From contig NZ_BPIJ01000002.1 in NCBI RefSeq assembly GCF_026004055.1, positions 311,803-375,802 of the forward strand: a stretch of DNA of 64,000 nt, written 5' to 3'. Below, in pieces: positions 1 through 64,000 of this stretch. Numbering within the stretch: the first letter of the stretch is position 1; each line of letters starts with the position of its first letter. Made by a program: the position numbers and the translations under genes. The notes under the pieces are model-generated. The model made no database searches. It saw only the letters and a list, made by a program, of their open reading frames with translations, and was not told where the DNA came from. Origin of the DNA: Meiothermus sp. Its GTDB lineage: Bacteria; Deinococcota; Deinococci; Deinococcales; Thermaceae.

Positions 1-154
1 CTGGCCTCCCCTACGCAGTAGGGGAGGGAAGGGGCGAAGCGGGGTGGGGTGCTTTTTGCATGACCGTACAGGCAAGGCACCGAAGGCCCAGGTTTACGAG
101 ACACGGCGCGTTCTGAAGGCTAAACCCCATACTGCGTATTTTGTTACCAGACCA
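1..154 (+). mobile_element. Family A MITE, right part (copy A1)
   Basis: The sequence from the window edge to base 154 matches the right-hand part of the 338-bp element seen complete at 3671-4008. It ends in the inverted terminus GTTACCAGACCA, followed by CTAA (155-158), which fits the YTAR target-site pattern of the family. The left part lies outside the window. Open frames inside it recur in every copy and are not treated as genes. Confidence 0.85.
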
Positions 155-203
155 CTAAAGAGCTCAGGGGGTGGTTCATGTGGTAATCAAAGCACCAAGC
201 CAT

Positions 204-2069
204 TTACCTTCGGGCAACCCAGGAACGGAAAATGCTGCCCGAATCTTCCCCATAGCCGCTTACCCCAAGGCCCACCCGTCGGATGTATAGGCGGTCGGCA
301 CCGGGGTAGATGTCGCTTAGAGCTCGATAAAGTACCGGCTCGTCGTCGAGATATACCTGAAACCGCCAGCCATCACAAACCACCCGCAAGCGCACCGGTA
401 CGCCGTGGTATAGCAAATCGGGTACACGGCTCAAGACTACATCGCGAGGGTCTTCATAGCCGGCAAAACGCAAGCCAGCAACCACCGAGCTTTCGTTATC
501 GCCCAAGCGCAAACTCACCACCAGGTGGTGTTTGGCGTCTTGCCAAAAACAAACCCCGGCTCGGCTTTGTTGGTTCTGGCCCACACGCTGTCCTGGAGGC
601 AGAATTTCGACCTCTAGATCGGCCAGATCGGCGCTTTCCCAGGGCATGGTATAGAGGGTGCGCTCGAGCCCGGCTGCCTCGATCTGCAAACCCCCCTCCG
701 CCGGTACCAATCGCCCCCGTCCCAGGGTAGGTTCCCAGGAGATCAGCAGGTCTTCGGCGGCATGGTTCAGGTAGGGAGCATACACGGTGGTCTGGCCTCT
801 GGCCTGCCAGGGTTGCCCCAGCTCGAGCTCTGGAGGCAACCGCACTTCCCGGGGGTGCACCTCGAGGTCGGCCGCTTGCCCCACCAAGCCAACCCCCACT
901 TCTTCGGCCAGGCGATGCTCTAGCATAGGTTTCTCGGAAAAGAGGGGCCGGCCATCCAGGGTAATGCCAATGGTTTTCCCATCGTCCAAAATCTGCACCC
1001 AGTGGGGTTGCTGGGCCTCACCGGTGTAGGGTTCTGCTGCCAGCGTGTACTGCTTTTGGCCGTACTGCAAGCGCAGGCGAATTTCCTTCAGGCCTAGTTC
1101 CAGAGCCAGGTAATGCCTTGGGTCGCGGTAGCGCCAAAACAAACCGGAAGGCGCCGTCAGGCACACGTGAAATAGCCCCCCCGGCTCTTCGGGCCGCACC
1201 AGCATACACGGGCCCTCTAGCTGCCACACCCCGCCTAGCGCGGCCTTGCGCCCCAATTGCGGCTGGGCATCGGCAATCAGGGCTGTAGCGTGGGTTTGCC
1301 ATGCGGGAACATCCACCACCCGCACGCCATACACGCGGGTATCGGCCCGGTAGCCCGGCTCTCCCAGGACAGACTGGTGGATCCCGGCAAACAAACCCTG
1401 TGCTGTGGGGCTGTAGGGGTCTATAGCCAGGGGCCGTAGCTTGGGCAGCGCAGGCAAATGACGGCTGCCCTCGAGCGACCCGGCATAAAAAACCACCCCT
1501 TTCTCGCGCAAGACCGAAAGCAAATATATTGGATTGTTCTGAATGCCCAACAGCAGGTGATGCAAACCCCGCACTTTCGCCGCACACAACAGACCGTTTT
1601 CGCGTGGGTGCCCCCGCATTACCAGGGCCTGACCGGACTCGAGGGGGTGGGTCGGTACGGGTTGGTCGAACCAGCCTACCGCCAGGTTTTCTCGGATAGC
1701 TTGGGGCAAGATATGTGCCCTAAAAGGGGTCGGAAGGCCGGCCTCCCCTTGGTTGCGGATAAGACGCTGCGGCAAAGCATCAAAAACCGCCGCAGTTTGT
1801 GAGTTGTTATGGCCGTTGAGCATGAAAACCCCAAAAGCCAGCCCGGCCCTGCGCACAAAAGGGCCATAGGCGATACCCTGACGCCCCCAGCCTGGGGTAT
1901 CCAGCGGGGCAAAGCGCAAGGCCCCCCCCTCCACCGAAATTTTGGCCTCGGCGTCTACCCCCAGGCGTACACTCCCACAATCACTGGCGCTGCCGATCAC
2001 CTCTCCGGGCAACGCTTCTTGCGTAAAGCAATCCCATAGTTCGGCAGGGGCGGTCTTGAGGCGTTTCAT
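204..2069 (-). CDS. Hypothetical protein with concanavalin-like folds
   Basis: This 621-residue protein has no obvious signal peptide or membrane segment. Its second half appears to contain two jelly-roll, concanavalin-like segments, roughly residues 270-400 and 440-620. Both have the pattern of DUF1080/LamG-type domains: a hydrophobic strand, then WRYRDPRHYLALEL or CFWQDAKHHLVVSL, then a predicted binding-face strand and a terminal GVG-rich strand. Such domains usually bind carbohydrate. No catalytic residues were recognised and the N-terminal 250 residues are unassigned. The gene stands alone, with the repeat cluster downstream of its stop. The fold assignment comes from pattern reading only; the function is unknown. 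Confidence 0.7.
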   Translation of the reverse strand: MKRLKTAPAELWDCFTQEALPGEVIGSASDCGSVRLGVDAEAKISVEGGALRFAPLDTPGWGRQGIAYGPFVRRAGLAFGVFMLNGHNNSQTAAVFDALPQRLIRNQGEAGLPTPFRAHILPQAIRENLAVGWFDQPVPTHPLESGQALVMRGHPRENGLLCAAKVRGLHHLLLGIQNNPIYLLSVLREKGVVFYAGSLEGSRHLPALPKLRPLAIDPYSPTAQGLFAGIHQSVLGEPGYRADTRVYGVRVVDVPAWQTHATALIADAQPQLGRKAALGGVWQLEGPCMLVRPEEPGGLFHVCLTAPSGLFWRYRDPRHYLALELGLKEIRLRLQYGQKQYTLAAEPYTGEAQQPHWVQILDDGKTIGITLDGRPLFSEKPMLEHRLAEEVGVGLVGQAADLEVHPREVRLPPELELGQPWQARGQTTVYAPYLNHAAEDLLISWEPTLGRGRLVPAEGGLQIEAAGLERTLYTMPWESADLADLEVEILPPGQRVGQNQQSRAGVCFWQDAKHHLVVSLRLGDNESSVVAGLRFAGYEDPRDVVLSRVPDLLYHGVPVRLRVVCDGWRFQVYLDDEPVLYRALSDIYPGADRLYIRRVGLGVSGYGEDSGSIFRSWVARR

Positions 2070-2357
2070 GGAGCCATCACGTCGCTTTGAGTTACATTAA
2101 GCGGACTTACGTAACCCGCACGTGAAGAAGAAAAAACGCATCCATCGCCAGCCAATTCACCTAGACGTTACCGCGCAAATCCAGGCTAGGAAACCATGAA
2201 ACGATTACATAACATCTGGGCATAACGGACAACCCCCTACCCACCCGTCCTCGGATAACCGCTTGATGGCAAGCAAACCGATAAACTGCCCTGCCACCCT
2301 AACGCAAAACACGCCACCGGATGGCGGGGTGTTGGTGGAGAGGGGAAGCAGAAAGCA

Positions 2358-3272
2358 TCAGCGGCAGGCATCGCTCTCGACCCTGAACCAGCGCTGCCCA
2401 TTGAGAAAAGTCTTATCACCGTCGTATTCGACCCGCAGGCGCTCTACCCCACCCCCATCCACATTAAGCAGCAATACGGCGCTATTTTGGGTGGCCGACT
2501 CGATACGCCAACGACCCAACGCCCGACCATTGCCCCCGCTCGAGGCCGACGCACCGGGCACATTGAGGGTGGTGAGACTTTCGTCGAAGTAGGAAAAGCT
2601 CCCATCGGAACACAGGTGCAGGGTTCGCTGTTCGGAAATACCCCCGCCCCCACCGCCCGAGTTGTAGTTGGAGAAATACTTGAGCATCTTGCCGGCCAGC
2701 AACTGCGTCCACTGTCGCGCTACAGCGGTAGGCGCCGGTGGTGCAGGCTGGGGTCGCGCCGCCACGGGAGCCTGGAACCTGGTGGAGCCTGCAAGCCCTT
2801 CCAGCAGTTGCCCATAGAGGGCTTCGTTCTTTTGGGGGCCGGCATAGAAATAGATCACGTGGTTTCTCGAGCCCAGCAGGGCCAGCGCCCGTCCCACATA
2901 CTGGCTGTTGAGGTAACGTGCCGTCACCCTCGAGCCTTGCGTCCTGACCGGGCCCACCAGTTCCAATACCACCCCTGCCCCCAGGTCTTGCGCTTCGTTC
3001 AAGCCAGCCACCACCTGGGCGGGGGTCTGGTCTTTCATAAAAATCACCAACCCAACCCCCTCCAGGCTGTTAGAACCCAGCACCAGCACGGCCTGTCCTC
3101 CCTCTTCTTTGTAGACACCCAGCCAGCCTTTGGGCAGGGTAAAACTGATGCCGAGCGCCGAGGACTTAACCTGTACGCCGCCTTGATATTGCTGATGGGG
3201 CCTGAGATCGACCTGCGCCAAAGCAATTCCACAGACCATCGAAGCTACCAAAACATATTTGAAATGTTTCAT
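2358..3272 (-). CDS. Secreted hypothetical protein
   Basis: The protein has 304 residues and begins with a clear Sec signal peptide (MKHFKYVLVASMVCGIALAQ), so it should be exported. The start is supported by AGGAGG six bases upstream. The first 140 mature residues contain an FTLPKGWLGVY segment typical of periplasmic stress or lipoprotein-like folds. A Pro/Ala-rich linker near residues 170-185 leads to a C-terminal beta-rich domain with a glycine run (residues about 205-212), a GRWRIES motif and two cysteines. It is probably a small two-domain envelope protein. I do not recognise the family. It is monocistronic. Confidence 0.75.
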   Translation of the reverse strand: MKHFKYVLVASMVCGIALAQVDLRPHQQYQGGVQVKSSALGISFTLPKGWLGVYKEEGGQAVLVLGSNSLEGVGLVIFMKDQTPAQVVAGLNEAQDLGAGVVLELVGPVRTQGSRVTARYLNSQYVGRALALLGSRNHVIYFYAGPQKNEALYGQLLEGLAGSTRFQAPVAARPQPAPPAPTAVARQWTQLLAGKMLKYFSNYNSGGGGGGISEQRTLHLCSDGSFSYFDESLTTLNVPGASASSGGNGRALGRWRIESATQNSAVLLLNVDGGGVERLRVEYDGDKTFLNGQRWFRVESDACR

Positions 3273-3496
3273 TACCGGCCTCCTGTTCCCACAGTATGGG
3301 CGCCTTGCATCTCACCAGCGTCTCAGTACGGGGTTGTGGTCAGATGGCGTGGGCCCAGAAGGCAACCCCTATGCGCTGAATGCACAAACCTGGACTTACG
3401 CAGCCTCAACCCGCCCCGATAGCAGCGGGCCTAGATCCAGGATTAGCTGCCGTGCAATCAGTCTCTGCCGACATTGGTAGAAACTCGAGTTTTGTG

Positions 3497-3622
3497 ATAC
3501 CGGATTCAAAAAGATACTCTTCAAAACCAAAAACCCAGAGGCTATCTTTTTGAATCCTAGAGCACTCCCTTCGGTCGGGTTAGTTCGTCACCATTCGGTG
3601 GCGAACTAACCGAATCTGGTAT
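3497..3622 (+). mobile_element. Family B MITE, short form (copy B1)
   Basis: This 126-bp element is bounded by ATACCGGATTC and GAATCTGGTAT, which are inverted termini with one mismatch. It contains two hairpins. One has arms GGATTCAAAAAGATA and TATCTTTTTGAATCC. The other has arms GTTAGTTCGTCACC and its complement, with one G-U pair. It lacks the roughly 70-bp insert present in copies B2 and B3. It has no coding capacity. Confidence 0.85.
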
Positions 3623-3670
3623 GATACCCGCTGGCACTCTATCAACCTACACTAACCGCCCTGAGACTAG

Positions 3671-4008
3671 TGGTATGGTAACTAAATTTCCGAAGTTTTG
3701 TACCGTACACCGAATACATCGATGTAGAGATTCCATCCCACTTCGGCCCCCGAGATGGCCTAAAAACGCCCTCCCTACCGCGTAGGGAGGGTGAGGGAGG
3801 GTATCAGGCAAGGCCCCCAATCCGCTGCGTGAAGGGCCAGGTCAGCCACCCGACCTGGCCTCCCCTACGCAGTAGGGGAGGGAAGGGGCGAAGCGGGGTG
3901 GGGTGCTTTTTGCATGACCGTACAGGCAAGGCACCGAAGGCCCAGGTTTACGAGACACGGCGCGTTCTGAAGGCTAAACCCCATACTGCGTATTTTGTTA
4001 CCAGTCCA
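3671..4008 (+). mobile_element. Family A MITE, full length (copy A2)
   Basis: This 338-bp element has inverted termini TGGTATGGTAAC and GTTACCAGTCCA and is flanked on both sides by CTAG (3667-3670 and 4009-4012). The duplication fits the 4-bp YTAR target preference known for the IS5 group. It carries no transposase. Internally there are at least three palindromes, including CCCTCCC/GGGAGGG and CCTCCCCTAC/GTAGGGGAGG stems. It is therefore best read as a non-autonomous element mobilised in trans. Confidence 0.9.
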
Positions 4009-4048
4009 CTAGTGGTCTGTTAACAAAGTATGTGACCCCACTGTTTCC

Positions 4049-4224
4049 GTCATTGCGAGCATCCGCAGGATGCAAAGCAATCCAGAGCGGACTCCCACGA
4101 ATACCCAGTACAGTGAACTTTGCTGTGTCGGGTATTTGTGGAAGATGCGACGGAATCTCTGGCCTGGTTAGTCCAGTCAACCTTATCTGGATTGCTTCGT
4201 CGGCGGGGGCCTCCTCGCAATGAC
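4049..4224 (+). repeat. Family D palindromic repeat (copy D1)
   Basis: This 176-bp repeat starts with GTCATTGCGAG and ends with CTCGCAATGAC, so it is an inverted-repeat unit. Inside, GCAATCCAGA and TCTGGATTGC form a second inverted pair. The centre is a hairpin built on CCACGAATACCC. A second copy at 41371-41547 is in the opposite orientation. GTCATTGCGAG...GAAGCAATCC repeats of this type resemble REP-like sequences I recall from many unrelated bacterial genomes; that comparison is from memory. Confidence 0.8.
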
Positions 4225-4282
4225 GAGGGGCTCACATTTGGGTTTGTAAGGGCAAAGTGACGTAAATCAGATTACCAGAGCG

Positions 4283-4507
4283 CTAAGCCTGGATGCGGTT
4301 GACGGGTGGCGGAGGCACCTGCTCGCTTCTGGCGCCTTGCTGGATACCGACCAGAAAGCTCAGCTTCATCAAAGCAATAATCTGTTCGGTCTGGCCGGAC
4401 TTGACCAGCTCATCCACGTATTCGGCCAGACCTGGAGGAAAGGGCATCTGCTGCAAGGTTTCGCGGTTGGCCTCAACCATTTGTTGAATCCACTCGAGCG
4501 GTGTCAT
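4283..4507 (-). CDS. Small hypothetical protein (74 aa)
   Basis: This 74-residue acidic protein is predicted to be mostly helical. It begins MTPLEWIQQMVEANRETLQQ and has a Pro-rich C-terminal tail (PPPPVNRIQA). It has no signal peptide or membrane segment. A TATATT box lies 11 bases before the ATG, suggesting a short leader. Coding is supported by normal codon use and helix-like periodicity rather than by a recognised family. It resembles small conserved Thermaceae proteins of unknown function, but I cannot name one. Confidence 0.6.
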   Translation of the reverse strand: MTPLEWIQQMVEANRETLQQMPFPPGLAEYVDELVKSGQTEQIIALMKLSFLVGIQQGARSEQVPPPPVNRIQA

Positions 4508-4626
4508 ACCTACTTGCTAATATAGCACTCAACTTTTCTTACAATAGGTATTCTGACACTTTCCCAATACAAGCCCTGCCGCCCAATTGATCGCTTCTGT
4601 CGAGGTTCGCGTTATGGGTGCAGCTA

Positions 4627-5031
4627 TTATCTATCGTTCCCCTGGCGCTCGTTGACCGACAGGTCGCTTTGGAGCCAGGCCAGCACAGCCTCGGCGGCCG
4701 TCAGGTTGGTGGCCAGAGGAACGTTGTGAACATCGCAGACCCGCATCAGGGCCTGCACATCGGGTTCGTGCGGCTGCGCCTGCAGGGGGTCGCGCAAAAA
4801 AATGACCGCCAGTACCCTGTCCTCGGCTACCATAGCCCCAATCTGCTGATCGCCTCCCAAGGGCCCCGAGAGCATCCGGGTTACATCCAAACCGGCCTTT
4901 TCTTGCAAAAGTCGCCCGGTTGTGCCGGTAGCAACCAGAGGAAAGCGGGCAAGCAGGTCTTTGTGGTCTTTGGCAAAAGACACCATGTCGGTTTTCTTGC
5001 CGTCGTGGGCAATAAGGGCCAGTGCCTTCAT
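4627..5031 (-). CDS. mgsA: Methylglyoxal synthase
   Basis: MgsA converts dihydroxyacetone phosphate to methylglyoxal plus phosphate in the cytosol, a bypass of lower glycolysis when phosphate is short. The 134-residue protein carries the family motif [12 protein letters not shown] (55-66). Residues matching the catalytic set are His9, Asp61, His88 and Asp91, by alignment to the E. coli enzyme from memory. The length is usual for thermophilic homologues. A TACAAT box at 5039-5044 ends seven bases before the ATG, so transcription probably starts at the start codon. It lies 30 bp downstream of the glycosylase gene and could also be read through from it. Confidence 0.95.
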
Positions 5032-5038
5032 GGGCCTT

Positions 5039-5044
5039 ATTGTA
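5039..5044 (-). promoter_or_regulatory. Leaderless -10 box of mgsA
   Basis: TACAAT on the minus strand lies exactly seven bases before the mgsA ATG. No Shine-Dalgarno sequence is present. This is the arrangement expected for a leaderless transcript in this phylum. Confidence 0.55.
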
Positions 5045-5061
5045 TGGGCAAGGCTTCAGGA

Positions 5062-5661
5062 CTAAGGCTCCAACACCCGCCACAAATACCAGGCCGCATG
5101 GGAGCGGTAGGGCCGGAAGCGCTCCCCCAGTTCCTCGAGGGCCTGCCGCTCGCTGATGCCGTACAGTTTTTGCGCCCCTTTGCGGATGCCCAGGTCGAGC
5201 ACCGGCCAGACATCGGGGCGGCCTAGGCCAAACATCAAGAACATCTGCACCGTCCAGACCCCAATGCCCTTGACCTGGGTCAGGTGGCGGATTATCTCTT
5301 CGTCGGTTTGGGTTTCGATGCCCAGAAGACCCCCCTCCAGGGCAAAGCGCGATAAGTCCTGCACATACCGGGCTTTGGCATTCGACAGCCCCACAGCCCG
5401 CAAGTCTTCGGTGCGGGCCTGCCAGAGCACCTCGGGCTCGAGCGCAAAGCGGCTCGAGAGGCGCTGCCAGATGGTATCGGCGGCCTTGCCGGAAAGCTGC
5501 TGACCCACAATGGAGCTAAGGAGCACCCCATACGGCGAACGCTCTGGGAAAGGATGGGGTGCAAAAGGCGCAGGGCCATGCTTCGCCGCCAGCTTTTGCA
5601 TGGCCGCATCGGCAAACCTGACCCATAGCTTGGGTGACTTGGAGCGCGGTGCACTGGGCAT
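5062..5661 (-). CDS. DNA-3-methyladenine glycosylase, AlkA type
   Basis: This 199-residue protein belongs to the HhH-GPD superfamily and should excise alkylated purines in base-excision repair. The helix-hairpin-helix is at about residues 126-146 (HLTQVKGIGVWTVQMFLMF). It is followed by PVLDLGIRKG with the expected catalytic Asp156. LLSSIVGQQLSGKAADTI near residues 47-64 is the usual N-terminal family signature. The frame stays open far upstream into moaC, but the start chosen here (MPSAPRSK) begins just after the moaC stop and gives a protein of normal AlkA2-like length. It is 8 bp downstream of moaC and probably co-transcribed. Confidence 0.9.
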   Translation of the reverse strand: MPSAPRSKSPKLWVRFADAAMQKLAAKHGPAPFAPHPFPERSPYGVLLSSIVGQQLSGKAADTIWQRLSSRFALEPEVLWQARTEDLRAVGLSNAKARYVQDLSRFALEGGLLGIETQTDEEIIRHLTQVKGIGVWTVQMFLMFGLGRPDVWPVLDLGIRKGAQKLYGISERQALEELGERFRPYRSHAAWYLWRVLEP

Positions 5662-5669
5662 GACCGATT

Positions 5670-6146
5670 CTACTGCCCCCGTTTCCACTCCCCCGACTTG
5701 CCCCCGACCTTGTGCAAGAGGCGCAGGTCGGTAATTTCCAGGCCCTTGCTGGCCGCCTTGAGCATGTCGTAAACGGTCAGGGCCGCGACCGCGCAGGCCG
5801 TGAGGGCTTCCATCTCGACCCCCGTCTCGGCCTTGGTCTTGACGGTGGCGGTGATGTGGACTCGGGCTTCTTCGGGCAAAAAGCGAAGCTCTACCTCGGC
5901 GCCGGTGATGGGCAGCGGGTGGCACAAAGGAATCAGCTCCCCGGTTTTTTTGGCCGCCATAATGCCTGCAAGCTGGGCCACGCTCAAAGGGTCGCCCTTC
6001 CCCACCCCGCCCTCCCGGAGCGCTTCTACGGCTTCCGGGGTGAGCAGCACGGTGGCCTCGGCGGTGGCGGTACGCAGGGTGGGGGGCTTCTCGCTCACAT
6101 CCACCATGCGCGGCTTGCCATCTTGGAAATGGGTGAGTTTGCTCAT
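5670..6146 (-). CDS. moaC: Cyclic pyranopterin monophosphate synthase
   Basis: MoaC acts with MoaA in the first step of molybdenum cofactor synthesis, giving cyclic pyranopterin monophosphate. The 158-residue length is standard. Diagnostic segments are [17 protein letters not shown] at the N-terminus, [12 protein letters not shown] near residues 68-79, and [21 protein letters not shown] near 110-130, with the final GGKSGEW motif. No other molybdopterin gene is visible nearby, so this is an isolated moa gene placed ahead of a DNA glycosylase. The start ATG abuts a degenerate seven-base repeat array (6148-6188). Confidence 0.96.
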
Positions 6147-6147
6147 A

Positions 6148-6188
6148 GCTAAAGCCTAAGGCCAGAAGCCGAAAGCAGAAAGCCTGTT
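6148..6188. repeat. Degenerate heptanucleotide tandem array
   Basis: Reading the plus strand from 6154 in sevens gives GCCTAAG, GCCAGAA, GCCGAAA, GCAGAAA, GCCTGTT. The units differ but keep the seven-base period and a GC start. The array fills the gap between moaC and the ABC permease. Confidence 0.7.
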
Positions 6189-6959
6189 TCAGATGTCCTT
6201 GCGCTCAAAGATGAGCAGGGCCAACAAGGCGAAGCCCGCCGTGTAGATGATGAGCAAAGGCAGACCCAGGCCCACAGCGGCAGGGCGGATGTACAGGTCT
6301 AGGTAGCTGGTCAGCAGGAAGGGTTGGAGGGCCGGAAAGGCAATCAGAAGGCGCATCAGGAGCAGGGTCGAGACCGCCGCCAGGGCCGCCGAGGTGGTGC
6401 TGAGGAAGACCACCGCATAGAGCATGGCCAGGGCCGAGAGCGGCCAGAGCACCACTCCGGCCAGCGCATGGGCCCGCAGCAGCTCCATCAAGGCACCCAG
6501 GGGCGTAAGCTGGCCCACGCCGGCAAAGCTGCCCTCGCCCAGGCCCGTGCCCCCGAAGAAGCTACCCAGGCCAAAGGGCAGGCCGGCCAGCAACGAACCC
6601 ACCAGGCTCACCAGCAGCAAAATGAAGGGGTAGGCCAGCACCACGATGATTTTGGCCCCCAGCAAGCGGCTGCGGGGACTCGGGCGCAACAGCACCGACT
6701 TGAGGGTTCCCATCGAGACTTCCGAGCCCAGGACTTCCGCTGCCGCCATGGCCGTCAGGAAGGGAAACAGGAAGTCCATGCCGGTCAGGAGCGACAGCGC
6801 CGGCACCTGCCAGCCCGAGACCAGCTCGAGGCCATACTGCGCCCTGAGCCCCGGCGCGAAAGCCCACAAAATGGGCAACACCAAAGCCGCCAGCAGCCCA
6901 ATCTGCACCGAGCGCAGCCGCATCAGCTTGCCAAACTCCCAGACTAGTACCCGCAGCAT
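6189..6959 (-). CDS. ABC-2 type transporter permease
   Basis: The 256-residue membrane protein has about six hydrophobic segments and the ABC-2 exporter pattern, including FLTAMAAAEVLGSEVSMGTL and LLRPSPRSRLLGAKI loops. It should form an export complex with the ATPase encoded upstream at 7083-8000. The substrate is not evident. The start at 6959 (MLRVLVWEF) is preferred over one 11 codons upstream because AAGGAG lies six bases before it. An 120-bp gap with a heptamer array separates it from the ATPase gene. Confidence 0.85.
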   Translation of the reverse strand: MLRVLVWEFGKLMRLRSVQIGLLAALVLPILWAFAPGLRAQYGLELVSGWQVPALSLLTGMDFLFPFLTAMAAAEVLGSEVSMGTLKSVLLRPSPRSRLLGAKIIVVLAYPFILLLVSLVGSLLAGLPFGLGSFFGGTGLGEGSFAGVGQLTPLGALMELLRAHALAGVVLWPLSALAMLYAVVFLSTTSAALAAVSTLLLMRLLIAFPALQPFLLTSYLDLYIRPAAVGLGLPLLIIYTAGFALLALLIFERKDI

Positions 6960-7044
6960 GGCGTGCTCCTTCTGGACATGGATAGAAGCCACAGGTTAGC
7001 TCTCGAGGGAGAAAAGGGGGCCGGCAAACCCATCTGTCCCCCCC

Positions 7045-7085
7045 GGAGCCCTGACCCCTGACCCCTGGCCCCTCGTTTCTGGCTA
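7045..7085. repeat. Degenerate heptanucleotide tandem array
   Basis: Sevens from 7051 read CTGACCC, CTGACCC, CTGGCCC, CTCGTTT, CTGGCTA. It lies between the ATPase and permease genes and just overlaps the ATPase stop codon. Confidence 0.65.
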
Positions 7086-8000
7086 CGCATGTTTCACCCT
7101 TTCCCGGTAGTAGTCGTAGAGGTCGAAGTAGTCGGGTTCCAGGAACTGTACCTGATAGTTCTCGCGTACCAGCGCCGCCAACGCCACGTTGGGCGAGCCC
7201 TCGAAGATCACGTTCACGTCGCGCAGGCTCACGTTTTGCACCCCCGGTACGGTCTTGAGGAAAGCCGCGGCTCGAGGCGGGTCGTCTACCCGCAGACGGT
7301 AGGTTTCGCCCCTGGCGCCCAGCTTGACCTCTTCCAAGAGCCGCCCCCCGCCCAGAATGCCCACCTTGTCGGAATAGGCCGAGACCTCGCGCAGGTGGTG
7401 GGTGGACAAGAGCACCGCCACCCCTTTCCAGGCCAGTTCGGACAGAATTTCGTGAACCTTGCTGATGCCCTGCGGGTCGAGACCGCTGGTGGGTTCGTCC
7501 AGGATGAGGATTTGCGGCTCGTGCAGGATGGCCGAGGCCAGCCCCAGGCGCTGGCGCTGACCGAGCGAGTAAGTACGCACCGGCTGGTCGGCCACCGCTA
7601 GCAGCTCGAGCCGCGCCAGTACCTCGCGGATGCGGGCCTCGGCATTGGACATGCCGGTCAGAAAAGCCACCATCTCCAGGTTCTGCCGCCCGGTCATGTG
7701 GGGGTAAAAGGCCGCCGGGGCCTCCACCACCGCTCCCAGCGCCCGCCGGGCCACATAGCCGCCGTTGTAGATGTCCTGCCCGAGCATCCGCACCACCCCC
7801 GAGGTGGGGAAGGCCAGGCCGGTAAGCAGGCGGATCAGGGTGGTTTTGCCGGAGCCGTTGGGTCCGGCCAGGGCATAGACTTCGCCCGGCTGCACCGCAA
7901 AGGTGATGTTCTCCAGCACGGGTTTGCGCCCGTACTTTTTGCCCAGTTGCTGGGCCTCGAGGGCCGCACCGGGGGTGCTGGTTGCCACCGTTTCACTCAT
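7083..8000 (-). CDS. ABC transporter ATP-binding protein
   Basis: The 305-residue ATPase powers the adjacent ABC-2 permease. It shows Walker A GPNGSGKTT, signature YSLGQRQRLGLASAI, Walker B ILILDEPTSGLD and the switch histidine in LSTHHLREV. The C-terminal 80 residues form the small accessory domain common in drug, lantibiotic or sodium exporters (NatA/CcmA-like). A perfect TATAAT ends seven bases before the ATG (8008-8013) and there is no Shine-Dalgarno sequence, so the message is probably leaderless. Function beyond export is not indicated. Confidence 0.92.
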   Translation of the reverse strand: MSETVATSTPGAALEAQQLGKKYGRKPVLENITFAVQPGEVYALAGPNGSGKTTLIRLLTGLAFPTSGVVRMLGQDIYNGGYVARRALGAVVEAPAAFYPHMTGRQNLEMVAFLTGMSNAEARIREVLARLELLAVADQPVRTYSLGQRQRLGLASAILHEPQILILDEPTSGLDPQGISKVHEILSELAWKGVAVLLSTHHLREVSAYSDKVGILGGGRLLEEVKLGARGETYRLRVDDPPRAAAFLKTVPGVQNVSLRDVNVIFEGSPNVALAALVRENYQVQFLEPDYFDLYDYYRERVKHA

Positions 8001-8007
8001 GGGTGTG

Positions 8008-8013
8008 ATTATA
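8008..8013 (-). promoter_or_regulatory. Leaderless consensus -10 (TATAAT) of the ABC ATPase
   Basis: TATAAT is followed by CACACCC and the ATG, a seven-base spacing. No -35 match was found at 16-18 bp upstream. Confidence 0.6.
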
Positions 8014-8082
8014 CGCAGGTAACGCGCCGGGCCTGGTTCACGTCCGGCAGATAGGTGTTGGACGTAACGAGGCAGCTTAATG

Positions 8083-8117
8083 GTCTATAGTCGATGGTCT
8101 ATTGTCTACAGCCGACT
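8083..8117. repeat. Heptanucleotide array, left half of a split array
   Basis: Sevens read GTCTATA, GTCGATG, GTCTATT, GTCTACA, GCCGACT. The series resumes after the inserted elements at 8567-8580 as GTCTGTA, GCCGATA, so the array appears to have been interrupted by the C3 and A3 insertions. Confidence 0.7.
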
Positions 8118-8118
8118 T

Positions 8119-8224
8119 TACAGCGCTCTTCACAGACGTGGCCGCCCATCCCGGCGGCCACTGTTCTGTCCAGGACAAAAAATTCTTAGTCCCCGATGGC
8201 TCGATATTTGTGAAGAGCGCTCTA
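8119..8224 (+). mobile_element. Family C MITE, deleted and uninterrupted (copy C3)
   Basis: The inverted termini are TACAGCGCTCTTCACA and TGTGAAGAGCGCTCTA. The core AGCGCTCTTCACA is perfect for 13 bp. The element is 106 bp, against about 270 bp of C sequence in the other copies, because the centre is deleted between CCGCCC and GGCGGCC. It contains the intact junction ATTCTTAGTCCCC that is occupied by families A and B in copies C1 and C2, so it serves as the empty site. Confidence 0.8.
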
Positions 8225-8225
8225 G

Positions 8226-8563
8226 TGGTCTGGTAACTAAATTTCCGAAGTTATGTACCGCACACCGAATACATCGTTGTAGAGATTCCATCCCACTTCG
8301 GCCCCCGAGATGGCCTAAAAACGCCCTCCCTACCGCGTAGGGAGGGTGAGGGAGGGTATCAGGCAAGGCCCCCAATCCGCTGCGTGAAGGGCCAGGTCAG
8401 CCACCCCACCTGGCCTCCCCTACGCAGTAGGGGAGGGAAGGGGCGAAGCGGGGTGGGGTGCTTTTTGCATGACCGTACAGGCAAGGCACCGAAGGCCCAG
8501 GTTTACGAGACACGGCGCGTTCTGAAGGCTAAACCTCATACTGCGTATTTTGTTACCAGACCA
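8226..8563 (+). mobile_element. Family A MITE, full length (copy A3)
   Basis: This 338-bp copy has termini TGGTCTGGTAAC and GTTACCAGACCA. The left flank is CTAG and the right flank GTAG, so the target duplication has one mismatch. It inserted at the right end of C3 and splits the heptamer array. It is almost identical to A2. Confidence 0.88.
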
Positions 8564-8678
8564 GTAGTCTGTAGCCGATAGGAAAAGTAGGGCAGGGCGG
8601 GCAAGCCAAGAATCGTGTTGAAATCCGCATTTTGGACGGTGTGGGTGGGGAACCTTTTAGCGAGGGTCTGCATCCATC

Positions 8679-8706
8679 TTGCCTTTGGGCGCTGGTGTGC
8701 TATCCT
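8679..8706 (+). promoter_or_regulatory. Promoter of the SRP RNA gene
   Basis: TTGCCT (8679-8684) and TATCCT (8701-8706) are 16 bp apart. The expected start, about seven bases further on, coincides with the 5' end of the closing helix of the SRP RNA. Confidence 0.5.
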
Positions 8707-8711
8707 CGAGG

Positions 8712-8818
8712 TCGCGTCCTCGGTCTGACGCGGCGCACCAGCGTGAACCGGGTCAGGGCCGGAAGGCAGCAGCCCTAAGCGCCACGGAGCGGGTGCCGTC
8801 AGGGAGCCGGGGACGCTT
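8712..8818 (+). ncRNA. ffs: Signal recognition particle RNA, small bacterial type
   Basis: The conserved apical domain is plain: GGTCAGGGCCGGAAGGCAGC followed by AGCCCTAAG holds the GGAA tetraloop and the asymmetric loop that binds Ffh. The ends pair through GCGTCCTCGG (8714-8723) and CCGGGGACGC (8807-8816), and an internal stem pairs CTGACG with CGTCAG. A T6 tract follows directly, so the closing helix probably doubles as the intrinsic terminator. The length, about 105 nt, is typical of 4.5S-like RNA. It acts in co-translational targeting of membrane proteins. Confidence 0.95.
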
Positions 8819-8865
8819 TTTTATTGGGTTCGGAGCCGGTTAGAAGATTCTCACAGCACAGGTAA

Positions 8866-8897
8866 ACCAAAAAGAGGGCGCCGGAATTCCGGCGCCC
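8866..8897 (-). terminator. Intrinsic terminator of the 700-residue protein gene
   Basis: A perfect 22-bp palindrome (8876-8897, half-site GGGCGCCGGAA) is followed on the minus strand by TCTTTTTGG. It lies 18 bp beyond the stop codon of the gene at 8915-11017. Confidence 0.85.
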
Positions 8898-8914
8898 TTG
8901 TTGATAATTGCCTG

Positions 8915-11017
8915 CTATTTCTTCTCGCGCAGGCAGAAACCTACCGCCTTAGAGCTGTGGTGGCCCACCGAGGCGCTGTTGACGATGGCCCGATCCCAAA
9001 CATTCACCACCATCACGTAGCCGCAAGGCTGCATCCCGGCGGTATTGAGCGACCAGGCATCGCCCGGAGCCACAGCGGTCTGGGTGGTTCCGCTCGAGGG
9101 CACCGGCTGTCCCACCGGAGCTGCAAAGGGAAGGGTACCCAGGCTATACGAGCCAAAGTACCTGTCGCGGGCCACAAAGCGTCCGGTAAGGGTCACCCCC
9201 TGGGTGAAGTCCTTGCAGTTGCCACCCGAGTCGATGTTGATGTCGGCCTCGGGCCAGGTGTTGTCGAGCTGAACGCGGTGGGTCTCCTGGGCCACAATGG
9301 CCAGCTCGTTGGGCGCAGTGGCCCGTTGCAGACGTAGCTCCCACAGCGCGTCACCGGCGGTATCCCACCAGGCCAGGCGGTTGTCAATGTCCGGGGCGTA
9401 GGCAAAGAAACCGTTGATCACCTCGGCATTGTTAAAGGGAACCAGGCTGGGGCTGACCAGCTTAAGGGTGGTGGTAACGTTGCTCCAGGATTCCCACACC
9501 AGCGTATCCGGGTTTTGCCGCCGCACCTGTACCCGGTAGTACATGCCAGGGTAGGTCGGCCCGGTGACCACCACCCGGCCCGCAAAGGGGCAGGGGCGGC
9601 CCAGAGCGTCGGGAGAAAAGCCGTTTTCGAAGGTGGCGCTGGGCAGGGTAAGGCCGTTGTTAGCGTCAATATCGCTGACCACGATGCCGCCAATACGGTA
9701 GAGGTTGATACCGGGTTGACCCGGCCGAATGACCACATGGGCATCCAGCCGGTTGCCCCAGTAGGGCACTGCGTCGGAGTTGGTGGTGGAGGGAGGCGTA
9801 TTCCAGGAGAGCACCGCCCGGATACGGGAGGGTCGGGTTTTGTCGCAGTTACGCCGGTGTGGGTTCAGATCAACCTTGAGGAGGGCCGCATAGTGCAAAC
9901 CTCCGGCGGGAATCTTGGCAATGTCGTGCACCTGCACTTGCACGGTGCCCAGGTAGCTCCATTCGCAGGTATCGTGCCAGTCGGCCCAGAAGGCCACATA
10001 TTCGGTACTCCCCTGGCTGCACAAGTCGCCCGAGTAGCCGCTAGGGCGCTTGATGGTAAAGGTGGCGACCATCCACTCACGCTGGGTATCCAGGGCCAGA
10101 CAGTTCAGTTCTTCGTAGCTGACGTTGCCTTTGGTCTGAACCAGGGCCTCGAGGGCTGCGACCCAGTCCAGCCCCAGCTCCTTCCACACCGCCGCTTGCT
10201 GTTGTAGCTGGGGCAGGCTGACCTGGGCGGTGAGGGCCTGGTGCAGGTGCTGAACGGCGAAGCGGTGAGGCTCCACCGTAGGCTTGGCCTCTTTGGCCTG
10301 AGGGCTTGGTTTGGGGCCGTAGAGCTTGACCAGGTCGGGCAGTTCGAGAGGCGGGGGGTCGGGCAGGGGGATGGGTAGGAGGACTTCTTTGGCCAGTTCG
10401 GGCTTGATTTTGAGTTTGTCCCAGATATCAGGTTTGATGGTGTCCAGCAAGCACCACCACTTGATGCTGGGTTTGATCTGGATGTGAGCCTCGAGCACGT
10501 TGCCCCAGACCGGTTTCCAGTTTTCGTCCCCCGGGCCATCCGGCGGCACCACCTCCCATGCCAAAATGGCCCGTACCCTGGGCAACAGTGGGGTATCGCA
10601 GCAATAGCGCTTGGGGTCGAGCTTCAAGCTGACCGCGTAGGTCAGGGGTTTGTCAGGGTCTTTGGCGCAGTCAGTACCGTTGGGGATGTCGTGCACCTTG
10701 AAGGCCACCGCCCCTTCGTTCATCCAACCGCTGCCATAGTCCACCCAGAAGCGCACGTACTCGGTGGTTCCAGGGGTGCACAGGCTGCCGCCGTAGCCAA
10801 AAGGCAGTTTGATCTCGACCACGGCCTCGAGTTGGTCGAGTTCGGGGTTGTAACCGAGGCAGGTGATCTCCTCATATTTGCTGCTGGAGAGCAGCTTGAC
10901 CGCCTTGTGTTGGCTGGCGGGCTCGGAGCCGAAGTAGTTGGGGTTTTTGGCGATCAGCTCGCGAAACTGCAAGCGTTCTTTTTCGATACGGGGTAGGGCT
11001 GCTTTCTCTTTTGCCAT
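8915..11017 (-). CDS. Large hypothetical protein with duplicated module
   Basis: This 700-residue protein has no signal peptide or membrane segment. Two homologous modules are visible at about residues 48-182 and 301-432. Each starts YEE(I/L)xCL, continues with FGYGGSLCTPGTTEYVRFW or SGYSGDLCSQGSTEYVAFW, then a VHDI motif, a second cysteine near RxxCD, (R/S)(V/I)RA(I/V)LxW, and ends with (V/Y)WGNxL(E/D)AH. A Pro-rich linker separates them. The C-terminal 265 residues are beta-rich, with a conserved-looking CGYVMVVNVWDRAIVN. The start at 11017 (MAKEK) is preferred because GGAG lies six bases upstream, while the ATG four codons earlier overlaps that site. It is monocistronic with a strong terminator. 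I do not recognise the family. Confidence 0.85.
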   Translation of the reverse strand: MAKEKAALPRIEKERLQFRELIAKNPNYFGSEPASQHKAVKLLSSSKYEEITCLGYNPELDQLEAVVEIKLPFGYGGSLCTPGTTEYVRFWVDYGSGWMNEGAVAFKVHDIPNGTDCAKDPDKPLTYAVSLKLDPKRYCCDTPLLPRVRAILAWEVVPPDGPGDENWKPVWGNVLEAHIQIKPSIKWWCLLDTIKPDIWDKLKIKPELAKEVLLPIPLPDPPPLELPDLVKLYGPKPSPQAKEAKPTVEPHRFAVQHLHQALTAQVSLPQLQQQAAVWKELGLDWVAALEALVQTKGNVSYEELNCLALDTQREWMVATFTIKRPSGYSGDLCSQGSTEYVAFWADWHDTCEWSYLGTVQVQVHDIAKIPAGGLHYAALLKVDLNPHRRNCDKTRPSRIRAVLSWNTPPSTTNSDAVPYWGNRLDAHVVIRPGQPGINLYRIGGIVVSDIDANNGLTLPSATFENGFSPDALGRPCPFAGRVVVTGPTYPGMYYRVQVRRQNPDTLVWESWSNVTTTLKLVSPSLVPFNNAEVINGFFAYAPDIDNRLAWWDTAGDALWELRLQRATAPNELAIVAQETHRVQLDNTWPEADINIDSGGNCKDFTQGVTLTGRFVARDRYFGSYSLGTLPFAAPVGQPVPSSGTTQTAVAPGDAWSLNTAGMQPCGYVMVVNVWDRAIVNSASVGHHSSKAVGFCLREKK

Positions 11018-11542
11018 AACGTACTCCATTTAGATCAGGGCTACTCGCACCGCCTGTTCAGGCTAAAAAGCACATCCAGCCCGCAATTCGGTGCGTGCCC
11101 TGGGAGGAGGGTCTTCATCCAGCAATCGTGGGCCAGTCCATCACCTGGAGCAAAACGGCTTTCGGTAAAGACCCGGTCTAAGGAAGAAACCACCCTCGAG
11201 TCAATCCAGTACCATCCCCCTTTCGCTTGATCCACCCATCAAGCCGGGCCTGGAGGCCAGGGTTGATCTACACACAAATGCAGCAGCAGTAGAAGATGCA
11301 AAACTGTATGGCCTCGAGTACCCAGCCTAGCAACCCCAACGTTACATTTGCGTTACGGTTGGCAAAGCCCCTGCAGAGGGTTTTGGGATGAGTGAAGAGT
11401 GAAAAAAGCCTCACCCAGGGGTTCTCGATCAGACTCCCTCCTACCAAAAGCACTGCAAACTGCGCGAATCGCTCGAGTTTATCGCTATAGAAGGTCAAAT
11501 CGACCGCTTCTCACCTGGTAGCCCCTTATACTTCGCTCTGGG
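11018..11542. other. Non-coding interval, no feature recognised
   Basis: This 525-bp gap separates two divergent genes. Short open frames here lack plausible codon use or start signals. The only suggestive element is TATACT (11527-11532), ten bases before the ATG of the next gene, a likely -10 box. No tRNA, repeat copy or hairpin-terminator was found. Confidence 0.5.
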
Positions 11543-12559
11543 ATGTTGCAGCGCTATCTCTTACGCGAAACCTTGTCGCTGTACCTATTGGGCGTGCTGC
11601 TATTCGTGGGGCTAATCACTTTCGACCTGCTCTCCTCGCTCTCGGGGGCCTTCCTGCGGGCCAAAACTCCCGTGACCGAAATAGCCCAAATGGTGGCCTA
11701 CCGGGTGCCCTACACCCTGGGTATTGCGCTGCCGCTGGGGCTGGTATTTGCACTGCTGGTAGCCCTGGCCCGCTGGATTCGCCAGTCCGAACTCAAGGCC
11801 GCTTACGCCGCCGGCGTACCCCCGCGTAGCTTTATCGGGCCGGTACTGGGGCTGGGGCTCTTGGTGGGAGCGATAGGACTTTTTAACGAAGGCTGGATAA
11901 AACCCATCGCTCAGGAGCGCTTTGAGGCCTTGCAGTACAAAATCTACTACGGCTCCGAGCCCTCCGGTGTCCTGACCGAGCGCACCTACATTCCCCAGGG
12001 CCTGGGGGTGTACTACGCCCAGCGCATCTATCCGCCGCCGGAAGGGGGGGTGGGCTCGAGGCTAGAAGGCGTCCGGGTGGTGGAGCCGGGCGGCTCCATT
12101 TGGAGCGCCGAGCGAGGGGTCTGGGTAAAGGGCGCCTGGCGGCTGGAAAACGCCTACCGGGTAGACCCCAGTGGCAAAATCTTCCAGGAGGCCGAACATC
12201 CCCTGCCTTTTCCGGTGGGGGTACAACCCAAAACCCTCTCCTACGAGGCCATGTTGATGCCTGACCTGCATGCCGTGGCCCAAGCCGACCCCGCCGCGCG
12301 GTTTCCCCTGGCCCGGCGCTACGCCAACGCCGCCGGTACGGTGGTGCTGGCCTGGCTGGCGGTTGTGATTGGCCTCTCGCTGCGCGACTCGGCCTGGGCT
12401 TTTATTGCCGTGGTGGGGCTTATTTTTGGCTACTGGACCCTTTTTACCCTCTCGGCCCAGTTCGCCCGCTTCGACCTGCTGGGCGCCTATGGGGCCTGGT
12501 TGCCCAACCTGGTGTATGGCGGGCTGGCCCTTTTCGGCACTTGGAGGCTGGCCAGATGA
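11543..12559 (+). CDS. LptF/LptG-family permease (first)
   Basis: This 338-residue inner-membrane protein has the LptF/G (YjgP/YjgQ) layout: three N-terminal membrane segments by residue 115, a periplasmic beta-jellyroll-like domain, and three C-terminal segments from residue 260. LLRETLSLYLLGVLLFVGLITFDLL and the RQSELKAAYAAGVPP cytoplasmic loop are characteristic. In Proteobacteria LptFG and LptB extract LPS and pass it to a trans-envelope bridge. The next two genes are a second LptF/G protein and an LptD-like protein, so the three should work together on an envelope lipid or glycolipid. Which one is LptF and which LptG is not decided here. Confidence 0.9.
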   Translation: MLQRYLLRETLSLYLLGVLLFVGLITFDLLSSLSGAFLRAKTPVTEIAQMVAYRVPYTLGIALPLGLVFALLVALARWIRQSELKAAYAAGVPPRSFIGPVLGLGLLVGAIGLFNEGWIKPIAQERFEALQYKIYYGSEPSGVLTERTYIPQGLGVYYAQRIYPPPEGGVGSRLEGVRVVEPGGSIWSAERGVWVKGAWRLENAYRVDPSGKIFQEAEHPLPFPVGVQPKTLSYEAMLMPDLHAVAQADPAARFPLARRYANAAGTVVLAWLAVVIGLSLRDSAWAFIAVVGLIFGYWTLFTLSAQFARFDLLGAYGAWLPNLVYGGLALFGTWRLAR

Positions 12560-12637
12560 AAAGAGGCGTAGCAGCGCCGGCGGCAAGGGCGTCTGGGTGT
12601 AGCATCCCCTTGCCCCTACCCCGACCTGGAGGCAGCC

Positions 12638-13678
12638 GTGAACACCCTTGACCGCTACCTGACCAAGGAAGTGGGGGCCAGCGTGCTGGGAGCCCTGGCG
12701 GTGGTGGTGCTGGCCTTGCTGGGCGGGGCTTTGTACGAGGTGCTGGCGCCGCTTTTGGCCCGGGGGGCCGACCCCTGGGTGGTGAGCCAGTACCTGGCCT
12801 TCCGGGTGCCCGAGGCGCTGGTACGGGGAGCACCGCTGGCCTTCTTGTTCGCCCTGTTGCTGGTGCTCTCGCGCATGGGCGAGGAATCCGAGCTCAAGGC
12901 CATGCTGGCCGGGGGGGTTTCCAAGTTGCGGGTGTTGTTTCCCCTGCTCTTGCTGGGCAGTTTCTTGTTTGTGGTGTGCCTGATAGCCGCCGATAGTCTG
13001 GTGCCGCGCAGCTTGCAACAAGGGCAAAACGTGCTACGGCAGGCGGTGTTGCAAAAACCCAGGGCTTTGCTACAGCCCGGCACCCGCCTGGTGGATGCGT
13101 ACGGGCGCATCGTGTACGTGGGCGAGGTAGGCGAGAGCGGGATCGGTCAGGTACGGGTAATCACCGCCGAGGAGATTCTGGTGGCCGAAAAGGGACGCTT
13201 CGAGCAGGGTGCGCTGGTGCTCTCCGAAGGGATGCGGGTGACCTATGGCGGGGCCCGGCCCCGCACTGTGGCACGCTTTGAGCGGGCTACGGTGCCGCTA
13301 GTGGAACTTTCCCTCGAGCCCCCCGGTGGCCTCTTCAGCCTGACGGTGGCTGAGTTGCGCCAGCGCATCGCCCAGTACAAAGCCCAGGGGCTCCCCTACC
13401 ATGCCGAGCTAACCGCCCTGAACCGCAAATGGGCCGAACCTGCCGCGGTGTACTCGTTCGCCATTTTTGCCGTGGGGTTGGCCTTTTTCTTGCTGGGTGG
13501 CAGCCGCAGCCTGGGCATGCTGGGGGTGGTGGTGCTCACCTTCATCTACTACGCCACCTGGAGCGTGGGCCGCATCATGGGCGAGCAGGGGGTGCTACAT
13601 CCCATCCTGGCCGCCTGGGGGCCCAACCTGCTCTATGCGCTGGCCGGTCTGGCGCTCTTGCGACTGGGGAAGCGATGA
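12638..13678 (+). CDS. LptF/LptG-family permease (second)
   Basis: This 346-residue paralogue of the preceding gene has the same six-segment layout. It begins with LDRYLTKEVGASVLGALAVV and has the GEESELKAMLAGGVSK loop, which should contact the ATPase. No lptB-type ATPase gene is adjacent, so it must be encoded elsewhere. The GTG start at 12638 has GGAGG six bases upstream. The stop overlaps the next start as ATGA, indicating translational coupling to the LptD-like gene. It probably pairs with the first permease as a heterodimer. Confidence 0.9.
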   Translation: MNTLDRYLTKEVGASVLGALAVVVLALLGGALYEVLAPLLARGADPWVVSQYLAFRVPEALVRGAPLAFLFALLLVLSRMGEESELKAMLAGGVSKLRVLFPLLLLGSFLFVVCLIAADSLVPRSLQQGQNVLRQAVLQKPRALLQPGTRLVDAYGRIVYVGEVGESGIGQVRVITAEEILVAEKGRFEQGALVLSEGMRVTYGGARPRTVARFERATVPLVELSLEPPGGLFSLTVAELRQRIAQYKAQGLPYHAELTALNRKWAEPAAVYSFAIFAVGLAFFLLGGSRSLGMLGVVVLTFIYYATWSVGRIMGEQGVLHPILAAWGPNLLYALAGLALLRLGKR

Positions 13679-16635
13679 ACAGGGGTGCTGGACATCTGGC
13701 ATTAGGAACCAAAAGGTCGTGGGTTGGCTGGCAACCCCGCCTTTTCCGGTGCCTGGGCCTTCCCCTCCCTCTGCTGATGCTGATTTTTATCCTGTGGACA
13801 CCCGGCCTGGCACAGGAGACCGAGCAAGCCCCGGCCACGGGGGGTAAACGCCTGAAAATCCTCGAGGCCGAACGTTTAGAACTTAGAAACGAGAATAACG
13901 AGGAACTGGTGATTCTGGTGGGCAACCCGGTCAAGATGGATCGGGACGGCGAAAGCATCGAGGCCCCCCGGGTGGTCTTCAACCGCACCCGAAAGCGCCT
14001 TTTGCTTTTGGGCGGGGTGCGTTACAAGGACAAGCAGGGCCAGTTGATCGAAGCCGAGGAACTCGAGCTCTTCACCGACGACGAAAGCTTCGAGGCCATC
14101 CAGGTGAGGATCGAGTCGGGTGAGTTTTATCTGGAGGGCCCCATCTGCCAGCGGGCCGCCGGGCAGATCCTGCTGCAAGAAGGCTACCTGACCCCCTGTC
14201 AGCGCTGCGAGCAGGAGGTGGCCGATTATGCCTTCCAGGCCCAGGAAGTGCTGCTTTATCCGGGTGACCGGATTATCGCCCGGGGGGTGTGGGTGCTCTT
14301 GCGCGGCGAGCGTACCCTGTACCTGCCGGTGCTGCTCTTGTTCTTGAACGAACGGCGGCCCAAGCTCGAGTTCGGCCAGAGCGAGAGCGACGGGGTGTTT
14401 GTGACCGCCGACCTGCCCTATGTCGCCGAGTTTGGCATCGGCTTCACCCTGCTGCGCTACTTCGAGCGGCGGGGCTGGGGCTTTGGCTTCGACCACTACG
14501 GCATCGGGGCGGCGCTGGAACACTACCAGTTTTTGTACCTGCCCCCCCCAGCCGGGCTGGTGCTGCCCGACAGCGACCCACGTAAGGACGGGATTTTCAA
14601 GTACCGCTTCAGCTACAAGCTGGAAGAGCCCGACTGGCGCCTGGAGGGACAGGTCGTGCGCGACGATAGCTCACAGGTAGAGCCGCGCTTTTTGCAGGGA
14701 GCGGGGGGCCAACCCGACTACACCACCTTTTTCCTCGAGGGGGCCACCCGGCAGGGCGAGCCCCTCTACCGCCTCACCCTGGACGGCTACCTCGACCACA
14801 ACCCCCTGGCCCTACCCAACGAACGCACCACCCCCAAGCGCCTGCCCGAGGCCGAGGTTAGCTTTCCCAGGGGCATCGAGGGCGAGCTGCGGCTCAACGG
14901 GCGGGTTTTGCTGGGCTACTACGAAGCCCCCTCCAACCCCCTCAACCGCAGCGCCCGGCGGCTCGGGCCTTATATTGGGGCGGGGCGGCTCTGGGTGGAG
15001 TATCGCAGCAGCTACCGCCCCGCGACGCCCCCCTGGCCGGGCCTTAGTTTTAGCCTCGAGAACACCTTTATCGGGCGCTACTACAGCACCCAGAACTTCG
15101 ACCCCCAGGGCAACCCCACCGAGTTCGAGCGCCTGATCCGCTGGGATACCCGGGCCAGCCTGGGCCAGACCCTGGGGGCTTTTAGCGTGAACCTGAGCGT
15201 GAGCCGCAATGTGGTGGAGGGCGAGACCCCCTTCCAGTTCGACTTCGAGCGCCCCCAGCGCACCAGCCGGCTGGAGGGTTCGTTCAGTTTCAACCCCGAC
15301 CCCCTTTTTTCCTTTACCGCACGGGCTTCGCGCGACCTCGAGCGCCGCATCTTCGACCCCCCCGCCGAGTTCGCCCTCACCTCGCGCCCCTTCCCCTGGT
15401 TCAACCTCACTACCAGCATCAGCCGCGACCTCGAGCAGGGCCGCTGGGGCCTCTTGCGTTCTAACCTGGGCCTCTCCCCCGCCCCCTTCAGCCTGAACCT
15501 GGCCTACGAGCGCCAGCTCGAGCTCGGCCTGGATCGCCTTTTCAGCCTGAGCGCGGCCTACAACCCCCAGCCCTTCAACTTCTCGCTGCGCACCGCCTAC
15601 CGCTACTGGGACGTGCAGGAAAAAGAAGTCCGGCCCCCTGAGCAGATTCCCCTGATTGCCCGCTACGACCCGCTCGAGCTAGCCGCCAGCTACAACCCCC
15701 CCGGCAACACCACCTCGCTCAGCCACAGCCGCGACCTGAACAACGGGCAGGCCATCCGCACCGAGCTCAACGTGGTGCTGCAAGAGCCCCCGGACAGCTT
15801 CCGTTTGCGCCTGAGCTTCACCCACCTCTACGCCCCGCTGCCCTCCCTCACCAACCCCAACCCCGGGGTTACCCCCGCGCTCTTCGACGGCCTGGCCCAG
15901 CTCACCCTGAGCCTGCACACCCTGGCCTTCGCGCATACCATCGGCTTTGCTGCGGGCAGCGAGACTCGTTTCCGGCTGGGCTACCAGTACAGCGCCGACC
16001 TCTTTCAGGCTGACCTTTTGTGGAACTACCGCGAGGGCCTGCTGCGCAACCCCCGCCTCTTTGTGCGGGCCGCGGTGCGCGAACCCGAGGTATTCATCAA
16101 CGAGGTCTCGGCGGAGTTTCACTTCCCCGAAAGCGAAAACCCCCTCACCCTCGAGGACGACACCCAGGCTTTTTTGCGTTTTGTGCGCTTCAGCGGCGAG
16201 CTGGAAATTTTCCCCGCCCCCCTGCGCCTAGAAGACCCCCCCGGCCTCTCGTTGCAGGGGTTTGTGGCCCTGGAGCGCCTCTCGAACAACAGCGGGCGCT
16301 TCCGCGTGACCCTACGCGAGTTTGGCCCCACCTTTAGCTTTATGGGCCTGGAAAAAACCCGTCTATTCTACCGCATGGTGTGGAACGCCCCCGAAAGCGG
16401 TGGGGTTAATCCCAAGGAGTTCTTCTTGCCCAACCTCGAGGGCACCCTCCTGCGCCCGCGCTTTGATCTGATCATTGACCGTTGCTGCTGGGCTTTTCGG
16501 GCCAGCCTGGATACCCTCAAGCAAGAGTTCAAGTTTTCCTTTGCCCTGGGGGGCGATGCCGCTGAGTTCCTGTTCAACCAGAACAACATCGTCCTGCCCG
16601 GCGGCATCAAACTCCCCAGCCCCGGAGGACGCTAG
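13675..16635 (+). CDS. lptD: LptD-like outer-membrane assembly protein
   Basis: The 986-residue protein has a long N-terminal region ending in a signal-anchor or signal peptide (LPLPLLMLIFILWTPGLAQ). An LptA/OstA-like beta-jellyroll at about residues 60-200 includes EAPRVVFNRTRKRLLLLGGV and LIEAEELELF, and a very long beta-barrel-like region rich in alternating aromatic strands follows. That is the order of LptD (OstA, Imp), which inserts LPS into the outer leaflet. The barrel part, at over 700 residues, is larger than in E. coli. The ATG overlaps the upstream stop. The substrate in this phylum is uncertain because canonical LPS is not expected. A cysteine pair (CQRCEQE) lies near residue 175. 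Confidence 0.85.
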   Translation: MNRGAGHLALGTKRSWVGWQPRLFRCLGLPLPLLMLIFILWTPGLAQETEQAPATGGKRLKILEAERLELRNENNEELVILVGNPVKMDRDGESIEAPRVVFNRTRKRLLLLGGVRYKDKQGQLIEAEELELFTDDESFEAIQVRIESGEFYLEGPICQRAAGQILLQEGYLTPCQRCEQEVADYAFQAQEVLLYPGDRIIARGVWVLLRGERTLYLPVLLLFLNERRPKLEFGQSESDGVFVTADLPYVAEFGIGFTLLRYFERRGWGFGFDHYGIGAALEHYQFLYLPPPAGLVLPDSDPRKDGIFKYRFSYKLEEPDWRLEGQVVRDDSSQVEPRFLQGAGGQPDYTTFFLEGATRQGEPLYRLTLDGYLDHNPLALPNERTTPKRLPEAEVSFPRGIEGELRLNGRVLLGYYEAPSNPLNRSARRLGPYIGAGRLWVEYRSSYRPATPPWPGLSFSLENTFIGRYYSTQNFDPQGNPTEFERLIRWDTRASLGQTLGAFSVNLSVSRNVVEGETPFQFDFERPQRTSRLEGSFSFNPDPLFSFTARASRDLERRIFDPPAEFALTSRPFPWFNLTTSISRDLEQGRWGLLRSNLGLSPAPFSLNLAYERQLELGLDRLFSLSAAYNPQPFNFSLRTAYRYWDVQEKEVRPPEQIPLIARYDPLELAASYNPPGNTTSLSHSRDLNNGQAIRTELNVVLQEPPDSFRLRLSFTHLYAPLPSLTNPNPGVTPALFDGLAQLTLSLHTLAFAHTIGFAAGSETRFRLGYQYSADLFQADLLWNYREGLLRNPRLFVRAAVREPEVFINEVSAEFHFPESENPLTLEDDTQAFLRFVRFSGELEIFPAPLRLEDPPGLSLQGFVALERLSNNSGRFRVTLREFGPTFSFMGLEKTRLFYRMVWNAPESGGVNPKEFFLPNLEGTLLRPRFDLIIDRCCWAFRASLDTLKQEFKFSFALGGDAAEFLFNQNNIVLPGGIKLPSPGGR

Positions 16636-17766
16636 ATGAAACCCCTCGCGCCCACCCTGTTCCTCGGAGTTGCTTTGCTGGCTGCCTGCACCGGCAGCAG
16701 CGAGCAGCCTACCCCCGCCCTGCTGGCCGCCGGGGTGGTGACCCTGAGCAACAACCAGCCCAGCACCCCTGCCCAGGTTCGCTTCTACCAGACCAGCACC
16801 CTCCAGCCAGGCAATTTCGATGCCCTGCGGCTGGTGGGTAGTTGGAATCTGGACGAGCCCATCGTGACCCTGCTCTACCGCCGCAGCCTAGAGCAGGGGG
16901 TGGCCGACCAGCTCTGGGTACTCACCCCCAGCCGCCTGCGGCGGTACAACGCCAGCAACCTTGGCGTGGACGATGTGGGAACCCCAGCGCTCGACGGCTT
17001 TGACCAGGCCCTGCCGGTAGACTGCTCGAGGGGCTATCTACGCCAGGGGCAGAGCAACCTTTTGCTGGTCTGCCCCCCCGCACCAGCTACCCCTCCGCGC
17101 CCCATCGAGGAATACCGGGCCTGGAGGATTCCTTTCACGGCCACCGTCCTCCCAGACCCCCTGGATTTTCTGGACGCCAACCTGGTGCGCTTGAGCGTTC
17201 CCGTGCGGCTCACCCTGGGCCCCAGCGACCAACTGCTCTACCTCACGCCCAGCCAGTTCGGACAATACGATTTCATCACCCCCCCTATCGAGCGACCCCT
17301 AAACCTTAGCGCCTCGAGCCCCACCGACCTGATTTTTGCGGGCCAGGCCCTAGGCCTGTTCGACGACAACGACCCCACCACCACCGACACCACCCTGGTG
17401 ACCTGGAACCTGGGCGCCACCAGCGAGGTAGGCCTTGTGCGAGACACCAACATCGCCGCCCGGCAGTTTGCCCGGGGCGCCCCGCCGGTGTTTGTGCTGG
17501 GCACCGGGCTGGCCCGGTTCGAGGGGGGGTTTTTGCTCCCTCGAGAGACCGAGACCGGGCTTACCCGAACGCTCCGCTACGCCGACGCCGTGGCAGGGCT
17601 GGATCAGTTCTTGTACCTGGCCGATGCCTCCAGCCCCACCGTGCGGGTCTTAGACCTGACCGTCAATATTGCCAGCGTCCTCACCAGCGCCGGGGTTCGC
17701 ACCACTTTGCTAAGCTCCAACTTCCAGGAGCGCATCACCGGGCTGGCCTTTATCCCGGTGGAGTAG
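16636..17766 (+). CDS. Putative lipoprotein, envelope operon
   Basis: The 376-residue protein starts with a lipoprotein signal (lipobox LLAAC, Cys18), so it should be membrane-anchored and periplasm-facing. The mature part is beta-rich, with repeated strand motifs such as VADQLWVLTPSRLRRYN and GPSDQLLYLTPSQFGQYD that suggest a beta-propeller. The ATG abuts the LptD-like stop (TAGATG), with GGAGG seven bases upstream, so it is the fourth gene of the envelope operon. By position it could serve as an LptE- or bridge-like accessory, but no family similarity was recognised. Confidence 0.75.
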   Translation: MKPLAPTLFLGVALLAACTGSSEQPTPALLAAGVVTLSNNQPSTPAQVRFYQTSTLQPGNFDALRLVGSWNLDEPIVTLLYRRSLEQGVADQLWVLTPSRLRRYNASNLGVDDVGTPALDGFDQALPVDCSRGYLRQGQSNLLLVCPPAPATPPRPIEEYRAWRIPFTATVLPDPLDFLDANLVRLSVPVRLTLGPSDQLLYLTPSQFGQYDFITPPIERPLNLSASSPTDLIFAGQALGLFDDNDPTTTDTTLVTWNLGATSEVGLVRDTNIAARQFARGAPPVFVLGTGLARFEGGFLLPRETETGLTRTLRYADAVAGLDQFLYLADASSPTVRVLDLTVNIASVLTSAGVRTTLLSSNFQERITGLAFIPVE

Positions 17767-17793
17767 GTCTTTATCAAACACTTCGCGTCCGAT

Positions 17794-17855
17794 AGGAAGT
17801 GGGAGGTAGGAAGTAGGAGTAGGCGTTGGAACCCATCTCCTACCTCCTACCACCC
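17794..17855. repeat. Heptanucleotide arrays in inverted orientation
   Basis: Sevens from 17802 read GGAGGTA, GGAAGTA, GGAGTAG. About 20 bp later the near-complement appears as CTCCTAC, CTCCTAC, CACCCCC. The pair could fold into a long imperfect hairpin downstream of the lipoprotein gene. No T-run follows, so it is not a typical terminator. Confidence 0.65.
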
Positions 17856-17961
17856 CCACCTCGCTCGACACCGATAGTTGGTTAGACTCTAAAGGCGGTT
17901 TGCGCGCTTGCATTACCAAATATCCCTGTCCGGCCAACCCCGATTGGGGTAGTTTGGGGGT

Positions 17962-18357
17962 ATGAACATCCACCATATCGGCATCGCCGTAGAAGACCTG
18001 GAACAAGCGGCCAAACCCTACCTGGCGCTGGGCTACACCCTCGAGGCCCAGGGCACCGTAGAAAGCCAGGGGGTCGAGGTCTGGATGCTGAAAAGCGGGC
18101 CCGGCCGGCTCGAGCTCCTGCGAGCCACCCGCCCCGACTCGGCCATCGCCCGCTTCATCGAGAAACGCGGGCCGGGCCTGCACCACATCGCCCTGGCCAC
18201 CCCCAACCTTACCGCCGAATTACAACGACTGGCCGCCAGCGGCACGCCTCTGATTGACGCCGCCCCGCGCCCCGGTTTTGGGGGGCACCTGGTGGCCTTC
18301 ATTCACCCCAAATGGTTCGGGGGGGTACTGGTCGAACTGGTGGAGGCCCACGAGTAG
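17962..18357 (+). CDS. mce: Methylmalonyl-CoA epimerase (VOC family)
   Basis: This 131-residue VOC-fold metal enzyme begins MNIHHIGIAVEDLEQA, the signature of methylmalonyl-CoA epimerases. It keeps the expected metal ligands in NIHHIGIAV, GPGLHHIALAT and GVLVELVE. It interconverts the (R)- and (S)-methylmalonyl-CoA epimers in propionyl-CoA and branched-chain amino-acid breakdown, which fits the branched-chain dehydrogenase operon elsewhere in the window. The mutase is not in this window. The gene converges on the DedA gene with only 1 bp between them. Confidence 0.88.
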   Translation: MNIHHIGIAVEDLEQAAKPYLALGYTLEAQGTVESQGVEVWMLKSGPGRLELLRATRPDSAIARFIEKRGPGLHHIALATPNLTAELQRLAASGTPLIDAAPRPGFGGHLVAFIHPKWFGGVLVELVEAHE

Positions 18358-18358
18358 C

Positions 18359-18958
18359 CTACTCGGCCCTCCGGCTGGGCCAGCGCAGGTTCCCCGAGCG
18401 GTAGGCCCGCCAGGCCGCCAGCGCCACCGCAAAGCCCACCCCGGCCAGCAAAATCAGGTATACGTAGCGCTCGAGGTGCGGAATCTTGGAGCCCACATAG
18501 TAGGCCACCAAGGTCAGGCCCTGCGTCCAGAGCAGGCTGCCCAGCAAACTGAGCACAAAAAAGCGCCACCAGGGCATCTTCACCGTCCCGCAGGTGAACG
18601 GCACCACCGCCCGGAACACCGGCACGTACGGGCCAATCAGAATCGAAAGCGGGCCAAACCGGGCCATAAAGCGCCGGGTGCGTTCCAAGTCCTCGGGTTT
18701 GACCTTGGCTTTGCTCAGCAGGGCCGGCCCGATCTTGCGACCCAGAAAATAGCCCAGGTTGTTGCCCAGCACCGAGCCCAAAAAGAGCGCCAGGAGGGCT
18801 ATGGAGAGTTGCAGTTTGTTGGCCGCCGCCAGCAAACCCACCGCAATCAAAAGCGAGTCCCCCGGCAGAAAAAACCCCACCAGCAAACCGGTCTCCACAA
18901 ATACCGTGGCAAAAATACCCAGGTAGCCGACCGCCTGCACATACGCCGTCACATCCAT
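18359..18958 (-). CDS. DedA family membrane protein
   Basis: The 199-residue protein has about five hydrophobic segments and the DedA/SNARE-associated motifs: FFLPGDSLLIAVGLLAA, a GSVLGNNLGYFLGRKIG stretch, and RFMARFGPLSILIGPYVPVFRAVVPFTCGTVKM. Members are undecaprenyl-phosphate or phospholipid flippases needed for envelope homeostasis. The frame extends three codons upstream to a GTG, but TAGGGT (18966-18971) ends exactly seven bases before the ATG at 18958, so a leaderless start there is preferred. Confidence 0.88.
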   Translation of the reverse strand: MDVTAYVQAVGYLGIFATVFVETGLLVGFFLPGDSLLIAVGLLAAANKLQLSIALLALFLGSVLGNNLGYFLGRKIGPALLSKAKVKPEDLERTRRFMARFGPLSILIGPYVPVFRAVVPFTCGTVKMPWWRFFVLSLLGSLLWTQGLTLVAYYVGSKIPHLERYVYLILLAGVGFAVALAAWRAYRSGNLRWPSRRAE

Positions 18959-18965
18959 ACCCTTC

Positions 18966-18971
18966 ACCCTA
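18966..18971 (-). promoter_or_regulatory. Leaderless -10 box of the DedA gene
   Basis: TAGGGT followed by GAAGGGT and ATG gives the seven-base spacing seen at several other genes here. This site decides between the two possible starts. Confidence 0.5.
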
Positions 18972-19021
18972 CGGCATCCTGGGGTCGAAGGGCAACCTGA
19001 GCTAAAGCCGCACCGCCCTGG

Positions 19022-19390
19022 CTATTGCGGCCACAGGTACAACAGCATCAGGACAGCTCCCAGCAAGCCGGTATTTTTCATGAAGTTGACCATCTCGCCC
19101 ATGCGCTGCATGGGGTCTTGGAGAGCCCAGAAGTTGTGCATCCAGGGGGTGACAAACAGCAGGAACACCACCAGTAGCCATAGCCCCACCTGCACGTACA
19201 GGCCCGTCAGGATGGCCAGCCCGCCCAACAGCAACATCAGGCCCGTTACGTAGACAGCAAAAGCCGGCATCGGCACGCCTTTGCTCTGGGCGTAGGGGAT
19301 CATCTGCTTGCTCATGACGAAGTGGTTAAAACCGTTGAGGATGAAGAAGCCTCCCAACAAGATTCTTCCGATCCAGAAAAGCAGTTCCAT
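19022..19390 (-). CDS. DoxX family membrane protein
   Basis: The 122-residue protein has four membrane segments and the DoxX pattern, starting MELLFWIGRILLGGFFILNGFNHF and continuing with AQSKGVPMPAFAVYVTG. Family members are small quinone-linked or thiol-stress-associated membrane proteins of loosely defined function. GGAGGTGA precedes the ATG by three bases. The promoter is one of the best in the window (TTGACA, 17 bp, AATAAT), with a palindrome between the boxes, so expression is probably regulated. Confidence 0.88.
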   Translation of the reverse strand: MELLFWIGRILLGGFFILNGFNHFVMSKQMIPYAQSKGVPMPAFAVYVTGLMLLLGGLAILTGLYVQVGLWLLVVFLLFVTPWMHNFWALQDPMQRMGEMVNFMKNTGLLGAVLMLLYLWPQ

Positions 19391-19422
19391 GGCTCACCTC
19401 CTATACTCGAGGTGTCCTTATC

Positions 19423-19451
19423 ATTATTTATAAAGCGCTTTGTATTGTCAA
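19423..19451 (-). promoter_or_regulatory. DoxX promoter with spacer palindrome
   Basis: On the minus strand a perfect TTGACA (19446-19451) and AATAAT (19423-19428) are 17 bp apart. The spacer contains the perfect palindrome AAAGCGCTTT (19433-19442), a candidate repressor or redox-sensor operator. Confidence 0.65.
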
Positions 19452-19628
19452 GCGGTCAATCAAATTTATCCTGCCCTCAGGACACACCCTCCCCGATTAC
19501 GGGTTGTACTTGCGCGTATTCCCCATCAACCCCGCTGCCCAAACCTCGCCGTGGGTGCGGAGACCCCAGATCAACGAAGCCATCCAGCCCGCAGTACGCT
19601 CGAAAGAAGGGTTTTCCAGGTGGCTTCC

Positions 19629-20330
19629 CTACCGGGGGGGGAAAATCTGCAGCTCCAATACCCGGCCCCGGGGGCTGCGGCTGGCGGCATAGACCAAGCT
19701 CTCGCCAATCTCGGCGGGGTCTACCCAGGCCATGGGATCGGCATCGGGCATCTCCTTGCGGTTGGCCGGGGTATCTACAGCGCCCATAGGGTAGACAATC
19801 GCCACCCGTACGGCCGTACCACCCAGTTCGGCATCCAACGAACGCAGGTAGGTAGCTACGGCGGCCTTGGCGGCAGCGTAGAGTGCCACACCGGGCCCCA
19901 CCCCATGCCAGGCGGCGGCTGCCGAGATACCCGCAATAAAGCCGTCTTTCTGGCCCAGGAGCTCGGGCAATATGGCCCGGGTCATGTAGAACAGGGTACG
20001 CATGTTCAGGTCGAACATGCGGTCGTACAGGCTGGGCTCGGTGTCCTTAACGGGAGAAAAGGCAAAGCCCCCCACGGTGTGAATAAGTCCATCCACCCGC
20101 CCCATCTGGGCCTTGACCTGCCGCACCAGCAGTTCAGCATCGGGGTAGTGGGTCAGGTTGGTGACGTAGGCCCGTCCACCGAGTTCCTGGGCTCGCTGGG
20201 CGATGGTGGTTTCGTAGGCATCGGCAAGGGCCAGCCGGGCGCCGGCCCGGGCAAAGGCCTGGGCAATAGCGCCAGCGATGGCCCCGCCCCCGCCGGTGAG
20301 GATATACACCTTGTCTTGCAAGGTCTGCAT
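19629..20330 (-). CDS. Short-chain dehydrogenase/reductase
   Basis: This classical SDR has 233 residues. The nucleotide-binding motif is TGGGGAIAGAIAQAFA near residues 12-27. The catalytic Ser lies in GISAAAAW and the Tyr-x3-Lys in ALYAAAKAAV. An Asp in LALADAYE after strand beta2 suggests NAD(H) preference. The substrate is not evident. It is divergent from the osmC-like gene with about 240 bp between them. It is not closely related to the second SDR at 52890-53633. Confidence 0.85.
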   Translation of the reverse strand: MQTLQDKVYILTGGGGAIAGAIAQAFARAGARLALADAYETTIAQRAQELGGRAYVTNLTHYPDAELLVRQVKAQMGRVDGLIHTVGGFAFSPVKDTEPSLYDRMFDLNMRTLFYMTRAILPELLGQKDGFIAGISAAAAWHGVGPGVALYAAAKAAVATYLRSLDAELGGTAVRVAIVYPMGAVDTPANRKEMPDADPMAWVDPAEIGESLVYAASRSPRGRVLELQIFPPR

Positions 20331-20502
20331 GGCCTAATTATGTGACCAAAAGCCCTAAAACGTAGTCTGTAGGCTTACATTCAGCGCCGCCAGCTTCTTT
20401 TTGAGGAAGCCGGCAAAGCCCAAAATATGGCGGCTCTTCCTACTGCACAATGTGAAACAGTCGGGTCATTTTGTCCCTGACCCTGCAATATCATTCAAGT
20501 AG

Positions 20503-20521
20503 GGTTGTCCATGCGACAACC
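20503..20521. promoter_or_regulatory. Inverted repeat upstream of the osmC-like gene
   Basis: GGTTGTC and GACAACC are perfect 7-bp arms separated by five bases, centred 63 bp before the OsmC start. The spacing suits a dimeric regulator such as an OhrR/MarR-like or GntR-like protein. No regulator gene is adjacent. Confidence 0.45.
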
Positions 20522-20574
20522 TGACGATGGGGGCTCGAGGGTTCAACCCATCGAGAAGCCGCCTGGGGAGGTTT

Positions 20575-21012
20575 ATGGCAACCAAGAAAGTGGTACTGCA
20601 TCGTCTGAGCGGACACCGGTTCGTAGGCATCAACGAGCAAGGCGACAAGGTGATGGTGGACGGCGACCAGCCCTCGACCGGCCTACGCCCCATGGAACTC
20701 CTGCTGGCCGCACTAGCGGGCTGCACGGCCTATGATGTGGTGGACATCATGGAGAAAAAGCGCCAGCCCCTGGCCCGCTACCGCGTGGAAGCCGTGGGGG
20801 AACGGGCCGAGGAGCACCCCAAGCGCTACACCCACATCGTGGTCACCCACTACGGCGCCGGGCCCAACGTGACCCGCGAGGCCCTCGAGCGGGCCGTGGA
20901 GCTTTCCCACACCAAGTACTGCTCGGTCTCGGCTACCCTGAACGCCCCCATCGAGACCCGGGTGGTGGTGGAGCCCTGGGAGGGTGAGCCGCAGCTTCAA
21001 CAGCAACAGTAA
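20575..21012 (+). CDS. OsmC/Ohr family peroxidase-like protein
   Basis: The 145-residue protein belongs to the OsmC family of thiol-dependent peroxidases that reduce organic hydroperoxides. The two reactive cysteines are Cys50 in LLLAALAGCTAYDV and Cys116 in YCSVSATL, with the usual roughly 65-residue spacing. RPMELLLAALAGC is the YhfA-like subgroup pattern. The start is fixed by GGGGAGG five bases upstream of the ATG; the frame is open further upstream but lacks a site there. It acts in the cytosol. It is likely monocistronic. Confidence 0.9.
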   Translation: MATKKVVLHRLSGHRFVGINEQGDKVMVDGDQPSTGLRPMELLLAALAGCTAYDVVDIMEKKRQPLARYRVEAVGERAEEHPKRYTHIVVTHYGAGPNVTREALERAVELSHTKYCSVSATLNAPIETRVVVEPWEGEPQLQQQQ

Positions 21013-21056
21013 ATTTTCTTGAGCCAGTTCCCACACTCGCTCATGCAAGGCCCTGG

Positions 21057-21062
21057 TAGGGT
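21057..21062 (+). promoter_or_regulatory. Probable leaderless -10 box
   Basis: TAGGGT is followed by six bases and the ATG of the exported protein at 21069. No Shine-Dalgarno sequence is present. Confidence 0.45.
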
Positions 21063-21068
21063 TGCTTC

Positions 21069-21842
21069 ATGAGAGCGTTGATTTTAGCTGCTGCACTGGC
21101 GTTTTCCGGTCTTGCCCTGGCCCAAGCCGCTTCTAATGCGCCCATCGCCTGGGGCTCATATACCCTCCGGCAAGAACCGGGCCTGCTGCGAATTATTCGT
21201 TCGGATCGGACGCAGGTCGAAATCAAGGGGGGCCGTTTCGAGGTCAAGCAGCTCGAGCTGACCGGCCAGGCCCCCGCCGAGCTCTGGATCAACGAGGTCT
21301 CGGGGCCCCACACCACCGCCTATTTCTTCACCCAGGAGCAGGGCTTTCGCAACCTGCTCATCTACCGGGGCCGCACCGCCGGGGTACTGGAAGTGCGCGA
21401 TGTAGACGGTGACCGGCGGCCCGAGATTATCGTGGGCACCGATGTATTCGCCGACTTTGGCGGGTTGCCCCGCGAGGTGTACCCCCGCCTGACCTACATC
21501 CTGGCCTGGGACGGGGTACGCTACGTGGACGCCACCGCCCGTTTCCCCACCCTGGGCTTCCGCACCCTGTCGTATTACCGGGCGGCCCTGCAGGATGCCC
21601 TCGTGCAAAGAGACGAGGTCAACGCCCGCAGCGCCGCGCTGGGCTACTACGGACGCGGGCTCATTACCGGCCAGGCCGACGAGGCCAAAAAGTGGCTCCT
21701 GGCCAACACCCCTCAGGCCATCCGGCGCTGGCTCCTGGACTTGGAAGGCGAGGCCATCCGGGCCATCTATGCCGATCTGGCCTGCCGCATGACGGTGAGC
21801 TACAGCCGGAGCCTGCCCCCCAAGCCGGTTTGCAACTGGTAG
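21069..21842 (+). CDS. Exported hypothetical protein with Asp-rich loop
   Basis: The 257-residue protein starts with a Sec signal peptide (MRALILAAALAFSGLALAQA). Near residue 115 the segment VRDVDGDRRPEIIVGTD matches the calcium-binding DxDGDxxPE(I/L) loop of FG-GAP/VCBS-type beta-propeller repeats, although only one such loop is seen. The C-terminal third is helical, with two cysteines near the end (LACRM and VCNW). It should be periplasmic or extracellular. The role is unknown. Confidence 0.75.
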   Translation: MRALILAAALAFSGLALAQAASNAPIAWGSYTLRQEPGLLRIIRSDRTQVEIKGGRFEVKQLELTGQAPAELWINEVSGPHTTAYFFTQEQGFRNLLIYRGRTAGVLEVRDVDGDRRPEIIVGTDVFADFGGLPREVYPRLTYILAWDGVRYVDATARFPTLGFRTLSYYRAALQDALVQRDEVNARSAALGYYGRGLITGQADEAKKWLLANTPQAIRRWLLDLEGEAIRAIYADLACRMTVSYSRSLPPKPVCNW

Positions 21843-21876
21843 CATCTGCTTTGAACCAACCAGCGCCCGTGGCATT

Positions 21877-21918
21877 GCTGAAGGCTCAAAGCCACAGGTC
21901 GAAAGCCTTGCGCCCTAT
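21877..21918. repeat. Degenerate heptanucleotide tandem array
   Basis: Sevens read GCTGAAG, GCTCAAA, GCCACAG, GTCGAAA, GCCTTGC, GCCCTAT. The array lies between the convergent exported-protein and helicase genes. Confidence 0.7.
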
Positions 21919-21953
21919 GGCCCAAACTGCCTGATTGCAGGGCAACCCGGCTG

Positions 21954-24701
21954 TCAAAAATTTGCGGAAGGCCTGATTTCGTCCAGGGCAGCTTCCAGAA
22001 CAGCCTTATCCAGCCGGATCAGCTGGCCAAAGCGCAGGTACACCAGCCGCACCTCGGGTTCTACCTGCCAGGCCTGGCGAATGGCGGCCAGGTAAACGCC
22101 CAGTTGGAAGTGATATTGTTCAGGTCGCACCTCCTGGTCGGTCTTGTAGTCTTCCAGGTACCACTGCCCGCCTACCCGGTAGAGCCGGTCTATCACCCCC
22201 TGCCAGACGGTAGAGCCCAGAGGTAAGGCCACCGCAAACTCGGGGTAGTCCTCGTCGCGGGGCCAGGGGAGCTGTGTGCCCAGAAGCCCCTGGTAGCTTT
22301 GCAAGAGCGCCTTTACCTCTTCCATAATGCCCGAGCGCTCGTCGGGGCCGTAAGGAAACATCACTTCCTGGGCCTCGAGGTTGGCCAGGTGCGCGGGGTT
22401 GTCGGGGCGCCAGTTTTGCCCGATGGCGTAGTGCACCAGCGTCCCGATGGCCCGGGCCCGGCCCGGCAGGGCCTCCCCTTCCTCGGGGTCGGGGAGCGGG
22501 AGGGGTTCGGCCTCGAGGCGCTTGTAGGCCGAGGGCGAAAAGAGCGGGGGAAAGGGCTCGAGGTCGAAGCGGGCCTCCACCCAGGGCGAGGACTCGGGCG
22601 GTTCGGACGGGCCGATGGCCGGAGCTGGCGGTATGGGTTGGTAGTGCCAGGTCTGCAACACAAACTCGGGCCGGTTGTAGGAAGGGCTTCTGGGCCCCAG
22701 ATCCATGGCCTCCAGTACCCGACCCCAGCCGGCGGATTGGCCGTTGCTGGCGCTTGCCGTGAGCAGCAGGGTATCGCGGGCCCTCGAGGCGGCTACATAC
22801 AACAGCCGGTAGCTCTCTTCCTCCTCCAGGGCCTTCATCTGCTGCTTAAAGCGCTCAAACTGCGGGGTCTGGGGCAGCGCCACCCACTGGGTGATGCGAG
22901 GGCTTTCCTCCATCCCTCTGCTCAAGTACAGAGGCTGGGTCTGGTGGGTGTTCCTTCGACCCAGGTCAAACACCGCCACCACCGGCCACTCCAGCCCTTT
23001 GGCCCGGTGGATGGTCAGGATCTGCACCCCCTCGCCCGACTGGGGCACGTCGCCCGCGTCGGCCTGGCGGGAGAGGAGCTCCAGGCGCTCGAGCAACGCC
23101 TCGAGGCTCTGCGGCGGACGTGGGGCAAAGTAAAAGAGCAAAGCGTCCACGTTTTCCCGCGCCCTGGGCTCCAGGAAGTCGTGGTAGGCGCGGCCCGCCA
23201 TCAGGGGTGCGCGGATCAGGTACTTGAGCGCCTCAAGCGGAGCTTCCAGGCGCAGCCGCGACTGGATTTGCCGCAGGCGCTCATGCACACTGGGCCACCG
23301 GCGTTCCAGGGCTTGCAGGGGGTCGCTCGAGCGCAGCACCTCCTCAATTTCGGCCAGTTCGAGGGGCCTTAGTGGCCCTTCCTCGGTGTGTTGCCCAAAG
23401 GGGCTCCGCAGAAAAACCGCCAGCGAAAGCCCCTTGGGGTCGAGAGCCGCCCGCAGGGCATGGTAGAGGTCGCGCACTTCCTGCCGCTCGTAGTAGCCCC
23501 GCCCTTGCAGGAGTACGTAGGGAACCTGGGCGGTTGTAAAGGCTTCTTCCAGAAAGTGCACACTCTGGTACGAACGCACCAGCACGGCCATCTCGGAAAA
23601 AGCGGTCTGGGCCGACAAGTCCAAGAGCCGCCGGGCCAGCACCCAGGCCTCTTGCTTGCGAAGTTCGTCCAGGGCTAGCTCGCCCTCTACCCAGTGCACC
23701 TCCAGCCGCCCGCGCTCGAGCCGTACACCCTCTACCGGCGGGGCCTCCTCCGGGCCAAAACCCTGGCCCTGGGAAGCCAGCTCTTTGGTGAGGCCGTTCA
23801 AGAAGCGCACCAGGATCTGGCTGTGGCGGTAGCTGCGAACCAGCGGGGGCTGCCGTTCCCCTTCCTGCAAAGCCTTGCGAAAGACCGCCACCTCGGCGTT
23901 GCGAAAGGCATAGATGGACTGCTTAGGATCCCCCACAATCTCCAGGTTTAGTCCGGCCCGCTCGAGGGCCTCAAAAAAAGCCCCTTGCAGGGGGTTCACA
24001 TCCTGGTACTCGTCGACCAGCAGCACCCACACCCGCTCGAGGACACGCTTTAGGGCGCGGGGGTGGCGGGTGAGTTCCAGGGCCTTGCGCTCCAACTCCG
24101 AGGGCGAAAGCAGCCTGGCCCCCAGGCGGGCCTCGTAGGCTGCGTAGACGGTCTGGTAAACCTGCAGGAAATCCCGGTTGGCTTCGCCCTCCGCCGGCTC
24201 GAAAACCTCGGCCAATGAGCGCTTGGAAAATAGGTGCAGCAAAGGTTCGGTCAGGTCGCCCGAGAGCCTCCCATGGAGCGAATGGGTGGGGTCGGCCGCC
24301 AGATAACGCAGGCTGTTCCACTCCTCCTCGAACAGGGCTTGCGCCTCCCAGTCGCCCAGCATGGCGAAGTCGGGGTCGAGGTGCAGCATGGGCGCCGCGA
24401 GCCGCAAACACCAGGCCATGAAGCCGTGGATGGTGCTGAGGGTCGCGCCCGTAATCTCGAGGGCGGCCTCCTGAAAAGCAGGCTGGCTTCCCGTAGGCGC
24501 TACAAAGTCCAGGTGTTGCCCCCTGCTCAGCACGTCTTCGATGGCCTGCCCTACCCGCACCCGCAGTTCATCGGCGGCCTTGCGGGTGAAGGTTACGCCC
24601 CCGATGCGACGCAGCGGTGTACCGGAGGCAATAAGCTCCAGGTAGCGCAAGACCAGGCTGGCGGTCTTGCCGGTTCCGGCGGAGGCGACGCGGACTTTCA
24701 T
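21954..24701 (-). CDS. UvrD/RecB-type helicase-nuclease, AddA-like
   Basis: This 915-residue superfamily 1A helicase probably resects double-strand breaks. Walker A is at the extreme N-terminus (ASAGTGKTASLVLRYL), followed by motif Ia GVTFTRKAADELR, motif II VLLVDEYQDVNPLQ, motif III GDPKQSIYAFR, and motifs V-VI around ILTIHRAKGLEWPVV and LLYVAASRARD. The C-terminal 150 residues hold a PD-(D/E)XK nuclease: GVIDRLY followed by YLEDYKTDQ. The combination matches AddA or the Thermus-type RecB-like exonuclease. No AddB-type partner is adjacent. The four-cysteine iron-sulphur site is not expected in AddA and is not seen. Confidence 0.9.
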   Translation of the reverse strand: MKVRVASAGTGKTASLVLRYLELIASGTPLRRIGGVTFTRKAADELRVRVGQAIEDVLSRGQHLDFVAPTGSQPAFQEAALEITGATLSTIHGFMAWCLRLAAPMLHLDPDFAMLGDWEAQALFEEEWNSLRYLAADPTHSLHGRLSGDLTEPLLHLFSKRSLAEVFEPAEGEANRDFLQVYQTVYAAYEARLGARLLSPSELERKALELTRHPRALKRVLERVWVLLVDEYQDVNPLQGAFFEALERAGLNLEIVGDPKQSIYAFRNAEVAVFRKALQEGERQPPLVRSYRHSQILVRFLNGLTKELASQGQGFGPEEAPPVEGVRLERGRLEVHWVEGELALDELRKQEAWVLARRLLDLSAQTAFSEMAVLVRSYQSVHFLEEAFTTAQVPYVLLQGRGYYERQEVRDLYHALRAALDPKGLSLAVFLRSPFGQHTEEGPLRPLELAEIEEVLRSSDPLQALERRWPSVHERLRQIQSRLRLEAPLEALKYLIRAPLMAGRAYHDFLEPRARENVDALLFYFAPRPPQSLEALLERLELLSRQADAGDVPQSGEGVQILTIHRAKGLEWPVVAVFDLGRRNTHQTQPLYLSRGMEESPRITQWVALPQTPQFERFKQQMKALEEEESYRLLYVAASRARDTLLLTASASNGQSAGWGRVLEAMDLGPRSPSYNRPEFVLQTWHYQPIPPAPAIGPSEPPESSPWVEARFDLEPFPPLFSPSAYKRLEAEPLPLPDPEEGEALPGRARAIGTLVHYAIGQNWRPDNPAHLANLEAQEVMFPYGPDERSGIMEEVKALLQSYQGLLGTQLPWPRDEDYPEFAVALPLGSTVWQGVIDRLYRVGGQWYLEDYKTDQEVRPEQYHFQLGVYLAAIRQAWQVEPEVRLVYLRFGQLIRLDKAVLEAALDEIRPSANF

Positions 24702-24717
24702 GGCGTATATATTGCGT

Positions 24718-24723
24718 TATAAT
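24718..24723 (+). promoter_or_regulatory. Leaderless consensus -10 of the toxin-antitoxin operon
   Basis: A perfect TATAAT lies six bases before the GTG taken as the antitoxin start. The site is inside the 5' divergent gap with the helicase gene. Confidence 0.55.
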
Positions 24724-24729
24724 GTGGGT

Positions 24730-24975
24730 GTGAAGCGTACTTTGCTGACTTTGGGCCACAGCACAGCTGTCACTTTACCACCTGACTTTCTTGAGCAGCA
24801 CAATCTAAAAGCGGGGGATCTAGTCGAGGTAGAAAACACCGAGCAGGGTATATTGATTCGCCCTCACCATCCGCTCGCACCCGACTTTGAACCAGCTCTT
24901 CGAGCTGTGCTGGCCCGCTATCGCGAAACCCTCCGTCGCCTGGCTGTTCACGACCGAGGTGAAGACCCCGCATGA
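24730..24975 (+). CDS. AbrB/SpoVT-type antitoxin
   Basis: This 81-residue protein has the swapped-hairpin AbrB pattern: TLLTLGHSTAVTLPPDFLEQ, then LKAGDLVEVENTEQGILIRP. It should bind the promoter and neutralise the toxin encoded next. The C-terminal helical part (ALRAVLARYRETLRRL) is the likely toxin-binding region. The GTG start at 24730 is chosen because TATAAT lies six bases upstream; an in-frame ATG further 5' precedes that promoter box and lies within the helicase gene. Its stop overlaps the toxin start as ATGA. Confidence 0.85.
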   Translation: MKRTLLTLGHSTAVTLPPDFLEQHNLKAGDLVEVENTEQGILIRPHHPLAPDFEPALRAVLARYRETLRRLAVHDRGEDPA

Positions 24976-25352
24976 GCCGCTGGCTTACCCTGGGAGAAGT
25001 GCTGCTTTTGCATGACCTCGCTCTGGAACTCGACGGGGGCGACCCCGGTGTACTAGATTTGGGTAAGCTCGAGTCAGTCATAGTACAACCGCAAGCTGGC
25101 TTTGGGGAAACGCGGTTTCACCCCATCTTAGCAACTCAAGCCGCCGCATACCTGTTTCACATCAGCCAGGCTCACACCTTCAACGATGGCAACAAGCGAA
25201 CCGCAGTGCTGGCAGCCCTAACCTTTCTTGAACTCAACGGGCTCTCCCCTACCATTACTCAGGACGGGCTCTTCGTGCTGGCCCTAGAGGTTGCCAAGGG
25301 CAACGTTTCAAAAGAGCAAATCGCCCATAGACTAGTAACGGGAGAAACCTAA
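24972..25352 (+). CDS. doc: Doc-type toxin (Fic fold)
   Basis: The 126-residue protein carries the Doc variant of the Fic motif, HTFNDGNKR (68-76). Lysine replaces the second glycine of AMP-transferring Fic proteins. In phage P1 Doc this form phosphorylates EF-Tu and stops translation. The overlap with the AbrB-type antitoxin makes a type II toxin-antitoxin pair, an unusual partner swap from the classic Phd antitoxin. The aminotransferase gene starts one base after its stop, so the toxin is in the middle of a three-gene unit. Confidence 0.92.
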   Translation: MSRWLTLGEVLLLHDLALELDGGDPGVLDLGKLESVIVQPQAGFGETRFHPILATQAAAYLFHISQAHTFNDGNKRTAVLAALTFLELNGLSPTITQDGLFVLALEVAKGNVSKEQIAHRLVTGET

Positions 25353-25353
25353 C

Positions 25354-26223
25354 GTGAAGTACGCCCACATCAACGGAACCATTGTCGAACACGCCCAGGC
25401 CACCCTGCACATCTCCGACCTGGGTCTGCGCCGGGGTTATGGGGTGTTTGAGTTTTTCCGCATTTTGCGGGGGATTCCGGTTTTTCTGGAAGACCACCTA
25501 AAGCGCTTTGAGCACTCGGCCCGGCTTTTGGAGCTCGAGCTTCCCTATAGCCCAGAAAGTCTCGAGGGCTTTATCCACGAGCTCATTCGAATAAACGACC
25601 TCGAGCAAGGTGGCCTCCAGATGCTCCTGACCGGGGGCTACTCGGAGGACGCCTTTACCCCCGGTAGGCCAAACCTGGTCATCACCCCCATCGCAGTCAC
25701 GCCACCCCCCGCCTACCTGTACGAGCGGGGCGGCAAAATTATCCTGCACCAAAACCTGCGCGAGCTGCCCGAGGCCAAAACCACCGATTACCTGGTGGCG
25801 GTGCGCCTTTCCAAGCGGGTGCGGGCCGAGGGCGCTACCGAGGTGGTCTATCACGACGGGCATTGGGTCTCGGAGGGGGGTCGCAGCAGTCTTTCCATTA
25901 TCAAGAACGGGATGCTGATTACCGCTCGGGAAGGGGTCTTACCGGGCATCACCCGCAAGCACCTGCTGCACGTGGCAAAGCCCCTTCTGCCTATCGAGGA
26001 GCGCGCCATTACCCTCGAGGAACTGTTCACCGCCGACGAGGTGCTCCTGACCGGAGCCACCCGGCAGGTCATGCCCATCACCCAAATCGAGGACAGGCCC
26101 GTAGGGAGCGGCCTGGTAGGGCCTTACGCCCGAGCCCTGATGGAGGCCTTTCAGAGGCACCTGGAAACCTACCTGAACCAACGAGCTGGGGTGGGCCAAA
26201 CCTCCTTGTCAAAGGGCATTTGA
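25354..26223 (+). CDS. Class IV aminotransferase
   Basis: This fold-type IV PLP enzyme of 289 residues is related to branched-chain aminotransferase, D-amino-acid transaminase and aminodeoxychorismate lyase. The PLP lysine is expected in LPEAKTTDYL. The phosphate-binding EGGRSSLSII and VLPGITRKHLL follow, then ADEVLLTGATRQVMPI. Sequence alone does not separate BCAT from D-AAT. The GTG start at 25354 uses GGGAG nine bases upstream, inside the end of the toxin gene, and only one base separates it from the toxin stop. Co-transcription with a toxin-antitoxin pair is odd for a biosynthetic enzyme. Confidence 0.88.
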   Translation: MKYAHINGTIVEHAQATLHISDLGLRRGYGVFEFFRILRGIPVFLEDHLKRFEHSARLLELELPYSPESLEGFIHELIRINDLEQGGLQMLLTGGYSEDAFTPGRPNLVITPIAVTPPPAYLYERGGKIILHQNLRELPEAKTTDYLVAVRLSKRVRAEGATEVVYHDGHWVSEGGRSSLSIIKNGMLITAREGVLPGITRKHLLHVAKPLLPIEERAITLEELFTADEVLLTGATRQVMPITQIEDRPVGSGLVGPYARALMEAFQRHLETYLNQRAGVGQTSLSKGI

Positions 26224-26261
26224 ACTTGTAACCCCGGGCGGGTTGCGTAGGATGGAGGGGT

Positions 26262-26930
26262 ATGAAAACCCACCTCATTCCGGTTGCACTGCTGGTTCTA
26301 CTCTCTGCCTGCGCTCCCTCCAACGTGGCCCCGCCGGGGGCAATTGGGTACGGCAACGGCTTCGTGCCTTTTGTGTCTACCCCCCTGGCCGCGAGGGTGC
26401 AATCTGCCGACGGCACGGCGGCCCTGGGCCTGCGTAGTGGCCCCGAGGGTTTTGGGTTCCAATACACCCAGGGGCCCTGGGGCGCCGACCTGATTGTGGC
26501 CCCGCGTGGAGGCGCCTCGGCCTTTGCCCGGGCCTCCTACCTTCAGGATGGCCTGGCGGCCGCCTTTAGCGTGGCCTGGGAAACCTATAACACCTACCGC
26601 TACGACGGGATGAACTACACCACCGAAACCGTGAACGGCGGCGGGGTGGGGCTGGACGTGGGGTACTTCTGGCCGATTCCCTTGGAAACCGGCCAGGGCT
26701 ACATCGGGCCCCGCATGTACAGCTACGTGCAATGCCAGAGCCTTAACAACGCTCCCCTGCAGTGCAGTGGATTGCGCCTGAACCCTGGCTTTGGTATGGG
26801 GGTCAACATCCCGGTGGGGCGGTTTGTGTTCACACCGGAGATTTCGCTCTTTTTGCTGCCCCCAGACGACTATTTCGCCACCCCTCGCCTGGCTACGCCT
26901 TTTAGCTTCGCGTTCTCGTTCAGGTTCTAG
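26262..26930 (+). CDS. Putative outer-membrane-like lipoprotein
   Basis: The 222-residue protein starts with a lipoprotein signal (MKTHLIPVALLVLLSACAPS, Cys17). The mature part is Gly- and aromatic-rich, with alternating strands and a terminal FSFAFSFRF that resembles the closing strand of a small beta-barrel. It may be a porin-like or slipin-type barrel anchored by lipid, but no family was recognised. GGAGGGG precedes the ATG, and a TAGGAT box lies eight bases upstream. The gene is monocistronic and followed by a hairpin at 26946-26978. Confidence 0.7.
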   Translation: MKTHLIPVALLVLLSACAPSNVAPPGAIGYGNGFVPFVSTPLAARVQSADGTAALGLRSGPEGFGFQYTQGPWGADLIVAPRGGASAFARASYLQDGLAAAFSVAWETYNTYRYDGMNYTTETVNGGGVGLDVGYFWPIPLETGQGYIGPRMYSYVQCQSLNNAPLQCSGLRLNPGFGMGVNIPVGRFVFTPEISLFLLPPDDYFATPRLATPFSFAFSFRF

Positions 26931-26945
26931 AGTGGTTCTCAGGCA

Positions 26946-26978
26946 TAGTCCCTGCAGCAAAAACCGCTGTAGGGACTA
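26946..26978 (+). terminator. Hairpin after the lipoprotein gene
   Basis: AGTCCCTGCAGC and GCTGTAGGGACT pair over 12 bp with one G-U, around an AAAAACC loop. No T-tract follows, so it may be a mRNA-stabilising or factor-dependent terminator structure. Confidence 0.4.
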
Positions 26979-27042
26979 CCCTAGGAGCCCCTGCGTGGGC
27001 CCTTAGAGCGCTCTTCACAAATATCGAGCCATCGGGGACTAA

Positions 27043-27286
27043 TTGGTCTGGTAACTAAATTTCCGAAGTTTTGTACCGCACACCGAATACATCGATGTAG
27101 AGATTCCATCCTACTTCGGCCCCCGAGATGGCCTAAAAACGCCCTCCCTACCGCGTAGGGAAGGGGCGAAGCGGGGTGGGGTGCTTTTTGCATGACCGTA
27201 CAGGCAAGGCACCGAAGGCCCAGGTTTACGAGACACGGCGCGTTCTGAAGGCTAAACCCCATACTGCGTATTTTGTTACCAGACCA
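27043..27286 (+). mobile_element. Family A MITE, internally deleted (copy A4)
   Basis: This copy has termini TTGGTCTGGTAAC and GTTACCAGACCA and flanks CTAA on both sides. About 95 bp are missing between two short GTAGGG/GGGGAGGG motifs, which suggests deletion by recombination between internal direct repeats. Confidence 0.85.
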
Positions 27287-27289
27287 CTA

Positions 27290-27485
27290 ATACCGGATTC
27301 AAAAAGATACTCTTCAAAACCAAAAACCCAGAGGCTATCTTTTTGAATCCTAGAGCACACCCCTCCCTGACGGTCGGCGAAAAAAACGTCTCCCTTCCAA
27401 GGGGCGGTATCGCCCTCCGCTACGCGGATAACTTCGGTCGGGTTAGTTCGTCACCATTCGGTGACGAACTAACCGAATCTGGTAT
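27290..27485 (+). mobile_element. Family B MITE, long form (copy B2)
   Basis: This 196-bp copy has termini ATACCGGATTC and GAATCTGGTAT. Compared with B1 it carries about 70 extra bases between the two hairpins. The distal hairpin has a perfect 14-bp stem (GTTAGTTCGTCACC). Relative to the surrounding C element it lies in the opposite orientation to B3 in C2. Confidence 0.85.
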
Positions 27486-27769
27486 AAGAATCTTTTGTCC
27501 TGGACAAAACAGTGGCCGCCGGGAAACTCGAAACCCAAGCACCCGTGGCCCACGCCCCAGTGCGTAACATGCGTCTGCCAGGGAATGGCTTATGCCATAG
27601 CCACAACGTGGCTAACCTGGCCCAGACGCAACGCAGACAAGCGTGCCTCACCGAGGTGAGGCACGTCTGCTTGTCCCTTCTCGTTTTCGTGGGCGGCTAC
27701 GTCTGTGAAGAGTGCTGTACAGTTCTCGGGAAACCTACCTCTCCCCTCGAGCCTGCATGTCCTGCCGAT

Positions 27770-28747
27770 TCACCAGCCCAACACTATGGCAAACATCAAG
27801 GGGGCCACAATCGAGGCATCCGACTCGATAATGAACTTGGGCGTGTCCACCGCCAGCTTGCCCCAGGTAATTTTCTCGTTGGGCACGGCCCCCGAGTACG
27901 AACCGTAGCTGGTAGTAGAGTCGGAGATCTGGCAGAAGTAGCTCCACACCGGAATGTCAGGCCGCTGCATGTCCTGGTGCAGCATGGGCACCACACAGAT
28001 GGGAAAGTCGCCGGCAATGCCCCCGCCGATCTGGAAGAAGCCAATGGGGTGCTGGGCGCTGGTCTGCACATACCAGTTGGCCAGCTCCATCATGTACTCG
28101 ATGCCGGTTCGCACGGTGTGCACGTTCTTGATTTCACCGTTCAGACAGTGGCCGGCATACATGTTGCCGGTGGTGGAGTCTTCCCAGCCCGGCACTACCA
28201 TGGGCAGGTTTTTCTCGGCGGCCGCCACCATCCAGCTATCCTTGGGGTCAATCTGATAGTACTGCTCGAGCTTCCCCGAGCGAATAATGCGGTACAGAAA
28301 CTCGTGTGGGAAGTAGCGCTCCCCTGCCCGGTCGGCAGCCTCCCACTCCTCCAGCAGAGCCTTTTCCAGGCGTCGCATGGCCTCCATCTCGGGAATGCAG
28401 GTGTCGGTCACGCGGTTCATGTGCTTTTCCAGCAGGCGCTGCTCGTCCTGGGCGGTGAGCTCGCGCCAGTTGGGGATGCGCTCGTAGTGGTGGTGGGCCA
28501 CCAGGTTGAACAGGTCTTCTTCCAGGTTGGCCCCGGTGCAGCTAATGGCGTGTACCTTGTCCTGGCGAATCATCTCGGCCAGCGAGAGGCCCAGCTCGGC
28601 GGTGCTCATCGCCCCCGCCAACGTAACCATCATCACCCCACCTTGCTCGAGGTGTGTTCGATAGGCTTCGGCGGCATCCACCAGGGTCGCCGCGTTAAAG
28701 TGACGGAAGTGGTGCTTCAAAAACTTTGTAATTTCTCCGTTTGCCAC
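27770..28747 (-). CDS. Deoxyhypusine synthase-like protein
   Basis: This 325-residue protein belongs to the deoxyhypusine/homospermidine synthase family, NAD-dependent enzymes that move an aminobutyl group from spermidine. GVMMVTLAGAMSTAELG, HAISCTGANLEEDLFNL and the active-site segment PNEKITWGKL (candidate catalytic Lys297) are clear. Bacteria lack eIF5A, so the likely acceptor is a polyamine, giving homospermidine or another long polyamine of the kind known in thermophiles. The GTG at 28747 is preferred because GGGAGGT lies six bases upstream; a TTG five codons earlier has no site. It sits between a repeat and the pilin operon. Confidence 0.9.
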   Translation of the reverse strand: MANGEITKFLKHHFRHFNAATLVDAAEAYRTHLEQGGVMMVTLAGAMSTAELGLSLAEMIRQDKVHAISCTGANLEEDLFNLVAHHHYERIPNWRELTAQDEQRLLEKHMNRVTDTCIPEMEAMRRLEKALLEEWEAADRAGERYFPHEFLYRIIRSGKLEQYYQIDPKDSWMVAAAEKNLPMVVPGWEDSTTGNMYAGHCLNGEIKNVHTVRTGIEYMMELANWYVQTSAQHPIGFFQIGGGIAGDFPICVVPMLHQDMQRPDIPVWSYFCQISDSTTSYGSYSGAVPNEKITWGKLAVDTPKFIIESDASIVAPLMFAIVLGW

Positions 28748-28926
28748 TTGGATACCTCCCAACTCGCGGGGTGGGCGAAAGTGGCTCCCCCCTTCGGCCT
28801 TGGGCGCAGCGTACTTGCCGAACGCCGGAAACCCACAGGCCCTACAGCCTGCCCTGCACCGCCTGCAAGTGTACTCGAGTCCCCCACGATTTCAAGACCT
28901 CGGCTGGCTTGGTTAAGAACCACCGC

Positions 28927-30732
28927 TCAGAAGCGCTCGTAGGAAACCACAGAGAAGGAGGCAACCTCACCGTAAGGCGCACGTAGCATTGCACTAGGAA
29001 GATTAGAGCTCGTATCTATGAAGAAAAGACTTGGGCTCCCACCGGTACCACAAGAGTCGGTAGTGCAGAACTGGTTTGCGATTGCAGTCCCCACAAATGA
29101 TGATTGCGAACCAGACATTACGAAGCGATTTTCAGCATAGACTATTCCCATTACGGTCATCTGGTTGTTTGTGTATGTGACATTTTCATCTGCGATTAGC
29201 GACAAGTTTTGCGTAGGAAACCGGGTTATAGCATCTGGCACAAGGTTGCCTCCCAGAGTGAATGACCCGCCTTGGGATGTAGAGGGATTCCTTTCCAGGA
29301 ACAAACTGGCCGAACGACCAACATTACCGTAGCCATAAGCCTGATAGTTTATTTGACCACTGGTAACCAAGTTGAAGCCGTTCAAGTTTACAGTTCCATA
29401 AACCCTCAGAGTTCTGGTCGCAGCGTCATACGCAAAGCCCCCCGCAGGATTGACTCCCGACTCTTGAGTGCGATAGGTACAGTCAAACGAAAGATTTGTG
29501 TTTTGAGCAGCATTATTGCCTTGAGTCAAAGTTACATTGGGCTGAGAACTCGATAGAAATTGTCGACATCTAGTTTCATTGTTCCACTGTGCGTTAGGCG
29601 GTAGTTGCGGAAGAGTAAAAGAGTTTTGACCACTAGCTACAAACTGGATTCGGGCATCTGAGCGAAGACAGTTTCGCCAAGTGACACTCACCCCGCAAAG
29701 CCTTGCATTACCAAAGTCATCTAGACTTGGAAATCTGGGTGAGGCCGCGTCGGAAAGGTCATAGCGCCCTATAGATTGAGCACAAAGACCGCCATTATTT
29801 CCGCAGTTTTGATCATAGATGACGGGGTTATTAGGTAGGCTGTTGGCTTGATAGAGTAAGGCCCTCGGTTCGTTAACTGCCAGTCTTTGGTCTCCAACCC
29901 TGATATCAAGGAGTTGATTGTTTGGATCGGTAGCAGGGTTAAAGGACGATGGATTTGGGCGTCCCAGGCCAAAACTATTACTTTGCACTCCAACGCGACC
30001 CCAGCGCACACGGAATGTGGCGCATAAGTCGTTATCAGAGGTTACTGCTGAGCGAGTTCGTAGATTTCGCAAATCACCTTCCGCATCGGTTGTCAAGTTA
30101 AAAGTATTCAAAGCCGTCATGTTGCCACTGCCAGTCAAAACGGTTGGCGGTGGCGAAGGAGGATCGGGGTTGGGTCTTTGCCCCTCAATGAATACCCCAC
30201 CATAAATCCGTGGGCTACCAGTGATTACTTGCTGGCCTGAACCTTGGCCAATTACAAGTCCGTATCTAAAAATCCCCGCATTACTTATGTCGAAGACTGC
30301 TCGAACTCGAGAGCGGGCTCCACCAAAAGTCCCCTCGGAAGTAATTATCATGAAACGTGGGCGACGGGAGTCACGGCTAATCGTAACTCTGGCAGTCCCA
30401 CCACCAATCTGTTCTGTAAATGTTGTCGGTAAGCTTTGGGGTGGGCTGGAACCGCCCCTATCCCAATCAATGCCCCCACTCAAAACATTTTCACAGGCAT
30501 TTAGGCTGACGGGCGTAAGGTTCTGCAAAGACCAACGAAAATTCTGAAACAGCGCGGTTTTGTACTTTTGCAGCCCGGCCTGGGCAATGTAGTTGGCCTG
30601 GGTGGAGGTAGCGTCGTTGCGGGTTACGAACAGCTCTATCTGGGTGGTGTAAAAGGTACCAAACACCAGCAATCCCACCACAACCAAAATGACCAGGGTA
30701 GCGACAATGGCAATTCCAGACTTCCGGCGCAT
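28927..30732 (-). CDS. ComZ/PilX-like large minor pilin
   Basis: This 601-residue pilin-like protein has leader MRRKSG, cleaved before IAIVATLVILVVVGLLVFG. Position five of the mature helix is Ala, not the Glu found in ordinary pilins, as in tip pilins of the GspK/PilX class. Its size and place after three small pilin genes match ComZ of Thermus thermophilus, a tip pilin with an inserted beta-solenoid needed for DNA uptake; that parallel is from family knowledge. The first 64 codons have the high G+C of the neighbours, but the rest is conspicuously A+T-rich and Asn/Ser/Thr-rich, as if the exposed domain had been replaced. AGGAGGAAGT precedes the ATG. Confidence 0.8.
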   Translation of the reverse strand: MRRKSGIAIVATLVILVVVGLLVFGTFYTTQIELFVTRNDATSTQANYIAQAGLQKYKTALFQNFRWSLQNLTPVSLNACENVLSGGIDWDRGGSSPPQSLPTTFTEQIGGGTARVTISRDSRRPRFMIITSEGTFGGARSRVRAVFDISNAGIFRYGLVIGQGSGQQVITGSPRIYGGVFIEGQRPNPDPPSPPPTVLTGSGNMTALNTFNLTTDAEGDLRNLRTRSAVTSDNDLCATFRVRWGRVGVQSNSFGLGRPNPSSFNPATDPNNQLLDIRVGDQRLAVNEPRALLYQANSLPNNPVIYDQNCGNNGGLCAQSIGRYDLSDAASPRFPSLDDFGNARLCGVSVTWRNCLRSDARIQFVASGQNSFTLPQLPPNAQWNNETRCRQFLSSSQPNVTLTQGNNAAQNTNLSFDCTYRTQESGVNPAGGFAYDAATRTLRVYGTVNLNGFNLVTSGQINYQAYGYGNVGRSASLFLERNPSTSQGGSFTLGGNLVPDAITRFPTQNLSLIADENVTYTNNQMTVMGIVYAENRFVMSGSQSSFVGTAIANQFCTTDSCGTGGSPSLFFIDTSSNLPSAMLRAPYGEVASFSVVSYERF

Positions 30733-30745
30733 ACTTCCTCCTGCC

Positions 30746-31426
30746 TCAGTTTTTGAGGTTGGGCATCAAGACCTCTTGGGTGAGCGCCAGGCAGATACGC
30801 CCTGCCGGGCAGTTGACGGTGCTTCCGCTGGCGGTGGTGTGGCTGCTAGCTGGGATGTTGGCCACAATAGACATAGACTCTCCGATTACCGTGACCCGTG
30901 CGCTGCGAGGGTAGCTACCCTGCGGACAGCTTGCGGTATCAGAGGTGGTGTTGTCGCTGCACTGGTACTGAATATCCATGGCCAGGATGTTGGGGGCCAG
31001 ATCCACCAGCGAGGCCGCGCTGCCACAGGGGACATCCGAACGCTGGAGCGTATTGCCGCTAAAGGCGTAGCGCACCGCACGGCAGGCCTGGTTCGAGCCG
31101 CGCAGAGTAGTCACATACTGAACCGCCAAACCGTCCTGCACGCCAGCATTGGTGGAGCTGAGACAGTTGACCCCACTGCACCCACTGGAAACCGTGGTAA
31201 TCAGATTGCCGCTGGAATCGAGAAAGCCCCTCGAGCCCACCATCTGCAAGTCCTGCGCGACCATCTGCATCACCATCCGCACCCGATCCTGCACTTCGCT
31301 GCGGCTCTGGGTGCGCTGGGTCAGGTCGCGCTGGCCGCCAAAGTAAACCGCCACCAGGGTCAGGATTCCGGCCAGAATCCCCATGGCTATTAGCAGTTCG
31401 ACCAGGGTAAAGCCGCGCCTGCGCAT
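30746..31426 (-). CDS. PilW-like minor pilin
   Basis: The protein has 226 residues. The class III leader MRRRG is cut before FTLVELLIAMGILAGI, with Glu at mature position five. The C-terminal domain has several cysteines (CSGVNCLSS, CRAVRY, CGSAAS, CPAGRICLAL) that may form disulphides. It should be a minor subunit priming the type IV pilus or transformation pseudopilus. The ATG follows the upstream pilin stop directly, with AGGAGG seven bases before it. Confidence 0.88.
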   Translation of the reverse strand: MRRRGFTLVELLIAMGILAGILTLVAVYFGGQRDLTQRTQSRSEVQDRVRMVMQMVAQDLQMVGSRGFLDSSGNLITTVSSGCSGVNCLSSTNAGVQDGLAVQYVTTLRGSNQACRAVRYAFSGNTLQRSDVPCGSAASLVDLAPNILAMDIQYQCSDNTTSDTASCPQGSYPRSARVTVIGESMSIVANIPASSHTTASGSTVNCPAGRICLALTQEVLMPNLKN

Positions 31427-32002
31427 CTAGGGGCCTCCTGAGGGGGTAGGGCAAGGCGCGGGGGCATCCGAGGTGGGCGAGGGGAACACATCGTAGCAAC
31501 TGATGCGGTTGACCAGCGTGACGGTGGGCCCCCGGCTGTGGGTAGCGGTTACGGTGATAGTGATGAGGCCTTCGCCTAGCAGCCCGGATTCGCGGGCCAC
31601 GCTCCAGCGGGTGGTAATCAGGTTGCTGGTAGTGCCGCTGCCATTGTCGCAGCTAATGCCGCTGCGCAAGACGGTGCGCGAGGAGTTGGTGGGGGGAGGC
31701 GAGGGCAGGGGTATGGGGGGGTTGGGACAGGAATAAAAATAGTCCACAAAATAGAAGCTCTTGTTGGCGTTCACGTCGTCGCGCAGGTTGTTGCTTGAAG
31801 GGGGGGACTCCACCCGCAGCACCAGGGCGGTCTGGCGCTCGAGTTCGGCAATAGCCGCGGCCTTAACCTGCGAGGCCAGTCCGGTCTGGGCGCTGGCCCG
31901 CAGGCTGGAAAGCTGGCTCAGCACCAGCGGCACAAAGGCGATGCCAATAATGGCCAGCGCCACCAGAAGCTCCACGATACTAATTCCGCTGGGCTTGCGC
32001 AT
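31427..32002 (-). CDS. PilV-like minor pilin
   Basis: The protein has 191 residues. Leader MRKPSG is cut before ISIVELLVALAIIGIAF, with Glu at position five. Two earlier in-frame ATGs exist; the one at 32017 overlaps the previous stop as ATGA and would give an 11-residue leader. The ATG at 32002 has GAGGGG upstream and a standard six-residue leader, so it is preferred, but not certain. It is probably a priming minor pilin. Its stop abuts the next gene. Confidence 0.85.
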   Translation of the reverse strand: MRKPSGISIVELLVALAIIGIAFVPLVLSQLSSLRASAQTGLASQVKAAAIAELERQTALVLRVESPPSSNNLRDDVNANKSFYFVDYFYSCPNPPIPLPSPPPTNSSRTVLRSGISCDNGSGTTSNLITTRWSVARESGLLGEGLITITVTATHSRGPTVTLVNRISCYDVFPSPTSDAPAPCPTPSGGP

Positions 32003-32013
32003 CTCCCTACCCC

Positions 32014-32532
32014 TCATGGACATGTACCATTCACCACCTGACTGCGGCCTTGCTGATTAATGCAAACCGTGCGCTGAAAGCTGCCCGCGAAATTGCTCAG
32101 CACCAGGCTTAGGCGACCCTGATCTTGCGGCACCCCGCGGGCATCGAAGGTGAAATCGTAGGAGGCCGCTCCGGGGCAGGTGGTGGTGGTGGCAGTGGAG
32201 GCCACCAGCGTGGCAGACTGGCAGCGAACCCTGGGAAAATCACCCTGGCCAAGGGTAAGGGTTTGCAGCACCACCCGGTTGTTAGTGGTTCTGTCCAGCA
32301 CCCAGACCTGAAGGCTGCCATTGCCGGCTGTGTGGATGGTGATACCGCCGTTGGTGTTGTGGCGAATGGCCTCGAGGCGCGCCCTGGTGACCTGCGCAGA
32401 CAAAACCTCGCTGGCCTGGGAAACCGCGATGCGGTCGGGGTTGAAGTAGCTCAGCCCAATGGTCAGCAAAATACCCAGAATCGCCAACACGACGATAATT
32501 TCAACCAGCGTCAGGCCCCCATCCTGCCTCAT
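32014..32532 (-). CDS. GspH/FimT-like minor pilin
   Basis: The protein has 172 residues and is the first gene of the pilin operon. Leader MRQDGG is cut before LTLVEIIVVLAILGILLTIG, with Glu at position five. The globular part has a GspH-like pattern (VTRARLEAIRHNTNGGITI and a terminal C...GTCP). A TATCAT box lies about 13 bases before the ATG, and no clear Shine-Dalgarno sequence is present. The four genes together would form the initiation and tip complex of a type IV pilus. Confidence 0.87.
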   Translation of the reverse strand: MRQDGGLTLVEIIVVLAILGILLTIGLSYFNPDRIAVSQASEVLSAQVTRARLEAIRHNTNGGITIHTAGNGSLQVWVLDRTTNNRVVLQTLTLGQGDFPRVRCQSATLVASTATTTTCPGAASYDFTFDARGVPQDQGRLSLVLSNFAGSFQRTVCINQQGRSQVVNGTCP

Positions 32533-32888
32533 AGAGTCAAGTCCATGATAGAACCTTTCGGGTCGGTATGGTGCCCCTATTCAGGGGGGGGATCAAAATT
32601 CCTCGCAACATTCGTTTGGCTCAATGTACACGCAAAAAACCCAATTTCATAACCTGAACACAACCCCAAAAGCGCTTATGTCACGGGCCACTTCACACTA
32701 ATATCTCGTTAATCTACCCAACCCGGCGTTGCCGATATTGGGCCCGATTCCAGGTAATGGTGTAGCGGTTTTACCTTTCATCTGGCACAACAAAAAGCAT
32801 GGTGTCAGGCATTTGTGGAAACAGCTCAAAACCGAATCGGGACTTTGCACACTACCGCCGGGCGATTCTTTGGCATAAGGTTTGCTCT
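32533..32888. other. Intergenic region between pilin operon and globin
   Basis: This 356-bp divergent gap contains a G8 run (near 32585) and a short segment (about 32806-32825) resembling the core of family D (GGCATTTGTGGAA). The end holds the globin promoter box. No gene was found. Confidence 0.45.
32876..32881 (+). promoter_or_regulatory. Leaderless -10 box of the globin gene
   Basis: TAAGGT is followed by seven bases and the GTG start. There is no ribosome-binding site. Confidence 0.5.
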
Positions 32889-33302
32889 GTGAACGATGTA
32901 GTGTCTCGAGCCGACATCGCGGTAGTGGTGGACAACTTCTACGCAAAAGCTATCCAGGACGAGCAGATTGGTTACCTGTTCGAAGGCCTGGACTTGATGA
33001 ACCACCTGCCCACCATCCACGACTTCTGGGAAAACATCCTGTGGCGCACCGGCGCCTATCAGGGCGGTATGATGTACAAGCACCTAATGCTCAATGCCCG
33101 CAAGCCCCTCAAGCTCGAGCACTTCCAGCGCTGGCTCGAGCTCTTTACCCAGACCATAGACGAGCACTACGCAGGCCCCAACGCCCAGACCATGAAGCAG
33201 TTTGCCTATTCGATAGCAAACACCATATACAACCGGGTTTCGCAGCAAAATGCCATCCCCCTGGGGGTTCAAGACAGCCCTCCCAAACCCTCGGTGGGGT
33301 GA
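32889..33302 (+). CDS. Truncated hemoglobin (2/2 globin)
   Basis: The 137-residue protein is a 2/2 globin, closest by eye to group III. It starts VVSRADIAVVVDNFYAKAIQDEQIGYLF, and the candidate proximal heme ligand is His65 in YKHLML, followed by the helix HFQRWLELFTQTI. Such proteins bind oxygen or nitric oxide and may protect respiration. The frame extends 30 codons upstream, but that part is unlike a globin, and TAAGGT seven bases before the GTG at 32889 supports the shorter start. Confidence 0.88.
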   Translation: MNDVVSRADIAVVVDNFYAKAIQDEQIGYLFEGLDLMNHLPTIHDFWENILWRTGAYQGGMMYKHLMLNARKPLKLEHFQRWLELFTQTIDEHYAGPNAQTMKQFAYSIANTIYNRVSQQNAIPLGVQDSPPKPSVG

Positions 33303-33393
33303 AGGGGTTTTTGCAAACTTTTACCCCAAGGCAAAGCGGTTGGTAGGCCGTCCAGTATCGGCACAGAGGGTTGGTCTGGCCTTGGGTCGGTTC

Positions 33394-33615
33394 CTATCGA
33401 AACCAACGTAGGAGCAGGTTGAAGAGCAGGCTCAGCCCCAGACTGACCAATACCATCGAGGTAAGGGGAAAGTAGAAGCGAAACCCCTCGCGCTCGATGC
33501 GAATATCCCCCGGCAGGCGGCCAAACCAGCCCAGAAGCCAGGGGGCATACAACCAAACCAGCCCCAGGGCCACCAGCAAAAAGCCCAGCACCAACAAAAA
33601 GCGCCCGACTTCCAC
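33394..33615 (-). CDS. DUF2905 family small membrane protein
   Basis: The 73-residue protein has two membrane helices with the conserved connecting loop FGRLPGDIRIEREGFRFYFP, the DUF2905 signature. The function is unknown. The GTG start lies three bases after the era stop, so the two are co-transcribed. Confidence 0.88.
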   Translation of the reverse strand: MEVGRFLLVLGFLLVALGLVWLYAPWLLGWFGRLPGDIRIEREGFRFYFPLTSMVLVSLGLSLLFNLLLRWFR

Positions 33616-33618
33616 AGT

Positions 33619-34515
33619 TCAATGGTAGCCCAGCTCGCGCAGGGCTTCGGGGTCTTTGCGCCAGTTGGGGTACACCCTGACCTGCAAGTCCAGGTAGACC
33701 TTGCGGCCCAGGAAGACCTCGAGCTGCTTTCGTGCGGCTGCCCCAATCTCCCGCAGCATCCGCCCTCCCGAGCCAATCAGGATGGGCTTGTGGTTCTCGC
33801 GCTCGACGTAGATGTTGACCTGAATATAGAACATGCCGTTGTCCCGGAGCTCAAATTCCTCGGTCTTGGTGGCAATGGAGTAGGGAATCTCCTCCTTGAG
33901 CCGCTTCATGGCTTCCTCGCGCACAATCTCGGCGGCCCATTCCTCGGGGGTCTGATCGCCTTTGGCGTAGTCTTCGGGGAAGAAGAAGGGGCCTTCGGGC
34001 AAGAGGGCCAGCACCTCGTCGCGCAGGGCTTTGGCGTCGCGTTCGTTCTGGGCCGAGATCATGCGGGTTTCCAGCCCCGGCAGCAGTTCGGCATAGGCTT
34101 GCAGGGCGGCCTCGGGGTACTTGGCGGCATCGGCCTTGTTGCCCACCAGCAAAATGGGCACCTGGCCCTTGAGGGGGCGCAAGGCCCGCGCCACCAGCTC
34201 ATCCTCGTGGGTGGGAGGGTGGCGCAAGTCCACCAGCCAGAGCACCACGTTGACCTCGGCCAGGGCATCGGTAATCTGGCGGATCATGTACTCGCTTAGG
34301 GCATCGGCGGCCTCGTGCCAGCCCGGCGTGTCCACAAACACAATCTGGCGGTTGCCCTCGGTATGGATGCCGCGCACCCGCTTACGGGTGGTCTGGGGCT
34401 TAGGGCTGATGGGGGCGATCTTGACGCCCAGCATGGAGTTGACCAGAGTGGACTTGCCCACATTGGGCTTGCCCACCACGGCCACAAATCCGGAATAGGT
34501 GGTTCCTTCAGTCAC
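33619..34515 (-). CDS. era: GTPase Era
   Basis: Era binds the 3' end of 16S rRNA and assists 30S maturation. The 298-residue protein has G1 GKPNVGKST, G3 DTPGW, G4 NKAD and G5 SAQ, followed by the C-terminal KH domain with HKPILIGSGGRMLREIGAAA. The start is GTG at 34515. TATACT ends six bases upstream with no Shine-Dalgarno sequence, indicating a leaderless message. It is divergent from dprA. Confidence 0.96.
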   Translation of the reverse strand: MTEGTTYSGFVAVVGKPNVGKSTLVNSMLGVKIAPISPKPQTTRKRVRGIHTEGNRQIVFVDTPGWHEAADALSEYMIRQITDALAEVNVVLWLVDLRHPPTHEDELVARALRPLKGQVPILLVGNKADAAKYPEAALQAYAELLPGLETRMISAQNERDAKALRDEVLALLPEGPFFFPEDYAKGDQTPEEWAAEIVREEAMKRLKEEIPYSIATKTEEFELRDNGMFYIQVNIYVERENHKPILIGSGGRMLREIGAAARKQLEVFLGRKVYLDLQVRVYPNWRKDPEALRELGYH

Positions 34516-34521
34516 CGCTTT

Positions 34522-34527
34522 AGTATA
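34522..34527 (-). promoter_or_regulatory. Leaderless -10 box of era
   Basis: TATACT, then AAAGCG, then the GTG start gives a six-base spacing. No -35 element was recognised. Confidence 0.55.
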
Positions 34528-34572
34528 GATGAACCTCGAGGCCCTCCCTCATCCGCTATCCTGATTCGAGCT

Positions 34573-35586
34573 ATGCCCGACCCATTGGCCCTTGCACTCA
34601 CCCCCCAGATTGGCCCCAGCCGCCTGCAACAAGCCCTTAGCACCGACCTCAGCATCGAGGCCGTGTCCGAGGTGCTGGGCAAGGAAATTGCCGCCGCCTA
34701 TACCCAAACCCTCAAAGAAGGCCTGGCCGAAAAAGAGCGCGAACAGGCAGCCAAGCTGGGCCTGCGGCTGATTGGGCTTTGGGAAGATGGCTACCCCGAG
34801 GGGTTGCGGCATCTGGACAGCCCGCCCATGGTGTTGTACCTGAAAGGCGAACTTCCCCCCTCCAAGCCCAACATCGGCATTGTGGGCACCCGCAAGGCCA
34901 GTCCCTGGGCGATCGCCTGGACGCACAAAGTGGCGCGCGAACTGGCCGAGGCCGGGGTGGGCATCATCTCGGGGCTGGCCCTGGGGATTGATGCCGCCTC
35001 GCACCAGGGCGCCCTGGAAGGGGGCGGCTACACCCTGGGGGTGCTGGGCAGCGCCATGGATCGCTTCTATCCCCCCCAGAACCGCGCCCTGGCTGAAAAG
35101 ATGCACGTGCTCTCGGAGTTTCCGCTGGGCACCCCGCCACAAGCGGGCTTGTTTCCCCGGCGTAACCGTATTGTGGCCGCTTTGTCCAAAGCCGTGCTGG
35201 TGGTGGAGGCCGGGGAGAAAAGCGGCAGCCTGATTACCGCCCGGTTTGCGGCAGAACTGGGCCGCGACGTGCTGGCCGTACCGGGCCGCCCCGGCGATGC
35301 TTTCTCGCTGGGCTGCAACCGGCTGATTCAGGACGGGGCCGGGCTGGTGATGAATACCGGGGATGTGCTGAACGCGCTGGGGGTACGGGCCCCACAAAAG
35401 CAATCGTTGCAGCTCGCGGGCCCCGAGGCCCAGGTCTACCGGACCTTGCTCGAGCTCTCCGAGGCCCTGCCCGACGACCTCGCCCAGACCACCGGCCTCC
35501 CCGCCCACGAGACCCTCTCGGTGCTGATGCTGCTCGAGCTCAAGGGCCTGGTGCAGAGCAGTGCAGGACGCTACCGCCCGATCTGA
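34573..35586 (+). CDS. dprA: DNA processing protein DprA
   Basis: DprA binds incoming single strands and loads RecA during natural transformation. The 337-residue protein has the extended Rossmann fold with NIGIVGTRKASPWA, GIISGLALGIDAASHQGAL, GVLGSAMDRFYP and KSGSLITARFAAELGRDV, and a C-terminal winged-helix-like region (LPDDLAQTTGLPAHETLSVLMLLELKG). The start ATG is chosen where homology begins; the frame upstream runs through era. TATCCT lies ten bases before it. The gene fits the minor pilin operon 2 kb away as part of a competence programme. Confidence 0.95.
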   Translation: MPDPLALALTPQIGPSRLQQALSTDLSIEAVSEVLGKEIAAAYTQTLKEGLAEKEREQAAKLGLRLIGLWEDGYPEGLRHLDSPPMVLYLKGELPPSKPNIGIVGTRKASPWAIAWTHKVARELAEAGVGIISGLALGIDAASHQGALEGGGYTLGVLGSAMDRFYPPQNRALAEKMHVLSEFPLGTPPQAGLFPRRNRIVAALSKAVLVVEAGEKSGSLITARFAAELGRDVLAVPGRPGDAFSLGCNRLIQDGAGLVMNTGDVLNALGVRAPQKQSLQLAGPEAQVYRTLLELSEALPDDLAQTTGLPAHETLSVLMLLELKGLVQSSAGRYRPI

Positions 35587-35644
35587 TGGGCTTTAGTTGA
35601 TCCAGGGCAGTTGGCCTATCGCTTCTCTTTAGCCACTGACGGAG

Positions 35645-35672
35645 CCCTGTTCCCTGACCCCTGGCCCTTTCT
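35645..35672. repeat. Degenerate heptanucleotide tandem array
   Basis: Sevens read CCCTGTT, CCCTGAC, CCCTGGC, CCTTTCT. The array ends two bases before the stop codon of the convergent secreted-protein gene. Confidence 0.6.
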
Positions 35673-35673
35673 C

Positions 35674-36441
35674 TTACGGAAACGCCCTGACCGAAGACCA
35701 GACCAGCCCCTGGGCCCCCACCGAGCCCATCAGCTCGTACCAGCCGGGCTTGAGCCCCGGCGGAATGGGAAAGCTGGCCGGAAGGGCCCGGAACTTGTTG
35801 CCATCGAAGTAGGCCACCACCCGCACCTGGGGTTGTTCGCCGGCGGCTCGCAGGGCCAGGAAGGGATCTAAGCGGTTATTGGAAAGCCAGGCGCTCACAT
35901 GCTGGTACTGCGAGGCTCCCACCAGACTGGCGGGGCCTTGATAGAAAGCCCAGGGCACGGGGCTGTGCAGCTTGACTTCGGTAGCCACAAACACCTCACC
36001 CTCCCAAACCCCGATGGCCTCGAGCCACATACCCGGAATGGCCAGGCTCAGCCAGGGAGAGTTGCTCTGAATGCGCACATTCCCCGAGATGACCTGACCG
36101 GCGGCACTTACCGTCACCTGGCCCATGTAGCTGCGAGGCTGGCGGGCACTCGAGGGGTTGGGGTTGGCGTTTGAGTTCGGATTGGGGCTTGGGTTATCGC
36201 TGCTCTTGTGACCACCGCCCGAACCGCTGTTCCCACTGTTTCCATTACCGCCGCTGTTCCCACCCCCGTTGCCATTCCCATTACCGTTGCCGTTCCCATT
36301 GCCGTTGCCGCGCTGCACCAGCACAGGCCCATCGGGCGCAAGGTCGGGCTGACCGCTGACCGGAAACCTTGCAGCCAGCACCGGGGGGACAGCCAACATC
36401 AGGGCCATCCACAGCCAAAACACCAAGCGGAGACTACCCAC
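35674..36441 (-). CDS. Secreted Asn-Gly-repeat protein
   Basis: The 255-residue protein has a Sec signal peptide (LVFWLWMALMLAVPPVLAA). Then comes a low-complexity stretch at about residues 45-95: repeated Asn-Gly dipeptides, a Gly/Ser/Asn section, and Pro-Asn repeats. The rest is a beta-rich domain containing RSYMGQVTVSAAGQVISGNVRI and later WYELMGSV. It resembles the DUF5666-type small beta-barrels found in exported proteins, with low certainty. The GTG start overlaps the histidine-kinase stop by 8 bp, so it is the third gene of the two-component operon and perhaps its sensor partner or output. Confidence 0.75.
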   Translation of the reverse strand: MGSLRLVFWLWMALMLAVPPVLAARFPVSGQPDLAPDGPVLVQRGNGNGNGNGNGNGNGGGNSGGNGNSGNSGSGGGHKSSDNPSPNPNSNANPNPSSARQPRSYMGQVTVSAAGQVISGNVRIQSNSPWLSLAIPGMWLEAIGVWEGEVFVATEVKLHSPVPWAFYQGPASLVGASQYQHVSAWLSNNRLDPFLALRAAGEQPQVRVVAYFDGNKFRALPASFPIPPGLKPGWYELMGSVGAQGLVWSSVRAFP

Positions 36442-37762
36442 GCTTCACCTCGAGCCTGGGCAGGCTCAGGATGGCCTCGAGGCCACCCCCCGCCCGGTTG
36501 CGAAACTCGAGCCTGCCCCCCAGCAGGGTCGTGATGTGCCGTACCAGGGCCAGCCCCAGCCCCATCCCCTCCACCCTGGGCTGCAACCGAAGGAAGGGAT
36601 TGCCCAGGCGCGACAGGTCTTCTTCCCGCACACCGGGCCCCCGGTCGAGGATGTGGATATGGATCATGGCCTCCTGTCTGACCTCAACCTGTACGGTCTG
36701 CGAGCTAAACTTGAGCGCATTGCCTAGCAGGTTGCCCAAGGCCTGCTGCAATAGCTCTTCATAGCCCAGCACCCAGGCCTCCAGGTCTCCCTCCAGGGTA
36801 ATACGCGAGCGCTCTTCGGGGGTTAGGTGCTGCGCCACCGAGCGTAGCGTCTGGCCTACCTCCACCGGCTGGGGGTCTTTTTGGGGGCTACGGGTCAGGG
36901 CCAGCAAGCCCGCCAGCAGACGCTCCAGGCGCTCCAGACTTGCCTTGATGGGCGGGAGCGATTCCTGGGGGGAAAGCAGCCCTTGCTCCAGGGCTTCTAC
37001 CTGCACCCGCAGGGTCGCCAAGGGGGTACGCAGCTCGTGGGAGGTATACCGGGCAAAATTGCGCTCCCGTTCCAGAAACCCCTCCACCGCCTGGGTCATG
37101 CGGTTAAAGCTTTCGGCCAGGTCGGACAACTCGTCCTGGCCTGGCGGCACCGGAACCGGCTTGGGAAAGCGCTGCTGGGCGATGGCATGGGCTGCTTCGG
37201 TCAGATGTCGCACAGGGCGCATCAGATAGCCAAACAGCAGGTAGGCCGCCATCAGGGCCAGCAGCAGGGAGAGCGGCAGGGCCAGCAGTTCGGTGCGCCA
37301 GAAAGCCTGGAGGGCCTCGTTTTGGGTGCGGGTCTCGAGGGCGGCTTGCAGTACGAAGCCCTCCTTCAGCGCTCGTTCCGTTTTGAGCCAGCCCGCGGCC
37401 TCGGTGGGAAAGCGCCCGCCAATTTCGAGGAACACCTGCTCGGCCCGCATCACCCGGAACCGGCTACTGCCCAGTTCGACCAGCCTGGGCAGGCGGCCTG
37501 GGTCGAGCCGGGCCTGCTCGGGGCCAATCACCAGGGCCTGTTCCACCGCATTGGTCACGGACTCCAAATCCTGACGGGCTTCGCGGCTCAAGGTGTCCTG
37601 AAAGCGCACAAACCCCAGCCCCCCCACCAGCAAGGCCGCGAGCACCACCACCGCCGACAAGCTGAGCATCAAGCGGCTACGAAACCCACCCAGCAGCCCC
37701 CACGTGGGCTTGGGCAGGGCCATCGGGGTGGCTTGGACGGTTTTGCGCCGCAGCACGCGCAT
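36434..37762 (-). CDS. Sensor histidine kinase
   Basis: The 442-residue membrane kinase has one membrane helix at about residues 30-52 and a second at 160-181, enclosing a roughly 105-residue extracytoplasmic sensor region. A HAMP linker follows (MRPVRHLTEAAHAIAQ). The phospho-acceptor is His242 in YTSHELRTPLATL. N box NLLGNALKFSS, G1 DRGPGVREEDL and G2 GMGLGLALVRHI complete the ATPase domain. Its partner regulator is encoded three bases upstream and the secreted Asn-Gly-rich protein downstream. The signal is unknown. Confidence 0.93.
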   Translation of the reverse strand: MRVLRRKTVQATPMALPKPTWGLLGGFRSRLMLSLSAVVVLAALLVGGLGFVRFQDTLSREARQDLESVTNAVEQALVIGPEQARLDPGRLPRLVELGSSRFRVMRAEQVFLEIGGRFPTEAAGWLKTERALKEGFVLQAALETRTQNEALQAFWRTELLALPLSLLLALMAAYLLFGYLMRPVRHLTEAAHAIAQQRFPKPVPVPPGQDELSDLAESFNRMTQAVEGFLERERNFARYTSHELRTPLATLRVQVEALEQGLLSPQESLPPIKASLERLERLLAGLLALTRSPQKDPQPVEVGQTLRSVAQHLTPEERSRITLEGDLEAWVLGYEELLQQALGNLLGNALKFSSQTVQVEVRQEAMIHIHILDRGPGVREEDLSRLGNPFLRLQPRVEGMGLGLALVRHITTLLGGRLEFRNRAGGGLEAILSLPRLEVKRG

Positions 37763-37765
37763 CGG

Positions 37766-38422
37766 TCAGACTCCCAGAATATAGCCCCCCGGCAGGGTGG
37801 CAATTACATTCTCCCCCAACTTCTCCCGCAAACGATGTACATATACCCGCAGAATCCGGTGGCCCGACTCGGTGTTGGGAAAGATCTTCTCCAGCAGCTC
37901 GTCCACCTCAAAGACCCGCTCGGGGTGCAAAGCCAGGCGCTCCAGCAGGGCAAACTCCTTATCGGAGAGTGAAACCAGCCGCTGGTTCCAGTACACCTTG
38001 CGGCTGGCAAACTCTACCCGCAGGGGGCCGCGCTCGAGTACCGTCTGGCGGGTAGTACCCCCCCGCCGCAGCAGGGCCCGCACCCGCGCCAAGAATTCCT
38101 CGAGGGAAAAGGGCTTGACCAGGTAGTCGTCGCCCCCCAAATCCAGCCCCAAAACCCGGTCTTCTACCGCATCGCGGGCGGTAAGAAACAAAATGGCCCC
38201 GCCAAACCCCCCCTGGCGGAGCCGCTGGGCCAGACGAAACCCCGCATCGTCCCCCTCTGGGAGCATCACATCCAGGGCAATGAGGTCGGGCTCGTGCTCG
38301 TCTACCAGCTTCTGGGCTTGGGCGGTGTTATCGATCCATTCCACCTCGTAGCGTTCGCGTCGCAGCAGGACTATCAGGGGCCCTGCCAGACCGGCTTCGT
38401 CCTCTACCAGTAAAATCCGCAT
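37766..38422 (-). CDS. OmpR/PhoB-type response regulator
   Basis: The 218-residue regulator has a receiver domain with phospho-acceptor Asp51, Thr81 and Lys103 (FLTARDAVEDRV and LVKPFS). The C-terminal winged helix (PLRVEFASRKVYWNQRLVSL to VYVHRLREKLGENVI) binds DNA. The start at 38422 is set by AAGGA six bases upstream; 34 further codons upstream are unlike a receiver domain. It is the first gene of the operon regulator-kinase-secreted protein, whose own promoter it may control. Confidence 0.94.
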   Translation of the reverse strand: MRILLVEDEAGLAGPLIVLLRRERYEVEWIDNTAQAQKLVDEHEPDLIALDVMLPEGDDAGFRLAQRLRQGGFGGAILFLTARDAVEDRVLGLDLGGDDYLVKPFSLEEFLARVRALLRRGGTTRQTVLERGPLRVEFASRKVYWNQRLVSLSDKEFALLERLALHPERVFEVDELLEKIFPNTESGHRILRVYVHRLREKLGENVIATLPGGYILGV

Positions 38423-38568
38423 GTTTGATCCTTTGATTCTATACGCTTGTGTCGGCAGGAGGGTTGGGTCGTGGCCCACCCCAGCCTCTAACCTTTTGGA
38501 CTGCATTAATAAGCCTAGAACCAAGTGGTAAACGGGATATTAACAAACCGGAAGAGGGTTTGGTGCTG

Positions 38569-39657
<1,089 letters not shown>

Positions 39658-39743
39658 TTACTACCTAAAGCCTTGAGACCCCAGCACTGCGATATTGGCT
39701 CGAGCCTCACGCCTTCAAAAGAACTGCTTCACCAACCACAAGC

Positions 39744-40772
39744 CTAAAGACGGCTTGCCAAAACTTCCTGCGGCGAAACCCTTTTAGGCTCGCGGAACTC
39801 GATATCTTCCCACTCCCCTTCCTCTATAACCTCGAGGCCGGGGTTCTGCCGACGGAAATAGGCCACCACCTCCTGTACCAGGTCGTCCGGGGTCGAGGCC
39901 GCCGAGGTGATGCCCAAAGAGCGCACCCCCTCGAGCCACTCCGGACGTATGTCCTGCACGGTGTTGATGCGCTCGGCCCGGCCTACCAGGCTCTGGGCCA
40001 GCTCCAATAGACGCATTCCATTGGAGGAGGCCAGGCTGGTCAGCACCAGAAACAGATCCACCTGGGGCGCAATCTGCTTGACGGCATCCTGACGGTTCTT
40101 GGTGGCATAGCACAGGTCGTGGCGGCTGGGAACCACCAGCCTGGGGAAGCGCCGCTTGAGGATGTCTATGGTGGCTAGGGTATCGTCCACCGAGAGGGTG
40201 GTCTGGGTCAGCACCACCACCTTTTCGGGGTCGGGCACCTCGACCGTGCGGGGGTCGGCCAGGCGGGGGTCGCGCCCCACGTGGGTATGGACGGCCACCA
40301 GGAGGGTGTTCTCCGGGGCCTCGCCACGGGTGCCCTTGATCTCCTGGTGGTCGGCGGAGTCGCCAATCAGCAAGATGGTGTAGCCCTCCCGGGCATAGCG
40401 CTTGGCCTCGCTATGCACCTTGGTGACCAGGGGGCAGGTGGCATCAATCTGGTACAGGTTGCGCTCGGCTGCTTCGGTACGCAGCCAGGGCGGAATTCCG
40501 TGGGCCGAGAAGACCACCGTTTCGTTCAGTTTCTTGCCCGCCTTTGCCAGCTCGGTGCGCAGTTGCTCCACTTCGGCTAGGTCTTCGACAAAGTGAACCC
40601 CGTGCTGTTCTTGCAGACGTTTGACGACCACATCGTTGTGGACGATGGCGTGGTAAACCACCAGCTCCCCTTCGTCGCGCAATTCTCGAGCCGCCTTTTC
40701 CACGGCCTCGATAGCCATCACCACCCCGGCACAAAAACCCCTGGGTTTGGCCAGATAGACTCGCTCCACCAT
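39744..40772 (-). CDS. ispH: 4-hydroxy-3-methylbut-2-enyl diphosphate reductase
   Basis: IspH (LytB) is the last enzyme of the methylerythritol phosphate pathway to isoprenoids and uses a [4Fe-4S] cluster. Three conserved cysteines are present: Cys14 in GFCAGV, Cys113 in [11 protein letters not shown] and Cys221 in [11 protein letters not shown]. The 342-residue length is normal for this phylum. The frame is open 14 codons upstream, but TATGGT (40780-40785) lies seven bases before the ATG at 40772, which suggests a leaderless start there. Confidence 0.95.
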
Positions 40773-40779
40773 ACCAAGC

Positions 40780-40785
40780 ACCATA
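40780..40785 (-). promoter_or_regulatory. Leaderless -10 box of ispH
   Basis: TATGGT is followed by GCTTGGT and the ATG. The overlap of this box with the upstream in-frame codons is why the downstream ATG was chosen. Confidence 0.45.
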
Positions 40786-40947
40786 GCATAGGACAGTCTG
40801 CGGCTGTGTAACACTCGATCCGGTCAACCCATCGGCGAAGAGTGCGCAGCGCTAAGTACCCCCACGGGAAGCTTTACCTTTGAGATCGGCTCAACACCTA
40901 ACAAAATCCTTCATCAACGGCACAAACAAGTGCTTCTTGAGGGAAAA

Positions 40948-41341
40948 TCAAAAAGATTCTTAGTGGACTGGTAACAAAATACGCAGTATGGGGTTTAGCC
41001 TTCAGAACGCGCCGTGTCTCGTAAACCTGGGCCTTCGGTGCCTTGCCTGTACGGTCATGCAAAAAGCACCCCACCCCGCTTCGCCCCTTCCCTCCCCTAC
41101 TGCGTAGGGGAGGCCAGGTGGGGTGGCTGACCTGGCCCTTCACGCAGCGGATTTGGGGCCTTGCCTGATACCCTCCCCCACCCTCCCTACGCGGTAGGGA
41201 GGGCGTTTTTAGGCCATCTCGGGGGCCGAAGTGGGATGGAATCTCTACAACGATGTATTCGGTGTGCGGTACAAAACTTCGGAAATTTAGTTACCAGACC
41301 ACTTAGTCCCCGATGGCTCGATATTTGTGAAGAGCGCTCTG
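40948..41341 (+). mobile_element. Partial family C element interrupted by A5 (copy C4)
   Basis: Left of A5 the bases AAAAAGATTCTTAG match the interior of C. Right of A5, CTTAGTCCCCGATGG leads to the terminus TGTGAAGAGCGCTCT (ending about 41340). The left terminus is missing or diverged. No family B copy is present, so this is a C+A stage. Confidence 0.7.
40964..41301 (-). mobile_element. Family A MITE, reversed full copy (A5)
   Basis: This 338-bp copy runs in the opposite orientation to A2. Its termini are TGGACTGGTAAC and GTTACCAGACCA. The flanks are CTTAG on both sides, matching the empty C3 sequence ATTCTTAGTCCCC and so showing a target duplication. Confidence 0.88.
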
Positions 41342-41370
41342 TATCAATATGCTTCATGAACCAGCGCCTC

Positions 41371-41547
41371 GTCATTGCGAGGAGGCCTAAAGCCGACGAA
41401 GCAATCCAGAAAGTCTTGTGTAGGCTGGCCAGAGCAGAGATTCTGTCGCGTCTCCCACGAATACCCGGTACAGCAAAGTTCGCTGTGCCGGGTATTCGTG
41501 GGAGTTCGTTCTGGATTGCTTCGCATCCTGCGGATGCTCGCAATGAC
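41371..41547 (-). repeat. Family D palindromic repeat (copy D2)
   Basis: This 177-bp copy, reversed relative to D1, is bounded by GTCATTGCGAG and CTCGCAATGAC. The centre is a long nearly perfect hairpin with arms CTCCCACGAATACCCGG and its complement. It lies 33 bp beyond the stop of the carboxypeptidase gene and could act as its transcript-end structure. Confidence 0.8.
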
Positions 41548-41580
41548 GGGAGAAGGCCGGCGTCACATACTTTCAGAGCA

Positions 41581-43086
41581 CTAGAGGCCATAAAGCGCAC
41601 TGAATTTACTCTGCAGGTACTGGGTCAGGTAGGCCGGGTTGAGGTCTTGGCCGGTCACCTGCCGAAGGAGCTCGCGGGGCCAGTAGCGGCTGCCTTGGTG
41701 GTGAATTTTTTCGCGGGTCCAGTTTAGCAAAGGGGCAAACTCCCCCCGCTCAAACTGGGCCTCCAAGGGTCCCAGGTCTTTTTGGGCTTGTGCAAACAAC
41801 TGCGCCCCGTAGAGGTTGCCCAGGGTATAGGTGGGGAAGTAGCCAATCAGGCCCGCCGACCAGTGCACGTCCTGCATCAGCCCATCCCCTATCTGGGGCG
41901 GGCGAACCCCCAGGTACTGCTGGTACTTGGCGTCCCAGGCCTCGGGCGCGTCTTCTAGGTCTAGCTCGCCGCGCAGCAGGGCCAGCTCGAGCTCAAAGCG
42001 GATCAGGATGTGCAGGTTGTAGGTCACCTCGTCGGCCTCCACCCGGATTAGGCTGGGCTCGACGGCGTTGATGGCAAAGTGGAAGTCCTCCAGCCGCACA
42101 TCCCGCAGGGCCTCGAAGTAGTGCAGGGCCCGGGGCCAGAAGTAGCGCCAGAAGCCCAGGCTGCGGCCCACCAGGTTCTCCCAGGTGCGGCTTTGCGACT
42201 CGTGGATGCCCAGCGAGATTTCGCTCCCCATGGGGGTACCGAAGTGTTCGGGCAACAGCCCCTGCCCGTAGAGGCCGTGCCCCATCTCGTGCACGATGCT
42301 GAAGAAGCCCGCGTTGAAGTAGTCCGGGTAGTAGCGGGTGGTGAGGCGCACATCCCCGGGGCCGATGCCCTGCATAAAGGGGTGGGCCACCACATCCAGC
42401 CGGCCGGCCTCGAGGTCAAACCCCAGCCGGACGATCACCTCCTTGCCGAAGGCCTCCTGGGCGGGGATGGGGAAGTGGCGGCGGAGGATGGCGGTATCGG
42501 GGCGACGACCGCTGCCCTGAATGCGCCTTAGAAGGGCCACGCTGGCCTCGCCCACCTGCTTGAAGATGGGCTCGAGCTGGGCGGCGGTGGCCCCCGGCTC
42601 GTACTGGTCGAGCAATGCGTCGTAGGGCTCCTCTTTGTAGCCCAGCGCATCGGCGAGTTCACGGGTCAGGACAAAAATCCGCTTCAGAATGGGCCGGAAA
42701 CCCTCCCAGTCGTTCTTGGGGCGTGCCTCTTCCCAGAGGGCCTCGCCCTCGCTGGTGGCCTGGGCCAGCTCCACCGCCAGCCGCTCGGGGATGCGGGTGG
42801 CGCGGTCGAAAGCCCGCCGCCACTCCCGCACGTTGACCGCCTCCACCGAGGCGGGCTGAAGCCAGCTCGAGCCCTCGAGGATGGCCAGCCTCTCCCCTAT
42901 TCGGGGGTCGGTGGCCCGCTGGTGCAGCAGCTTGGCCAGCGCAGCCTGCATCCGGGCCCGGTGCGGGTGGCCCTTCCTGGGGGTGTAGGCGGCCTGATCC
43001 CAGGCGGCCAGCTTGGCGAAGGACTCGAGGTAAGCACTCTCCCGGCTATGCTCCAAAAGCCACTGGTACGCTTCTTGGGCGGTCAT
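41581..43086 (-). CDS. M32 metallocarboxypeptidase (Taq type)
   Basis: The 501-residue zinc carboxypeptidase removes C-terminal residues. Zinc ligands and catalytic Glu are in [12 protein letters not shown] (HEMGH at 266-270), with the third ligand Glu296 in [12 protein letters not shown]. Length and sequence match Thermus aquaticus carboxypeptidase, the family founder. TATGAT lies eight bases before the ATG, overlapping GGGCAGGT, so either leaderless or SD-led initiation is possible. It is followed by repeat D2. Confidence 0.95.
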
Positions 43087-43127
43087 ACCTGCCCATCATA
43101 GCTACCCCGGGCGGTTTTGCCAGCCCG

Positions 43128-45407
43128 CTACCCGTCCCACTCGGCCCAGGCCTCCCCCGAGCGCAGATCCAGGCGCAGCACCCCGTCTCGGTAGGCCAGG
43201 CCCACCCCGCGGGCCGGTGGGGCCACCCCCCGCACCTCGGCAAAGACCGCCTCGCGGGGGTGGCTCGAGCGATCCAGAAAGCGCAGCTCGAGCCGCCGGC
43301 CATCGAAGCTGCCCAGAAGTTCGCTCCAGGCCCCTGGGCCCCCTCCTTCCCCCTCGTCCTCAAAAACCCGCCCCCGGATCTCCCGCCCCAGGGCCACCCT
43401 AAATTCAAGGTGGGCCCAGCGGGCCGAACGGGTGGGGGCGTGGGGCTCGGTAAGGGGCAGGGCGGTGCCCGCCCGCTGAAAGAGGGGCAGCCGCTCCAAC
43501 GGGGCCTCTACCCCAAGCCGCCGTGGGCCTTCCCAAAGGGCGTCCCCCCAGAAGTCCTGCCAGCTTCCCGGCGGCAGGTAGACTTCGCGCGCACGGGCCC
43601 CCTGCCATAGCACCGGGGCCGCCAGCAGGGCCTCCCCCAGCAGGAACTCGTCGTCGCGCCGGGCTCCTGCCTCCTCTGGCCAGTGTAGGAAAAGCGGCCG
43701 CCAAAGGGCCAGGCCCTCCTCGTGGGCCTCCCGGGCCAGGGAGTAAAGGTAAGGAAGGAGCCGGTAGCGGAAGCGCAGGGCCTCGCGCATCCAGGAGGTC
43801 CAGGGCTCGCCGAAGGCGTAGGGCTCCTGGCGGCGGGTGCCCAGGGCGCTGTGGTTGCGGAAAAAAGGGTAGAGCGCCCCAAGCCAGGTCCAGCGCAGAA
43901 GGAGTTCGGGCTCGGCGTCCAGGCCAAAGCCGCCCACATCTGTCCCGGCGAAGGGCACCCCCGAGAGCCCCAGCGAGAGGAGCATGGAAACCGAGAGGGC
44001 CATATCCTCAAAGCGGCTTTCGTTGTCCCCCGTCCAGACGAAGGCGTAGCGCTGGATGCCGGGGAAGCCGCTGCGTGTGAGGATAAACGGGCGCCGCCCC
44101 AAGGCGGCCAGGCCCCGGTGGGTGGCCTCGGCCATGCCCAGGGCGTAGAGGTTGCGGGCCTCGAGGTGGCTCTTATCCCCTTGGCGGGCGGTGAGGGGCA
44201 GGGCCTTGTCGGGGGGCTCGGAACCCCCAAGCTCCAGCACCGCCGGCTCGTTCATGTCGTTCCAGATGCCGGCAAAGCCGTTTTCCTCGGCAAAGTGGCG
44301 CACCTCCTCGGCCCAGAAGGCCCGGGCCTCCTCCCGGCTAAAGTCGGGCCAGACCGCCCGCCTCGGCCAGACCCCACCCACCAGAAGCTCGTCCCGGTCG
44401 TCCAGGATGAAAACCCTCCGCCGCTTCCCTTCTTCAAAGACCCGGTAGCCCTCCTCCACCTTCACCCCCGGATCCACGATGGGCACCAGGCGCACGCCCT
44501 CCTGGGCTAGCTCGTCCGAGAGGGCCCGGAAGTGGGGGAAGCGGTGCGGGCTTAGGGTGAAGACCTTGTACCCCTCCATGTAGTGGATGTCCAGCCAGAC
44601 CGCCTCCAGGGGCAGGTCGTGGGCCTTGAACTGGGCCACCACCTCCCGCACCGCCTGGCTGTCGGCGTAGCTATACCGGCACTGGTGGTAGCCCAGGGCC
44701 CATAAGGGGGGCATGGCGGGCCGGCCGGTGAGGAGGGTCAGGCCCCGCACCACCTCCAAGGGGCTTCCCTCCCAAAGGTAGAGGTCGAGGTGCGGCCCCG
44801 CCACGGCGATACGGCCCTCGGCGGGGTGAGCCTGGCCCAGATCAAAGAGGCTCGGGTGGCTCTCGTCCAGGAGAAGGCCCAAGGCCCGCCCCTCCTCCAG
44901 CCGCAGCAGAAAGGGGCTGGCCTGGTAGAGCGGGTCGTAGCCGGGGCGGGGGGGCTGGTCCATGGTGAAGTTCCAAAAGCGCCGGCCCCGCCGCGAAAGC
45001 CCCCCGGTTCGCTCCCCCAAGCCGTAGTAATGGGCCGCCCCTAGGGCAAAGCGCAGTGCTAAAAGCGGGTAGGGCACCCCGTCGGAAAGAAGCTGCAAGA
45101 GGGGGAGGGCCTCGCGGTGGGGAAGGCCCCAGAGGGTGAGCTCGAGGCCCCCCAAGCGCACCCTCCCCTCTCTAAGCTCCAGCGGCGGGAGCCCCTCGGC
45201 CCGATAGACCCCTTGGGTCTCCTCTACGGGCAGCCCTACCGCCCCCTGCACCGCCGGCCCGGCCTTGGCCCGGTCGCGCGGCCTTTGGGTGAAAAGGAGC
45301 CGCCAGGCCCGTACCCCCTCTTTCTCCACCGCCTGTACCTGCACCTCCGCCAGGGCCAGGCCCTCCAGTCGGTCAAAAGGAATGTCCCAGTCCAAGAGCT
45401 CGTTCAA
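43128..45407 (-). CDS. GH31 alpha-glucosidase
   Basis: This cytosolic GH31 enzyme of 759 residues should release glucose from imported alpha-glucosides. The catalytic nucleophile is Asp384 in WNDMNEPAV and the acid/base Asp461 in WTGDNESRFEDM. LWALGYHQCRYSYAD and WLDIHYMEGYKVFT are further family marks. The TTG start at 45407 has GGAGGT five bases upstream; a TTG five codons earlier lacks this. It is the last gene of the malE-malF-malG operon. G+C is visibly higher and the codon choice more Thermus-like than in the neighbours, with few CTCGAG sites, which suggests separate ancestry. Confidence 0.93.
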   Translation of the reverse strand: MNELLDWDIPFDRLEGLALAEVQVQAVEKEGVRAWRLLFTQRPRDRAKAGPAVQGAVGLPVEETQGVYRAEGLPPLELREGRVRLGGLELTLWGLPHREALPLLQLLSDGVPYPLLALRFALGAAHYYGLGERTGGLSRRGRRFWNFTMDQPPRPGYDPLYQASPFLLRLEEGRALGLLLDESHPSLFDLGQAHPAEGRIAVAGPHLDLYLWEGSPLEVVRGLTLLTGRPAMPPLWALGYHQCRYSYADSQAVREVVAQFKAHDLPLEAVWLDIHYMEGYKVFTLSPHRFPHFRALSDELAQEGVRLVPIVDPGVKVEEGYRVFEEGKRRRVFILDDRDELLVGGVWPRRAVWPDFSREEARAFWAEEVRHFAEENGFAGIWNDMNEPAVLELGGSEPPDKALPLTARQGDKSHLEARNLYALGMAEATHRGLAALGRRPFILTRSGFPGIQRYAFVWTGDNESRFEDMALSVSMLLSLGLSGVPFAGTDVGGFGLDAEPELLLRWTWLGALYPFFRNHSALGTRRQEPYAFGEPWTSWMREALRFRYRLLPYLYSLAREAHEEGLALWRPLFLHWPEEAGARRDDEFLLGEALLAAPVLWQGARAREVYLPPGSWQDFWGDALWEGPRRLGVEAPLERLPLFQRAGTALPLTEPHAPTRSARWAHLEFRVALGREIRGRVFEDEGEGGGPGAWSELLGSFDGRRLELRFLDRSSHPREAVFAEVRGVAPPARGVGLAYRDGVLRLDLRSGEAWAEWDG

Positions 45408-45480
45408 GCCCCACCTCCACAAAACAGCCCCCGCGCGGTTGGTGGAATCCCCTCCACCCCGCCCAAATCGCCCAGAAGCC

Positions 45481-46329
45481 CTAGCCCTTTACTGCACCCG
45501 CGGTCAAGCCCGCCACAATGCGCTGCTGGAAGACCAGCACCAGGATTACGAGCGGCACCGTCACCACCACGCTGGCTGCCATGATGGAGCCCCAGGGGAT
45601 CTCGAAGGGGGTGGCCCCACCAAAGGAAGCAATGGCTACTGGAACGGTGCGCACGTTATTGCCGATGGTAAAGGTCAGGGCAAAGAGATACTCGTTCCAA
45701 GCCGCGATAAAAGCCAGCAAGCCGGTAGTGACCAGACCGGGACCGGTGAGCGGCAACATGACCTGGATCAGGGTCTGGATGGGGGTGGCTCCATCCACAT
45801 AAGCGGCCTCCTCGAGCTCCCGGGGCAATCCACGAAAATAGCCGGTGAGTACCCAGACGGTAAACGGCAGGGTAAAGAGCAGGTACGAGAGAATCAACCC
45901 CGCGTGGGTATTGAACAGGTTGGTCTCGCGCAGCAATACGAACATACCCGAGAGCACCGAAACCTGAGGGAACATAGTCATAGCCAACACGATGTAGAGC
46001 ACCGCGTTCTTGGGAGGAAAGCGCAAACGACCCAGCGCATAGGCCGCCATCACCCCGAGCACCAAACAAATCAGCGTGGCCCCCCCCGCCACAATCAACG
46101 AGTTGATCAGATTGCGCCCAAAGGCTGCCCCGCTGAAAACGTTCTGGTAGTGGGTCAGGGTGAAGGGGGTCGGTAAGAAGCTGGGATTGGAGCTGAAGAG
46201 GGCATCACTGGTCTTGAAGCTGCTAACCACGGCCCAGTAGAAAGGGAAGACGCTGTATATGACGATAAAAACTACCAACGCGTAGAACAGTAACCGCCCG
46301 GCGTAGTAACCCAAACCTTTAGTCCTCAC
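45481..46329 (-). CDS. malG: Sugar ABC permease, MalG type
   Basis: The 282-residue protein has six membrane helices and the MalG-class EAA loop (ELEEAAYVDGATPIQTLIQVMLP), which docks on the ATPase. It pairs with the MalF-like protein encoded upstream. The GTG start at 46329 overlaps the malF stop by 11 bases, indicating coupling; the frame extends further but the Cys-rich upstream part is not permease-like. The ATPase (MalK/MsiK type) is not in the window. Confidence 0.9.
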   Translation of the reverse strand: MRTKGLGYYAGRLLFYALVVFIVIYSVFPFYWAVVSSFKTSDALFSSNPSFLPTPFTLTHYQNVFSGAAFGRNLINSLIVAGGATLICLVLGVMAAYALGRLRFPPKNAVLYIVLAMTMFPQVSVLSGMFVLLRETNLFNTHAGLILSYLLFTLPFTVWVLTGYFRGLPRELEEAAYVDGATPIQTLIQVMLPLTGPGLVTTGLLAFIAAWNEYLFALTFTIGNNVRTVPVAIASFGGATPFEIPWGSIMAASVVVTVPLVILVLVFQQRIVAGLTAGAVKG

Positions 46330-47200
46330 CGCGCACCCCCTGTCCGGCCACGCGCATATACAAGAACACAAAGATGAAGATGATCACCAGGATGGCTACC
46401 GACACGGTCGAACCATAACCCAAGTCCTGAAAGTCAATCAGGGTCTGGCGGTTATAGATGGCCAAGCTGCGGGTAGCGGTGTTGACCCCTACCATCACAA
46501 AAATCACATCGAACACCCGCAAGGCATCCAGGGTACGGAAAATTAGGGCCACCACCAGGGCCGGGGTCAGGAGCGGCAGGGTCAGCGTCCAGAACTGCTG
46601 CCAGCGACTGGCCCCATCAATGTCGGCGGCTTCATAGATATCGGCGGGGATGAGTTGCAAACCTGCCAGCAGCAACAACGCCATAAAGGGCGTAGTTTTC
46701 CAGACATCCACCGCGACCATGGCCCACAGCACCGTGTTGGGGTTGGCCAGGAAAGCGATCTTGTTGGCCACTAAGCCGGTGTTGACCAGGATCACGTTGA
46801 TGACCCCGTAGATGTCGTTGAGCATCCACTGCCACATCTTGGCCGAGACCACGGTCGGAATGGCCCAGGGAATCAGGATGGCGGCCCGCACGATGCCCCG
46901 CCCCCTGAAGTTGGAGTGAATCACCAGCGCAATAGCCAGGCCCAGAACAGTCTCGAGGAAAACCGAAACAAAAGTAAAGCGCAAAGTGTTCCACAGAGCC
47001 CCTCTAAAATCGGGGTCTTGCAACAGAAAAAGGTAATTCTTGAAACCCACAAACTCGGTGGGCTCTACAAAAGAGATATCGGCCCGGTGAAAAGAGTAGT
47101 AAAACACTTGGGCCAGTGGATAACCTGCCACAAACGCTACGACCAGCAGCGTAGGCAAGACCAGCAGCCAGGCCAAACGGGTTTGTCGAACAGTGAGCAT
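46319..47200 (-). CDS. malF: Sugar ABC permease, MalF/UgpA type
   Basis: The 293-residue inner-membrane permease has six helices. The EAA loop IPADIYEAADIDGASRWQQFWTLTLP is clear. It should form the channel with the MalG-type protein for a maltose- or trehalose-like sugar. GGAGGTGA precedes the ATG by six bases. A 316-bp, hairpin-rich gap separates it from the binding-protein gene. Confidence 0.9.
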   Translation of the reverse strand: MLTVRQTRLAWLLVLPTLLVVAFVAGYPLAQVFYYSFHRADISFVEPTEFVGFKNYLFLLQDPDFRGALWNTLRFTFVSVFLETVLGLAIALVIHSNFRGRGIVRAAILIPWAIPTVVSAKMWQWMLNDIYGVINVILVNTGLVANKIAFLANPNTVLWAMVAVDVWKTTPFMALLLLAGLQLIPADIYEAADIDGASRWQQFWTLTLPLLTPALVVALIFRTLDALRVFDVIFVMVGVNTATRSLAIYNRQTLIDFQDLGYGSTVSVAILVIIFIFVFLYMRVAGQGVRGED

Positions 47201-47516
47201 CTATATTCACCTCCACCCCAGCCGACCTAAGGAAGCAGCTTGGCGATATTGTTCCAAAACACCGATACTATATCGGTTCAAGTCGCTATATTCCAAATTC
47301 GCCCATCATATACAGTATGCCTACAGCGCATTGCTGAAGGTAAAATGCTAAACCCATCAACTTACTTACAACATAAGGCCTGCGGCTTGGGAACGTGCAT
47401 GGGCGCCTCTAAGAGGCCGTAGCACGATGTTTGTACTTCTGTTGGCGTACCCCTTGCTATGAAAGAATGGGGCCGGATATCCGGCCCCATTCTCCAACAA
47501 GGCTATGCCAGATGGC
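47201..47516 (-). other. malE-malF intergenic region with hairpins
   Basis: This A+T-richer gap contains the inverted repeat ACCGATA-N3-TATCGGT (47261-47277), followed on the minus strand by GTTTT, a small hairpin near 47405-47417 (GCCTCT/AGAGGC), and the large palindrome listed separately. Together they probably lower expression of the permeases relative to the binding protein. No gene was found. Confidence 0.5.
47464..47493 (-). terminator. Perfect palindrome after malE
   Basis: A 30-bp perfect palindrome (half-site AGAATGGGGCCGGAT) lies 23 bp beyond the malE stop and is followed on the minus strand by TTC. The weak T-tract suggests partial termination or mRNA protection, as in other malE-malF spacers. 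Confidence 0.65.
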
Positions 47517-48788
47517 CTAGCGCAGAATGCGCCGGAGAGCAGCTTCTATGTCCCGCACGGCTTGGGCAGCAGGCTTCCGTCCGGTGATAGCTTCGTGTAC
47601 GCCGGTCCAGAAGGCTTCGGAGACCTGGTTGTAGCGAGCACCAGCCACACCTGAAGGACGACCCACGGCGTTCTGGAAGACCGGCAGCAGGTCTTTGAAG
47701 AAGGCGTTCTTGGCCAGTACCTGCGCATCATTGTAGAGGGCCGGGCGGGTGGGCAAACGCGACAAGCTGATGGCATTATCTTTCTGAATCTCCACGCTGG
47801 TCAGGTATTTGACCAAATCGGCAGCCACCTTCTGGTTTTTGGAGTAGGTGGAAACCATCAACTGCCAGCCCCCCAGGGTAGCGGCATTGCGCCCCCCCGA
47901 GCCCGCGCCACGGGGCAGTACGGTCACGCCAATTTTGCCCCGCACAGCGCTGCCTTCCGTCTGACCCAGGCTGTAAGCATACGGCCAGTTGCGCATAAAA
48001 GCGGCATTGCCCGACTGGAAGGCGTTGCGGGCTTCCTCTTCAGCGTAGCTGGTCACCCCTGGAGGCGAGATACGGCCTACCCAACTGCGCACCATGTTGA
48101 GCGCAGCAATGGCCTGGGGGTTGTTGATGCTGATACGTCCATCGGGCTCGATGATGCGACCCCCGCCCATGGAGAAAATCCACTCGAGGGCATCGCAGGT
48201 CAGGCCCTCGTAGGCTTTGCCCTGCCAGACAAAGCCCCAGAAGTCGCGGTTGCCCGCCTGGCGCTCACCTGCTTGAATCTTGGTGGCCATCTGATCGAGC
48301 TCGGTCCAGGTCTGGGGCGGACGCTGGAAGCCGTATTTCTGCAACAAGTCGGTGCGGTAGTAAAGCAGACCCGCATCGGTGAAGAAGGGAATCGAGGTCA
48401 GCTTGCCCCGGATGGTGTTGTTTTCCACAATGCGGGGGAAGAACTGGCTTAGCTCGGCTTCGGTAAAGAACTGCTTGAGGTCGGCAGCGTGAGGCGCCAC
48501 AATCCCCGGCCAGATCACGTCAATCATGTATACATCGACGTCGGCACTGCGGGCTGCCCAGTATTGCTGGTACAGGGCCAGACGGTCGTTGGTGTCGGCA
48601 GGCGAGTCGATGTACTCGATTTTGTTGCCGGTTTTCTGGGCCCACTCCTCGGACTTGGCCTTCATCCAGCGACCACCCTCACCCACAGCGGTCGAGTCGC
48701 CCGCAACGCGAATTGTTACTCCCTGGGCAACGGCCAGCCCCCCCACCGTAAGGGTCAGAGCTAATGCACCCACAAGCCATTTCTTCAT
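47517..48788 (-). CDS. malE: Sugar ABC substrate-binding protein
   Basis: This 423-residue extracytoplasmic binding protein of solute-binding family 1 has signal peptide [21 protein letters not shown]. It resembles the trehalose/maltose-binding proteins of Thermus, with [39 protein letters not shown] and [29 protein letters not shown] precedes the ATG; upstream codons in the same frame lie within the promoter. The sugar is inferred from the GH31 partner. The promoter and a LacI-type operator are visible upstream. Confidence 0.92.
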
Positions 48789-48805
48789 GTTTCCTCCTGT
48801 TTTTG

Positions 48806-48819
48806 TGGAAGTGCTTCCA
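48806..48819. promoter_or_regulatory. LacI-family type operator upstream of malE
   Basis: TGGAAGTGCTTCCA has perfect six-base arms around a central TG, close to the classic LacI/GalR consensus with central CG. It lies 18 bp before the malE start, downstream of the promoter, where a bound repressor would block elongation. No lacI-type gene is in the window. Confidence 0.65.
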
Positions 48820-48879
48820 TGGCCAGCCAAACCACAACGCCGGTAAAAACTTGCCTTTAGAAGAACTTCCTGCGCGAAG

Positions 48880-48907
48880 TCTATATCAGCCGAACTACCT
48901 ATGTCAA
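48880..48907 (-). promoter_or_regulatory. malE promoter
   Basis: On the minus strand a perfect TTGACA (48902-48907) and TATAGA (48880-48885) are 16 bp apart. A further inverted repeat, ACTTC-N6-GAAGT (48865-48880), overlaps the presumed transcription start. Confidence 0.7.
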
Positions 48908-49321
48908 CCCAATACCAAAATGCAAGAAGCCGCCCAGGCAAGCACAAAATCCAGAAAACCACCCCCTGTCCAGTACCTGGAAAAGCCCCACTGGGTTACT
49001 GCCTAGGCCCAAGGGCATGTTTACGGTGCACCACAAACAACCGCCTACGGCAACGCCTTCTGTTGGCGGTGTTCAGGGGAACCCCCCTACAGCGCTCTTC
49101 ACAGGCGTGGCCGCCCACGAAAACGAGAAGGGACAAGCAGACGTGCCTCACCGAGGTGAGGCACGCTTGTCTGCGTTGCGTCTGGGCCAGGTTAGCCACG
49201 TTGTGGCTATGGCATAAGTCATTCCCTGGCAGACGCATGTTACGCACTGGGGCGTGGGCCACGGGTGCTTGGGTTTCGAGTTTCCCGGCGGCCACTGTTC
49301 TGTCCAGGGCAACAGATTCTT

Positions 49322-49518
49322 ATACCGGATTCAAAAAGATAGTCTTCAAAACAAACCACCCTGGGGGCTATCTTTTTGAATCCTAGAGCACACCCCTCCC
49401 TGACGGTCAGCGAAAAAAACGTCTCCCTTCCAAGGGGCGGTATCGCCCTCCGCTACGCGGATAACTTCGGTTGGGTTAGTTCGTCACCGTTCGGTGACGA
49501 ACTAACCGAATCTGGTAT
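49322..49518 (+). mobile_element. Family B MITE, long form (copy B3)
   Basis: This 197-bp copy is nearly identical to B2 apart from a changed loop (GTTC for ATTC) in the distal hairpin and substitutions in the proximal one. Within its C element it points the opposite way from B2. Confidence 0.85.
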
Positions 49519-49521
49519 TAG

Positions 49522-49857
49522 TGGTCTGGTAACAAAATACGCAGTATGGGGTTTAGCCTTCAGAACGCGCCGTGTCTCGTAAACCTGGGCCTTCGGTGTC
49601 TTGCCTGTACGGTCATGCAAAAAGCACCCCACCCGCTTCGCCCCTTCCCTCCCCTACTGCGTAGGGGAGGCCAGGTGGGGTGGCTGACCTGGCCCTTCAC
49701 GCAGCGGATTGGGGGCCTTGCCTGATACCCTCCCCCACCCTCCCTACGCGGTAGGGAGGGCGTTTTTAGGCCATCTCGGGGCCGAAGTGGGATGGAATCT
49801 CTACAACGATGTATTCGGTGTACGGTACATAACTTCGGAAATTTAGTTACCAGACCA
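49522..49857 (-). mobile_element. Family A MITE, reversed copy (A6)
   Basis: This 336-bp copy has termini TGGTCTGGTAAC and GTTACCAGACCA and TTAG on both flanks. Small deletions distinguish it from A5. It abuts B3. Confidence 0.87.
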
Positions 49858-49893
49858 TTAGTCCCCGATGGCTCAATATTTGTGAAGAGCGCT

Positions 49894-51252
49894 CTAAAGT
49901 TTCTTGAGCGACTGCACCAACTGACCCAACACCCCTTGGGCATCGCCATAGAGCATGCGGGTGTTGTCGGCGTAGAAGAGTTCGTTTTCGACCCCAGCAA
50001 ACCCCTTGCCCTGCCCGCGCTTGATAACGATGGCATTTTTGGCTTTGTCTACCTCCAGGATGGGCATCCCGTAGAGGGGTGAGCCCTTGCGTCTGGCTGC
50101 TGGGTTGACCACATCGTTGGCCCCGATCACCACCGCTACGTCGGCCTGGGGGAACTCGGGGTTGATGTCCTCGAGGTCGTAGAGCTTCTCATAGGGCACC
50201 CCCGCCTCGGCCAGCAGCACGTTCATGTGGCCGGGCATGCGGCCCGCCACCGGGTGAATGGCAAACTTGACCTCCACCCCCTTGGACTCGAGTACATCCG
50301 CTAGCTCGCGCAATTTGTGCTGAGCCTGGGCCACGGCCATCCCGTAGCCGGGTACAAAAATCACCTTGGAGGCGTAGGCCAGCATGACTGCCGCGTCTTC
50401 CAGGTCAATCGGCTTGAGGCTGCCCTTGACCTCGCCGGCTTCTTGCTCGACGCCAAAGCCCCCTACCAGCACGCTCCACAGGCTGCGGTTCATGGCCTTA
50501 GCCATCAGCAGGGTGAGCAGCGTACCCGCCGCGCCCACCACCGTACCGGCCACAATCAGGGCCGCATTGCCAATGGCGAAGCCTTCAAAGCCCACGGCCA
50601 GGCCGGTGAAGGCGTTGAACAGCGAGATCACCACCGGCATATCGCCCCCGCCAATGGGGAGGGTCATCAGCACCCCAAAACCCAAAGCCAGCAAAAAGAA
50701 AACCAGGATCAGCGGCCCCGACTGGGTAAAGAGCACCCACAGGGCAAAGAGCAAAGCCCCCGCCCCCACCGCCGCGTTGATCAGCTTTTGGGCCGGGAAC
50801 TGGATGGGGCGGCTCGACATCAGGCCCTGGAGCTTGGCGAAGGCAATCAGGCTACCGGTGAAGGAGACCGAGCCAATGAGGGCTCCCAGAATGGCCAGCA
50901 GCTTGAGCCCCTGGGCCTCGCCGAACTCTCCACGTAAAAGCTCCACCGCCGCAATGGCCCCGGCAGCCCCCCCGCCCATGCCGTTGTAGATAGCTACCAT
51001 CTGGGGCATGTCGGTCATCTGCACGCGCTTGGCGGCAATCCAGGCCACCACCGTGCCGATGAGGATGGCCACCAGCATCAGGCCCTGGTTGTGCATCCCG
51101 GGCAGGAAAAAGGTAGCCACTGTGGCCGCCACCATGGCCACCCCGGCCCAGATCACCCCACTGCGGGCGGTGTTGGGCGAGGACATGCGCTTGAGGCCCA
51201 GGATAAACAAGAGCGCCGTCAGGAAGTAGATTAGCTCGACAAAGTTTTCCAT
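49894..51252 (-). CDS. pntB: NAD(P) transhydrogenase subunit beta
   Basis: PntB supplies the second membrane domain (dII) and the NADP(H)-binding dIII of the proton-pumping transhydrogenase, making NADPH at the expense of the proton gradient. The 452-residue protein has about nine helices, then VIFVPGYGMAVAQAQHKL and PVAGRMPGHMNVLLAEAGVPY in dIII, and VVIGANDVVNPAAR. ENFVELIYFLTALLFI begins the protein; the frame is open five more codons. Its TAG stop falls at the edge of repeat C2, so the insertion may have set the C-terminus. Confidence 0.95.
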   Translation of the reverse strand: MENFVELIYFLTALLFILGLKRMSSPNTARSGVIWAGVAMVAATVATFFLPGMHNQGLMLVAILIGTVVAWIAAKRVQMTDMPQMVAIYNGMGGGAAGAIAAVELLRGEFGEAQGLKLLAILGALIGSVSFTGSLIAFAKLQGLMSSRPIQFPAQKLINAAVGAGALLFALWVLFTQSGPLILVFFLLALGFGVLMTLPIGGGDMPVVISLFNAFTGLAVGFEGFAIGNAALIVAGTVVGAAGTLLTLLMAKAMNRSLWSVLVGGFGVEQEAGEVKGSLKPIDLEDAAVMLAYASKVIFVPGYGMAVAQAQHKLRELADVLESKGVEVKFAIHPVAGRMPGHMNVLLAEAGVPYEKLYDLEDINPEFPQADVAVVIGANDVVNPAARRKGSPLYGMPILEVDKAKNAIVIKRGQGKGFAGVENELFYADNTRMLYGDAQGVLGQLVQSLKKL

Positions 51253-51295
51253 AGCGACAAATAGCATTGGGCGATAACCAGAGAGCCCGCAGGAG

Positions 51296-51330
51296 GCTAT
51301 CCGCTATCGGCTACGAGCTATTGGCCTCCT
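51296..51330. repeat. Degenerate heptanucleotide tandem array
   Basis: Sevens read GCTATCC, GCTATCG, GCTACGA, GCTATTG, GCCTCCT. Weaker units extend to about 51264. The array fills the pntA2-pntB gap and touches the pntA2 stop. Confidence 0.7.
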
Positions 51331-51611
51331 TTCGGCTTCCGTTCGAACATCTCCAGCATCCGTTCGGTCACGGCGTAGCCGCCCGCAGCGTTGGCCGCCC
51401 CCAGAATTACGCCAAAAAAGCCGATGGCCTGCTCGAGGGGGGTCTCGGCGTGGCCCAAGACCACCATGGCCCCCACCACCACAATGCCGTGAATGAAGTT
51501 GGAGCCCGACATCAGGGGGGTGTGCAGAATCACCGGCACCCGGCTAATTACTTCATACCCGGTAAAAGCCGCCAGCAAAAAAATGTATAGCGCAGCCCAG
51601 GTTGCGTCCAT
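51318..51611 (-). CDS. pntA2: NAD(P) transhydrogenase subunit alpha-2
   Basis: The 97-residue membrane protein carries the part of domain II that is fused to PntA in E. coli, with four helices and SRVPVILHTPLMSGSNFIHGIVVVGAM as signature. Separate pntA1 and pntA2 genes are the usual form in Thermus and Rhodospirillum. Its ATG overlaps the pntA1 stop as TGATG, with GGAGGT upstream. It assembles with PntA1 and PntB. Confidence 0.95.
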   Translation of the reverse strand: MDATWAALYIFLLAAFTGYEVISRVPVILHTPLMSGSNFIHGIVVVGAMVVLGHAETPLEQAIGFFGVILGAANAAGGYAVTERMLEMFERKPKGGQ

Positions 51612-52738
51612 CAAGCACCTCCAACGAGCGCCTTGGTCGGCGCATGGGTAATCTGGCCTTGGTGGGTTAGAAGCGCCCCGGCCAGGATTTCATCGCTCCA
51701 GTCGGGCTCGAGCCGACCCTCTTTGATAAGCAGTTTGGAAAGGTTGTAGAGGTTTTTGGCGTACATCTCGCTGGCGTGCACCGAGAGGGCGCTGGGCAGG
51801 TTCAAGGGCCCCACCACCTTGACCCCGTTCACCAGGACGGTACTGCCGGGCTGGGTCAGTTCGCAGTTGCCCCCGGACTCAGCCGCCAGGTCCACCACCA
51901 CCGCACCGGGGCTCATGCGCTCGAGCATGTCTTTGGTGATGAGGATGGGCGCGTTGCGGCCCGGTATCTGGGCGGTGGTGATGACCGCGTCCATGCTGCC
52001 CACTTCCTTGGCCAGGGCCTCGTGCTGAATTTTCTTTTCTTCTTCGGTGAGCTCGCGGGCATAGCCCCCTTCACCCTCGGCGCTGATGGGCAGCTCGATG
52101 ACCTTGGCCCCCAGCGACAGGGCCTGCTCGGCCGCAGCCTTGCGCACGTCGTAGGCCCAGACATTGGCCCCCAGGCGACGCACCGTAGCAATGGCCTGCA
52201 AGCCCGCCACGCCCACCCCCATCACCATCACTTTGGCGGGGCGGATGGTGCCCGCGGCGGTGGTGAGCATGGGAAAGAAGCGGCTGCTCTCGCGGGCAGC
52301 GATTAGCGCCGCCACATACCCTGCCACCGTGGCCTGGGAGGAGAGCACATCCATACTCTGGGCCCGGGTGATGCGGGGGATGAGTTCCATGGCCAGAGCG
52401 GAAAGCTGGCCCGTGGCCATGGCCTGTACCCGCGCCGGGTTACGGTGGGGATACATCAGGCCGGCCACAACGGTGCCGGGCTCGAGCTGGGCCAAGTCCG
52501 GGGGCTCGAGGGGCTGGACGGTAAAAACCACCTGGGCACCTTTGAAAAGCTGATCCCTGGAAACGACCTCGGCCCCCACTTGGCGGTAGGCCTCGTCGGC
52601 GTAGTACGCCTCGGTGCCGGCACCGGCCTCGAGGCGTACCTTAGAGCCTTCCTTGATCAGACGACCCACCACCTCCGGCGTTAGCGCCACCCGGCGTTCG
52701 CCCGGGGCGGTCTCTTTGGGAACTGCGATTAAAGCCAT
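51611..52738 (-). CDS. pntA1: NAD(P) transhydrogenase subunit alpha-1
   Basis: This 375-residue soluble subunit is domain I, which binds NAD(H). It is related to alanine dehydrogenase, with VPKETAPGERRVALTPE, MGVGVAGLQAIATVRRLGANV (dinucleotide motif near residues 174-194) and the mobile-loop region DAVITTAQIPGRNAPIL. AGGAGG lies four bases before the ATG. It is the first gene of the pntA1-pntA2-pntB operon. Confidence 0.96.
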   Translation of the reverse strand: MALIAVPKETAPGERRVALTPEVVGRLIKEGSKVRLEAGAGTEAYYADEAYRQVGAEVVSRDQLFKGAQVVFTVQPLEPPDLAQLEPGTVVAGLMYPHRNPARVQAMATGQLSALAMELIPRITRAQSMDVLSSQATVAGYVAALIAARESSRFFPMLTTAAGTIRPAKVMVMGVGVAGLQAIATVRRLGANVWAYDVRKAAAEQALSLGAKVIELPISAEGEGGYARELTEEEKKIQHEALAKEVGSMDAVITTAQIPGRNAPILITKDMLERMSPGAVVVDLAAESGGNCELTQPGSTVLVNGVKVVGPLNLPSALSVHASEMYAKNLYNLSKLLIKEGRLEPDWSDEILAGALLTHQGQITHAPTKALVGGA

Positions 52739-52889
52739 TCAACCTCCTAAAAAGTACCGTAGCCTTTTGGTATACCTACTCCGCAGGGAAGTATACCAGC
52801 GATGGCCTAGAGAGCAACGTCCCGGCCCCTGGGTTGACCTGTCTTCCAGGGGCTCAATACAATCGCTTTTGTTCTGATAAGGAGTGCTT

Positions 52890-53633
52890 GTGGATTTCCA
52901 GGGAAAAGTGGTGATCGTAACGGGGGGCGCCTCGGGCATGGGGGAGGCCACCGCCTGGGCGTTTGCTGAGGCCGGGGCCCGGGTGGTGGTGGTGGATCGC
53001 AACGAGGCCTTGGCCCGAAAAATTGCCGGCGAGCTGGGGGCCGAGGTGTGGGTGGGGGATGTAAGCGACTCGGCTTTTTGCAACGCCGTGGTGGAAGAAA
53101 CCGTGCAGCGGCACAGGCGGCTGGATGTGCTGGTAAATGCGGCGGGCATTATTGTGCGGGCCCGCGGCGAGGACACCACCGACGAGCAGTGGCGGCGCAT
53201 CATGGAGGTCAATGTGGGCGGCACGTTTTTCATGTGCCGGGCAGCCATCCGGGCCATGAAGCCCCAGGGGAGTGGGGCTATTGTCAACTTTGGCTCCATC
53301 TGGGGGGATCTGGGCGCCGCCGGGGTAGCAGCCTACTGTGCCAGCAAGGGCGCGGTGCACAACCTCACCCGCGCCCTGGCCCTCGACCACGCCAAGGATG
53401 GCATCCGCATCAACGCGGTTTGCCCCGGCGAGGTCAATACCCCCATGCTCCAGTCCGAACGCAAGGAACCCGTTACCCCCGAACTCCTGCAACGCCTGGC
53501 CGATACCGTACCGATGGGCCGCCTGGCCGAGCCGTTGGAAATTGCCCGGGTGGTGCTCTTTCTGGCCTCGAGCCAGGCCAGCTACATGACCGGCTCGCTG
53601 GTGCTGGTCGACGCCGGGTTTGCGGCCCGATAA
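52890..53633 (+). CDS. Short-chain dehydrogenase/reductase
   Basis: This classical SDR has 247 residues. [18 protein letters not shown] is the cofactor motif, with Asp in VVVVDRNEA pointing to NAD. The catalytic Ser lies in [11 protein letters not shown] and the Tyr-x3-Lys in [10 protein letters not shown]. The CPGEVNTPM loop fits FabG- or glucose-dehydrogenase-like members. AAGGAG lies five bases before the GTG at 52890; a GTG two codons upstream overlaps that site. An aldo/keto reductase gene follows after 13 bp, so the pair probably serves one sugar- or ketone-related path. Confidence 0.88.
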
Positions 53634-53646
53634 AAGGATCGAAGAC

Positions 53647-54669
53647 ATGGAATACCGCAATCTGGGCCGCACCGGCGTTAAGGTCGCACCGCTGGCGCTG
53701 GGCACCGACAACATTCTGAACCCCACCCCCGAAAACGAGGCCCGGCGGATGATCTTGCGGGCGCTCGAGGCGGGCATTAATCTGATCGACACCTCCAACA
53801 GCTACATGCAGGGCGAGGCCGAGCGGGTGATCGGGCAGACCCTCAAAGAAAGCGGCCTGCGCGACCAGGTGCTCATTGCTACCAAGGCCCACTACCCCAC
53901 CGGCCCCGGCCCCAACGACCGGGGGAACTCGAGGCTCCACCTCTTGCGGGCCTGCGAGGACTCGCTGCGGCGGCTGCAAACCGATTACATTGACCTCTAC
54001 CAGCTTCACCGCCCGGTTTTCGACATGCCCATAGATGAAACCCTTTCGGCGCTCACAGACCTGGTGCGCCAGGGCAAGGTGCGCTACATTGGCAGCTCGA
54101 CGGCCCCGGCCTGGAAGGTGCTGGAGGGCATTCTGGTCAGCGAGCTGAAGGGCTATGTGCGCTTTGTCTCGGAGCAGCCGCCCTACAATTTGCTGGATCG
54201 GCGCATCGAGAACGAGCTCGTACCCATGGCCCAGGCCTACAACCTGGCCCTTCTGCCCTGGTCGCCCCTGGCTATGGGGATGCTGGCCGGCCGCTATGCC
54301 GACGGTGCGCTCCGGCCCGAAGGCTCGCGCGCCAGCCTACGGGGAGGCATTTACGCCGAGCGGGTCTCGCCCAGGGCCGTACAGATGGGCAATCGCTTTG
54401 TACAGCTGGCCCGGGAGGCCGGGTACGACCCCGCCCAACTGGCTATCCTGTGGGTCAAGGATCAACCCGGCATCACCGCCCCCATCATCGGGCCCAAGAG
54501 CGTGGAGCAGCTCGAGCACCTGCTACCGGTGCTGGACATGACCCTACCCGAGGAGATCCGGGCGGCCTGCGATGCTTTGGTGCCGCCGGGCAGCGCGGTG
54601 GCCAACTTCCACAACTCGGCCCCCTGGATGAAGATGCAGCTCGAGGTGGGTATAGACCATAACGCCTAA
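53647..54669 (+). CDS. Aldo/keto reductase
   Basis: The 340-residue NADPH-type reductase has a TIM barrel. [20 protein letters not shown] begins the protein. The catalytic set is visible as Asp in [16 protein letters not shown] with the following Tyr, Lys in VLIATKAHY and His in [29 protein letters not shown] binds cofactor phosphate. It is closest to the YajO/YghZ-like group. AAAGGA lies nine bases upstream of the ATG. It is the second gene of the operon with the SDR. Confidence 0.9.
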
Positions 54670-54710
54670 ATAACGCCTGCTCCGCTATGCTGCAAAAAAA
54701 GGAGTCCGCT

Positions 54711-55352
54711 ATGCGAAGCATCGTCGGCGTTCTGGTACTGCTCGCTTGCACCGCCTGGGCCCGGTGCGACCATCCCTACTACCCGGTGCGCGAGGGTTGG
54801 GTTTGGACGTATCGCTCGAGCGCGGACAAGAACACCTACACCATCCAGACCCTGGAGGTCAAAACGAACGGCTTCATCCAGCGCTTCACCTTCCCCAGCT
54901 TCGGCTTCGATAGCCGCTGGATCTGCGACGCCAGGGGCCTTACCCAGCCCGAATTCACGCAGTCTGGCCAGAGCAATATGCAGATGAAGTTCAAAACCCG
55001 CAAGGCCAGTGGGGTGCTGCTACCCCAGAACCTGCGGGTAGGGAGTAGCTGGAGCTACAGCTACGAGGTGAGCGGGGAGGCCCAGCAGGGCAACCTGACC
55101 ATCGAGCTCGAGCAAAGCATCCACACCACCAGCAAAGCAGTGGGCCAGGAGAGCGTAAGCGTGCCCGCTGGGCGCTTTATGGCCCTCAAGGTGGAGAGCA
55201 CCCAGACCATCCGTGGCACCATGAAAATGGGAGGCCGGAGCAGCCCCATGAACCTGAGCGTGAAAAGCACCTCCTGGTACGCCCCCAATGTAGGGCTGGT
55301 GAAGAGCCAGAGCGAGGGCGTGCTCATCGAGCTGGTGAGCCTTAAGCGCTGA
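54711..55352 (+). CDS. Exported hypothetical protein
   Basis: The 213-residue protein has signal peptide MRSIVGVLVLLACTAWA. The mature start (CDHPYYPVREGWVWTYRS) resembles TapB- or DUF3108-like exported proteins in which a GxxWxY strand opens a beta-sandwich. VPAGRFMALKVEST and SWYAPNVGLVKSQ support that reading. AAAGGAG lies seven bases before the ATG. The role is unknown; it is likely periplasmic. Confidence 0.75.
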   Translation: MRSIVGVLVLLACTAWARCDHPYYPVREGWVWTYRSSADKNTYTIQTLEVKTNGFIQRFTFPSFGFDSRWICDARGLTQPEFTQSGQSNMQMKFKTRKASGVLLPQNLRVGSSWSYSYEVSGEAQQGNLTIELEQSIHTTSKAVGQESVSVPAGRFMALKVESTQTIRGTMKMGGRSSPMNLSVKSTSWYAPNVGLVKSQSEGVLIELVSLKR

Positions 55353-55401
55353 GAGCGCTTCGCACGAATACCCGGTGCAAATAGTGGGAGGCGCGATGAG
55401 A

Positions 55402-55731
55402 CTACCCCAGCGCCAGCCAGGCCCACACACCCAGCGCGAACAACGCGGCCAGACCCAGCACCACCCGGAAGACCCACACCAGGTAGCCGGCCCCAAAAAA
55501 GAGCACGGCGCCCACCCCCGCTAGCCACGCACCCGCCACCGAAAGATGGCGGGCCACCCCCTCCAGCAAACCGGGGAAGTCGATGCGGATGCGCAACAGG
55601 TTTTTGTCCAGGTTGGGGTCGATGGTCTGATTGGCCAGGATGAAGGCCAGCCAGGCCAGAAGCACCCCCAGCACCACCAGCAAGCCGCCCAGGAGCTCGA
55701 GCCATAGCGCAGAGGTCACGTTGGCTTTCAT
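55402..55731 (-). CDS. Small membrane protein (DUF-like, 109 aa)
   Basis: The 109-residue protein has three hydrophobic helices: LELLGGLLVVLGVLLAWLAFI, SVAGAWLAGVGAVLFFGAG and VVLGLAALFALGVWAWLAL. The loop between the first two contains DPNLDKNLLRIRIDFPGLLE. The family is not recognised. The ATG at 55731 lies six bases after a TATCCT box, so the message is probably leaderless and shares its promoter heptamer with the divergent MFS gene. Confidence 0.75.
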   Translation of the reverse strand: MKANVTSALWLELLGGLLVVLGVLLAWLAFILANQTIDPNLDKNLLRIRIDFPGLLEGVARHLSVAGAWLAGVGAVLFFGAGYLVWVFRVVLGLAALFALGVWAWLALG

Positions 55732-55736
55732 GGGGG

Positions 55737-55743
55737 TAGGATA
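55737..55743. promoter_or_regulatory. Shared divergent -10 heptamer (TAGGATA)
   Basis: TAGGAT on the plus strand (55737-55742) lies seven bases before the MFS ATG. On the minus strand the overlapping TATCCT (55743-55738) lies six bases before the ATG of the small membrane protein. One heptamer thus appears to serve two leaderless genes whose start codons are only 18 bp apart. Confidence 0.55.
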
Positions 55744-55749
55744 CAGGAC

Positions 55750-56931
55750 ATGTCGGCTGCCCTCCGGGTTTTCATCATCCTGCTGTTGGCCTACTTTCTC
55801 TCCTACTTCTTCCGTGCTACCAACGCCGTCATCTCGCCCGACCTGCGGCAGGATCTGGGCCTTACCTCGGCCCAACTAGGCCTGATGACCAGCCTGTTCT
55901 ACCTCACCTTCGCACTGGCCCAATTGCCGCTGGGCTCGCTGCTCGACCGCTTCGGCCCGCGCTTTGTCCACCCGGCCCTGATGCTGCTGGGGGCCCTGGG
56001 GGCCCTGGTTTTTGCTTCGGCCCAGGACTTTTTCACCCTTTCGGTGGGGCGGGCTTTGCTGGGCATCGGCTTTGCTGCGGCCCTGATGGGGGCCTTGAAG
56101 GCTTTTTCGCTGTGGTTTCCGGCCTCGCGCTACGCCAGCGTGAGCAGCCTGTATGTGGCCATCGGGGCTTCGGGGGCTATCGCGGCCTCTTCGCCCTTGG
56201 CCTGGCTCAAGGAGCAGATTGGCTGGCGCGGGGTCTTCGAGTGGGGCGCGCTGGTGATTGTGGGGGTGGCGGTGGTGGTGATGCTGGGCGTACGCAACGC
56301 CCCCAAGGGCGTGGCGCTCCCCAAAAGTACCCAGGCGGGCCATGCGGGGGTCATCTGGGGCCACCCCGACTTCTGGCGCATGGGCTGGCTCAACTTTATG
56401 GTGGGGGGCGGGTTTTTGGCCTGGCAGACCCTGTGGGGTGGCGACTTTTTGTTCAAGGTGCGGGGGATGGGGGGGCTCGAGGTCGGGAGTGTGCTTTTTG
56501 TCTTCTCCCTGGCAGCGGTTTTTGGCTTTTTGTTCTGCGGCCCGCTGGCCGACCGTCTGGGCCTGCCCAGGGTACTGCTCGCGGCGGGTATGGCCTTCAC
56601 GCTGGGGCCGCTGCTGCTGGCCTTGTGGCCGCAGATGCCGGTGGCCCTTTTGTACGCGGTCTACCTGCTGATGGGCTTTACCGGGGCCTTCAACATTCTG
56701 AGCCTGGCCCAGGCTCGCCTGACCTTCCCCACCGAGCTGACCGGGCGAGCCGTCACAGCCATCAACTTCATGGGTTTTATGGGGGTGTTTTTGCTGCAGT
56801 GGGGGATGGGGGTGGTGTTGGGGCTTAGCAACTACCCTACCGCCTTGTTGATCTGGGCAGCCCTCATCACCCTGGCCCTCCTGGGGTACTGGCCCCTAGC
56901 ACAGCGCCAGCGACCCACAAGCCACCTTTAG
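55750..56931 (+). CDS. MFS transporter
   Basis: The 393-residue carrier has twelve hydrophobic segments. The loop 2-3 motif is LGSLLDRFGPRFV, repeated in the second half as CGPLADRLGLPRV. FIILLLAYFLSYFFRATNAVISPDL resembles nitrate/nitrite- or sugar-phosphate-type MFS carriers. The substrate is not identifiable. It is probably leaderless, from the box at 55737-55742. Confidence 0.9.
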   Translation: MSAALRVFIILLLAYFLSYFFRATNAVISPDLRQDLGLTSAQLGLMTSLFYLTFALAQLPLGSLLDRFGPRFVHPALMLLGALGALVFASAQDFFTLSVGRALLGIGFAAALMGALKAFSLWFPASRYASVSSLYVAIGASGAIAASSPLAWLKEQIGWRGVFEWGALVIVGVAVVVMLGVRNAPKGVALPKSTQAGHAGVIWGHPDFWRMGWLNFMVGGGFLAWQTLWGGDFLFKVRGMGGLEVGSVLFVFSLAAVFGFLFCGPLADRLGLPRVLLAAGMAFTLGPLLLALWPQMPVALLYAVYLLMGFTGAFNILSLAQARLTFPTELTGRAVTAINFMGFMGVFLLQWGMGVVLGLSNYPTALLIWAALITLALLGYWPLAQRQRPTSHL

Positions 56932-56963
56932 CCAGTTTTCATGGCCGCTGCAAGTGCGGTAGG

Positions 56964-56969
56964 TATGCT
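56964..56969 (+). promoter_or_regulatory. Probable leaderless -10 box of the subtilase gene
   Basis: TATGCT lies six bases before the ATG at 56976. A partial GGAG lies too close to the ATG to be a good ribosome-binding site. Confidence 0.4.
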
Positions 56970-56975
56970 TGGAGC

Positions 56976-59300
56976 ATGACCCGCTACTTCTGGCTTGGCC
57001 TATTCGCCCTTGTACTTACCGCCTGCCCGAACCAACCCGTCAACCCCCCGCCGCCCAACATCAGCATCAGCCTGAACCCAGGCAGCGCTTTTTCCCTAGA
57101 TATTGGCCAGGAAAGGGTTGTCACCGCCAGCGTGAGCGGCACCAGCAACACCGCCGTCACCTGGAGCAGCAGCAATGCCCGCATCGCCTCGGTAAACAAC
57201 GGGGTAGTGCGCGGAGAGTCCGCCGGAACAGCGACCATCACCGCCCGCAGCGTGGCCGACCCTACCAAGAGCGCCTCGGTGGGGGTCACGGTACTCGAGT
57301 CTCCTGCCCCACCCCCTCCGGGCAACGGGGTCATCAGCGGAACGGTTCGCATCGCCCTGCAAACCTCTTTGCAAAATGCCGACCTAACCGCACCCTTTGT
57401 CGAGGGCGAACTCATCGTGAAGTTCAAGCCCCAGGTCAGCCTGCAATCGCTCAATAGGCTTTCGGTTTTGGGGGTGGAGTTTCAGCAGGCGAGGCCGCTG
57501 GGCACCGGCACCTACCTCTACCGCGCCAACCTGCGCCGCGCCGACACCCTGGCCGCCTTGCGGGCGCTGCAAAGCCGCAGCGACGTGGAGTACGCGCACC
57601 CCAACTACATTCTTTTTGCCCAGGCTACCCCCAACGACCCCCAGTACCCCAGCCAGCGCTGGCATTACGAGGCCATCAACTTACCGGGCGCCTGGGACAT
57701 CGAAACCGGCGCTTCCAACCCGGTCAGGGTGGCGGTGATTGACGGGGGCGTGGTGGCGGGCCACCCCGACCTCGCCGGGAAGCTCCTATCGGGCTACGAC
57801 TTTTATTCCGACGCCGCCGACTCCGGCGACGGCGACGGGCGCGACCCCAACCCCGAGGACACCGCCCCCAACACCGACTTCCACGGCAACCACGTCACCG
57901 GCACGGTGGGCGCCACCACCAACAACAGCCTGGGGGTGGCGGGGGTCTCGTGGGGTGCGCGCGTGGTTCCGATTCGTGCACTGAGTGCCGGCAGTGGAAC
58001 CCTGGCCGACGTAGCCGATGCGTTGAGATGGGCTGCAGGACTAAGTGTGCCTGGCGCTCCGGCCAACGCGAACCCTGCCAGCGTGATTAATATGTCGCTG
58101 GGGGGGGCTGTAGCCTGTACCAACGCCCCAGCACTACAACAGGCCATCAACGAGGCAAATAGCGCCGGGGCCATCATCGTGGTGGCGGCGGGTAACGCCA
58201 ACGTGGACGCCAGCACCTTCAGCCCGGCCGGGTGCAGTGGGGTGATAACGGTGGGCGCGACCAACGCCGCGGGCAACCGGGCCTCGTACTCCAACTATGG
58301 CAACCGGATTGACCTGATGGCCCCGGGCGGTGAACCTTCCGGACAGCAAGTGGTGAGTACCCTGGACAGCGGGCAGTACGGGGGCAAGGCGGGCACCTCC
58401 ATGGCGGCGCCCCACGTGGCCGGCCTGCTGGCCCTGATGAAGAGCAAAAAGCCCACCCTGAGCGCCGCCGAAGGGCTCAGCATCCTGAAGGAGACCGCCC
58501 GGCCCCTGAGCACCGCCCAGTGCAACCGGCCCAGCGGCCTCGAGTGCGGCGCGGGGCTAATAGACGCGCAAGCCGCCCTGGCCCGTCTGAACGCCCCACC
58601 CCCTCGCTCGCTGGTGCTCTCGGCCAGCCCCAACGCCCTCACCCTCAACACCGGCGCAAGCGCCAACGTGACCATCGGCATCAGCCGCACCAACTTCAAC
58701 GAGCCGGTGGCCTTGAGCATAAGCGGGCAGCCCAGCGGCACCACCCCTAGCTTTAGCCCAAACCCCGTAGCAGGCAACAGCACCACCCTGACCCTCCCGG
58801 CGGGCAGCACTCCCGGCACCTATACCCTGGTGATCCGTGGCAGCGCCAGCGTGAGCGGCCAGACCGTGCAGGGCGAGACCCGCATCACCCTAACCGTGGT
58901 GCAGCCCCCCACCACCCCCCCGCCTACCCAGAACGTGCAGGGCACCCGGATTTACTTCGACGCGGTGCTGCGCGAAACCCCCACCCTGAGCCTATTGCTG
59001 GACTTCAATCCGGTGGTCATCAACCAAACCGGCACCCAGGCCCCCTACAGCCGCACCAATCTCTCGACCACCGGCCTGGTGGGCTACCGCATCTCGGCCT
59101 GGAAGGATGTGAACAACAACGGCACCCAGGACGAGGGCGACCTCTTTGGCTGGTACCGCCTAAACGGCAACATCGCCACGGTGATGCCGGACAGAAGCGG
59201 GGTGGACATCACCCTCGAGCCCGTCCTCTCCACCACCCTGACCCGCGAAAAGTGGCTAAAGCAGATGGGCTACCCGGCCCGCGAAGATACCCCACGGTAA
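56976..59300 (+). CDS. Subtilisin-like serine protease lipoprotein
   Basis: The 774-residue S8 protease has a lipobox (LTAC, Cys17). Domain order: a Big_2-like immunoglobulin domain (about residues 28-107); a prodomain-like region (ELIVKFKPQV to VEYAHPNYIL); the catalytic domain with Asp256 in VAVIDGGV, His303 in DFHGNHVTGT, oxyanion Asn407 in AAGN and Ser475 in GTSMAAPHVAG; a second Ig-like domain (about 555-655); and a C-terminal beta domain with DVNNNGTQDEGD, a calcium-type loop. It should be a surface-anchored protease. The stop codon lies inside a perfect inverted repeat (59290-59369). Confidence 0.93.
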   Translation: MTRYFWLGLFALVLTACPNQPVNPPPPNISISLNPGSAFSLDIGQERVVTASVSGTSNTAVTWSSSNARIASVNNGVVRGESAGTATITARSVADPTKSASVGVTVLESPAPPPPGNGVISGTVRIALQTSLQNADLTAPFVEGELIVKFKPQVSLQSLNRLSVLGVEFQQARPLGTGTYLYRANLRRADTLAALRALQSRSDVEYAHPNYILFAQATPNDPQYPSQRWHYEAINLPGAWDIETGASNPVRVAVIDGGVVAGHPDLAGKLLSGYDFYSDAADSGDGDGRDPNPEDTAPNTDFHGNHVTGTVGATTNNSLGVAGVSWGARVVPIRALSAGSGTLADVADALRWAAGLSVPGAPANANPASVINMSLGGAVACTNAPALQQAINEANSAGAIIVVAAGNANVDASTFSPAGCSGVITVGATNAAGNRASYSNYGNRIDLMAPGGEPSGQQVVSTLDSGQYGGKAGTSMAAPHVAGLLALMKSKKPTLSAAEGLSILKETARPLSTAQCNRPSGLECGAGLIDAQAALARLNAPPPRSLVLSASPNALTLNTGASANVTIGISRTNFNEPVALSISGQPSGTTPSFSPNPVAGNSTTLTLPAGSTPGTYTLVIRGSASVSGQTVQGETRITLTVVQPPTTPPPTQNVQGTRIYFDAVLRETPTLSLLLDFNPVVINQTGTQAPYSRTNLSTTGLVGYRISAWKDVNNNGTQDEGDLFGWYRLNGNIATVMPDRSGVDITLEPVLSTTLTREKWLKQMGYPAREDTPR

Positions 59301-59369
59301 GCTTGTCCAATGCGCATTTGCAGTGATGCCATTGACTTTCACGTATCGGTTTGCACGCTTACCGTGGGG
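59290..59369. repeat. 13-bp perfect inverted repeat spanning the subtilase stop
   Basis: CCCCACGGTAAGC (59290-59302) and GCTTACCGTGGGG (59357-59369) are perfect complements separated by 54 bp. The left arm includes the TAA stop of the subtilase. It could be a small solo palindromic element or an mRNA end structure. Confidence 0.6.
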
Positions 59370-59403
59370 GCCCCAACCTTGGAAAGGCACATGTTGGAGG
59401 CAT

Positions 59404-59838
59404 TTATCGGTGATAGGGCTCGCCCCGCTTGAGGGTTTCGACCCGGTAGAGCTGTTCCAAAAGCACCACCAGGGCCAGCTCGTGCTGAAGGGTTAGTTTA
59501 GACAAGGACAGCAGCCAGTCGGCCTGGTCGCGCACCCCCTGGGCATGGCCTTCGGCCCCGCCAATCAGGAAGGCCACGCCCTTTGAATCCAGTTCCCAGG
59601 CCTCGAGCCGGGCCTTGAAGGCCAGGGTGTTGGGGTTCTGCCCCCGCTCGTCCAACACCACCCGTTTGTAGCCTTCGGAGGCTTGCAGCAACCGCTCTCC
59701 CTCCTGGGCCTGGGAGCCTTCCTTCAAGTAGAGGAGCTCGAGCTTCCCGTAGCGCTGCAAACGCTCCAGGTACACCTCCACGCCGGCTTTGGCGTAGGCC
59801 AGCTTGGGTTTGCCAATCACACAGACGCGCAGTTTCAT
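59404..59838 (-). CDS. rlmH: 23S rRNA pseudouridine1915 N3-methyltransferase
   Basis: RlmH methylates pseudouridine 1915 in helix 69 of 23S rRNA using SAM. The 144-residue SPOUT protein has FLIGGAEGHAQGV, LSLSKLTLQHELALVVLLEQLYR and the C-terminal GEPYHR, all diagnostic. The length is slightly below the usual 155. It is monocistronic, with repeat B4 upstream. Confidence 0.95.
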   Translation of the reverse strand: MKLRVCVIGKPKLAYAKAGVEVYLERLQRYGKLELLYLKEGSQAQEGERLLQASEGYKRVVLDERGQNPNTLAFKARLEAWELDSKGVAFLIGGAEGHAQGVRDQADWLLSLSKLTLQHELALVVLLEQLYRVETLKRGEPYHR

Positions 59839-59889
59839 GGGGCTATCCGGCGTAACGATATACTTATGGGATTGAGTCTACCGGCTGTA

Positions 59890-60016
59890 ATACCAGATTC
59901 GGTTAGTTCGTCACCGAATGGTGACGAACTAACCCGACCAAAGGGAGTGCTCTAGGATTCAAAAAGATAGCCCCCAGGGTTGTTTGTTTTGAAGACTATC
60001 TTTTTGAATCCGGTAT
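59890..60016 (-). mobile_element. Family B MITE, short form, reversed (copy B4)
   Basis: This 127-bp copy is reversed relative to B1. Its termini are ATACCAGATTC and GAATCCGGTAT. Both hairpins are present and the 70-bp insert is absent. It lies between rlmH and the leader of the 2-oxoacid dehydrogenase operon. Confidence 0.85.
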
Positions 60017-60065
60017 AAGGTCTGCATTGCTAACTTGACCCCAATCAGCCCTGGAAAAAACCGGC

Positions 60066-61419
<1,354 letters not shown>

Positions 61420-61443
61420 CGGTGGAGGCTTCTGTCCTCTTTT

Positions 61444-61480
61444 GACCTAAGACCTACGACTTGTAACTTGCAACCTGCGG
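61444..61480. repeat. Degenerate heptanucleotide tandem array
   Basis: Sevens read GACCTAA, GACCTAC, GACTTGT, AACTTGC, AACCTGC. The array occupies the E1 alpha-E1 beta gap inside an operon. Confidence 0.7.
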
Positions 61481-61487
61481 AGATTGT

Positions 61488-62462
61488 ATGCCAACCATAA
61501 CCCTAATCCAGGCGATCAATACCGCCCTGGACGAAGAAATGAACCGCGACGAGCGAGTGATGTTGCTGGGGGAGGATGTGGGCAAGCGGGGCGGGGTTTT
61601 CCTGGCGACCGAGGGCCTACAACAAAAATATGGCCCCGACCGCGTTATAGACACGCCCCTCTCCGAAGCCGCCATTCTGGGGGCCGCCGTAGGACTGGCG
61701 GCCCACGGGATGCGCCCGGTGGCCGAGATTCAGTTCGCCGACTACGTCTTCCCCGGCATCGATCAGCTCTTCTCCCAGGCCGCCAAGCTGCGCTACCGCT
61801 CCGGGGGGCAGTTCACCGCCCCCATGGTGGTGCGGATGCCCAGTGGCGGCGGCGTGAAGGGCGGGCACCACCACTCGCAAAGCCCTGAGGCCCACTTTGC
61901 CCACACCGCCGGCCTCAAGGTGGTGGTGGTCTCCACCCCCTACGACGCCAAGGGGCTCCTCAAAACGGCCATCCGCGACGACGACCCGGTGGTCTTCATG
62001 GAGCCCAAACGGCTCTACCGCGCGGTAAAGGAAGAAGTACCGTCCGACGACTACCTGATTCCCATCGGCAAGGCCGCCGTCCGCCGCGAGGGAAGGGACA
62101 TCACCCTGGTCTCTTACGGCGGGCCGATGGTAGAGACGCTCAAGGCCGCCGAGGAGATGGCCGCCGCCGGGGTTGAGGCGGAGGTGATTGACCTGCGCAC
62201 CGTGATGCCCTGGGACAAAGAGGCGGTTCTAAACTCGGTGGCCAAGACCGGGCGGCTGCTGATGATCGCCGAGGCCCCCCGCACCGCCAGCGTGGCCTCG
62301 GAGGTGGCCGCCACCGTTTCGGAAGAGCTGTTCGACCAGCTGCTGGCTCCACCCCTGCGGGTGACCGGGTTCGACACCCCCTACCCGCTGGCCCAGGACA
62401 AGCTCTACATGCCCACCGTAACGCGCATTCTGAACGCTGCCAAGCGTCTACTCGACTACTAG
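61488..62462 (+). CDS. Branched-chain 2-oxoacid dehydrogenase E1 beta
   Basis: The 324-residue E1 beta subunit has [27 protein letters not shown] at the N-terminus, [20 protein letters not shown] (Glu for ThDP activation) and the C-terminal transketolase domain with [16 protein letters not shown]. It completes the ThDP site with E1 alpha. GGAG lies six bases upstream of the ATG. Confidence 0.95.
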
Positions 62463-62471
62463 GGAGGCCTC

Positions 62472-63863
62472 ATGCCCAAAGAAGTGGTGTTGCCCGAACT
62501 TGCAGAATCTGTGGTGGAAGGTGAGATTCTCCGCTGGCTGGTCAACGAGGGGGAACCCCTCAAAAAAGACCAGCCCTTCGTGGAGGTGATGACCGACAAA
62601 GTCACGGTGGAACTCCCCAGCCCCTACGAGGGCGTGCTCCTGCAAAAGCTGGTGAAGGAAGGGGACGTGGTACCTGTCCATGCGCCCATCGCCTTGGTAG
62701 CCGAACCGGGAGAAGTAACCGCCCCCATCTCGGACCAAAAACCCGCCCCCGCGCCGAGCGTACAGGCCCAGGAGGAGCGCTCCATCGTGGAGCCGGGCAC
62801 GGTCGCCGAGGACGATGGCGCCAACCTCTCCTTGTTCAAGCCCGACAGCAAACCGGAGCAGGTGAAAAACCCCTTCGCCAAAGCAGCACCCCTCCAGGCC
62901 CCCCAGAGCACCGCCGTAGCCCAGCCCCGGCGGGTGGTGGCGGTACCGGCGGCCCGCAAGCTGGCCCGCGAGCTGGGCCTGGACATCGCCCAGGTGCCGG
63001 GCTCGGGGCCGGGGGGCCGGGTGCGGGTAGAGGACGTGCGGGCCTACGCCCAAGCCCAAAGCCAGGCTCGAGCGATCCCAGAACCTCAAGGCCCCAAACC
63101 ATCCACCCCCGGCTTCCCGCCCCCGGTACAGTACAAATCCCCCAAGGGCTACGAGAACCTCGAGACCCGCGTACCCCTGCGCGGCCTACGGCGGGCCATC
63201 GCGAGCCAGATGGTAGCCTCGCACCTCTACACCGTGCGCACCCTCTCGGTGGACGAGGCCGACCTGACCGAGCTGGTGGCCCTGCGCGAGCGGCTCAAGC
63301 CGGAAGCCGAGGCCCAGGGAGTCAAGCTCAGCTACCTGCCGTTTATTTTCAAGGCCATTGCAGTGGCGCTCAAGAAGTTCCCGGCCCTCAACAGCTCGCT
63401 CGACGAGGCCCGGCAGGAGGTGGTGCTCAAGCACTATATACACATCGGGATGGCGGTGGCCGCCGAGAACGGCCTGATTGTGCCGGTGGTTCGGGATGTA
63501 GACCGCAAAAGCCTGCTGCAGCTGGCCCGCGAAATCAACGACCTGGCCGAGCGGGCCCGCAGCGGCAAACTAGGCCCAGAGGAAGTGAGTGGCTCCACCT
63601 TCAGCGTGACCAACATCGGCTCCATCGGGGCCCTCTTCAGCTTCCCCATCATCAACGTGCCGGACGCGGCCATCCTGGGGGTACACTCCATCCAGAAGCG
63701 CCCGGTGGTGAACGAGCGTGACGAGATTGTGGTGCGCCACATGATGTACCTCTCGCTCTCCTTCGACCACCGGCTGGTCGACGGGGCCGAGGCCGCACGG
63801 TTCTGCAAGGAAGTGATCCGGCTCCTGGAAAAACCCGAGCGGCTCTTCCTGGAAGCGCTGTAG
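62472..63863 (+). CDS. Dihydrolipoamide acyltransferase E2
   Basis: The 463-residue E2 core subunit has one lipoyl domain (lipoyl-Lys43 in EVMTDKVTVELPSP), a long Pro/Ala linker, a peripheral-subunit-binding domain at about residues 155-190 (AARKLARELGLDIAQVPGSG), and a C-terminal catalytic domain with the HxxxDG motif (His433, Asp437 in FDHRLVDGAE). It transfers the acyl group to CoA. AGGGAGG lies six bases before the ATG, nine bases after the E1 beta stop. Confidence 0.95.
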   Translation: MPKEVVLPELAESVVEGEILRWLVNEGEPLKKDQPFVEVMTDKVTVELPSPYEGVLLQKLVKEGDVVPVHAPIALVAEPGEVTAPISDQKPAPAPSVQAQEERSIVEPGTVAEDDGANLSLFKPDSKPEQVKNPFAKAAPLQAPQSTAVAQPRRVVAVPAARKLARELGLDIAQVPGSGPGGRVRVEDVRAYAQAQSQARAIPEPQGPKPSTPGFPPPVQYKSPKGYENLETRVPLRGLRRAIASQMVASHLYTVRTLSVDEADLTELVALRERLKPEAEAQGVKLSYLPFIFKAIAVALKKFPALNSSLDEARQEVVLKHYIHIGMAVAAENGLIVPVVRDVDRKSLLQLAREINDLAERARSGKLGPEEVSGSTFSVTNIGSIGALFSFPIINVPDAAILGVHSIQKRPVVNERDEIVVRHMMYLSLSFDHRLVDGAEAARFCKEVIRLLEKPERLFLEAL

Positions 63864-63881
63864 TTTTTCATCAGGCAGATT

Positions 63882-63910
63882 TTGTTTTTCAACTGAGCAC
63901 TCACTAGAAT
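63882..63910 (+). promoter_or_regulatory. Possible internal promoter for E3
   Basis: TTGTTT (63882-63887) and TAGAAT (63905-63910) are 17 bp apart, nine bases before the E3 ATG. It could allow extra dihydrolipoamide dehydrogenase independent of the leader. Confidence 0.45.
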
Positions 63911-63919
63911 GGGGTGTCT

Positions 63920-64000
63920 ATGGCCACTATCTACGATGTAATTGTGATCGGAACCGGCCCTGGCGGCTACCACGCGGCCATCCGGGCGGCCCAACTGGGC
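63920..64000 (+). CDS. lpdA: Dihydrolipoamide dehydrogenase E3, 5' part
   Basis: Only 27 codons are in the window. They read [20 protein letters not shown] and onward, the FAD-binding GxGxxG motif that opens lipoamide dehydrogenases. It follows E2 by 56 bp and should re-oxidise the lipoyl group, passing electrons to NAD. The rest lies beyond the window edge. Confidence 0.88.

Follow-up and report, generated by a model that had tools for sequence, protein, structure and literature searches.

What occupies the junction between the PDH E1-alpha (60310–61419) and E1-beta (61488–62462) genes of this Meiothermus sp., where degenerate units of exactly seven bases follow one another head to tail, and is it an accident of one gap or a member of a wider class? 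The window, i.e., the whole stretch of 64,000 nucleotides analysed here (G000:C2:311803–375802; GC 62%), had been predicted to hold at least eight such intergenic arrays. We scored the eight listed sites for lag 7 and compared them with 1 Mb of sequence drawn from a first-order Markov null; the resulting features, none of which is assigned to a strand, are as follows:

6149–6183: array of AAAGCCN-type units; score 14, none in the 1 Mb null
7042–7073: array CCCTGAC CCCTGAC CCCTGGC; score 19, the top of the sample, none in the 1 Mb null
8080–8108: array GTCTATA GTCGATG GTCTATT GTCTACA; score 12, with a null expectation of about 0.02 for about 10 kb
17795–17818: left arm of an inverted heptamer pair, AGGAAGT-type units; score 11
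17832–17854: right arm of the inverted heptamer pair, CTCCTAC-type units, reverse complement of the left arm; score 10
35645–35667: array CCCTGTT CCCTGAC CCCTGGC; score 10, moderate alone
51296–51320: weak GCTATCG-type array; score 10
61444–61478: array GACCTAA GACCTAC GACTTGT AACTTGC AACCTGC; score 14, none in the 1 Mb null

Three of the eight predicted sites (6149, 7042 and 61444) lie beyond chance on their own and four are moderate (8080–8108; the pair 17795–17818 and 17832–17854; 35645–35667; and 51296–51320, where all but the first have a null expectation of about 0.06–0.1 per segment), while 21877–21918, with a score of just 5, stays at chance level and is unsupported. The period is strict in the confirmed sites, although their units are only about 62–71% alike and thus fall short of perfect or near-perfect repetition; longer and much cleaner arrays are present in genomes G006 and G022. 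The array at 61444–61478 ends next to a ribosome-binding site. That at 6149–6183 is flanked by gene 5670–6146 (MoaC) and an ABC permease gene (6189–6992), which the array at 7042–7073 in turn separates from an ABC ATPase gene, and the one at 35645–35667 lies between the convergent genes 34573–35586 (DprA) and 35674–36441. The array at 8080–8108, which is also matched by TRF (8080–8106), is located within the long gap 8001–8914, adjoining a dispersed repeat (8123–8569) and the SRP RNA. The latter, a small bacterial SRP RNA gene at 8717–8816, is the only Rfam match within the window, and no known RNA family was detected at the array sites. The site at 51296 makes a poor array: it overlaps the 3' end of gene 51318–51611 (the gap being 51268–51317), and its orthologous gaps in relatives contain no array. 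Within the same gap, between two transhydrogenase genes, we observed an inverted repeat, GCTGATAGC...GCTATCGGC, to which the site at 51296 belongs; the repeat is kept in most congeners, whereas the heptamer array is not. Gene 35674–36441, for which no Pfam match was found, carries at 36238–36310 an in-frame 18-base tandem repeat (GTTCCCATTACCGTTGCC) together with 6-base repeats.

The period extends well beyond the window. Besides parts of related genomes, we sampled 855 kb of the 3.18-Mb G000 genome (C1:1–400000 and C2:1–455000), in which genes were our own calls made with a simple dicodon caller. In 461 gaps of 20–400 bp, the autocorrelation compared with dinucleotide-preserving shuffles reached z values of 7.7, 4.1, and 2.4 at lags 7, 14, and 21, lag 7 being the strongest intergenic excess; lags 5 and 2 were also raised (z 6.0 and 5.8), with no excess of long segments there. 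Of the maximal lag-k segments with a score of at least 10, lag 7 gave 22 and lag 14 gave 10, while every other lag between 4 and 15 gave 0–4. Coding DNA of the same sample exhibited the expected multiples of three and no lag-7 peak, i.e., the excess is strongly intergenic. Since the original prediction had tied its period to an excess at lag 7 over such shuffles, the presence of that excess sustains it genome-wide. Heptamer arrays in intergenic DNA are a real class. It could be argued that low-complexity intergenic DNA of a given composition yields apparent heptamers which are then picked out by eye, and one of the eight sites (21877), as well as the moderate standing of four others when taken alone, would agree with this. 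Yet, in three genomes no other lag reaches the level of lag 7, whose excess is missing from coding DNA as well as from the sample of G016, which we take to be M. ruber DSM 1279; moreover, GNCNAT spaced by seven occurs 20–491 times per strand in array-rich genomes, compared with 0–2 times for the 8-spaced control. An origin by chance is extremely improbable as a general account: it is already refuted for the array class and holds for site 21877.

Comparison of orthologous gaps, proposed together with the original prediction, revealed that unit number changes between close relatives by whole units. The 6147–6188 gap measures 42 nt in G000, G002, G004, and G015 and 28 nt in G003 (taken as M. hypogaeus DSM 23238), so that the close pair G002/G003 differs by a clean 14 nt at this site. 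In G011 (taken as M. taiwanensis DSM 14542), G013, and G016, the gap is 15 nt long with a single AAAAGCC, and the array can be read as having grown from one unit or shrunk to one. At 17794, G006 is without exactly one 7-nt unit, and a stretch of about 130 nt is wholly missing in G002, G003, and G004. The 7042 site is variable among array-rich species, and its array is absent in G011, G013, G016, and G008, where the gap is 21 nt. In G000, the array portion of the PDH gap spans 35 nt; it is 24 nt long in G002 as well as in G003, and 10 nt long in G004. The difference between 24 and 10 nt agrees with a change in unit number, but the 11-nt difference between G000 and G003 is not a clean unit. In eight congeners, the PDH junction has a gap of 8–13 nt and no array. 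Related species lack arrays at these very junctions, where the arrays are thus dispensable. A pooled histogram of indel lengths in orthologous gaps gave no peak at 7, a result that we consider uninformative, since at such divergence most gaps can hardly be aligned.

The internal structure of the arrays points in the same direction. In runs selected by G and C alone, similarity of the other five columns decreases with unit distance from 0.50 through 0.47 and 0.43 to 0.37 (four units apart), and between loci it is 0.29. Such a decay is what stepwise local duplication leaves behind, and it confirms that the heptamer themes predicted for each locus are real.

The view that the arrays have only their period in common, and not sequence, has to be revised. 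Phase-aligning the arrays and testing them against permuted columns of the same arrays identified G-N-C as the most enriched pair (z 9.1). This core is present in 18 of 22 array consensuses in G000 (9.9 expected), 12 of 15 in G002 (7.2 expected), and 24 of 31 in G006 (15.6 expected), with a slight excess in G022 (31 of 37, compared with 25.6 expected); the pooled figures are partly non-independent, as some arrays are orthologous across three genomes, while the result for G000 only is independent. Runs of at least four G-N-C at spacing 7, which in these arrays comprise 4–6 head-to-tail units, number 18 in G000, 9 in G002, and 21 in G006, as against 0–5 at spacings other than multiples of seven, and coding DNA shows no excess of G-N-C runs at spacing 7. 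Within arrays, core columns are conserved at 0.86 versus 0.76 for other G/C columns (P 0.0016), and the linkers between cores are locus-specific. The consensus is GNCNATN and related units, a minority of which have a G-tract; the units thus lack as a rule the G-tract of at least three that marks the G-quadruplex type of Xanthomonas and Nostoc. The strand symmetry of the remaining consensus (GNCNATN) may reflect arrays lying in both orientations. The core itself would reflect which units expand or persist. Some property of a polymerase, or a protein that binds nucleic acids with a footprint of seven nucleotides, might specifically make or keep seven-spaced G-N-C in untranslated DNA mostly regardless of the other bases, a suggestion to which we assign a low probability.

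The core also invites a functional reading, in which the seven-spaced G-N-C of mRNA or DNA would be recognized by a protein whose footprint is seven nucleotides, and arrays close to stop codons or ribosome-binding sites would tune expression within operons. The better conservation of the core columns, the location of arrays by stop codons in co-directional gaps, and the cold-shock-type proteins which MacGregor suggested for TAACTGA heptamers (PMC4679880) speak in its favor. On the other hand, the same operon junctions lack arrays in close relatives, the few neighboring genes checked have no apparent functional theme, and linker differences between loci can be explained by local duplication; we regard selected binding arrays as unlikely. 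As to the placement itself, co-directional genes flank 50 of the 68 arrays (P 0.046). Array starts within 12 nt of a stop codon were counted 12 times in G006 and 7 times in G002, compared with 4.3 at random in both cases, and 8 times in G000 compared with 5.7 (P 0.115). No pull towards start codons was seen in this test, in which start calls are less reliable. Most arrays show no special fold; about a fifth to a third fold better than shuffles, the strongest being inverted pairs. RNA folding was rejected as a general basis of the arrays: the mean z is near that of control pieces and no better than that of column-permuted arrays, with hairpins in a minority.

We determined the distribution of the class by counting GNCNAT three times at spacing 7 on each strand. 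The counts were 20/24 in G000, 29/32 in G002, 41/47 in G003, 34/35 in G004, 29/39 in G005, 134/125 in G006, 91/90 in G015, 45/41 in G018, and 491/516 in G022; the pattern is absent or nearly so in the remaining Meiothermus genomes and absent from all 27 genomes of genus g5, which, from kinship, we infer to be Thermus. The 8-spaced control gave at most 2 in any genome, and a backward-pattern control was near zero except in G005 (10) and G022 (122/140), where the matches are probably other unit types in the same register. Some Meiothermus species are thus rich in arrays, as is a sister genus (with up to about 29 units), whereas M. ruber-like and M. taiwanensis-like genomes have none. The PDH E1-beta protein encoded in the window, which places the host in Meiothermus, shares 92–93% identity with its counterparts in Meiothermus taiwanensis, M. 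hypogaeus, and a Meiothermus MAG. In the E1-beta gene tree, most array-rich genomes are closely related, but they do not make up one clean clade. The array-free G007 and G012, with a PDH gap of 10 nt, group with G000 on this tree, possibly owing to transfer of PDH genes. By presence or absence in 50 genomes, none of reverse transcriptase, Y1 transposase, and Y-family polymerase tracks array load.

A further question is whether the arrays are pieces or flanks of a dispersed, copy-spreading miniature mobile repeat. G022 lends itself to this interpretation: its arrays reach about 29 units and combine several unit types, whose order recurs, on a single 7-base register, and these composites are copied beside a C-rich hairpin module, with 511 array-to-array matches, i.e., multiple copies with extended common sequence (some first-pass detections in G022 were runs of N, and the fold, match and consensus counts exclude gaps with N). 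The composite arrays of G022 are apparently a dispersed element on a 7-base register. In G000, a dispersed repeat adjoins the 8080 array; yet, the 20 array gaps of its sample yielded just 2 array-to-array matches, short of multiple copies with extended common sequence, many gaps hold the array alone, and Y1 transposase does not follow array load, being absent from G000, G004, and G015. A mobile element is already a weak reading for G000, and as an account of the arrays altogether we find it quite improbable. At loci L213–L219 of G022 (C3:2500001–2640000), the composite arrays lie on either side of the C-rich hairpin module, and copies of them occur at several loci. As for the window repeat at 8123–8569, a part of about 345 bp (8222–8569) has more than 10 copies in G000 at 95–99% identity and two in G008; its flanking parts have many copies of 75–91% across Meiothermus. 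The repeat is MITE-like.

We consider it likely that the arrays are degenerate heptanucleotide microsatellites that arose through slippage or unit-wise exchange and have since eroded, in some cases as inverted pairs. They would start from a short intergenic sequence, often with a G-N-C triplet and often directly 3' of a stop codon, at which whole 7-base units would be gained or lost through replication slippage or unequal exchange. The copies would then drift apart by point mutation, and some events may yield a reverse-complement partner array, giving rise to the minority of hairpin-like pairs. Most arrays are probably near neutral, and would be kept where promoters and ribosome-binding sites are spared. 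The placement, inverted pairs and length variation match those reported for Xanthomonas heptamers, for which slippage has been proposed (PMC4692102, PMC4679880). Some observations sit less well with this scenario: plain slippage and decay do not predict the extra conservation of the core columns, the pooled indel lengths have no peak at 7, and relatives may differ by lengths that seven does not divide, such as 35 versus 24 nt at the PDH junction. The G-N-C conservation may stem from selection for a bound array or from a bias in which units expand. Why bacterial repeats so often use seven-base units is a long-standing question, and the Meiothermus group offers array-rich and array-free sister species, stages from one to about 29 units, and a common core in differing units; this makes slippage and the roles of polymerase or binding proteins testable in culturable thermophiles.

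Heptanucleotides are, as quoted from Mrazek and colleagues (2007), the most abundant class of long SSRs in most genomes, for which polymerase slippage was proposed, with a step size that is, according to a proposal cited in the same papers, set by polymerase contact length (PMC4679880, PMC4692102). As summarized there, that survey counted runs longer than statistically expected (PMC4679880), a threshold that most of the degenerate Meiothermus arrays would probably not reach. Our literature search found no report of Meiothermus heptamers. TAACTGA repeats of marine Beggiatoaceae, cyanobacteria, and Bacteroidetes are likewise intergenic direct heptamers of patchy taxonomic spread, with two to six copies in Beggiatoaceae and mixed with other heptamers in Microcystis; in contrast to the Meiothermus arrays, which have degenerate units and more often follow stop codons, they consist of a single exact unit without G-N-C, mostly directly upstream of start codons (PMC4679880). 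Cyanobacterial STRR sequences (Calothrix), as cited in PMC4692102, are tandem seven-base units of several types per genome. By description, they differ from the Meiothermus arrays in being near-perfect repeats. The STRR units CCCCAGT and CAACAGT contain a G-T-C triplet once they are in tandem. The predicted likeness to cyanobacterial repeats is thus apt, while degeneracy does not make a difference in kind: the heptamers of Xanthomonas, GGGAATC/(GGGANTN)n, and of Nostoc, GGGGA(C/T)T, are also intergenic, mostly of about four heterogeneous units, located mainly between aligned genes by the upstream stop codon, and, as Rehm and colleagues reported for the G-rich Xanthomonas heptamers, form inverted pairs and vary in length between sister species (PMC4692102). 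Theirs is one G-tract unit able to form quadruplexes, whereas Meiothermus has many unit types with a G-N-C core, without a fixed G-tract or a single genome-wide unit. As the units are alike only in part and not near-perfect, we class the arrays as a variant of intergenic heptanucleotide repeats, with the look of a worn relative of the cyanobacterial and Xanthomonas seven-base repeats and most likely made by copying slippage.
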